Virus record (IMG/VR): IMGVR_UViG_3300019776_000754
Coordinates: 1-28,148 of that record
From: a virus
Direction: 5' to 3' (one strand)
Length of the DNA stretch: 28,148 nt
A model generated the notes under the pieces. That model worked only from the letters and a program-made list of their open reading frames with translations, was not told where the DNA came from and did no database searches. The position numbers and the translations under genes were made by a program. Below are positions 1-28,148 of this stretch, piece after piece (the first letter of the stretch is position 1; the number at the start of each line of letters is the position of its first letter).

Positions 1-13
1 CATCACACAACTC

Positions 14-103
14 GCATAACAAACCGTTGCACCCAAGCCGCCGTATGTGCGTTGTTGACTTTGGAACCGTTCACCGGCGGCTGGGTGAACGGTAGCGTTC
101 GTC
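14..103. repeat. attC-like imperfect palindrome (cassette end 1)
   Basis: The ends are GCATAAC (14-20) and GTTCGTC (97-103), close to the RYYYAAC/GTTRRRY boxes of integron attC sites. Inside are imperfect arms at 23-42 and 76-93; the left arm has two unpaired extra bases (a G and an A), as attC sites do. The middle is an unpaired spacer of about 33 nt. The gene at 108-365 ends 5 bp away, as expected for a cassette. By the extra-base rule the site would point rightward, opposite to the neighbouring genes, so orientation is uncertain. Confidence 0.62.
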
Positions 104-107
104 GGAC

Positions 108-365
108 TTAAAGCATTCCGTTTCGCTCAAAATGCCGCATTGCATCCGCAAGCAACTGATCTTTGACAGACCGTGGACGACTTCGCTCTGCTTCGGCCTT
201 CAATGCTTTGTCCGCATCAATCGTCTTATCTCGGACCATGCGAGCAAGAACTCGCAAGCACTCCCATAACGTATCTTCGTCAACATCGTAAATCTTCCTC
301 AATTGGTCGTTAGCCAAAAGCCGACGAACAACGGATTGCACCGAAGCCTCATTCGTCTCGCTCAT
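108..365 (-). CDS. Small hypothetical protein in attC-bounded cassette
   Basis: An 85-residue soluble, mostly helical, charged protein of unknown function. The ATG at 365 was chosen because a GAGGTAA ribosome site lies just upstream; longer in-frame starts would run through a hairpin and the preceding gene. The sequence begins MSETNEASVQSVV and ends in a basic stretch (RSRPRSVKDQ near residues 61-70). No motif or membrane segment is seen. The stop codon sits next to the attC-like palindrome at 14-103, so this is probably a cassette gene of the host rather than a phage gene. The function is not recognised. Confidence 0.6.
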   Translation of the reverse strand: MSETNEASVQSVVRRLLANDQLRKIYDVDEDTLWECLRVLARMVRDKTIDADKALKAEAERSRPRSVKDQLLADAMRHFERNGML

Positions 366-387
366 TCTCGTTACCTCTTTCCTTTCG

Positions 388-404
388 GCTCGGTGAATCC
401 GAGC
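388..404. terminator. Small hairpin between two leftward cassette genes
   Basis: A 6-bp stem (GCTCGG/CCGAGC) with a 5-nt loop follows directly after the stop of the gene at 406-600 and precedes the next ribosome site. There is no T-run, so it may be a weak terminator or the relic of a shortened attC. A GCATAAC box overlaps the stop codon beside it. Confidence 0.35.
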
Positions 405-405
405 G

Positions 406-600
406 TTATGCGGACGCAACCGCTTCCTCAAATCGTTGAAACGCTTCCTGCACCGCCACTGAATCGCTTCCACTTGGGACGTGCTGATAAATGTCTGCTT
501 TGATCGATTCAAACAGTTCCATGATACGCTCACGCTCCAGGCGTCTTGCTTCTGCGTCAATACCTAAAATCATCCCAATCTCTTGGCCTGCACTCATCAT
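406..600 (-). CDS. Small hypothetical protein in cassette array
   Basis: A 64-residue acidic helical protein (starts MMSAGQEIGMILGID). The ATG at 600 is preceded by TAGGAG at good spacing. Its stop TAA overlaps a GCATAAC box typical of attC ends, which supports a cassette-type gene. It lies between the attC-like site at 623-712 and the gene at 108-365, reading in the same leftward direction. No known domain is recognised. It might form a pair with the downstream gene, since both are small and only about 40 bp separates them. Confidence 0.55.
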   Translation of the reverse strand: MMSAGQEIGMILGIDAEARRLERERIMELFESIKADIYQHVPSGSDSVAVQEAFQRFEEAVASA

Positions 601-622
601 TTTCAAGTCTCCTAAAATCGCC

Positions 623-712
623 GCATAACAATTGATTGCAATCGAGTCGCGGCCAACCCGGTTTGCAATGGTCACGTCACTTGACGCGACCGATTGAATC
701 AAAGCGTTATCC
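623..712. repeat. attC-like imperfect palindrome (cassette end 2)
   Basis: GCATAAC (623-629) and GTTATCC (706-712) bound imperfect inverted arms (about 631-651 and 685-703). The left arm again has an extra G and an extra A relative to the right arm, the same asymmetry as the copy at 14-103. The stop codon of the gene at 707-934 overlaps the right box. The shared architecture with unrelated arm sequence is the hallmark of attC sites, which are conserved in structure rather than sequence. Confidence 0.65.
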
Positions 713-934
713 AGACTTTTTCCGTTCGTCCATTTGCCAGCAGACGCAACCAAAATCGGCAGTTGTTCGCATGGACTTCTTTCCAGAAAAATCTACCTTG
801 CGCACCAGGTTGTCTCGCAAGCCTGTATGCCACACGCAGACCGCTCTACCGTCGATCGTGCCCAAGACATCTGTCCACCAGTGGCATGTGTCACACCGCT
901 GGATGACAGGCGGTTGCATCTTTTCTTCGTGCAT
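707..934 (-). CDS. Small Cys/Trp-rich putative zinc-binding protein
   Basis: A 75-residue protein with paired cysteines (CDTC near residue 14, CVW near 33, CVCW near 65) and several tryptophans, the look of a small zinc ribbon. The ATG at 934 gives a compact protein; the ribosome site before it is weak (GGGAAATAACA). The TAA stop lies within the end box of the attC-like repeat at 623-712, so it is the third member of the leftward cassette series. Its role is unknown; zinc binding is inferred only from the cysteine spacing. Confidence 0.5.
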   Translation of the reverse strand: MHEEKMQPPVIQRCDTCHWWTDVLGTIDGRAVCVWHTGLRDNLVRKVDFSGKKSMRTTADFGCVCWQMDERKKSG

Positions 935-995
935 TGTTATTTCCCGACTTGTCGAACCGATCGACACGTCGCCAAAACGTGTCGAAAAAACTCAA

Positions 996-1020
996 TGGAT
1001 CGGACAGGATTCGAACCTGC
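996..1020 (-). other. tRNA 3'-end remnant, candidate attachment site (attL)
   Basis: On the minus strand this reads as a complete T arm (GCAGG, TTCGAAT, CCTGT) followed by a 7-nt acceptor strand CCGATCC and a discriminator A. No matching 5' acceptor GGATCGG or anticodon arm is found upstream on that strand within about 95 nt. An isolated tRNA 3' end is what remains at the distal side of an element integrated into a tRNA gene. The intact tRNA would then be at the other prophage end, outside the window. Confidence 0.5.
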
Positions 1021-1130
1021 TTGTTGCACACCGTTCTAACCCCCAGCGACGTACTGAAACGACTTACGCTGACGGTATGTAGCATCTTCGTTTGTCAGCG
1101 TGTTCCCACCACGCCGCCGATCCAACCACG

Positions 1131-1349
1131 TTACCGACGCCGCAACCAACGCCGTGGCGACCAGGTCGCCATTCGCTTGGCCGCTGCCGCGTGCAATTTG
1201 GCCACCGGTGCCGTGGCCGTGACCACCGCGCTAGCGACCACAGGCCGCAACGTGCAGCTCGTGCCATTGCACTCTTGAGCCAGCCCAGCCGACGCTACGA
1301 GCATCACCGACCAAATAAAACCGACCGCAACGAACATCCATCGACGCAT
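1131..1349 (-). CDS. Small secreted protein with signal peptide
   Basis: A 72-residue protein with a clear Sec signal peptide: basic MRRW, hydrophobic core to about residue 20, and ASAGLAQ as the likely cleavage region. The mature part starts with QECNGTSCTLRPVV, then becomes Ala/Val-rich and ends in an Arg/Trp-rich tail. Two cysteines five apart suggest a disulfide outside the cytoplasm. GGAGG lies 7 bp before the ATG. The start overlaps the stop of the upstream 41-aa frame (TAATG), so it is translationally coupled as the last gene of a three-gene leftward unit. The family looks planctomycete-like; the function is unknown. Confidence 0.6.
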   Translation of the reverse strand: MRRWMFVAVGFIWSVMLVASAGLAQECNGTSCTLRPVVASAVVTATAPVAKLHAAAAKRMATWSPRRWLRRR

Positions 1350-1474
1350 TAGTCGACCTCCATGTTTTGTAACTGCAAAATGGCTAGTTCGATTGTCGCC
1401 TTGATAAACGAAGACTCGCTCTCGTTTTGAACATCATTCAGCAGGTCTATACAGGTCTTCCGTTTTGGCATCAT
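1349..1474 (-). CDS. Very small hypothetical protein (41 aa)
   Basis: A 41-residue frame starting MMPKRKTCIDLL and ending NMEVD. It lies between the HTH gene and the secreted-protein gene: its ATG follows the upstream TGA by one base, with GGGGTGAA as ribosome site, and its stop overlaps the next start (TAATG). This tight coupling on both sides is the main argument that it is translated. It looks helical and amphipathic. No function can be assigned. Confidence 0.5.
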   Translation of the reverse strand: MMPKRKTCIDLLNDVQNESESSFIKATIELAILQLQNMEVD

Positions 1475-1475
1475 T

Positions 1476-1727
1476 TCACCCCAATCGCTTCATGAATCGA
1501 GTTGTCGCGATCGGCGTGATTTCGCGGCGAGGAAGATCTGCGGCTGGTTCGCATGGAGCGTCCAGGAATTCCGCCAATGCGGACGCGGTGATGCGGTAGT
1601 GCTTGTGGCCTCCGGTGCCGAGATTGACGGCAGCGAGCCGATTACGTGCGATATGCTGACGCACGGTAGAAACAGAACAGCGAAGTCGATCGGCGACTTC
1701 CTGCATCGTCAGAATGTCTTCTTGCAT
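1476..1727 (-). CDS. Excisionase-family helix-turn-helix DNA-binding protein
   Basis: An 83-residue protein with an N-terminal winged HTH of the excisionase/MerR-like type (helix_turn_helix_17 style): LTMQEVADRLRCSVSTVRQHI at residues about 6-26, followed by the basic wing RNRLAAVNLGTGGHKHYRIT. The ATG at 1727 has GGGGAG at good spacing. It heads a leftward unit with two tiny genes and lies divergent from the gene at 1882. Near a candidate attachment site this suggests an excision or lysogeny regulator, but such HTH proteins also occur as plain transcription factors. The assignment of fold is firm, the role inferred. Confidence 0.75.
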   Translation of the reverse strand: MQEDILTMQEVADRLRCSVSTVRQHIARNRLAAVNLGTGGHKHYRITASALAEFLDAPCEPAADLPRREITPIATTRFMKRLG

Positions 1728-1748
1728 CTTTCTCCCCTCGGTCGAAAA

Positions 1749-1763
1749 CCTGGCGGGGCTACC
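1749..1763. repeat. 15-bp direct repeat, copy 1
   Basis: CCTGGCGGGGCTACC lies just upstream of the leftward HTH gene. The same 15 bases recur at 2901-2915 in front of the terminator that precedes csrA. A repeat of this length has some chance of arising randomly in 28 kb. Confidence 0.45.
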
Positions 1764-1881
1764 AAGGAGATGCACTAAATATGCGATGAACTGGAAAGTA
1801 AGTCAAGAGATGACCAAAGGTGTCAAAACGGCAAGCAAAATTCCTTTGTCATCAAAATCTTCATTTATGAAAGAGTTACCT

Positions 1882-2196
1882 ATGTGGGAAATCCAGTATG
1901 TGGACAGGCAAGGACAGGATCGCGTAACACTGGTAGAGTCGGCAGCTCGCGCGTTTAAGATGGGTCGCGACATGGCCTCAAAAGGTAAGCGGCCAAAAGT
2001 GCGGCAATGCAAAACGGATGTTCTGTTGGCCGATCCAGAATGCCAGGAAATCATGTTACTGATGCGACGGGTCAGCCTGCGGGATGCGGCGATCTTTGCT
2101 CTGCGTTGGGCTCGACACGATCGCACAGTGGGGTGCCTGCTGTGGCCGAGCGGGCAAGAAATGCCGTCGCAGTGGAAGGTGTCGCAAGACCCCTAG
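1882..2196 (+). CDS. Hypothetical protein in regulatory region
   Basis: A 104-residue protein (MWEIQYVDRQGQDRVTLVES at the start). The N-terminal half, with its TLVES.ARAFKMGRDMASKGKRP stretch, looks like a small sheet/helix domain with a basic surface. The second half is helical. Start chosen at 1882, with AAAGAG about 8 bp upstream; an alternative ATG at 1867 lacks a ribosome site. It is divergent from the HTH gene, and its TAG stop overlaps the TAG of the converging gene at 2193-2540 (a shared CTAG). Not recognised; a small phage regulator is possible from position only. Confidence 0.5.
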   Translation: MWEIQYVDRQGQDRVTLVESAARAFKMGRDMASKGKRPKVRQCKTDVLLADPECQEIMLLMRRVSLRDAAIFALRWARHDRTVGCLLWPSGQEMPSQWKVSQDP

Positions 2197-2540
2197 CTTC
2201 CAGGTTTCTTTTTTTGTCTGGCTTTCGCAAGCGTTTCTTTTGCTGCTTCGACAGTTGGCTTGCGTGCAGTCGCCGATCGCGGTTTGGGTTGTCCAACCGC
2301 GAGCGGTTTTCCTATGACTGCCTGCCGTCGCGATTTGTCTGCGGAATCAACAAACGATGCAACCCGGTTAAGACCAGCAACCGCAGACTTCAAATAGTAA
2401 ATCGCCAATGATTTTGTTGGCTGCTCGCGTGCGACCGTCTCGCAACGTCGCAAAGTAGACGCAAGCTGTTCTAGCTCCTCGCAAATAGATGCGATTTGGT
2501 CAGCAGGAACAGATTCAGCGATCGCTTGTGGTTTAGCCAT
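2193..2540 (-). CDS. Hypothetical protein with basic Lys/Ala-rich tail
   Basis: A 115-residue protein. Residues about 10-70 are helical with heptad-like leucines (ASICEELEQLASTLRRCE), and the last 45 residues are rich in Lys, Arg, Ala and Pro, ending RQKKKPGS, as in nucleic-acid-binding tails. The ATG at 2540 is preceded very closely by TTTAGGT, so translation may be nearly leaderless. It converges on and overlaps by 4 bp the stop of the gene at 1882. Leftward transcription would start in the intergenic region that carries the palindrome at 2654. No family recognised. Confidence 0.5.
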   Translation of the reverse strand: MAKPQAIAESVPADQIASICEELEQLASTLRRCETVAREQPTKSLAIYYLKSAVAGLNRVASFVDSADKSRRQAVIGKPLAVGQPKPRSATARKPTVEAAKETLAKARQKKKPGS

Positions 2541-2653
2541 ACCTAAAAATGTAGCCAACTTGAAAAAAATTTCTAGGTCGCAAATCTCGATGAGACAAAC
2601 ACTTGCGATGCATCTATGCATTTAAGACGCATCAATTCTCCACAACCAATCTT

Positions 2654-2671
2654 GCACTTATGCATAAGTGC
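2654..2671. promoter_or_regulatory. Perfect 18-bp palindrome, probable operator
   Basis: GCACTTATGCATAAGTGC is a perfect palindrome in the divergent intergenic region between the leftward gene at 2540 and the rightward gene at 2689. Further ATGCAT and GATGCATC/GACGCATC motifs occur at 2606-2632, giving a cluster of related half-sites. This is the classical location and form of a phage repressor or Cro-type operator controlling early transcription. The binding protein is not identified. Confidence 0.55.
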
Positions 2672-2688
2672 CGATACAGTCTTTCATC

Positions 2689-2898
2689 ATGGTCACTCGA
2701 TTGGACAAGTCAAGCAAAACACGGTTCGGCGCAGAGTACATGTTGCTTTGGCGCGTTTCCAAGTCTCTCGGCTGGAGCGTGATCAATCGCGCGATCAACG
2801 GAGACGAGAAAGCTCTTGATCGATTGGAGCGGTTTGCTTGGAAGGGGAAGAAACGCCCTGCTTTGGTTCAGTGGGTAGAGAAGCAAAGAAACAAGTAG
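2689..2898 (+). CDS. Small basic hypothetical protein
   Basis: A 69-residue basic protein (starts MVTRLDKSSKTRFGAEYMLL). Sequence such as WRVSKSLGWSVINRAINGDEKALDRLERF suggests a short HTH-like helical fold with a DNA-binding charge. It is the first rightward gene after the operator palindrome; a GTG at 2668 lies inside the palindrome and is less likely as start. No ribosome site is visible before the ATG at 2689, so it may be leaderless. It is followed by a strong terminator. A small repressor or Cro-like protein would fit the position but is not proven. Confidence 0.45.
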   Translation: MVTRLDKSSKTRFGAEYMLLWRVSKSLGWSVINRAINGDEKALDRLERFAWKGKKRPALVQWVEKQRNK

Positions 2899-2900
2899 TT

Positions 2901-2915
2901 CCTGGCGGGGCTACC
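2901..2915. repeat. 15-bp direct repeat, copy 2
   Basis: This is the same CCTGGCGGGGCTACC as at 1749-1763, here just after the stop of the gene at 2689-2898 and just before the terminator stem. Confidence 0.45.
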
Positions 2916-2918
2916 GTC

Positions 2919-2952
2919 GCTCGGTCTGCACGGTGCAGGCCGGGCGTTTTTT
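2919..2952 (+). terminator. Rho-independent terminator before csrA
   Basis: A 12-bp stem (2919-2930 with 2934-2945, two G-T pairs) with a CGG loop is followed at once by six T residues (2947-2952). It ends transcription of the small gene at 2689-2898 or acts as an attenuator for the csrA operon. Confidence 0.8.
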
Positions 2953-2977
2953 AGTTCGCGAAAAAGGAGTGGTTTGA

Positions 2978-3325
2978 ATGTTGGTTTTGTCAAGGAAGAA
3001 CGGCGAGTCGATCAAGCTCGGACCGGACGCAAGCGTGCGTGTGGTGGATATCTCTGGAAACCGAGTGCAGCTTGGAATTGAGGCGCCTCGAGCGATGCGT
3101 GTGCTGCGTGGCGAAATGGTCTTGAAGGCGGAGGTAACAGTGATGGAGGAGGTCGATGACCAAAAGAACGATGCAAAGGCCGAAGAGCTGGCGTACTGCT
3201 TGAAGCTCATTCTTGGGTGTCTGCAGGTGGCGACGAGCGAAAACCGAGTAGACATCCTCGGAGTTCCGACAGCGTGGACTAAGCGAGCAATGGCGGCGAT
3301 TGCAGACCGAGAAGGATCTGCGTGA
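2978..3325 (+). CDS. csrA: CsrA-like translational regulator with C-terminal extension
   Basis: CsrA dimers bind GGA-containing hairpins in mRNA leaders and block or stabilise translation. Residues 1-55 match the family: MLVLSRKNGESIKLG, the ISGNRVQLGIEAPR core, and the RNA-contacting residues L4, R6 and R44. Normal CsrA is about 60-75 residues; this one has 115, with an acidic helical extension from about residue 56. AAGGAG precedes the ATG at good spacing. It opens the rightward early operon and is coupled (TGATG) to a 36-aa membrane protein. A phage-borne CsrA could redirect host or phage translation; that role is inferred. Confidence 0.9.
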   Translation: MLVLSRKNGESIKLGPDASVRVVDISGNRVQLGIEAPRAMRVLRGEMVLKAEVTVMEEVDDQKNDAKAEELAYCLKLILGCLQVATSENRVDILGVPTAWTKRAMAAIADREGSA

Positions 3326-3435
3326 TGAGCGACGACGAATTTTCCGAGGTTCCGATTGTTCAGTTTGCTGTGTCAGGATTGATTGTGTGGTGCGTCATCT
3401 TGACATTGGCAGCATGGATCTTTGGATTGCTGTAG
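3325..3435 (+). CDS. Small single-pass membrane protein (36 aa)
   Basis: A 36-residue frame starting MSDDEFSEVPIVQ with an acidic N-terminus and one hydrophobic segment from about residue 13 to the end (FAVSGLIVWCVILTLAAWIF). Its ATG overlaps the csrA stop (TGATG), so it is translationally coupled. It probably sits in the cytoplasmic membrane with the acidic end inside or outside undetermined. Candidate roles such as superinfection exclusion are guesses from size and position. Confidence 0.6.
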   Translation: MSDDEFSEVPIVQFAVSGLIVWCVILTLAAWIFGLL

Positions 3436-3440
3436 TGGGT

Positions 3441-3517
3441 ACGAGGGTAGTTTAATCCAGGCAAAACAGCGGTTGCTCCCTATGTCCGCGTTGCAGGTCC
3501 AACTCCTGCCCCTTGTT
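3441..3517 (+). tRNA. tRNA-like sequence with oversize anticodon arm
   Basis: A 77-nt cloverleaf can be drawn. The acceptor is ACGAGGG (3441-3447) with CCCTTGT (3510-3516), one G-T pair. The D arm is GTTT/AAAC with GG in its loop (3450-3467). The T arm is GCAGG/CCTGC (3493-3509) with loop TCCAACT, missing the usual T55. The anticodon arm is abnormal: only GCGG/CCGC (3469-3472, 3486-3489) pair, enclosing a 13-nt loop instead of 7, so no anticodon is clear. A T-run follows directly. It may be a degenerate phage tRNA, a tRNA mimic, or a terminator derived from one. Confidence 0.5.
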
Positions 3518-3548
3518 TTTTATTGATAGTTTTTTGGAGTTGTCAGTT

Positions 3549-4391
3549 ATGAGCATTGTGGAAGTTCTCGAAAAGCTAACGCCGGTTGATCCAAACGTGG
3601 ATTACCATTCGCGGCCTGAATTGTCGTCTTCGGAAGTGGCGACGTATCTGCGAGATCCGTTGGAATGGTGGTGTATCTACAAATTGAATGCACCTTGGAA
3701 AAAAGAAATCACGCCAGCGATGGAGTTTGGAACCGCCGTTCATCTTTGCGCGGAGCGAGGTGGATGGGACGGGTTGGCAATGGAAATTCCAGTCGAAGCT
3801 TTGAACGACGACGGGCATTGCAAGGGCAAGGCTTGGACGGCGTGGAAGGCGGCGAATGAGGCTCTTGTTTATTTCAAGCCGGGAGAACGCAATCCGTTAG
3901 CTGAGATATGGGACCACTTGCAATCCAATACGTTTTGCAGAACTTCGCTGGATGTTGCTCGGGCTGAAGGCGGATTGGAAAAGGTTCACGTTTGGGATGA
4001 TGAATACCTTGGTCCATGCAGGATGAAAGCGGACTGTATTGCTGGTCCATTGCTTATTGACTGGAAGACGACCAACAAAACCGACACGAGAAGCTTTGCC
4101 AACGATGCGGCAGGAATGGGCTATGACGTTCGTCTTTCTTTGTATCGACGGGGATACCGCAATTTGTTTGGTGCCTATCCAGAAATTTATGTTGTCGCGA
4201 TTCGCTCGTCTGGCAGTTATCGCGTCACACCTTATCGCATGCCCGACGCATGGCTGGACGACGCAGAGGCGCGTTTGGTCATGCTCGTCGATGAAATGAA
4301 TCATTTCGACTTGGCGTCATTTCTTGACGCTAAGCCGGTTGAGTTGCCGCAACCCCGTTTCGCTAAGTTGGATTTGGAGGATTTTACATGA
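3549..4391 (+). CDS. PD-(D/E)XK exonuclease, RecE/exonuclease VIII-like
   Basis: A 280-residue nuclease of the phage recombination type that resects double-strand ends to give 3' single strands. The catalytic core is visible: D162 in KADCI, then D171-W-K173 in LLIDWKTT, the D...DXK pattern. An N-terminal FGTAVH motif near residue 60 matches the family's metal-coordinating histidine region. TTTTTTGGAG lies upstream of the ATG at 3549; an earlier ATG at 3513 would run into the tRNA-like region. The stop overlaps the next start (ATGA), coupling it to the probable annealing protein, the usual exonuclease-annealase pairing. Confidence 0.85.
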   Translation: MSIVEVLEKLTPVDPNVDYHSRPELSSSEVATYLRDPLEWWCIYKLNAPWKKEITPAMEFGTAVHLCAERGGWDGLAMEIPVEALNDDGHCKGKAWTAWKAANEALVYFKPGERNPLAEIWDHLQSNTFCRTSLDVARAEGGLEKVHVWDDEYLGPCRMKADCIAGPLLIDWKTTNKTDTRSFANDAAGMGYDVRLSLYRRGYRNLFGAYPEIYVVAIRSSGSYRVTPYRMPDAWLDDAEARLVMLVDEMNHFDLASFLDAKPVELPQPRFAKLDLEDFT

Positions 4392-5320
4392 GTCAGGAAT
4401 TGATTACTCGAGAGAACCAAGTGGTGGGCGCGGCTATTGTAATGCCGACCGCAACGCCAGATCACGCAATTGCATTGGCTGCGGCGGTTCTGGACAAGCG
4501 GATCACCACAGCAAGGCAATGGCCACGGTCGGTGTCGCGATTTAAGCAGGAGGCGATTGCTTTACTGCAGGACGACATTGAAACCGCTCGCAGTGCTGAG
4601 TATCGCAAGCCGGTGGGAGACGGGTCTGTCACTGGTCCGTCCGTTCGGCTCGCTGAAATTGCTTGCATGTGCTGGGGGAACATCGAGGTTGAAATTGGTG
4701 AGCCAGTCATCACCGAGACTTCGGTGACGGTTCACGCGACCGCATGGGATCTTGAGCGGAATGTGCGGGTTCCCGGTATTTCGTCTACGTCGATCGTGCA
4801 AAAGAACGGCAAACGATACGCACAGCACATGATCGAGAACGCAATCATGGCGACAGCATCCAAGGCTCGTCGCAATGCGATCCAAGCTGCGATTCCTCGA
4901 GCGTATATCAACGACCTGCTGGAGGCCGCGAGGAAAGTAGCCAACAGCAACGTCAAGTCGGTCGAGCAGACTCGCAAGGATATGCTTGAACACTTTGCTC
5001 GTACGTATCGAGTCACACCTGAGCAGGTGTTTGCCTACCTCGATGTGGAGGGGATAGACGACATCGGGCTGGCGCACATCGATGAGTTGCGTCTCGTATC
5101 CACGGCGCTTAAAGAAGGAGAGCCGATCGAGGAGTATTTTGGTCCGATCAAGACCAAAGCTGAGCTTGTTAAAGAAAAGATCGCTGAGCGGCGAGGTGGT
5201 ACGGAGTCCTTAGCTACGGCAGCAAAGCCTGTTGGTAAGCCTGTTCAGGGCGAACTGAGCGACGAAGAAAAGGCAGCAATTCTTAAAGCAGAAGCGGCGC
5301 AAGCCGGGAGGAAGTCATGA
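4388..5320 (+). CDS. Probable single-strand annealing recombinase
   Basis: A 310-residue protein located directly after a RecE-like exonuclease with a 4-bp overlap, the normal place of a RecT-type annealing protein. The core GPSVRLAEIACMCWGNIEVE, then a sheet region with HATAWDLERN, then KRYAQHMIENAIMATASKARRNAIQAAIP, resembles phage proteins annotated next to such exonucleases. The C-terminal tail (from about residue 250) is charged, Lys/Ala/Glu-rich and probably flexible, possibly binding SSB or partner proteins. The family assignment is by pattern memory and synteny, not by a detectable classical RecT motif. Confidence 0.65.
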   Translation: MSQELITRENQVVGAAIVMPTATPDHAIALAAAVLDKRITTARQWPRSVSRFKQEAIALLQDDIETARSAEYRKPVGDGSVTGPSVRLAEIACMCWGNIEVEIGEPVITETSVTVHATAWDLERNVRVPGISSTSIVQKNGKRYAQHMIENAIMATASKARRNAIQAAIPRAYINDLLEAARKVANSNVKSVEQTRKDMLEHFARTYRVTPEQVFAYLDVEGIDDIGLAHIDELRLVSTALKEGEPIEEYFGPIKTKAELVKEKIAERRGGTESLATAAKPVGKPVQGELSDEEKAAILKAEAAQAGRKS

Positions 5321-6810
5321 GTACGATAGAAATCAAGGACATCGGGCCAGTAGAACACGTATCGATTCCAGTACCAGAGGGCGGTGGAATTTGCGTCCTG
5401 AAAGGTCGGAACGGTATCGGGAAGACGAACACGCTTCAAGCGGTCGAGACTATTGCGACAGGAAAAGGCTCGCTATCGGTTCGCGACGGGGCTTTGCGAG
5501 GCGAAGTGTCGGGATGGGGAGCTAAGGTTACGGTCGGTCGATCGACCCGCCGAACCGGAGAGCTGGAAGTCTACACTCTTGAGGGCAAGCTTTCCATTGC
5601 CGACTTGGTAGATCCAGGGCTGAAGTCCGACGAGGCAGCAGACGCTCGCAGGATTCGGGCGCTTGCATCGTTGACTGCGGACAAGGTGGACCCGTCTAGG
5701 TTTTTCGAACTGCTTGGTGGAAAGGACGCTTTTTTGGGGATTGTGTCTCCCTCGGCCATGGAGGGCGACGACTGGGTTGCGGTAGCCGACAAGATCAAGC
5801 GAGACATTGAGCGGGAAGCGCGCAAAGAAGAGGCTTTGGCAGAACACGCCGATGGGATTGCCGTTGGTCTACTGAACGGGGAGCAGTGTGACCCAGAGCA
5901 GGAGATTCCCAGTCTTGATGTGCTCAGAAAGGAGCAACAGAACCATGCGGCGAATTTGGCTGCGATGCAGGCCAGGAAGGAATCCGCCGAAAAGCAACTA
6001 CAGAGACAGGATGAGGCTAGGCAGGTGGTCGCCGAGCAATCCAGTGACACGAACGAGCGAGTGGAATTTTTGCACGCAGAAAAGGAGGCCAGATGGGCAT
6101 CCCTCCGGCAACTGTGCGACCAGCACGATGCGATTGCCGAGGAGATTCGTGTGCTCGAAGCGAAGATTAAGCAATTGTTGCCAAGCATCGAAATCGCAAG
6201 ACGCGAGCACGAACACTCCGAGCAACAACTAGCGTCAGCGATCAGGGAGCGAGAAGACCTTGCAACCCTGCAGAAGATTATCGATACGCCCATCGATGCC
6301 CCGAGCAGCGAGGAAATTGCATCTGTTGAATTGGCTCTCAGTCTTGCCGAATCCGCCATTGAGAAAGCGGTAAAGCAAACGGAGCAGCGGCGGCGTCACG
6401 AAGATGCGATTGCTCACAAATCCTTGGCCGAAAAGCACCGCAGCATTGCGGAACGGCTTCGGGATGCGGCGAAATCGACAGATCAGGTGCTGACGGAACT
6501 GGTCGCGAAGACTTGCAATGTTTTGCGAGTCGAACATGGTCGGCTGGTTCTGACCACCAAGCGTGGCGCAACTTACTTTGCTGACTTGTCTCACGGAGAA
6601 CGGTGGAAGCTGGCGATCGACATTGCCTTGGAGTTACTGCCGGAGTGCGGCATTGTCGTCATTCCGCAAGAAGCGTTTGAGTCTCTGGATCCAACCGCGA
6701 GGAGAATCATTAACGAGCACGCGAAAACCCGAGGAGTCGTGATCATCACAGCGGAGTCGTCCGACGATGAAGAATTGACAGCCGAGGTGTTCGATGAGGT
6801 GGTTGCATGA
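5317..6810 (+). CDS. SbcC/Rad50/SMC-like ATPase with coiled coil
   Basis: A 497-residue ABC-type ATPase: Walker A GRNGIGKT at residues 30-37, long Glu/Lys/Arg-rich coiled coil from about 165 to 400, and signature LSHGER at 424-429. The Walker B region reads IVVIPQEAF (446-454): E452 can be the catalytic glutamate, but the usual preceding aspartate is replaced by Q451. The coiled coil is short and has no CxxC zinc hook. With the exonuclease and annealing genes (4-bp overlaps on both sides) it makes a three-gene recombination unit, perhaps a DNA-end tether or nuclease loader. Confidence 0.8.
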   Translation: MSTIEIKDIGPVEHVSIPVPEGGGICVLKGRNGIGKTNTLQAVETIATGKGSLSVRDGALRGEVSGWGAKVTVGRSTRRTGELEVYTLEGKLSIADLVDPGLKSDEAADARRIRALASLTADKVDPSRFFELLGGKDAFLGIVSPSAMEGDDWVAVADKIKRDIEREARKEEALAEHADGIAVGLLNGEQCDPEQEIPSLDVLRKEQQNHAANLAAMQARKESAEKQLQRQDEARQVVAEQSSDTNERVEFLHAEKEARWASLRQLCDQHDAIAEEIRVLEAKIKQLLPSIEIARREHEHSEQQLASAIREREDLATLQKIIDTPIDAPSSEEIASVELALSLAESAIEKAVKQTEQRRRHEDAIAHKSLAEKHRSIAERLRDAAKSTDQVLTELVAKTCNVLRVEHGRLVLTTKRGATYFADLSHGERWKLAIDIALELLPECGIVVIPQEAFESLDPTARRIINEHAKTRGVVIITAESSDDEELTAEVFDEVVA

Positions 6811-7061
6811 ACGCATTTGAGTCGGCGCAAGAGCAGAAACTTCGCGATGCGATGACACGAACCAACGGCGACAGTCTCTGGGCGTGCATGTCTGTGATTC
6901 GCGATGCTGTCGCAAACTCTGACGAGGCTGAAGCCAAGGTGCGGAGCATCTCCAAGGTCGTAGCGGCCTGTGCGAAATCAATGGATCTGTATGCATTGGC
7001 TCGAGGGCTGGATGACAGCGAACGATCCAAGGAACAGATTGCGAGGATCCGTCACCTGTGA
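6807..7061 (+). CDS. Small hypothetical helical protein
   Basis: An 84-residue protein starting MNAFESAQEQKLRDAM, predicted all-helical, with charged N-terminus and a Val/Ala-rich middle (SISKVVAACAKSMDLYALA). Its ATG overlaps the stop of the ATPase gene (ATGA), and its own stop overlaps the GTG of the next gene, so it is deeply embedded in the recombination operon. No motif is recognised. A small accessory subunit of the ATPase is possible from coupling alone. Confidence 0.65.
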   Translation: MNAFESAQEQKLRDAMTRTNGDSLWACMSVIRDAVANSDEAEAKVRSISKVVAACAKSMDLYALARGLDDSERSKEQIARIRHL

Positions 7062-7366
7062 GCTTGTTTGACTGGGCTGAACAACGATCGCGAAATGGCG
7101 ATCCGCAAACAGCGAAGCAATCGGACGCAGAGATTAAGCACGTCCTCAATGTGCGATGCCTCCAGTTTCTGGAAGGGCTCAAAGCGTTGGGAACGGCGAC
7201 GGCTAACGAGGTCGCGTTGTCTGTGACCGGAGACAATCGCGGTATGCACGATTCGATTCGGAGACGGGCAAGCGACTTGGTTCGGCTCGGTCGGATTCGG
7301 CAGATTGGTGTTAGGGAGTGCGACGTGACCGGGAAACGGGTGGCGTTGTACGAGGTTGTTGAGTGA
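7058..7366 (+). CDS. Winged-helix DNA-binding protein
   Basis: A 102-residue protein started by GTG at 7058, inside the stop of the preceding gene. Residues about 30-100 look like a winged helix: VRCLQFLEGLKALGTATANEVALSV (helices 1-2), HDSIRRRASDLVRLGRI (recognition helix region) and a two-strand wing RQIGVRECDV...RVALYEV. This resembles phage proteins that deal with replication or transcription, with the HTH reading a specific site. The role is not known. It ends the coupled run of genes; a T8 run follows the stop directly. Confidence 0.6.
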   Translation: MSLFDWAEQRSRNGDPQTAKQSDAEIKHVLNVRCLQFLEGLKALGTATANEVALSVTGDNRGMHDSIRRRASDLVRLGRIRQIGVRECDVTGKRVALYEVVE

Positions 7367-7377
7367 GTTTTTTTTGG

Positions 7378-7432
7378 TTCTAACGCCGAAAGGCAACGGT
7401 TAGCCAGCACCGTTTTAACGCTGGTGATTTTG
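7378..7432 (+). promoter_or_regulatory. Structured leader of the gene at 7447
   Basis: The leader holds a GNRA-capped stem GCC-GAAA-GGC and overlapping stems CCAGC/GCTGG and AACGG/CCGTT, mutually exclusive in part, followed by a T-rich stretch and then TTTGGAG as ribosome site. This could be a terminator or a switchable leader. No ligand or partner is known. Confidence 0.35.
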
Positions 7433-7446
7433 TTTGGAGTTTTATT

Positions 7447-8064
7447 ATGAGCGTGATCGCGAATACGAAGGCTGCAAAAGAACTTGAGCAGCTGGAAACA
7501 GAGATCAACACCGAGGCGTTTGAGGCGTTCTATCACATCGGCCAAAAGCTGCTGCGAATCAAAACGGAGCGACTATACGAGTCGGCAGGATTCAAGTCTT
7601 GGTCGCAGTACTGTGCGAGCGGACGGATTGAGCATAACAAAACGATGGCGGACAGATATATTCGCGCATCAGAATTGAGACCAAAGTTGGGTACTACTAG
7701 TACCCATGATTGGAAAGTGTCGGATTTGATCGAGCTTTGCAAATGCGAGACCGACAACGACGCTAAACGTGTGGCGAAAAAGGCAATTGCTCAAGCGGAA
7801 AAAACCGGAGAGCGAGTGACCGCAAGGTTGATTGCAGAGATTCGAGACGGAGTGGAAGAAACAGGCGTCGCAGCAAGGAAGCTTGATAAGCAGCTGGAAG
7901 CCGCCTCTCTCGATACGCATCTCACCAATCTTGCCAATCAACTTGTTGACTGGCGCAAATCGCTTGAGGGAGTTGACTTTGACCAATGGGACGGTGTTCA
8001 GCCGCGAATTATGGCGCGTGCCATGCGCGAGCTTGAAGCCTTAACCACTTTTTTGAAGGGTTGA
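7447..8064 (+). CDS. Phage HTH/ParB-type region protein, unknown role
   Basis: A 205-residue protein. Residues about 15-80 (FYHIGQKLLRIKTERLYESAGFKSWSQYCASGRI...ADRYIRASEL) resemble the plasmid/phage domain with consensus of the type LxIRxxRLYRExxxTFExYCxxRW, in which a HTH follows. The middle contains KVSDLIELCKCETDNDAKRVAKKAIAQAEKTGE, similar to the following segment in that family, and the C-terminus is helical. GTTTGGAG precedes the ATG at 7447. Such proteins regulate or mark DNA in plasmids and phages; the exact role here is unknown. Confidence 0.55.
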   Translation: MSVIANTKAAKELEQLETEINTEAFEAFYHIGQKLLRIKTERLYESAGFKSWSQYCASGRIEHNKTMADRYIRASELRPKLGTTSTHDWKVSDLIELCKCETDNDAKRVAKKAIAQAEKTGERVTARLIAEIRDGVEETGVAARKLDKQLEAASLDTHLTNLANQLVDWRKSLEGVDFDQWDGVQPRIMARAMRELEALTTFLKG

Positions 8065-8070
8065 TTTGTT

Positions 8071-8412
8071 ATGGCTATTACTCCCAATGCATCTATGTCA
8101 GATGTTCTCGAAGCCGCAGGTATCGAGCTTGACGCACGAGGCAATTACCCAGCAAAGCAGTACCGGACGTGTCTGCATATGGCTGCGTTTTTTGCTTCGG
8201 CGGACTCGGCACTGCGAGCCAAAGATAAGGAGATCGCTCGACTGAATGACATGCTTGCCACGTCGTACCGCGACAACAGCAAGCTGGCATCTGAGAAAGC
8301 GGACAAGGTGGAGCAGGTCGCGAAGCTAGGGATTGAAAAGATTCGCATCGGCCTCGAAGCGAATCCACACGTCACCGAGTTTGAGCGCAAGCGTTTGGTA
8401 GGGGCTAACTAA
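8071..8412 (+). CDS. Hypothetical coiled-coil protein
   Basis: A 113-residue protein whose residues about 45-90 (ALRAKDKEIARLNDMLATSY) form a short coiled coil, with hydrophobic residues in heptad spacing. N-terminal 40 residues look like a small domain with DVLEAAGIELDARGNYPAKQYR. The ATG at 8071 follows the previous stop by 6 bp, and GGGTTGATTTG upstream is a poor ribosome site, so coupling is likely. A terminator-like hairpin follows the gene. Function not recognised. Confidence 0.6.
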   Translation: MAITPNASMSDVLEAAGIELDARGNYPAKQYRTCLHMAAFFASADSALRAKDKEIARLNDMLATSYRDNSKLASEKADKVEQVAKLGIEKIRIGLEANPHVTEFERKRLVGAN

Positions 8413-8468
8413 AGGCCCAGGCCGACAGGCACCTTACGGTGAGACAGGCACCACAAACTGACGTAGCG

Positions 8469-8498
8469 CCCGGCTACGACCTGCCGACCGGGTTTTTT
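8469..8498 (+). terminator. Candidate terminator after the 7447-8412 genes
   Basis: CCCGG (8469-8473) pairs with CCGGG (8488-8492) and six T residues follow (8493-8498). An alternative stem CGGC/GCCG lies inside, and another hairpin GTAGC/GCTAC overlaps it upstream. Confidence 0.5.
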
Positions 8499-8512
8499 AC
8501 CTTACACAGAGC

Positions 8513-8641
8513 ATGAGCATGAATGCTATAGCGGATCAAGAAAAAAACGATGAGTTGGCCGCGATCCTGGCATTCCGTTGTTTGGATCTTACTTCGGTTA
8601 AAGAGTTAAAGAGAGAGTCAGGGCAGAAGACCTTAATCTGA
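8513..8641 (+). CDS. Very small hypothetical protein (42 aa)
   Basis: A 42-residue frame (MSMNAIADQEKNDELAAILAFRCLDL at the start), too short for normal gene lists. It looks like an amphipathic helix followed by a charged end (SVKELKRESGQKTLI). It lies just after the terminator and 18 bp before the next gene. The ribosome site is weak (ACAGAG). Support comes only from placement and amino-acid composition. Confidence 0.35.
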   Translation: MSMNAIADQEKNDELAAILAFRCLDLTSVKELKRESGQKTLI

Positions 8642-8659
8642 ACAACACGGAGGTGCCTA

Positions 8660-9061
8660 ATGGCACGGACGCCGCTTTTACTTTTCGTTTCAGCTTGCTT
8701 CGGCAACGACGTTGACATCGCCGAGCAACACTCCATGGACATGCTGGAGTTGAACACGGTGTACGATCGAGACTGCAAGCCGGTGTTTGTCCAGGTGATC
8801 GCGTGGAGGTACATGAATGAGGACAACGGCAAGCGACACAACTGGGGGTGGCGAATGGTTTCTACTCCGCAGGATCTTCCAGTCCGCTGCGGAAAGACTT
8901 GGACTGTAACGGTCTACGAGTCATGCCGCGTTATTAAGGTAACAGCGCCTTATCTTAGGCGATCTTGGACACAAACGGATCCAGAGCGCGAGGATACTCG
9001 GGATTGGTGGCGAGGTGAGGCACCGAACGTGTTTCAAAGTCAATCACCCGAAGTTCGGTAG
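8660..9061 (+). CDS. Hypothetical protein
   Basis: A 133-residue protein with GGAGGTG before the ATG. The first 17 residues are hydrophobic (MARTPLLLFVSACFGND), either a weak signal or the first strand of a cytoplasmic domain. The rest alternates strands with aromatic residues (WRYMNEDNGKRHNWGWRMV) and ends acidic-basic mixed. It lies 5 bp before the replication initiator-like gene and is probably co-transcribed with it. Not recognised. Confidence 0.6.
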   Translation: MARTPLLLFVSACFGNDVDIAEQHSMDMLELNTVYDRDCKPVFVQVIAWRYMNEDNGKRHNWGWRMVSTPQDLPVRCGKTWTVTVYESCRVIKVTAPYLRRSWTQTDPEREDTRDWWRGEAPNVFQSQSPEVR

Positions 9062-9066
9062 GAACG

Positions 9067-9822
9067 ATGCAAATGGCCAAGCGATTCACCGAGACGCTGA
9101 AATGGGACGATAAGTGGTTTCGCTCTTTGCGACCGGAGTACAAGCTGGCTTGGATGTACATGCTCGATAAATGCGATGCAGCGGGAGTGCTTGAAATAGA
9201 CGAGGATCTTGCCAACTTCCAAATCGGTGTCGCGGTCGACTGGGGGGATTTCTGCAAGGCGTGCGACACTCGGCTCATATCGTTGGCTGGCGGTAAGAAA
9301 TGGTGCGTAGCTAAGTTCGTCGAATATCAGTACGGCAAAATTTCTGAGTCTTGCCGAGCGCACAATCCAGTGTTTGCCTTGCTTCGCAAGCATGGGCTCT
9401 TGGAACGGCAACTAAACGAGAAACCCAAAGCAAAAAAGCCAAAGGAAAGTGCTGGAGAAGCGTCTGTCAAAAAGTACTCCGAAGAGTTCGAGGCGTTTTG
9501 GGAGGCGTACCCCCGAGTGCGGCGGGAGAACAAAGCGGAGGCGTGGAAGGCGTGGGAGAAAGCGATCAAGCTCGTTTCACCTGAGGTGCTGATCGAATCT
9601 GCGAGGGAATACGGCGATAGCCCGGTAGGCTCTGGCGAGTTCTCGTGCATGCCAGCGACGTTTCTAAACAAGCGTAAATGGGAGGACGACCGAACTAGCT
9701 GGCAGCGATCAGACCAGAGGAAGACCTTCGCGCAGATTCGGGACGAAAACACCGACTCAGCAGGTGAGAGATTTGAGGAGCGTTGGCGGAACAGCATGGG
9801 ATTACTGGAGGGGCTGGAATGA
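9067..9822 (+). CDS. Phage replication initiator/organizer-like protein
   Basis: A 251-residue protein. The N-terminal ~110 residues match the pattern of phage replication proteins: KRFTETLKWDDKWFRSLRPEYKLAWMYMLD, CDAAGVLEIDEDLANFQIG, then a lone strand WCVAKFVEYQYGKI. A Lys-rich linker (about 118-137) follows. The C-terminal domain has YSEEFEAFWEAYPRVRRENKAEAWKAW and PATFLNKRKWEDD, the helicase-loader-type domain of phage initiators. It likely binds the origin and recruits the host helicase. ATG at 9067 or 9073; the first fits TAGGAACG. Its stop overlaps the next gene's ATG. Confidence 0.8.
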   Translation: MQMAKRFTETLKWDDKWFRSLRPEYKLAWMYMLDKCDAAGVLEIDEDLANFQIGVAVDWGDFCKACDTRLISLAGGKKWCVAKFVEYQYGKISESCRAHNPVFALLRKHGLLERQLNEKPKAKKPKESAGEASVKKYSEEFEAFWEAYPRVRRENKAEAWKAWEKAIKLVSPEVLIESAREYGDSPVGSGEFSCMPATFLNKRKWEDDRTSWQRSDQRKTFAQIRDENTDSAGERFEERWRNSMGLLEGLE

Positions 9823-10436
9823 ACATCAAAGATTTTCGTACCACGATCGCCGCGCTCCACAAAGCGTTTGGCGCGGAAGCGACAGAAGCCTCGTACGACG
9901 GCTATCTGATGGGGCTGGCGGATTTGAGTGTTGACGACCTTCAGAGAGCGGTGTTGCTGGCGATCAGGGAGCGGAGCGTGCTTCCCAAGCCTTACGACCT
10001 TCGAAAGCTGATCGGAAAGTCGTCTTCCTCGGAGGACCGGGCTGTAGCCGCCTGGAATGACGTGCAACGAGCGCTGAGGATTGGTTGCTACAAAACCATC
10101 GACTTCGAGGACAAGGTCGTTAACGCCGTTGTGCGCAATTTGGGAGGCTGGCCGAACTTCTGCTCGCGTTTCTCCGGAGCGGAGGAAGAAAAGTGGGTGC
10201 GGCAAGAATTTCTCAAAGCGTACCAGTCGTTTGCGGCGTCTGGGATTTCTACGGAATTGGCTGCACCTGTTCCCGGTCTATCCGAGGTTGAGGTTCACAA
10301 CGGTCAAGTTGTGGATCCCGTTCCGAGGGTTATCCACTGTGAACCGGAGCGGGCTAAGTTGTCCGTGCAGTCTGTGCGATCAATTGGCGTGTCCTCATCA
10401 ATCGTCAAACTGATTGGAGAGCCAAGCGGTGGATGA
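9819..10436 (+). CDS. Putative phage helicase loader-type protein
   Basis: A 205-residue protein whose ATG at 9819 overlaps the initiator stop (ATGA). The N-terminus (NIKDFRTTIAALHKAFGAEATEASYDGYLMGLADLSVDDLQRAVLLAIRE) is an all-helical fold similar to phage replicative-helicase loaders of the G40P type. The next part, DVQRALRIGCYKTIDFEDKVVNAVVRNLGGW, followed by KWVRQEFLKAYQSF, is commonly seen beside it in phage proteins. The last 50 residues look disordered. Adjacent to the initiator, a loading role is plausible but inferred from context and fold impression. Confidence 0.6.
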   Translation: MNIKDFRTTIAALHKAFGAEATEASYDGYLMGLADLSVDDLQRAVLLAIRERSVLPKPYDLRKLIGKSSSSEDRAVAAWNDVQRALRIGCYKTIDFEDKVVNAVVRNLGGWPNFCSRFSGAEEEKWVRQEFLKAYQSFAASGISTELAAPVPGLSEVEVHNGQVVDPVPRVIHCEPERAKLSVQSVRSIGVSSSIVKLIGEPSGG

Positions 10437-10617
10437 TGAACACATCATCGAACTGGTCAACGAACGTGCTGCAATCATGCAATACGACGGCGGCATGACG
10501 CCAGACGCAGCGTTTAAGACGGCGTTTTTCGAAATTAAGAGAACACACAAGATTGCTAGGATGCCAGAGATTCTCTGCGAGGAGATTCAGGCAGTTATGG
10601 AAAGGCTGTTGAAATGA
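10429..10617 (+). CDS. Small hypothetical acidic/helical protein
   Basis: A 62-residue protein started by GTG at 10429, with GGAGAG 8 bp before it inside the upstream gene, overlapping that gene's end by 8 bp. Its stop overlaps the next ATG (ATGA). It reads DDEHIIELVNERAAIMQYDGGMTPDAAFKTAFFEIKR, an all-helical pattern of the type seen in small phage replication accessory proteins. No function is recognised. Confidence 0.6.
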   Translation: MDDEHIIELVNERAAIMQYDGGMTPDAAFKTAFFEIKRTHKIARMPEILCEEIQAVMERLLK

Positions 10618-11066
10618 TCATTGGAATCGATCCAGGGCCGAACGAACACGGGCTCGTTTGGTATGACGGGGAGAAGGTTGTACGTGCCGAAAACCTCTCA
10701 ACCGACAGGGCCATTGAAGCGATCACCAAACAAACGTGCTTTCCAATTGCCTGCGAGATCGTCGAGTGTTTTGGGATGCCAGTCGGTCGCGAGGTGTTCC
10801 AAACGGTGTTGCAGATCGGGAGGTTGCGTCAGGTCGCGAGCTGGATGCGACTGATCCCCAGGCGCGACATCAAATTGCACTTGTGCGGTACAACTCGCGC
10901 AAAAGATGCGAATGTCCGCCAAGCTTTGATCGACAAGATTGGCTCAACCGGAACCAAACGGGCGCCAGGACCGTGTTATGGTGTTTCCAATCACTTGTGG
11001 TCTGCGCTGGCGGTCGCGGTTACTGCGTTTGACAACGAATCCACAAAAAACGAATGGAGGATCTAA
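10614..11066 (+). CDS. RuvC-like Holliday junction resolvase
   Basis: A 150-residue RNase H-fold nuclease that would cut four-way junctions formed in recombination or packaging. Motif I is IIGIDPG with catalytic D6. An acidic residue for motif II is E51 (or E48) in CEIVECFGMP. The C-terminal motif SNHLWSALAVAV (residues 125-136) has H127 where many RuvC proteins use DH/DA pairs, as in phage relatives. KDANVRQALIDKIG (98-110) matches the DNA-contacting helix. It overlaps the previous gene by ATGA and the following start by TAATG. Confidence 0.8.
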   Translation: MIIGIDPGPNEHGLVWYDGEKVVRAENLSTDRAIEAITKQTCFPIACEIVECFGMPVGREVFQTVLQIGRLRQVASWMRLIPRRDIKLHLCGTTRAKDANVRQALIDKIGSTGTKRAPGPCYGVSNHLWSALAVAVTAFDNESTKNEWRI

Positions 11067-11389
11067 TGTACCAATACAAATGCAAAATCCTAAAGGTCAT
11101 CGACGGTGATACAGTTGACGTTGAGACCGATCTTGGATTCGACATCAGACTCAACATGCGGGTGCGGCTGTCCGGCATTGATGCGCCGGAAATGAATACC
11201 GCAGAAGGCAAGGCGGCGCGTCTCTGGCTGATTGATGCGATGCCGGTGGAGAGTGAATGGACGCTGGAGACGGTCAAGGATCGGCGGGAGAAGTACGGTC
11301 GCTACCTTGGGGAATTTCGTCAGGCCGAAAAACAAACCATCAACAAGATGATCGTCGAAGCTGGTCACGCAATTGAAAAGCAGTGGTGA
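11066..11389 (+). CDS. Staphylococcal nuclease-like (SNase) enzyme
   Basis: A 107-residue thermonuclease-type phosphodiesterase (OB fold, calcium-dependent cutting of DNA/RNA). All key residues have counterparts: D15 in IDGDTV, R34 in MRVRLSGIDAPE, D39, E42, and R79 in KYGRYL, corresponding to D21, R35, D40, E43 and R87 of S. aureus nuclease; T41 is replaced by A40. No signal peptide, so it works inside the cell. GGAGGATCTA precedes the ATG at 11066, which overlaps the resolvase stop. It is the last gene of the rightward early region. Confidence 0.85.
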   Translation: MYQYKCKILKVIDGDTVDVETDLGFDIRLNMRVRLSGIDAPEMNTAEGKAARLWLIDAMPVESEWTLETVKDRREKYGRYLGEFRQAEKQTINKMIVEAGHAIEKQW

Positions 11390-11396
11390 GAAAAGC

Positions 11397-11454
11397 CCAC
11401 CCCCCCCGAGGAGGCTTGCGCCACAGCTTGCTTAGGGCTGCACGGGGAGGGTGG
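11397..11454. terminator. Candidate bidirectional terminator between converging genes
   Basis: CCACCC plus a C-tract (11397-11407) pairs with a GGGG..GGGTGG tract (11444-11454), enclosing about 36 nt with smaller stems. It lies between the converging genes ending at 11389 and 11473. There is no T-run, so it is a weak call. Confidence 0.4.
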
Positions 11455-11472
11455 AGGTTCTTGAGATTGTAC

Positions 11473-12012
11473 TTAACAGTAGTACGGTCTGCGAGATGGA
11501 ATAACCTCGGCAGGCCAAGCTTCGAGTCTGGCTACAAAATGCCCTTCGGATGCCATAGATGAGGGTGAACGGCGAGACTTGTTCTCATCCTCGCACCATT
11601 TCTCCAGCTTTTTAAGAGCCTTCTCAGCCTCATCTACCGTTCGGAAGTGCCCGTATTGGGGCGGATCATTCATCCAGTCGCCATCCACGGGCGTGTAGGT
11701 GTCATACCACCATCCACCTTCTTCCGGACCTCCATACGCGCGATCATGTAGGTACAAGTTGGCGTACAGTTGCGGCGTTGCGTCCGCGATCTCCCACGGT
11801 CCTTGGAAATCATCGCCTTGTGGTTGCGTTGACTCGACCTTGCCATTGTTCCACCGGATCGTCAGAGACTCAACCCTGTCGTATCCGTCGCAATCATCCA
11901 ATTCGATTGCAATGACTGTCCCTGTATTTGAGTCATCTTCAAAGTTCGGAACAAACCACTCACCATCCTTTCCCATCCTGACCACCGAAACCAAACTACC
12001 GATTCGCAACAT
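11473..12012 (-). CDS. Hypothetical acidic phage protein
   Basis: A 179-residue protein that is acidic and rich in Trp/Tyr/Pro (RIGSLVSVVRMGKDGEWFVP, then EEGGWWYDTYTPVDGDW). The first ~75 residues look like a beta-rich barrel domain (GTVIAIELDDCDGYDRVESLTIRW). The end includes a helix with VDEAEKALKKLEKWCED. AGGAGC lies before the ATG at 12012. It is the last gene of the leftward operon and overlaps the small lipoprotein gene by 17 bp. Function unknown; resembles uncharacterised phage proteins. Confidence 0.6.
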   Translation of the reverse strand: MLRIGSLVSVVRMGKDGEWFVPNFEDDSNTGTVIAIELDDCDGYDRVESLTIRWNNGKVESTQPQGDDFQGPWEIADATPQLYANLYLHDRAYGGPEEGGWWYDTYTPVDGDWMNDPPQYGHFRTVDEAEKALKKLEKWCEDENKSRRSPSSMASEGHFVARLEAWPAEVIPSRRPYYC

Positions 12013-12145
12013 GTTCAAGCTCCTGCTTTTCGATTTCGAAACTCACCGAAGGTTCACCGTTGACCCTCGTAACAATGACTCTTGCGCGTTGCCCAGCGCA
12101 TCCGCAGGACAATGCCATCGACAAAACCAAAATCCATTTTTTCAC
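11996..12145 (-). CDS. Small putative lipoprotein (49 aa)
   Basis: A 49-residue frame started by GTG at 12145, with GGAGG 7 bp before it. It has a short signal: basic KKW, hydrophobic ILVLSMAL, then SCGC where a lipid-bearing cysteine would sit. The rest is charged (QRARVIVTRVNGEPSVSFEIEKQ). The start overlaps the stop of the gene at 12142-12363 (GTGA), and the end overlaps the start of the next gene. This tight coupling supports expression. A role at the envelope, for example in lysis or exclusion, is speculative. Confidence 0.55.
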   Translation of the reverse strand: MKKWILVLSMALSCGCAGQRARVIVTRVNGEPSVSFEIEKQELEHVANR

Positions 12146-12363
12146 GATACTTCCTCCCCTGGTTGTTCGTCGTTCTCAACGATCTCGAAGCTAAGCCCCT
12201 CGATCAAAAGCGAGCAAGAACCGTCGCCCGCCATCATCGTACGTTTGCCGATGTACTGGTCTCGGATCGATTCCCAATCAGGAAGATCCGTTCGTTCGGT
12301 TGTCCATATCCCCCGGTAATCGGGATGGATTGCTTCGTATTCGGACAGCGTGATTGTTCGCAT
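12142..12363 (-). CDS. Small acidic hypothetical protein
   Basis: A 73-residue acidic protein (RTITLSEYEAIHPDYRGIWTT at the start). A Trp/Pro-rich first half and a beta-like second half (KRTMMAGDGSCSLLIEGLSFEIVE). AAGGAGG lies 8 bp before the ATG at 12363; longer starts would run through a structured leader. Downstream it is coupled to the lipoprotein gene by GTGA. Resembles small phage proteins of no known role. Confidence 0.6.
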   Translation of the reverse strand: MRTITLSEYEAIHPDYRGIWTTERTDLPDWESIRDQYIGKRTMMAGDGSCSLLIEGLSFEIVENDEQPGEEVS

Positions 12364-12369
12364 TGTGCT

Positions 12370-12445
12370 TCCTCCTTGCCCATTGCATGGGCAGCTAAGA
12401 CTTTTCATGCCTGCACAGTGCAGGTTTGGGGACGAGGGGCAATTA
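12370..12445 (-). promoter_or_regulatory. Leader with three consecutive hairpins
   Basis: On the minus strand three stem-loops follow each other within about 75 nt upstream of the gene at 12363: GAGGGG/CCCCTC, CCTGCAC/GTGCAGG (one-base loop) and TGCCCAT/ATGGGCA, the last directly before the ribosome site. It may control translation of the 73-aa protein, or end transcription from upstream. The loops hold no obvious ligand motif. Confidence 0.4.
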
Positions 12446-12697
12446 CCCCTCCGCACTAGGCCTAACCCCTCCTAGTTGGTCACCGAGTATTTCAAAATCC
12501 ATGTCGGCAGCAACTTTGTGGGCAGTTGCTGCGAACGTTTCTCTGTAAGCGTCTGCGAGGCTTTTCCCTCTTTCGATGACGAGCGTCAGCCCTGAGGCTG
12601 GCGTGTTCTGCCGCAGACAGCTTAGGCTGGCACCAAGGGTGCCTTTGCGTTTCATGTCGCGGATTGTCTTGCGAATGTTCTTTTCCAATGCGTCCAT
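12443..12697 (-). CDS. Small hypothetical protein
   Basis: An 84-residue basic protein starting MDALEKNIRKTIRDMKRKG, with the ATG at 12697 preceded by CAGGAG. Mostly helical, with KRKGTLGASLSCLRQNTPASG in the middle and an ending that looks disordered (GGVRPSAEG). It lies between the 273-aa gene and the three-hairpin leader. No family recognised; the basic helical start is compatible with nucleic-acid binding but proves nothing. Confidence 0.55.
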   Translation of the reverse strand: MDALEKNIRKTIRDMKRKGTLGASLSCLRQNTPASGLTLVIERGKSLADAYRETFAATAHKVAADMDFEILGDQLGGVRPSAEG

Positions 12698-12732
12698 TTC
12701 AGATCTCCTGTTTGTGGTTGTTGTTTGTTGTG

Positions 12733-13554
12733 TTATGCTCGGCTACGTTTGAGCCGTCGCGCCAATATCCCGATGTAAGGCTTGGCTGTTGGGTCGTCCA
12801 ATTGCAAAAGGTAATCCATACGGTAGCCCATGCTCGGATCCAGGTTGTGGCGCTGGCAGAACGCCAGTACGCCAGCTTCGCAAGCTCCTGCGGTCACTCG
12901 GTCTTGCAGCCCAACGAATCGATCCAAGCGTTTGATCTCTCCCTCGTCGGTGCGTATCGCCTTCTTGCTTTCGAGCGCTCGGCACTCTTCGAGGGTAGCC
13001 CCGTGCGATGCGCCAACCAAAAAGCCCTTGACCCACTTGACCGCGTGCTTGTGCTTTTGCCCTGACGATTGCAGCCACCATGCCTGATTGCCCTTGAGCC
13101 TCTGAGTCCACACTCCTTCAATCAGCTCGATCTGTCGCAGTTGTTGGAGCGTCAGATTGATCCGCAGGTCGCCATGAGTTGCCTTGTACCGCGACGAATT
13201 GGCGTATTCCCGAGTGTTGTCAATTTCGCACAGCGTATACTCACCGATGATCAACCTCTTTCGCTCTCCCATTGAGTAGCCTGTGCTAAAGTTTCGCAGG
13301 ATTTGCTCGGCTTTCGCGCGAAGCTTGCGGTACTCGCTAAGGTTGATGCCCCACTTGGTCTTGACCGACTCTGCGAGCCTGCGGTCGATTTCTCGCAGGT
13401 AGCTTGCAGCGTCAGGTAGCGGCGATTCCAATTTCAGATTCTGCGCCGCCTTGGCTAGCAACGAATCGAGGTACTTCCCTCTAAAATCCAACTTGTCCGA
13501 GAGTGTGCGTTCGGCCTTGGTCTTAATCAGTTTTCTTGCCTTGGTCGCCATCAT
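12733..13554 (-). CDS. Hypothetical basic protein of leftward operon
   Basis: A 273-residue very basic protein, MMATKARKLIKTKAERTLSDKL at the start. The middle is helical with many Arg/Lys (KWGINLSEYRKLRAKAEQILR), then LRINLTLQQLRQIELIEGVWTQRL, and the C-terminal part has DRVTAGACEAGVLAFCQRHNLD and GYRMDYLLQLDD. AAGGAG precedes the ATG, just after a GCCCTTGC/GGGGGC hairpin (shared with the leader at 15838). The C-terminal helical unit looks like a DNA- or RNA-binding fold, but no catalytic motif is visible. Largest gene of the operon; unknown role. Confidence 0.6.
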   Translation of the reverse strand: MMATKARKLIKTKAERTLSDKLDFRGKYLDSLLAKAAQNLKLESPLPDAASYLREIDRRLAESVKTKWGINLSEYRKLRAKAEQILRNFSTGYSMGERKRLIIGEYTLCEIDNTREYANSSRYKATHGDLRINLTLQQLRQIELIEGVWTQRLKGNQAWWLQSSGQKHKHAVKWVKGFLVGASHGATLEECRALESKKAIRTDEGEIKRLDRFVGLQDRVTAGACEAGVLAFCQRHNLDPSMGYRMDYLLQLDDPTAKPYIGILARRLKRSRA

Positions 13555-13586
13555 TTGTTCTCCTTGCCCTTGCGGGGGCTAACACT

Positions 13587-13640
13587 TGGAATACCGCAAC
13601 AGCGCGGGCAATCGGGACCGCGTTGCAGTCCCTCATGTCC
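13587..13640 (-). promoter_or_regulatory. Structured intergenic element, copy A
   Basis: The first stem is CCGC/GCGG. The second is a two-part hairpin: an inner stem GGGAC/GTCCC (13614-13618, 13628-13632) with a 9-nt loop, then a 3-nt by 3-nt internal loop, then an outer stem 13606-13610 with 13636-13640. It sits between the stop of the gene at 13654 and the start of the gene at 13554. Copies B, C and D share the plan with different stem bases. Confidence 0.55.
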
Positions 13641-13653
13641 AAACTCTCAACGG

Positions 13654-14115
13654 TTACGCCAACTGAAGCTCATCGTCCGTGTAAGCTTCGCCGCAATCAG
13701 CAAACCCATTGCTCGGGATTACTTGCGGTTGAGGCAAAATGCTTGCTGGCCACTCGTACTCCGATCGGTTCGACTTTGCCTTGGCGTACAGTCGCTCAAT
13801 CAGGTCGTTGTGTTTGCCCGCACGAACATCGTCTGCGATCTTGTCCAGCGTCTTTTGTGAGAATCTCGCTGCGGCCTCAACGAATGCAGTTGGATTACCC
13901 TTGCCGTCGATGATGATGGAGGTCCAACCCTCATTGGATCGGCGATCATGCTGGACGGCGATCTCGTAACCTCGGGAGTATCGTTGTCCGTTGAAGTAGT
14001 TCACGCCGCCTAGTGTGTACGAAACCACCAATCGCAGCCGTGGCGTCACCGCCTTGCCGCAATCAATGAACGTGGGAGCCGTAACAGTGGCGATGACGAT
14101 GGAACGATCTGTCAT
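13654..14115 (-). CDS. Hypothetical protein of leftward operon
   Basis: A 153-residue protein, MTDRSIVIATVTAPTFIDCGKAVTPRL at the start, beta-rich to about residue 70 with GGVNYFNGQRYSRGYEIAVQHDRRSNEGWTSIIIDGKGN, then helices (KTLDKIADDVRAGKHNDLIERLYAKAK). TTTAGGAGACAGC lies before the ATG at 14115, the same ribosome-site block as the gene at 14634. Upstream is copy B of the structured element. No known family; soluble cytoplasmic. Confidence 0.6.
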   Translation of the reverse strand: MTDRSIVIATVTAPTFIDCGKAVTPRLRLVVSYTLGGVNYFNGQRYSRGYEIAVQHDRRSNEGWTSIIIDGKGNPTAFVEAAARFSQKTLDKIADDVRAGKHNDLIERLYAKAKSNRSEYEWPASILPQPQVIPSNGFADCGEAYTDDELQLA

Positions 14116-14164
14116 AATGCTGTCTCCTAAAACAGTGGTAAAAACCGTGCTCCTGCCAATCAGT

Positions 14165-14210
14165 AGCGCGGACAGTCGGGGCCGATCTCTCAGCCCCTCA
14201 TGTCCGTGCT
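14165..14210 (-). promoter_or_regulatory. Structured intergenic element, copy B
   Basis: Inner stem GGGGC/GCCCC with a 10-nt loop beginning CG and ending CA, internal loop GTC/TCA, and outer stem GGACA/TGTCC extending outward to GCGC/GTGC. The inner stem differs from copy A at paired positions so that pairing is kept. It lies between the stop of the gene at 14215 and the start of the gene at 14115. Confidence 0.6.
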
Positions 14211-14214
14211 ATGG

Positions 14215-14634
14215 TTAGCGGGCCTCGGCCATGATCTCGGCCACTGTCTTTGGCTTCCAGTGAAGGTCGATCTCGACCATTGGGGCCGACAACAATTCTT
14301 TCAGGTCGAAGTATCCAAGTTCTCGAAATCCCATGTCCGCAACACCGAACACTGGGTCTGAAGGATCTTCGTCACGCTCCACAATCCACCAATCGCACGA
14401 CGGGTGGAACAGGTGGATCAAGGCTTTGGCGGTCTTTGCGTCCTCATCCGATCCTGGGCCGCCGATGACAGGAAGCGATTTGTAACTGGCCTCAAGGTCG
14501 ATCAACGCCTGAGCGAAAAAGTCTCCCTCCTCGCCCCGAAGCAATTGCCGTAGTAATCGCAATTGCGTCCTCGGTACAATGTGCTCCAACGTGCTGAACG
14601 TTGCGACGGTCAATTTGCGGCTTGGTGCAAGCAT
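14215..14634 (-). CDS. DUF2958-type phage/plasmid protein
   Basis: A 139-residue protein with the DUF2958 pattern in its second half: HLFHPSCDWWIVERDEDPSD, FGVADMGFRELGYFDLKEL, then EIDLHWKPKTVAEI, i.e. Trp-Trp, ELGYF and a final WKP motif. Such proteins are found on plasmids and phages and their function is unknown. The ATG at 14634 has CAGGAGACAACT before it; an upstream extension to 14976 is a shadow without ribosome site. Leader copy C lies just upstream. Confidence 0.75.
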   Translation of the reverse strand: MLAPSRKLTVATFSTLEHIVPRTQLRLLRQLLRGEEGDFFAQALIDLEASYKSLPVIGGPGSDEDAKTAKALIHLFHPSCDWWIVERDEDPSDPVFGVADMGFRELGYFDLKELLSAPMVEIDLHWKPKTVAEIMAEAR

Positions 14635-14662
14635 AGTTGTCTCCTGAAAACAGTGGTAAACT

Positions 14663-14710
14663 CCTGCGACGTTGCAGGCAGTCGGGGACCGGATCAGCGA
14701 TCCCCTCGTG
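14663..14710 (-). promoter_or_regulatory. Structured intergenic element, copy C
   Basis: First hairpin CCTGC-6 nt-GCAGG (14663-14678), then a second with inner stem GGGGA/TCCCC (14684-14688, 14701-14705), a 12-nt loop and a weaker outer stem. A stretch reading ACCACTGTTTT then (C)AGGAGAC after it is shared with the leader of copy B, ending in the ribosome site. Confidence 0.55.
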
Positions 14711-14726
14711 CGCGAAACGTTGCTGC

Positions 14727-14993
14727 TTAGCCTTTCGTGTTGCGACGTCGCCGCAGGTAATGCATAAACTTCACCCAGTCGCATACCAGCACGCCGCAGC
14801 GTAAAGTTGCTGGGACGATCAACGCTTTTCCATCGATCGGATAAACACTCGCCATCACGAACGAATCGCAGCCGGGATACTGCCGCTTGTCGGACATAGC
14901 TACTGGTAACTGAACAATCATCGTGGGACACCCGTTGATGGCTTTCGCCGCGCGGATGAATTGATGGATTCGCCAATGCTCTTTCACTCGCAT
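14727..14993 (-). CDS. Small hypothetical protein with hydrophobic-basic pattern
   Basis: An 88-residue protein. It begins MRVKEHWRIHQFIRAAKAINGCP, has a beta-like middle (CDSFVMASVYPIDGKALIVPATLRCGVLVCDW) and ends YLRRRRNTKG. Three cysteines are spread through it. AGGGGGCACTGTC before the ATG is a plausible ribosome site. It has no structured leader of the A-D type in front; it follows the small gene at 15005 closely (11 bp). Not recognised. Confidence 0.55.
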   Translation of the reverse strand: MRVKEHWRIHQFIRAAKAINGCPTMIVQLPVAMSDKRQYPGCDSFVMASVYPIDGKALIVPATLRCGVLVCDWVKFMHYLRRRRNTKG

Positions 14994-15004
14994 GACAGTG
15001 CCCC

Positions 15005-15184
15005 CTATCGCTTGACGTATGCGTTCAAGCCAATGGTGACGGGTTTTCCCTGCACCATGACGGTTGTGGGCTGATTGCCATGCGAACTCGCGACAACCAG
15101 CGTTTTCCCGCTCGCGCTTGGAACCGGGGGATCTTGGACCGGGATTCTGATAACCAATTCGCCGTTTTCAATTGATGCCTTCAT
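15005..15184 (-). CDS. Small conserved-looking protein with GLNAYV ending
   Basis: A 59-residue protein, MKASIENGELVIRIPVQDPPVPS and then GKTLVVASSHGNQPTT, QGKPVTIGLNAYVKR. It looks like a compact beta fold. Similar short proteins with the GKTLxVAST-GN..T and GLNAY pattern are, as far as I recall, common on plasmids and phages; no role is known. TTTAGGAGAC precedes the ATG at 15184. Leader copy D lies upstream. Longer starts (15250) run into the leader hairpins and are rejected. Confidence 0.65.
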   Translation of the reverse strand: MKASIENGELVIRIPVQDPPVPSASGKTLVVASSHGNQPTTVMVQGKPVTIGLNAYVKR

Positions 15185-15217
15185 GTCTATGTCTCCTAAA
15201 GATGGAAGTGGAACTAT

Positions 15218-15270
15218 CCTGCAAAGGCGCAGGGGATCAGGGCCGCACAATCGCAGCCCATCACCCGCGC
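15218..15270 (-). promoter_or_regulatory. Structured intergenic element, copy D
   Basis: First hairpin CCTGC-6 nt-GCAGG (15218-15233), matching copy C with a changed loop. Second: inner stem GGGC/GCCC (15240-15243, 15256-15259), a 12-nt loop starting CG and ending CA, a symmetric ATCA/ATCA internal loop and an outer GC-rich stem. It lies between the genes at 15278 and 15184. Confidence 0.55.
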
Positions 15271-15277
15271 GCCGTCG

Positions 15278-15838
15278 CTAACAGGCTTCCACGCCTTCAG
15301 GGGCACGTTGCTCGGCAGGCAGGCCGAACATGTTGTCGTTGAGATGCTCGCCCACAAGGAAGCAATCCGTGGGGCGATTGAAGACGGCAGGGACCGCCTT
15401 CAAGGTCTTAAGAGCCTCAACGATCTCAAGGGGCTGAGTTGACCAGCCGTTGTCGGCTAACTTGGCGATCTTCAGCGCGAGGCCGATGATCTCAGCGTCG
15501 AAACCGCACTGGTACAGCTTGCAGCTATAAAGCGAGCCGTAGTAGTAGCCGTGGCTTTCGTTGTAGCGTCGGTCGGTCTGCCAGCGAAACGTCACACTTC
15601 TGCCAAAGGTACAAACACTGAAATCCACATGAAACGTGCTTTTGGTCTCATCCCGAAGCAATTTGCAGCGATTCAGACTGCTTTCGTATCCATAAGCCTT
15701 GAAAACTTCAGTCTCATCCACAATCGCGGCAAATTGGACCGTGATCTCGGGATGGATGTACATCTCGTTGTGCTTGTACTGCGAGTAATCCGTGGCTTGG
15801 TACGCAATGACGCGCTGATCATGCTTAAGTTTCATCAT
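15278..15838 (-). CDS. Hypothetical protein, first gene of leftward operon
   Basis: A 186-residue protein (MMKLKHDQRVIAYQATDYSQYKH at the start). The first ~110 residues are beta-rich with many aromatic residues (VQFAAIVDETEVFKAYGYES...RRYNESHGYYYGSLYSC), the last part helical with two phases of Leu and Val. CAGGAG precedes the ATG at 15838, beside a GCCCC/GGGGC hairpin like that before the gene at 13554. It is the promoter-proximal gene of the operon. Nothing is recognised. Confidence 0.6.
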   Translation of the reverse strand: MMKLKHDQRVIAYQATDYSQYKHNEMYIHPEITVQFAAIVDETEVFKAYGYESSLNRCKLLRDETKSTFHVDFSVCTFGRSVTFRWQTDRRYNESHGYYYGSLYSCKLYQCGFDAEIIGLALKIAKLADNGWSTQPLEIVEALKTLKAVPAVFNRPTDCFLVGEHLNDNMFGLPAEQRAPEGVEAC

Positions 15839-16375
15839 TCTCTCCTGCCCCTTGCGGGGGCGCCAGAATACTGATTCGACCGAGACAGTCCCGGTCTCTC
15901 CATCCAGAATATCGGATTGCAGCAAAGCCGTCAATTAGGGTTTCCTGGGAAGATCCTAGATGCACGGCGAAAACTGAGGTTTCTGCAGGGATTTCGATGG
16001 TTTCCGGAGGGGGAAATTTTTTGGGAATCTCGACTGGGAATGCGGTGGTGAGTCGCTGCAGGATCGAGGACCGCACCCGCAGAGTTTGCGTTCGGGCGGA
16101 AATCTGGTAGACTGCCTGGGCAATGCAACAACACGGTGTGCAGCATCACCGAGAGCCCAAGGCGAAAGCACAGGCCGAGATACTGCCGACAGGACTGACC
16201 GAGCCAGTTCGCTTGCCCCCCTACAGCCCGCAGAGCCAACGGGGGGCGGTAGGGTATGGATACCCTATGGATAGGGTATCCAATACCTATCAACACCCCA
16301 AAACCCCTGGGAAAACGCATGTTTTTACCAGTTTGGGGGGGAGGGGGGGGTGCGCGCTGAAAGACCGGAGTATCG
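15839..16375. promoter_or_regulatory. Divergent control region (537 bp, no convincing gene)
   Basis: This gap separates the leftward operon from the rightward gene at 16376. The left part is the leader of the 15838 gene, with a GCCCC/GGGGC hairpin (15847-15861) and a repeated TATTCTGG. An open frame at 15825-16076 (minus) reads through this leader, has no ribosome site and is not called. The middle has the half-site array listed separately. The right part is G-rich, with runs of seven and nine G around 16335-16350. Promoters for both directions are expected here but no exact -35/-10 pair is asserted. Confidence 0.55.
16250..16291. promoter_or_regulatory. Array of alternating half-sites, probable operator cluster
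   Basis: The motif TAGGGTAT and its reverse complement alternate: TAGGGTAT, GGATACCCTA, TAGGGTATCC, ATACCTAT. The central pair (16258-16267 and 16272-16281) is a perfect 10-bp inverted repeat with a 4-base spacer, and 16252-16265 is another overlapping palindrome. Such tandem palindromes are typical of cooperative repressor or origin-binding sites. Confidence 0.6.
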
Positions 16376-17119
16376 ATGACCATGGACGAACAACCCACCG
16401 AACCGCCGCAAGAGACGCTGGTGGACCTGAAGTATCGCATATGCAAGCGACTGACCACCGAGAAACGCTGGGACGACGCGCAACGCCTGAAGGACACGCT
16501 AATTCGCGAAGCTCGGGAAGCTGGCTACGGTCGCGACGACGCGCAACGTAGAGCGTACCTCGCGATCGACGAGATGTTCCCGCCGCTCGAGACGACTCCC
16601 GCGAGCAACGGACCCGCCGCCGCTAATGACGGCATCCAGGACGATCACGACGATCACGACGATCACCAACCGCAACCACGGAGCCACGATGGCAATGAGG
16701 GGGATGCGGCTTGCCGTTCGACCGGCGCTGCCGTGGGTGAGGCTGGCTCCGACCCACGCACGCGAGACCGAGGCGCCGATTCCCAGGTCGTCGGCCTAGG
16801 CGATCTGCCGCCGGATTGGCCGAAACTGCCACCGAATGCGCCGTTGGCTGCTGAAATCCAGTGGGTGCAAGCAAATCGCCTCCGGTGCGTCACAGACGTC
16901 GGAGAGCGGTCGATGGTGGATTTGTCCAAGGCACTGACTCCGGCACCGTCCTACGCTGCGTTAGGCTGGCTAGAGACGAGCATTCGCGCCTACACGAAAT
17001 TCGTCGATGTCGCGGCCAAAGCCACCGCGAGCCTCGAGGACGAGCGGGAACACGTTCGCAGGGAAAGGCTGGCGATTGACGACATCCGCAAACTCCTGGC
17101 CGAGATGGTCGATGGGTGA
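16376..17119 (+). CDS. Hypothetical protein with disordered middle; possible small terminase
   Basis: A 247-residue protein. N-terminal ~65 residues are helical and charged (LVDLKYRICKRLTTEKRWDD). Then a low-complexity stretch with three tandem 9-bp repeats coding DDH (16640-16666) and a Gly/Asp-rich linker. The C-terminal 100 residues, beginning DWPKLPPNAPLAAEIQWVQANRLR, are conserved in style and end in a helical coil (DEREHVRRERLAIDDIRKLL). GGAG precedes the ATG. GC is higher than in neighbours. First rightward gene before the packaging genes, so a small-terminase role is possible but unproven. Confidence 0.55.
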   Translation: MTMDEQPTEPPQETLVDLKYRICKRLTTEKRWDDAQRLKDTLIREAREAGYGRDDAQRRAYLAIDEMFPPLETTPASNGPAAANDGIQDDHDDHDDHQPQPRSHDGNEGDAACRSTGAAVGEAGSDPRTRDRGADSQVVGLGDLPPDWPKLPPNAPLAAEIQWVQANRLRCVTDVGERSMVDLSKALTPAPSYAALGWLETSIRAYTKFVDVAAKATASLEDEREHVRRERLAIDDIRKLLAEMVDG

Positions 17120-17439
17120 TCACCCCCCGACTGCCACTTTGCCATGTCAGCTGTGGTATACGCTTGATGAAGGGGGTTTTCTGCGGTGATTCCTGCGTGT
17201 TTTCCCTGTGTTTTCGAGCGCTGCGGACTGGAGACCCTATTTGACGTGTGCTTGTAGTTGGTTTCTTCGGCTCGGATGCGGCTGCTCGGTTCGGTGGTGG
17301 AAAGCGGGTGGACGAGCGCGACGGACCGGAAATCAACCCAGACCCCACCCCCTCGCCGCCGGGAGTCACGTTAATGCCACGATTTGTTGCACACCTATTT
17401 TCGCTTGCTCTATCGGGTCCATGCTGATATGGTAATTTT
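17120..17439. other. Gene-free stretch, contains left copy of 14-bp repeat
   Basis: About 320 bases without a convincing gene on either strand: frames here lack ribosome sites or run across the repeat. It holds the direct repeat at 17236-17249 and G/C-rich stretches around 17275-17360. No promoter or strong hairpin is asserted. Confidence 0.5.
17236..17249. repeat. 14-bp direct repeat, left copy
   Basis: CCTATTTGACGTGT, repeated at 19846-19859 in the same orientation. The 2.6-kb segment between contains the serine recombinase gene. A 14-bp match has a fair chance of occurring at random in a window of this size, so boundary status is only suggested. Confidence 0.45.
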
Positions 17440-17634
17440 ATGCGACTACCTAACAAAGACGTTGTGATATCTTTTGGTGACGGTGAGTATTTTATACCGG
17501 CTAAGTGGCGTGGTCGTCGTCGGATTGTATCGGAGTGTGGGTGGTGGATTGGTAGGATCAGTATTGTTCGGTTTCGGGGTTTGAGGTGGGTGGAGTGGAT
17601 CAAGGTTTACTCGTTGGTGTTTGACGAGGAATGA
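17440..17634 (+). CDS. Small basic hypothetical protein
   Basis: A 64-residue Arg/Trp/Ile-rich protein: RLPNKDVVISFGDGEYFIP, then AKWRGRRRIVSECGWWIGRISIVRFRGLRWV. It looks like a short all-beta fold with a basic face, the kind found in nucleic-acid-binding SH3-like domains. Before the ATG only a weak ATATGGTAA site is seen. It is the first frame after the left 14-bp repeat. Base composition is T/G-rich like the segment following it, unlike the gene at 16376. Function unknown; existence moderately supported. Confidence 0.4.
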   Translation: MRLPNKDVVISFGDGEYFIPAKWRGRRRIVSECGWWIGRISIVRFRGLRWVEWIKVYSLVFDEE

Positions 17635-17803
17635 GTTTGCGTCCTGCCGGAAACTGCCCCAGACGGGTACGGGTGCTCGCTACCTCCTGCCGCGATGCCG
17701 TTTTTCGTTGACTGTTGTGTTTTGGTTGCGTTATTGGGTCCATGTCGGTAAATTGATTGAGTGTTAGGTGTTGGTTTTTTGTGTGTTGATAGAGGATAGA
17801 TTG

Positions 17804-18211
17804 ATGCGATCTTTGTTGGGTGTTTTGTTAGTGGTGTTGTTTTCTTCGGTGTCGTATGGGCAGTTGGGCGACTTGCGAGACAATCCGTACGATCCTGACT
17901 CTTTAAGCAATCCGTACGGTGCTGGAAATCCGTACAGATCAGATGGGTTGATGAATCCGTACAGCCAGTATGGAAACCCGTACAGCGATTATTCTTGGAC
18001 AAACCCGTATGCTTCGAACCCGCCGAGGATTTACTCTGGTGAAGGGCGGTATTACGGGGAGTTTAGTGTAAATCGATATCGTTCTGATTCGATTTTCAAT
18101 CCGTACGGGCGATATGGAAATCCGTACTCGCCGGACAGCCTGCGCAATCTTTACGGTGCTGGAAATCCATATTCGACAAGGCCGCTTTACGTCTGGCCTC
18201 GCGGGTACTAA
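17804..18211 (+). CDS. Secreted NPY-repeat protein
   Basis: A 135-residue exported protein. Signal peptide: MRSLLGVLLVVLFSSVSYG, cleavage near residue 19. The mature part is made of short tandem units, each with NPY or GNPY spaced 6-12 residues (NPYDPDSLSNPYGAGNPY, then NPYGRYGNPYSPDSLRN), with a break in the middle reading RIYSGEGRYYGEF. Very similar small NPY-repeat proteins occur in many Gram-negative bacteria and their elements, of unknown role. GAGGATAGATTG precedes the ATG; an upstream start at 17768 lacks one. Its periplasmic or surface location suggests envelope or host-exclusion cargo, an inference. Confidence 0.75.
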   Translation: MRSLLGVLLVVLFSSVSYGQLGDLRDNPYDPDSLSNPYGAGNPYRSDGLMNPYSQYGNPYSDYSWTNPYASNPPRIYSGEGRYYGEFSVNRYRSDSIFNPYGRYGNPYSPDSLRNLYGAGNPYSTRPLYVWPRGY

Positions 18212-18331
18212 GGTAATAAGTTGATTCTTCGGTCGATGGTGTTGCAGCTCAAAATTCGCTTCACGCGGTGTATTTGCTTTAGGTTGGACTCCTAGACGAT
18301 CGATTTTGGTGCAGTAGGTAACTAAAGGGCG

Positions 18332-18622
18332 ATGCAAATGGATGTCAAGTCTCTTGCTGAGTGGCATAGGAAGCAAGCAGCACGAGCTTCTGGTCGGTTG
18401 CAACTTCTTGACAGCAAGGCTTGTCCAAAAAAAGACTTTCACCTTGATGCGGCTACATTGGTAGAGTCGCTATCATCCAACGAGCGAGATCGATTGTTAT
18501 TGCATGTAGAAATAGACGTGAAGCTTCGAGCAGTCGAGTCGTTGGAAAAGCTAGGCAAGCGTCTAATTGAAGAATCTCGAGACCTCAAAAAAATGCTTTC
18601 GGATGAGGTAAGCGATGAGTAG
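18332..18622 (+). CDS. Helical partner protein of the gene at 18615
   Basis: A 96-residue helical protein, MQMDVKSLAEWHRKQAARASGRLQLL at the start. The second half is likely a coiled coil (RDRLLLHVEIDVKLRAVESLEKLGKRLIEESRDLKKML). AAAGGG lies before the ATG at 18332; a second ATG follows two codons later. It overlaps the next gene by 8 bp and so is translationally coupled to it. Both are inside the segment bounded by the 14-bp repeats. No known motif; it probably forms a complex with its partner. Confidence 0.6.
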   Translation: MQMDVKSLAEWHRKQAARASGRLQLLDSKACPKKDFHLDAATLVESLSSNERDRLLLHVEIDVKLRAVESLEKLGKRLIEESRDLKKMLSDEVSDE

Positions 18623-19145
18623 TACCGAACGCATGCTGGCAAGGCGTGTGATGATGGTTGAACCTGCAGTTGAGCAGCTTATGATTGAGAAATTGTCGGG
18701 ACAACTACATAAAGCAGGACACAATGCAAATAACTCAACGCTTGTGGCCGTGTCGTCGGATTACTCGTCAATCGTTTGGCAGGTGCTTCGTCACAGCCTT
18801 AGCTACGATGGTGAGGTTTGCGAAGGCTTCACGGTGGATGTTCCTTACCCAGATGAGAGATGGACTAACAAAACATCAAGCAAGATTTTGAACGCATGCC
18901 TCAGTGTTGAGTTTAAGGAACATTTGATTCTGATTGAAGCTGGTGTTATTCGCGGCAGCAATTACAGAGCGTTGACGGATTTGCTTTTTGTGCATTACCC
19001 GGACCAAAACGTGATTACGGCTACGCTATACGAAAACGTTCATTCAGCGTTCAAATCGGATTTTGTCGCCGAATATTACGACGACACAAAGTCGGACTTG
19101 ACGTTTTGGTGGGAAGTGTACAACAAACATTGGGCCGCTGCTTGA
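18615..19145 (+). CDS. Possible degenerate phosphoribosyltransferase-fold protein
   Basis: A 176-residue protein. The order of elements fits a PRTase-like Rossmann core: NNSTLVAVSSDYSSIVWQVLRHSL (first loop and helix), a sheet, then KEHLILIEAGVIRGSNYRALTDLLF in place of the PRPP-binding loop, followed by a strand (NVITATLYENVHSAFKSDF) and FWWEVYNKHW near the end. In true enzymes the loop has an acidic pair plus TG-type glycines; here EAGVIRGSN lacks the second acidic residue, so the site may be inactive. Coupled to the 96-aa gene. The fold call is a guess from pattern. Confidence 0.35.
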   Translation: MSSTERMLARRVMMVEPAVEQLMIEKLSGQLHKAGHNANNSTLVAVSSDYSSIVWQVLRHSLSYDGEVCEGFTVDVPYPDERWTNKTSSKILNACLSVEFKEHLILIEAGVIRGSNYRALTDLLFVHYPDQNVITATLYENVHSAFKSDFVAEYYDDTKSDLTFWWEVYNKHWAAA

Positions 19146-19159
19146 GTTGACGGCGAATA

Positions 19160-19759
19160 CTAATTGCTGACCTGTTCTCGGCGCAAGTAGCGAGCAACGG
19201 AGCTCACGCTAATTCCCATTGATCGAGCAATCTCCTCTTGCGTAAAGCCTTTGTCGCGAAGCGTGAACACCTTTTTTAGATTGACACCTGCCTTGATAGC
19301 TCCAGGCTTTCTGCCTTTGTAGACGCCGCGTTCTTTGGCGGCTTCAATACCAGCAGTTTGACGTTGCTTGATGTTTTGTTTTTCGATCTGTGCGAAAGTG
19401 AGAAACAAGTTGGCTATAGCCTGTCCAATAAGCCCGCTAAGGTCTATAGGCTCAGTGACGGAAACGATCCGTACTTTCTTGTCGCACCACTCTCCTATCA
19501 GGTTGTAACCTTGCATTGCGTTTCTAGACAAGCGATCAAGTTTCCAAACGACCACGGTTTTAATGGTCCCGTTCCGAACGTCTCGTCGAAGTTGATCAAG
19601 TTCCGGTCGATCCAACGTAGATCCGTTGGCTTTGTCAACGTACCAATGAACGGACTTGTAGTCGATTCCGTTGGCAACAATCCATTTTTTCAACTCAAGA
19701 CGCTGACCATCTTCGTTCTGTTCTTCAGTGCTTACGCGGACATACATGGCAATAGTCAT
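19160..19759 (-). CDS. Serine recombinase, resolvase/invertase type
   Basis: A 199-residue small serine recombinase that cuts and re-joins DNA through a 5'-phosphoserine. Catalytic Ser10 in YVRVSTEEQ, R8 nearby, the conserved VVWKLDRLSRNA at 70-81 (D75, R76, S78, R79), the dimer helix around 112-145, and a C-terminal HTH FTQEEIARSMGISVSSVARYL (172-192). Length is that of Tn3 resolvases and DNA invertases, far below large integrases. AAGGGGA precedes the ATG at 19759. It converges on the gene at 18615 and lies next to the right 14-bp repeat, so it may move or flip the segment. Confidence 0.9.
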   Translation of the reverse strand: MTIAMYVRVSTEEQNEDGQRLELKKWIVANGIDYKSVHWYVDKANGSTLDRPELDQLRRDVRNGTIKTVVVWKLDRLSRNAMQGYNLIGEWCDKKVRIVSVTEPIDLSGLIGQAIANLFLTFAQIEKQNIKQRQTAGIEAAKERGVYKGRKPGAIKAGVNLKKVFTLRDKGFTQEEIARSMGISVSSVARYLRREQVSN

Positions 19760-19845
19760 CGGAAATCCCCTTAGTAAAAAGCAGAAAACAAGTCTCTTAC
19801 CCCAAGGATAGCCCCCGCAACGCAAAAGGTCAACTAGGGTGGTGG

Positions 19846-19859
19846 CCTATTTGACGTGT
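19846..19859. repeat. 14-bp direct repeat, right copy
   Basis: CCTATTTGACGTGT, the same as at 17236-17249. It lies 86 bp beyond the start of the recombinase gene and 58 bp before the zinc-finger gene, i.e. at a natural edge of the segment. Confidence 0.45.
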
Positions 19860-19917
19860 TTGCGTTTTTTGGTCCGTGTGGATAATCTGGCATCGCCATT
19901 TCATCAAGGAAAACACA

Positions 19918-20223
19918 GTGAAAAGAATCGAAGTCGAAGCAGGAACGAAATTTGGCGAATTGTTTGTCATCGAGGAAGTAAAGTCGTCGGGCAAACGTCG
20001 GTTTCTTTGCTCATGCGACTGCGGAGCCAAGGTCGAGGTTCGTCTTGATCATCTTCGTAGCGGTCACACCTCGAGCTGCGGATCCTGCGGAATATCACAC
20101 GCTGGCAAGCGCATGACGATCAAGCAATGGGCTGAATCGCACGGACTAAACGAAAGTACCTTGCGAGCTCGCCTGAAGGTCATGTCGTTGCGAGAGGCGT
20201 TGGAGCGAAGTCTAAGGAGTTGA
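19918..20223 (+). CDS. Small zinc-ribbon plus HTH protein, candidate small terminase
   Basis: A 101-residue protein started by GTG at 19918 with AAGGAAA before it. Residues about 30-58 hold a zinc ribbon (CSCDCG, then SSCGSCG), a domain found at the start of phage HNH/AP2-type proteins. The C-terminal part TIKQWAESHGLNESTLRARLKVMSLREALERSL is a HTH. No nuclease motif is seen. It lies 48 bp before the large terminase, the usual place of a small terminase, which binds DNA through a HTH. That role is possible but is not shown by the sequence. Confidence 0.65.
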   Translation: MKRIEVEAGTKFGELFVIEEVKSSGKRRFLCSCDCGAKVEVRLDHLRSGHTSSCGSCGISHAGKRMTIKQWAESHGLNESTLRARLKVMSLREALERSLRS

Positions 20224-20270
20224 TATTTGCCAAGTTTGACTAAGTTGATTGTAATTTGCACAATCTTGGC

Positions 20271-22172
20271 ATGAACACACCTTTTTATGATTTGGTTCCT
20301 CGCGGAATTGAGGAAAATCTACGCTGGCGTATTCGATGCCGAGAACGAGCGTTAGTAGACGATCAGTTTCGAAACGTTCTTATACAAGCGTGCGAACAAG
20401 ATGTGCTTTTCTTTTTTGCATTTGCCTTGTGGGTTGAAGAACCGCGTGAAAGAATCAAGCTGCGTCCGTTTGTGCCTTGGCCGCATCAAGATGCGGTGAT
20501 AGTAGGCATGGATGAAACAATCACCGAAGGAATGACAGAGGGGCATCCGGTTTCTGCTACAGTAAAGAAGTCGCGAGCCCAGGGTGGAACCTACACCTAT
20601 CTTGGAGTGCAAATTAGGCGGGCGTTGTTTGAAGAGGGATTTTCTTCTGGACTGGTTTCTCGTAACGAAAAAATGATGGACTCTAAGGATCCATCTGCTG
20701 TTATGAACAAGCTTTCTTCCATGCTGGACAAGTTGCCGGTATGGATGCTAGACAAATACGATCGAAACATTACCGATCACACAATCAAATTACCAAAGAC
20801 AAACTCTATCTGGGTCGGGTACTCTGCAACAGCGGACGTAGCGCGTGGTGGTAGAACCAGTATGTTCGCATTTGACGAAGTCGGCTCTGAAGAGTTCATT
20901 GCTGGCGGCGTTGACTTCAAAATCATGAGCAGTGTGGCGCATGTCACAAATTGCGTATTCCTATGCTCGACGTTTGGCGCCGACGCTGGCGTGTTTTACG
21001 AATCTGCGACGGATCCAGACAATCCTCGAGTGTACTCGCTTGACTGGAAAGACAATCCGGTTCATTCCAAGCTCGCGTACGTCAGGCAAAATGGAATCGC
21101 GAAGGCAGTCAGACCAGAGGAGCAAGAAGCTGTCGATGAATACATACAGAAACACGCTCGAGAGTTGAGATCGATCGAACGCAGAGGTCATGTGATCGAC
21201 GGCAAGTTTAGGTCGCCGTGGTACGACTCGCATTGTTTGCTTCCAGGTGCTACACCTCGATTCATTGCGCGTGAACTCGATATGGACGCAAAAGGCGCAG
21301 CTAGCAAGTGCTTTCAGCCTGCTTTGCTTGAGAGAATGAAAAGGGAACATTGCAAGCGACCTGTTTGGCAAGGAGTTCCCGTAATTGACAAAGAGCGACC
21401 TGAAGTTGTTGGGTTGTCTCCAAGAGACGATGGGCCGTTGAGGTTGTGGTTTCGCCCAGGGGTAGATTACTCACCTCCGCTCGGACCATACACGGCAGGT
21501 TGCGACGTTGCGTCGGGCGGTATGTCGGCAGTCGCAACGCCTTCCGTCATCTCCATGCTCGACAACAGCAGCGGAGAACAGGTGCTGGAGTACGCAATCA
21601 AAGGAGTCGAGCCTCGGGCGTTTGCATTCACCGTAGTAGCACTTTGCGTGTGGATGCGCAAAGCTTTGCTCGGATGGGAAGACGCTGGCAATTCTGGAGG
21701 TTTTGCGGATGAAATAGCAAAACTTGGGTACTGGAATGTGTTTTATCGCACCTCTGAACAATTCGGATCTCAAACAAAAACTCGCAGAGTAGGTTGGCCA
21801 GTTCGCAGAGATTCCGACAAGGCAGACCTGTTTGATCGCATTTCAATGGCGATGGATGCCGGTTTATACATTCCGCGTTCTGAGGAAATGATCACGGAGT
21901 GCGGAGAATATGAGTGGGACGGCGACAAACTTGTGCATGTTCCAACAAAAAACAAAGGTGCTGGCAACAAAAACCACGCCGACCGTGCTATATCAGCAGC
22001 TGGGTGTTGGTATATATTTTCATCAGAACACACAAATGATAAAGTTGACAGCGACACGGAAAACGGTCAGAATCCAGAATATGGAAGTTTTTTGTGGCGA
22101 GAGCGACAAGAGCGGCGTGGCATTAACACGGGTAGTCCACGATATGGAATACGCGATGTGTTGCGTAGGTAA
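20271..22172 (+). CDS. terL: Terminase large subunit
   Basis: A 633-residue packaging motor. It has an N-terminal ATPase with a deviant Walker A (KKSRAQGGTY, 99-108), Walker B MFAFDE (D202-E203) and coupling motif CSTFGA (232-237). The C-terminal nuclease is RNase H-like: D412 in AGCDVASGG, E470 in GWEDAGN, and a late Asp in HADRAISA. It pumps DNA into the prohead through the portal and cuts at headful or cos sites. The ATG at 20271 is poor in ribosome signals; a TTG at 20256 would add five residues. First gene of the head module. Confidence 0.9.
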   Translation: MNTPFYDLVPRGIEENLRWRIRCRERALVDDQFRNVLIQACEQDVLFFFAFALWVEEPRERIKLRPFVPWPHQDAVIVGMDETITEGMTEGHPVSATVKKSRAQGGTYTYLGVQIRRALFEEGFSSGLVSRNEKMMDSKDPSAVMNKLSSMLDKLPVWMLDKYDRNITDHTIKLPKTNSIWVGYSATADVARGGRTSMFAFDEVGSEEFIAGGVDFKIMSSVAHVTNCVFLCSTFGADAGVFYESATDPDNPRVYSLDWKDNPVHSKLAYVRQNGIAKAVRPEEQEAVDEYIQKHARELRSIERRGHVIDGKFRSPWYDSHCLLPGATPRFIARELDMDAKGAASKCFQPALLERMKREHCKRPVWQGVPVIDKERPEVVGLSPRDDGPLRLWFRPGVDYSPPLGPYTAGCDVASGGMSAVATPSVISMLDNSSGEQVLEYAIKGVEPRAFAFTVVALCVWMRKALLGWEDAGNSGGFADEIAKLGYWNVFYRTSEQFGSQTKTRRVGWPVRRDSDKADLFDRISMAMDAGLYIPRSEEMITECGEYEWDGDKLVHVPTKNKGAGNKNHADRAISAAGCWYIFSSEHTNDKVDSDTENGQNPEYGSFLWRERQERRGINTGSPRYGIRDVLRR

Positions 22173-22206
22173 GATTCAAGGATAAAACCTGAAGGATTGG
22201 TGTAGG

Positions 22207-22386
22207 ATGGTAGACGATTTAAGCGAAAAGATCGATGTGGCAATTGCAAAGTTGGCTGACCAAGTTAAAGCTCAGCCAGATGCTCAAAAAGCACTGCACT
22301 TTTCTCAGTCTGCTCTGAATCTTGCTCAAACAAAAGCGGTTCTTGAAGGATCGAAATCGCCAGCGTCTAACAAAAAAGCTGTTTGA
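22207..22386 (+). CDS. Small helical protein between terminase and portal
   Basis: A 59-residue frame, MVDDLSEKIDVAIAKLADQVKAQ, fully helical with acidic-basic alternation and an SKSPASNKKAV tail. AAGGATTGGTGTAGG before the ATG offers a ribosome site. Short helical genes are often found between terminase and portal in such phages, but the role is unknown. Its stop is followed by a GACACAGTGTC palindrome (22385-22395). Confidence 0.6.
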   Translation: MVDDLSEKIDVAIAKLADQVKAQPDAQKALHFSQSALNLAQTKAVLEGSKSPASNKKAV

Positions 22387-22402
22387 CACAGTGTCAATCT
22401 AG

Positions 22403-22465
22403 CTCAGGCTGGAGATAAAACCCAGCCGAAATAAGTTCGGAATAGTTCCGTAATCATTTCGGCTG
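22403..22465 (+). promoter_or_regulatory. Hairpin leader in front of the portal gene
   Basis: Two stems: GGCTGG/CCAGCC, then a 10-bp perfect stem CAGCCGAAAT (22423-22432) with ATTTCGGCTG (22456-22465) enclosing a small CGGAA/TTCCG hairpin. The stems share the CCAGCC bases and so exclude each other partly. It ends 3 bases before the portal ATG, which has no clear ribosome site of its own; translation may depend on this structure. Confidence 0.5.
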
Positions 22466-22468
22466 TGG

Positions 22469-24259
22469 ATGTTTGATTTAGATAACGACGAAAAACGAGC
22501 AAGGCTTCTTAAAGCGATACGCTCGTCGCGTGATGCGATGGAGCCGTTTCGTCGTGTTCGAAAAGAGCTTATCAAGGATTACGTTGGATCTTGGTACGCA
22601 GAATCAGGTGCGGAAAACAAAACGCTCGTAAACCTGATGAACCAGACGGCTCGCATCTACACTATTGCACTTGCCGCAAATAATCCGCAAGTTTTAGTTT
22701 CCACATCGCGAATGGAAACCTTGCCGTTCGCTGCTCGATTTGAGGTAAATCTCAATAAACTCATAAGCGATATGACGCTTGATAAGACAATTCGAGCAAT
22801 TGTCATGGATGCGTTTTTCTGTCTTGGGTGCGGTGTTGTAATGATGAGAGACACCGACACTCGTTTTCATGGAATGCTTGAATCTGAAGAAGATGTTTGG
22901 TTGGACCCAGGCCAGCCTTGGTTTAACCGAGTTTCCATTGACGACCTGATTCTTGACATGCCAGCCAAAGAACTGACCAAGATGCGATATTGCGGTCACA
23001 GGTATCGTGCTGACTACGAAAAAGTCATGGACGAGCCAGGGTACAACAAAAAAGTCAAAGACAAGTTGAAGCCAACAAATCGCCAGCATCATGATTCCGT
23101 AGGAGCCGCGAGGGATATTGCATCGGACTGGGGGAGTGCGGAAGACGATGATTTGAAGGACATGATATGGATGATGGATGTTTGGATTGCAGAAAACAAC
23201 TCCATCGCAACGTTTGCTTGTGATCAAGCAGATCTCCCACCGCTTATTGAAAGAGAATGGATTGGTTCCCAAGCTGGTCCGTACAAGTTTCTTTCCCTTG
23301 GTGACACTCCAGACAATGTCATTCCGACATCGCCAGCTATTAACTTGAAGGGTATGCACGACCTGCAGAATAGGCTCCACCGTCGCATGGAGGATGATTC
23401 CGATGCTCATCGCGTGGTGAATGTATACCCTCCAGGCATGGAAGACGACGCAGAAAGACTCAGGACATCAGAAAGAAATGGATGGTACAGAGGTCGGAGC
23501 CCAGAGCAAATTAAGCAATTCCAGGTAGGCGGGATTGACCAAAGAGATATGGCTCTCGCGACATTCTTGCAGGCGGAATACGACAGATTTGCTGGCAATT
23601 TGCAAGCAATGGGCGGTCTCGGTCAGCAGGCATCGACTTTAGGCCAAGAGGAGCTGATTCATGGAAACGTTTCCAAAAACGTTGCAGACATGCGAATGGC
23701 AGTTGTTTCGTTTGCTTCGGATGTTGTTTTGGATTTAGGGAGATTGATGTGGGAGGACTCAACGCTTGAACTCAAGACTGCTATGCCTATTGAAAATAGT
23801 GGTATTAGCGTTAATTCAGATTGGACGCCGGATTATCGGGAGGGAGAGTTTGAAGATTACGACTTTAGAGTCGAGCCATATTCGATGGTTTTCAAGACTC
23901 CAGAGCAAAAGCTTCAAGAGTTGTTCCAAGTATTGCAACAAATTGCCCCGCTGTGGCCCATGTTTCAGGTCTCGGGAGCATCGATCGATGCCGAAGCTAT
24001 TGTTGACGAAATCGCCAGACTGAAAAACAGGCCAGAGTTCAAGCGTTTTATTACTTTTGCGGCACCTGCCGAAATGCTCGGTGGAGATCAGAACACCGTC
24101 AGGCAATCTCCGGTGACAACAAGAGAGACGATACGTCGCAACGTAAGTGCAGGTGGAACGGAGCAAGCAAGAAACAATGCTCTTATTCAAACCTTAATGG
24201 GCGACAAGCCGCAAATCAATTTGCAGCAAAAAGACTCAATGTTGCAAGGAACAGGTTGA
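22469..24259 (+). CDS. Portal protein
   Basis: A 596-residue protein that would form the dodecameric DNA-entry ring at the capsid vertex. The size and order after terminase fit. N-terminal helical part (MFDLDNDEKRARLLKAIRSSRDAMEPFRR) then LVNLMNQTARIYTIALAANNPQVLV. The central crown/stem region has VWLDPGQPWFNRVSIDDLILD and a long helix with VGGIDQRDMALATFLQAEYDRFAGN. The C-terminus, LQELFQVLQQIAPLWPMF, is barrel-like helical and ends disordered. The ATG at 22469 is immediately after a hairpin leader. Overlaps the next start by TGATG. Confidence 0.85.
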   Translation: MFDLDNDEKRARLLKAIRSSRDAMEPFRRVRKELIKDYVGSWYAESGAENKTLVNLMNQTARIYTIALAANNPQVLVSTSRMETLPFAARFEVNLNKLISDMTLDKTIRAIVMDAFFCLGCGVVMMRDTDTRFHGMLESEEDVWLDPGQPWFNRVSIDDLILDMPAKELTKMRYCGHRYRADYEKVMDEPGYNKKVKDKLKPTNRQHHDSVGAARDIASDWGSAEDDDLKDMIWMMDVWIAENNSIATFACDQADLPPLIEREWIGSQAGPYKFLSLGDTPDNVIPTSPAINLKGMHDLQNRLHRRMEDDSDAHRVVNVYPPGMEDDAERLRTSERNGWYRGRSPEQIKQFQVGGIDQRDMALATFLQAEYDRFAGNLQAMGGLGQQASTLGQEELIHGNVSKNVADMRMAVVSFASDVVLDLGRLMWEDSTLELKTAMPIENSGISVNSDWTPDYREGEFEDYDFRVEPYSMVFKTPEQKLQELFQVLQQIAPLWPMFQVSGASIDAEAIVDEIARLKNRPEFKRFITFAAPAEMLGGDQNTVRQSPVTTRETIRRNVSAGGTEQARNNALIQTLMGDKPQINLQQKDSMLQGTG

Positions 24260-24582
24260 TGAGTGGAATAACTTACAAATACAACGGAAAAACTGTTTCG
24301 CACGAGGAACTTGATAAGCTTTTGCCAAAAAAACATGATTGGCTTTCTGGAACGCCAATGGTTCCGAATACTTACAGCGAACACGATCCGCTTATTTCTG
24401 AAGGCTGTGGCGTAATGCGGTCTCAGGTCAATGAAACACGCCGATTGATCAAACAGCATTCAATTCAGGGTGCCGCTGTTTTAGATAGCGGTCAAATTCG
24501 TTTTACAAGTCGCCGCGCACGTAATGAATTCTTGAAAATGCGTGGTCTTCACGATTTAGATGGAGGTTACGGAGATGCCTAG
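24259..24582 (+). CDS. Small head-region protein of unknown function
   Basis: A 107-residue protein between portal and scaffold, coupled to the portal by TGATG. It begins MSGITYKYNGKTVSHEELDKLLPKK with a strand pair like the start of small zinc-free ribbon proteins, then has a region SEGCGVMRSQVNETRRLIKQHSIQG and ends RRARNEFLKMRGLHDLDGGYGDA. The Gly/Asp-rich end overlaps the scaffold gene start by 8 bp. Possibly a head-completion accessory; no motif proves it. Confidence 0.65.
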   Translation: MSGITYKYNGKTVSHEELDKLLPKKHDWLSGTPMVPNTYSEHDPLISEGCGVMRSQVNETRRLIKQHSIQGAAVLDSGQIRFTSRRARNEFLKMRGLHDLDGGYGDA

Positions 24583-25555
24583 CGAAACAGTCGAAATGGA
24601 AAAACTGGACAGTGAAAGCTTAAAAGCTTATGCTGATGCGGTTGTTGAAGATGTTGCTGCAGAACGTCGAGGCAAAGACAAGCCAAGCGTTGATATTGTA
24701 AGCAACACAGAAACAGCAAAAGAACCAAAAGCCGAGAAAAAATCCGGCGAAAAAGCCGCTGAGGTTGAATCTGACAGCGATGATACCGGCGAAACTACAA
24801 GTCTTCCTGAATGGGTTGACGACAAAGTTAAAGCCGAGATGGCCGCGTACGGTATTGATGATTCCGAGGTATCGGAGTTTGCCAATCGCGATGAGTTGGA
24901 AAAGGTTTTGCGTTTCATGGACAAAAAGGCGCTTGAAGCTGGCCGCAAGGCTATGGCTGAAAGCGAAAAAGAACCTGCTCGTAATGAAAAGGGTCAATTT
25001 TCCAAGAAACAAAATACCGAGGAGGACGATCAAGATTCTGCTGTTAGCAAGTCGAGCGATCGGTACGAGGTTTCCTTAAGCAAGGATCTCTATGACGACG
25101 AGATTGTTGATGAGTTTTCGCGATTGCGAGACCATTATGAATCTCGATTAGAGCGTCTTGAGTCGCAATTTGCTTATGTGAATGCCAAGTCTGAGGAAGA
25201 GCGGTTTGATAGCTATGTAGATTCTCTTGGTTACGCTGAATTGTTTGGCAAAACTGGGAAAGAATCTGAGCAGGAACTAGAACGCAGAAAAGATCTTCAT
25301 GTGGCTGTTAAGGCTCAAATGATCGGTCTTGAGCGATTAGGTCGTCCAGCAGAACTCACGGACCAATTAGTCAGTCGAGTAGCCAATATGGTGTTCGCTG
25401 ATGAGATTGGCAAGAAACGTCTCAAACAACAAACCCAGAGAATTTCAAGGCAAAGTCAGATGCGGTTGGGTGGAAGCCCAACAAAGCCGCAACCACCTCG
25501 CGAAGATCCTCGCGAAGAGGCAGACCGACTTTACAAGGAACTCGAACGGTCTTAA
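24575..25555 (+). CDS. Capsid scaffolding protein
   Basis: A 326-residue acidic, helix-rich protein with few hydrophobic residues (long Glu/Lys/Ala/Ser/Asp-rich stretches such as KEPKAEKKSGEKAAEVESDSDD) and a coiled-coil section RLRDHYESRLERLESQFAYVNAK. Its place directly before the major capsid gene and its basic C-terminal end (KKRLKQQTQRISRQSQMRLGG) match phage scaffolds, whose C-terminus binds capsid protein. GGAGGTTACGG gives the ribosome site for the ATG at 24575; the ATG at 24560 would contain that site inside it. Confidence 0.8.
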   Translation: MPSETVEMEKLDSESLKAYADAVVEDVAAERRGKDKPSVDIVSNTETAKEPKAEKKSGEKAAEVESDSDDTGETTSLPEWVDDKVKAEMAAYGIDDSEVSEFANRDELEKVLRFMDKKALEAGRKAMAESEKEPARNEKGQFSKKQNTEEDDQDSAVSKSSDRYEVSLSKDLYDDEIVDEFSRLRDHYESRLERLESQFAYVNAKSEEERFDSYVDSLGYAELFGKTGKESEQELERRKDLHVAVKAQMIGLERLGRPAELTDQLVSRVANMVFADEIGKKRLKQQTQRISRQSQMRLGGSPTKPQPPREDPREEADRLYKELERS

Positions 25556-25574
25556 CCCATAAGGAAAAAGCCAA

Positions 25575-26693
25575 ATGGCACTATCAATTGAACAAATTGA
25601 CGATTTCGTTAATAGCATTCAACAAAAGTTTGCTGGAGAAGAAAGGCTTGCAGCTCAGGACTTGTCTCTGCCGCTGCAGGAATACAAATATGCATCGCGT
25701 CTTTTTTCTGGAAACTTGAAAAAAGACACGATGAGTACTGCTTTGTGCAAGTGGAAGATCAAGGTTAACACCAACGACAACTTTCAAACTGTTGGGTTGT
25801 ACCATCGCGACTCTTCAACCCGCGTAAATACGCTGGACGAAGGTTCTTTGAAATGGGCATTGACCACCAACAACTACCACTACGATATCGACGAAGAAAT
25901 CTTCCGAACTGGTGGTCGTCAAATTTACGATTACATTGAAGGTCTTGAGCAAGATCTCATGACTTCGTTCTACACAGGAATGGAGGATCTTATTTTTGGA
26001 CCTGGTCCTACTGGCCCAACGCAGTCGCCGTTTTCTGTTGCATCGTTGCTTTGGTGGATTACGTCTACCAATGACAGCGTGACCGAAAACAACGCTCCAG
26101 AGGGCTTCAACGGCTTTGAGCCGGTTGGTTGGGGGGCTAATGGTGTCGGCGGTATTTCTTGCGCTCAATATCCACAGTGGCGCAATCGGACCTTCCCGTA
26201 CACAACTGTCAGCCGAAGCGACTTTGTTGAAAAGGTCATTGTTTCAATGGATCTGTGCCAGTTCTTGCCTCCCGTTCAGCGACCAGACATCGTTGATCAG
26301 AAGCGAAGTGATTGGGAGTTGCTTACGACTCATAGTGTTCTTTCGGCTGGTCGTCGTTTGCTGCAACTTGGCAACGACAACATTGGCGACGATATGGCTG
26401 CTCGCAGCGGAACGGTTTACGTCCGTGGCGTTCCAATGACATGGGTTCCGGCTTGGACGAACCAGAATAGTGTCAACGCTCGGACAGACGGGATCATTCT
26501 TGGTGTCAACTGGGCAACCTTTAAGGCGTACTATGCTGCTGGTCGGCAGATGCGTAAGAGAAAGGCGTTCCAGCACCCAGAAATGAGTAACGTTCGCGTT
26601 CGCTGCATGGACGATTCGGTTCAGATGGTCTGCTTTAACCGTCGAGGAAACTTCCGTGGTTATAGCACTGTCGCAGTGACAGAATCGGCTTAA
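25575..26693 (+). CDS. Major capsid protein
   Basis: A 372-residue protein following the scaffold, with AAGGA before the ATG. N-terminal helix region (EQIDDFVNSIQQKFAGEERLAAQDL) then mixed alpha/beta with DIDEEIFRTGGRQIYDYIEGLEQDLMTSFYTGMEDLIF and a late RTDGIILGVNWATFKAYYAAGRQMRKRKAF stretch; it ends in beta segments. Size and location are typical of an HK97-fold coat protein of a phage with a separate scaffold. No protease gene is next to it. A strong terminator follows. Confidence 0.8.
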   Translation: MALSIEQIDDFVNSIQQKFAGEERLAAQDLSLPLQEYKYASRLFSGNLKKDTMSTALCKWKIKVNTNDNFQTVGLYHRDSSTRVNTLDEGSLKWALTTNNYHYDIDEEIFRTGGRQIYDYIEGLEQDLMTSFYTGMEDLIFGPGPTGPTQSPFSVASLLWWITSTNDSVTENNAPEGFNGFEPVGWGANGVGGISCAQYPQWRNRTFPYTTVSRSDFVEKVIVSMDLCQFLPPVQRPDIVDQKRSDWELLTTHSVLSAGRRLLQLGNDNIGDDMAARSGTVYVRGVPMTWVPAWTNQNSVNARTDGIILGVNWATFKAYYAAGRQMRKRKAFQHPEMSNVRVRCMDDSVQMVCFNRRGNFRGYSTVAVTESA

Positions 26694-26738
26694 TTGTATT
26701 GCTGGCATTGTGTCGGCAATATTTTAGTAAACGTCTTT

Positions 26739-26773
26739 GGCGGGCAGACGTTAAATTCGCCCGCCGTTTTTTT
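26739..26773 (+). terminator. Rho-independent terminator after the capsid gene
   Basis: GGCGGGC (26739-26745) pairs with GCCCGCC (26759-26765) over a 13-nt loop, followed by GTTTTTTT. It separates the abundant capsid transcript from the next gene. Confidence 0.85.
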
Positions 26774-26831
26774 AATAGGGAAGCTACCACCCTATGCGCT
26801 GGAGCACTCCCGCAACTTCCTTGAAAGGGAA

Positions 26832-27698
26832 ATGCAAATGATTACTTTTGACGAACTGAATATTCCTTACCTGCCATCAGGACGGTTGTGGAGGGGTTTT
26901 GCGCCACCAACATCTTTTGCTCCTACTGGGTCGGCGTCTATCTCTCAGTCTGGAAATCCAGCTTTTGGTTTCTACGACAACTTCCATTCTTTTCACAATA
27001 CTTCGGCGGAAGGTCCGTACCGAATTGTTGTCGGAACTGGTTGTACTGTTGCGCAAGTGGCAGATACGGCTACCGAAAAAGGACTTATACGTCTTTCTCT
27101 TGACGGAAATGCCGTCAACGATGAGGCGATTTTACAATGGGGTCGAGGTCTTGCTGCGCCGTTTGTGTTGACTGGAAACGATCTTGTTTTTGAAACCAGG
27201 ATCAGCATTAGCAACGCCACAAACGGATTGTCATCGTTTGCGTTTGGGTTAGCTTCTGTTGGAGCTGGTGCAACTGATGGATTGATTACTGACGGATCTC
27301 CTGGAGCTCTTTCAGACACCAATTTCATTGGTTTTCAAAAGCTAGCTACTGCCACTGCGTTGACAATGTCTGGAGCGTATCGCGCTTCTGGCCAAGCCGT
27401 TCAGAACGGTTCAACCAACACAAGGCTTCTCAGCTTGTCAAATCCTGGTGCAAATGCTTATGTCAAGCTTGGTTTTCGTTACCGAGTTGTGCCTCAGACA
27501 GTTGAATGGTTTGTTAACGGAGTTCTTGCTGGAACCACTTCCTCTCCTGCTCGATTGACGACATCGCAAATCACTGCTGCGACATTCCCTTCGTCAGCTA
27601 GTGCTTTCTTGACGCCAGTTTTTGCAATTAAGGATATTGCTGGAACGACTGCTCACAGCATGGCTATTGATTGGATCGCTTGCGCTCAAAACCTGTAA
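26832..27698 (+). CDS. Structural protein with lectin-like (LamG/ConA) beta fold
   Basis: A 288-residue protein. The first ~45 residues (NIPYLPSGRLWRGFAPPTSF...GNPAFGFYDNFHSF) are followed by a jelly-roll beta pattern: GLIRLSLDGNAVNDEAILQWGRG, NDLVFETRISISN, FAFGLASVGAGATDG, and VKLGFRYRVVPQTVEWFVNGVLAGTTSS, the last in the style of laminin-G/concanavalin domains. Such proteins decorate heads or form fibres that bind sugars. AAAGGGA lies before the ATG at 26832 (a second ATG two codons later). It sits between two related hairpin terminators. Confidence 0.65.
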   Translation: MQMITFDELNIPYLPSGRLWRGFAPPTSFAPTGSASISQSGNPAFGFYDNFHSFHNTSAEGPYRIVVGTGCTVAQVADTATEKGLIRLSLDGNAVNDEAILQWGRGLAAPFVLTGNDLVFETRISISNATNGLSSFAFGLASVGAGATDGLITDGSPGALSDTNFIGFQKLATATALTMSGAYRASGQAVQNGSTNTRLLSLSNPGANAYVKLGFRYRVVPQTVEWFVNGVLAGTTSSPARLTTSQITAATFPSSASAFLTPVFAIKDIAGTTAHSMAIDWIACAQNL

Positions 27699-27715
27699 GC
27701 AAAAAGTAGTTTCTG

Positions 27716-27740
27716 GGCGGGCAGATTTATGCTGCCCGCC
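27716..27740 (+). terminator. Hairpin after the lectin-like gene
   Basis: GGCGGGCAG (27716-27724) pairs with CTGCCCGCC (27732-27740) over a 7-nt loop. No T-run follows, but the first arm is the same nine bases as in the terminator at 26739, so the two may be duplicated. Confidence 0.6.
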
Positions 27741-27792
27741 ATTGATGTGGTCACTGCAGTCATCAACGTGCTTAGAAAAAGAGAATCGTGAC

Positions 27793-27987
27793 ATGCCAGA
27801 CTTTCTGAAGAATTGGTTGCGTGGTCGTCGGTTTTGGCTGACCGTTGCAACCGTAGCATTGGTTCCATTGCGAGACAAATTCAACCTGCCATTAACGGAC
27901 GAACAGTTGGTGGCAATTGCACTTGCGGTTGGTCAGTTTGTCATCGGAGAGTCGCTCCGGTCCAGCAACCTGAAAGCTTCAAGCTGA
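27793..27987 (+). CDS. Small membrane protein, possibly holin-like
   Basis: A 64-residue protein, MPDFLKNWLRGRRFWLTVATVALVP, with one hydrophobic segment at residues 14-25 and a second near 40-52 (VAIALAVGQFVIGESL). The basic NWLRGRR before the first segment suggests the N-terminus faces inward. Short proteins of this style with the IGESLR-type end are frequent in phages, sometimes tagged holin-like. The next gene overlaps the stop (TGATG). Location in the head region rather than by a lysin makes a holin role uncertain. Confidence 0.6.
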   Translation: MPDFLKNWLRGRRFWLTVATVALVPLRDKFNLPLTDEQLVAIALAVGQFVIGESLRSSNLKASS

Positions 27988-28148
27988 TGAGCGGCCATCG
28001 ATTTCACGAAGTGCCGCTACGGCAACGTTTGCTGACGCGAGCCGCAGCTCGATCGGCGTGGGTCAAGTCCGGCGGCGCGGGCGAAGATGCGTTGATCGAT
28101 TTTCAGAACGATCCTCGACTGTACGGACTTGACCCTGCCTTGGTCGCG
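27987..28148 (+). CDS. Partial phage protein, runs off the window
   Basis: 54 residues seen (MSGHRFHEVPLRQRLLTRAAARSAWV, then DALIDFQNDPRLYGLDPALVA). Arg/Ala-rich helices and a soluble look. The ATG overlaps the stop of the membrane protein gene (TGATG). Nothing can be said on the role because the rest is missing; a head-tail connector or structural gene is likely from position. Confidence 0.5.
   Translation, partial: MSGHRFHEVPLRQRLLTRAAARSAWVKSGGAGEDALIDFQNDPRLYGLDPALVA

Follow-up and report, generated by a model that had tools for sequence, protein, structure and literature searches.

A structured intercistronic phage RNA occupies the same post-stop-codon position as pistol-like and type II hammerhead ribozymes

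A roughly 60-nt RNA element with extensive covariation recurs between the small genes of a group of phages, where this undescribed, putatively pseudoknotted RNA and two recognised ribozyme types replace one another at shared gene boundaries, each beginning right behind a stop codon. By analogy with the ribozymes that share its niche, the element is probably a cis-acting intercistronic RNA with the same job as they have, namely separating the phage transcript into single-gene mRNAs; we give this reading a probability of roughly one half. The swaps offer a role that can be tested, the separation of cistrons, which the terminating ribosome may control, and they mark out a natural place in which to look for a new ribozyme.

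The window, that is, the whole stretch of DNA analysed, comprises the 28,148 bases of an IMG/VR virus record, and its leftward operon carries four copies of the element (A to D) on the minus, or gene, strand. The copies, the parts of copy C and the adjacent genes are as follows, with scores from the covariance model R2:

13594..13651, minus strand: copy A of the intercistronic element (51.8 bits, E 3.6e-9; in alignments A3 and A5)
14152..14216, minus strand: copy B of the intercistronic element (43.3 bits, E 1.8e-7)
14663..14724, minus strand: copy C, the most typical (70.5 bits, E 6.4e-13)
14716..14721, minus strand: strand a of copy C, the 5' strand, abutting the upstream stop codon and partner of the hexaloop (A5 columns 4-9; covariation)
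14678..14711, minus strand: hairpin b of copy C, with outer stem 14709-14711 and 14678-14680, YGA/GAY loop, and inner stem 14700-14705 and 14684-14689 (covariation)
14663..14678, minus strand: second hairpin, c, of copy C (CCTGC..GCAGG; U-A/C-G changes in homologues)
14668..14673, minus strand: strand a' of copy C, the hexaloop AACGTC of the second hairpin, pairing with strand a
15218..15279, minus strand: copy D of the intercistronic element (56.9 bits, E 3.5e-10)
12733..13554, minus strand: gene downstream of copy A (273 aa, unknown)
13654..14115, minus strand: gene between B and A (153 aa, unknown)
14215..14634, minus strand: gene between C and B (139 aa, weak DUF2958)
14727..14993, minus strand: gene upstream of C (88 aa)
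15005..15184, minus strand: gene downstream of D (59 aa)
15278..15838, minus strand: gene upstream of D (186 aa)

An earlier note on this DNA had described a four-copy structured element. All four copies are present, as is the block that it had seen B and C share before the ribosome site, and a covariance model finds homologues. The note was right to call this a structured RNA of a phage operon but drew its extent too short, missing the 5' strand at the upstream stop codon and the pairing of that strand with the hexaloop. The genes at 15005-15184 and 14727-14993 lie 11 nt apart, with no element between them.

Read on the gene strand from the stop codon, the element consists of strand a, a spacer NCGN, hairpin b and hairpin c. 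Hairpin b is built of a 3-bp outer stem, a YGA/GAY internal loop and a 5-8-bp inner stem, and hairpin c of CCYGC, a hexaloop and GCRGG; the paired changes of the inner stem, the internal loop and the CCYGC/GCRGG hairpin are all as first claimed. The second hairpin of copy B is poor, with a C-A mismatch and an insertion. Covariation in homologues, whose absence the earlier note had said would tell against its proposal, is present in both the 10-copy and the 26-copy alignments. In the former, double-sided changes occur at 6 of 13 pairs, and 95.3% of the cells are paired, against 28-51% in slid registers. In the latter, 14 of 19 pairs show double-sided changes with 91.2% of the cells paired, and the covariation score reaches 0.529, while slid registers stay at or below 0.109, the shuffles ignoring the kinship and recombination of copies. 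The compensatory changes first noticed in four copies are therefore extensive and beyond chance. They extend through the outer stem of hairpin b, with 93.6% of cells paired, and its inner stem, with 95.5%, both rich in double changes; pairs 14-49, 15-48 and 16-47 are likewise supported by covariation. All six pairs between strand a and the hexaloop (a:a') show double-sided changes, in 30 cells, with variants such as GACGTT/AACGTC, CAGT/ACTG, TAGC/GCTA, CAGC/GCTG and AGATT/AATTT; in copy A this strand is complementary only in part. Hairpin c is near-invariant, and its support comes from a U-A to C-G change at 51-67 in four rows and a U-A at 49-69 in one.

RNAalifold alone returns a long rod, in which a:a' continues via 11-12:51-52 into hairpin b. 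This rod differs from the two-hairpin form by a mean of -1.5 kcal/mol, is the lower of the two in 18 of 26 copies, and is strongest in copy B (z -5.5 in folding). The models are consistent with either of two arrangements: a:a' and c:c' may coexist as a pseudoknot, or they may alternate in a two-state fold with the long rod as the alternative. Among unpaired positions, G18, A19 and A45 are conserved in 26/26 copies and C11 and G12 in 23/26, and the first spacer position, N10, is T in 15, G in 6 and A in 5. The internal loop is symmetric (3x3, YGA facing RAN), and the 3-nt bulge beside tandem G-A pairs that marks a kink turn is absent. The GA loop is missing from some divergent copies. Two divergent copies, L416 7379-7443 (record G028) and one in L390 (G042), combine a GCCGC/GCGGC second hairpin with a large internal loop and keep the GACGTT/AACGTC pairing.

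Folding energies are alike on both strands. The gene (minus) strand is nonetheless favoured as the RNA strand because, read on it, G-U pairs outnumber A-C pairs (32 against 16 in 26 copies), because the genes are codirectional, and because the ribozyme neighbours lie on the same strand. The outer stems of A and B, taken alone, had pointed to the other strand, a cue that the 26 copies overturn.

The element recurs among the relatives of this phage. The model R1, built from 10 copies, matches in 15 of 44 related records, and R2, built from 26, in 16 of 50, giving about 36 copies in 16 records other than the window, at 1-6 per record and with E-values down to 1.6e-13. These records were reached mainly via the portal protein, at 68-98% identity; a relative from a protein search, L001, has two further copies, and L084, L126 and L217 were found via pattern searches. 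As a control, R2 was run over 99 other viral loci chosen because they share a seed motif (0.94 Mb), where no match was better than 25 bits (E 0.026). In Rfam, copies A to D match no family at the gathering threshold or at E 5, and the related regions contain nothing at gathering besides one hammerhead and one tRNA. The phage group is apparently uncultured, with several records around 70 kb. At the settings used, neither the portal nor the operon DNA has a relative among the 50,697 phage records of INPHARED. A link to Rhodopirellula or other Planctomycetes, whose genomes the earlier note had suggested searching, finds no backing: R2 has no match at 1e-4 in 294 Planctomycetota genomes, a set that offered no positive control, and only one of 392 such genomes has a distant relative of the portal (31% identity). 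The portal-like protein of the window itself (22469-24256, plus strand; weak SU10_portal) has at least 80 relatives in IMG/VR and none in INPHARED.

All copies are intercistronic, with codirectional small genes on either side. Measured in 33 copies, the distance from the end of the upstream stop codon to the start of the element runs from -8 to +5 nt and averages -0.5; in one further copy, in G023 (G023_b), 25 nt separate the two. The next start codon follows 23-56 nt past the element, with the ribosome site within that stretch. The element is thus an intercistronic spacer, tied to the upstream stop codon no less closely than to the downstream start, rather than the leader of each small gene that it had been taken for. 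A rough map of 12 regions with crude gene calls gives mostly 75-120 nt for gaps that bear an element and mostly -19 to about 60 nt for the others. The neighbouring genes are shuffled between phages: in G041 and G044 the element and its leader are nearly identical before different genes. The element is independent of gene identity. The ribozymes of its niche had gone unnoticed.

The pistol-like ribozymes came to light through a sub-threshold Rfam Pistol match in the window, at 22.9 bits, with 32.9 bits in the best relative; neither reaches the gathering cut-off of 34.5. The match falls in an adjoining gap of this operon:

12428..12478, minus strand: pistol-like ribozyme candidate (model R3, 61.2 bits, E 9e-12; itself a row of the model)
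12471..12475, 12466..12469, 12461..12465 and 12456..12460, minus strand: its k, P2, UUAGG and k'
12452..12455, 12434..12451, 12432..12433 and 12428..12431, minus strand: its UGCG, P3, GU and P2'
12410..12424, minus strand: hairpin CCTGCACTGTGCAGG, just downstream of the pistol-like copy (from the sequence; R2 aligns it)

By model R3, 9 of the 50 related records contain 23 copies, which with the one in the window makes 24, and three pistol-like copies outside the model carry the same core. The order of parts is k, P2, UUAGG, k', YGCG, P3, GU and P2'. In 20 aligned copies P2, P3 and k:k' are present, with 220 of 220 cells paired and double changes at 7 of 11 pairs; in this alignment (A6) UUAGG, GC and GU are invariant and G42 is kept in 19/20. 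The residues named as catalytic or structural in pistol are the purine at 32, G33, G40-C41-G42 and the GU (PMC6154101), and the copies keep the purine, G33, G40-C41-G42 and the 2-nt GU junction. The P1 hairpin is absent, and k is a plain 5' strand directly after the stop codon. A P1-less form below Rfam's cut-off is thereby added to pistol. The hairpin CCTGCACTGTGCAGG is of the sequence type of the main element's second hairpin. Many pistol-like copies are directly followed by a short hairpin (e.g., GCTGTCGCGTGACAGC, GCTGACACTGTGTCAGC), for instance just after L409 4650 and L414 2795; in the downstream product such a hairpin would form a cap at the 5' end.

The hammerhead is of type II and lies at L413 8792-8854 (minus strand; record G023), scoring 45.7 bits against an Rfam cut-off of 37; it follows immediately on a TAA and precedes a RadC-like gene (Pfam RadC, 8e-38). 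At this gene, whose homologues share 50-81% protein identity, the same position is held by the element in G025, by the hammerhead in G023 and by the pistol-like form in G009, G015, G041 and G043. Before the 273-aa gene stands the element in the window, G001 and G005 and the pistol-like form in G012, and before the G044_a family the element in G044 and the pistol-like form in G012, G019, G038 and G039. The exchange is also seen at three families of upstream genes (the G044_b_up, G005_82_up and G043_a_up sets). A further set (G044_c, G012_a and G038) was dropped, since the homology there is only a short shared tail.

Three unrelated RNA folds at one position beside homologous genes suggest a single RNA-level job. 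Since two of the three belong to or closely resemble self-cleaving classes, the separation of cistrons is the natural reading; it would yield single-gene mRNAs with structured ends. This could come about in three ways: the element might cut itself, a nuclease might cut it, or it might block exonucleases coming from a nearby cut. A ribosome that terminates on the preceding stop codon would sit over strand a, and folding may therefore be coupled to translation. The nuclease route has a counterpart in the T7-type RNase III processing signals between early genes, which are irregular internal-loop hairpins in the intercistronic gaps of an early-type operon. The main element shares with them such a hairpin in such gaps of an early-type operon, and its long-rod conformer would resemble phage RNase III signals; it differs from them in its conserved second hairpin and hexaloop pairing, and the rod is a predicted conformer only. 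The common position of the three folds may also stem in part from genome compactness. The biological reason for the clustering of self-cleaving ribozymes beside some phage-related genes is described as still unknown (PMC10085705). Reasoning from ribozyme neighbourhoods led to pistol, hatchet and twister sister, while ten motifs from such neighbourhoods showed no cleavage when tested (PMC10085705).

The main element might also cleave itself and represent a ribozyme class not yet described, perhaps one that arose from pistol by circular permutation, so that three interchangeable folds would split the operon; this strikes us as rather unlikely. Pistol (RF02679; PMC4604425, PMC6154101) occupies the same niche in the same operons and, like the element, has a loop/strand pseudoknot beside a hairpin, and the order a b b' c a' c' of the element is a circular permutation of the pistol-like k P2 k' P3 P3' P2'. 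A circularly permuted pistol was nevertheless rejected, as the helix order fits and the catalytic residues do not. Pistol has a strictly conserved 2-nt GU junction between P3 and P2, whereas in the element b' and c are contiguous and the junction is absent; the position of G40, the general base within G40-C41-G42, is unconserved, and UUA is absent. Copies A to D do not match the Rfam pistol model even at E 5; the copy at 12428-12478, by contrast, keeps the pistol core and lacks P1. The type II hammerhead (RF02276) shares with the element of G025 the post-stop position before the RadC-like gene, but its CUGANGA/GAAA core is absent from the element, which has no Rfam match to it. The element also has few conserved unpaired bases, where catalytic RNAs usually conserve more; for this reason, and for want of the pistol cleavage junction, it is not filed as a ribozyme. 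The literature searched, with subscription papers and preprints outside its scope, describes neither the motif nor a P1-less or permuted pistol.

Other accounts do without separation. The element might be a translation-coupled switch between the rod (a:a' with 11-12:51-52) and the two-hairpin or pseudoknotted form, in which the terminating ribosome occludes strand a and tunes the next initiation or recycling. Both conformers are conserved and nearly isoenergetic, RNAalifold picks the rod, and the spacing to the stop codon is tight; yet no copy visibly hides the Shine-Dalgarno sequence, AGGAGA being unpaired and downstream of the element, the stop-to-start frames are mixed, and swaps with ribozymes would be unexpected, so that we hold a switch to be unlikely, though worth serious consideration. 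Stop-codon read-through or frameshifting is out, given the mixed frames and the in-frame stop of copy A. Binding by a protein of phage or host or by RNA polymerase, with the element acting as a translational operator or in nut/put-like processive antitermination, would fit a conserved structure repeated along one operon with a sheared-GA-type loop (G18, A19 and A45 invariant in A5), but we consider it improbable: the sites mark numerous gene boundaries, not the beginning of the operon, and unrelated ribozyme folds substitute for them at homologous genes.

That exchange likewise argues against a DNA-level role, in which the repeats would serve mainly as cassette boundaries for homologous or single-strand recombination that shuffles small genes. 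In L001 a hybrid copy (6950-7008), its 5' half of type B and its 3' half of type A, stands where the gene 13654-14115 is missing, so that the repeats do also act as recombination junctions, and the shuffled neighbours and the near-identical element and leader before different genes in G041 and G044 point the same way. Compensatory changes, however, erode DNA identity, G-U pairs exceed A-C pairs on the gene strand, and ribozymes would be odd niche neighbours for such boundaries; recombination as the main function is thus very improbable, and gene shuffling is more likely a by-product of the repeats. A simple intrinsic terminator or double-stranded DNA operator is scarcely credible. The hairpins are GC-rich, but no copy has a T-run, a U-run downstream or a terminator-like site, the last being an outcome that the earlier note had said would refute its proposal, and the arm sequences vary freely while their pairing is kept.

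Other systems also have repeated sequences ahead of numerous small phage genes, and some of these contain inverted repeats. The SAS and ESAS of mycobacteriophages are sites tied to translation starts, with near-fixed-sequence inverted repeats (PMC3203893), and T4-type PeSLs, as cited in PMC4503421, join a promoter to a stem-loop and are associated with gene shuffling. The main element resembles both in its placement, and neither is described as a covarying pseudoknot.

Two further kinds of repeat occur in the operon region. Directly 5' of the AGGAG ribosome site, a short hairpin (e.g., GCCCCCGCAAGGGGC or TGCCCATGCAATGGGCA) is present in three leaders, at 12370-12395, 13560-13580 and 15841-15862 (minus strand); in its L001 counterpart the stem sequence differs (GGCTCCGCAAGAGCC) and the pairing is kept. 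The divergent region that precedes the leftward operon contains ATACCCTAT/ATAGGGTAT repeats, at 16241-16298 of the window and at about 5390-5455 of L001; these are possibly operator or origin repeats.
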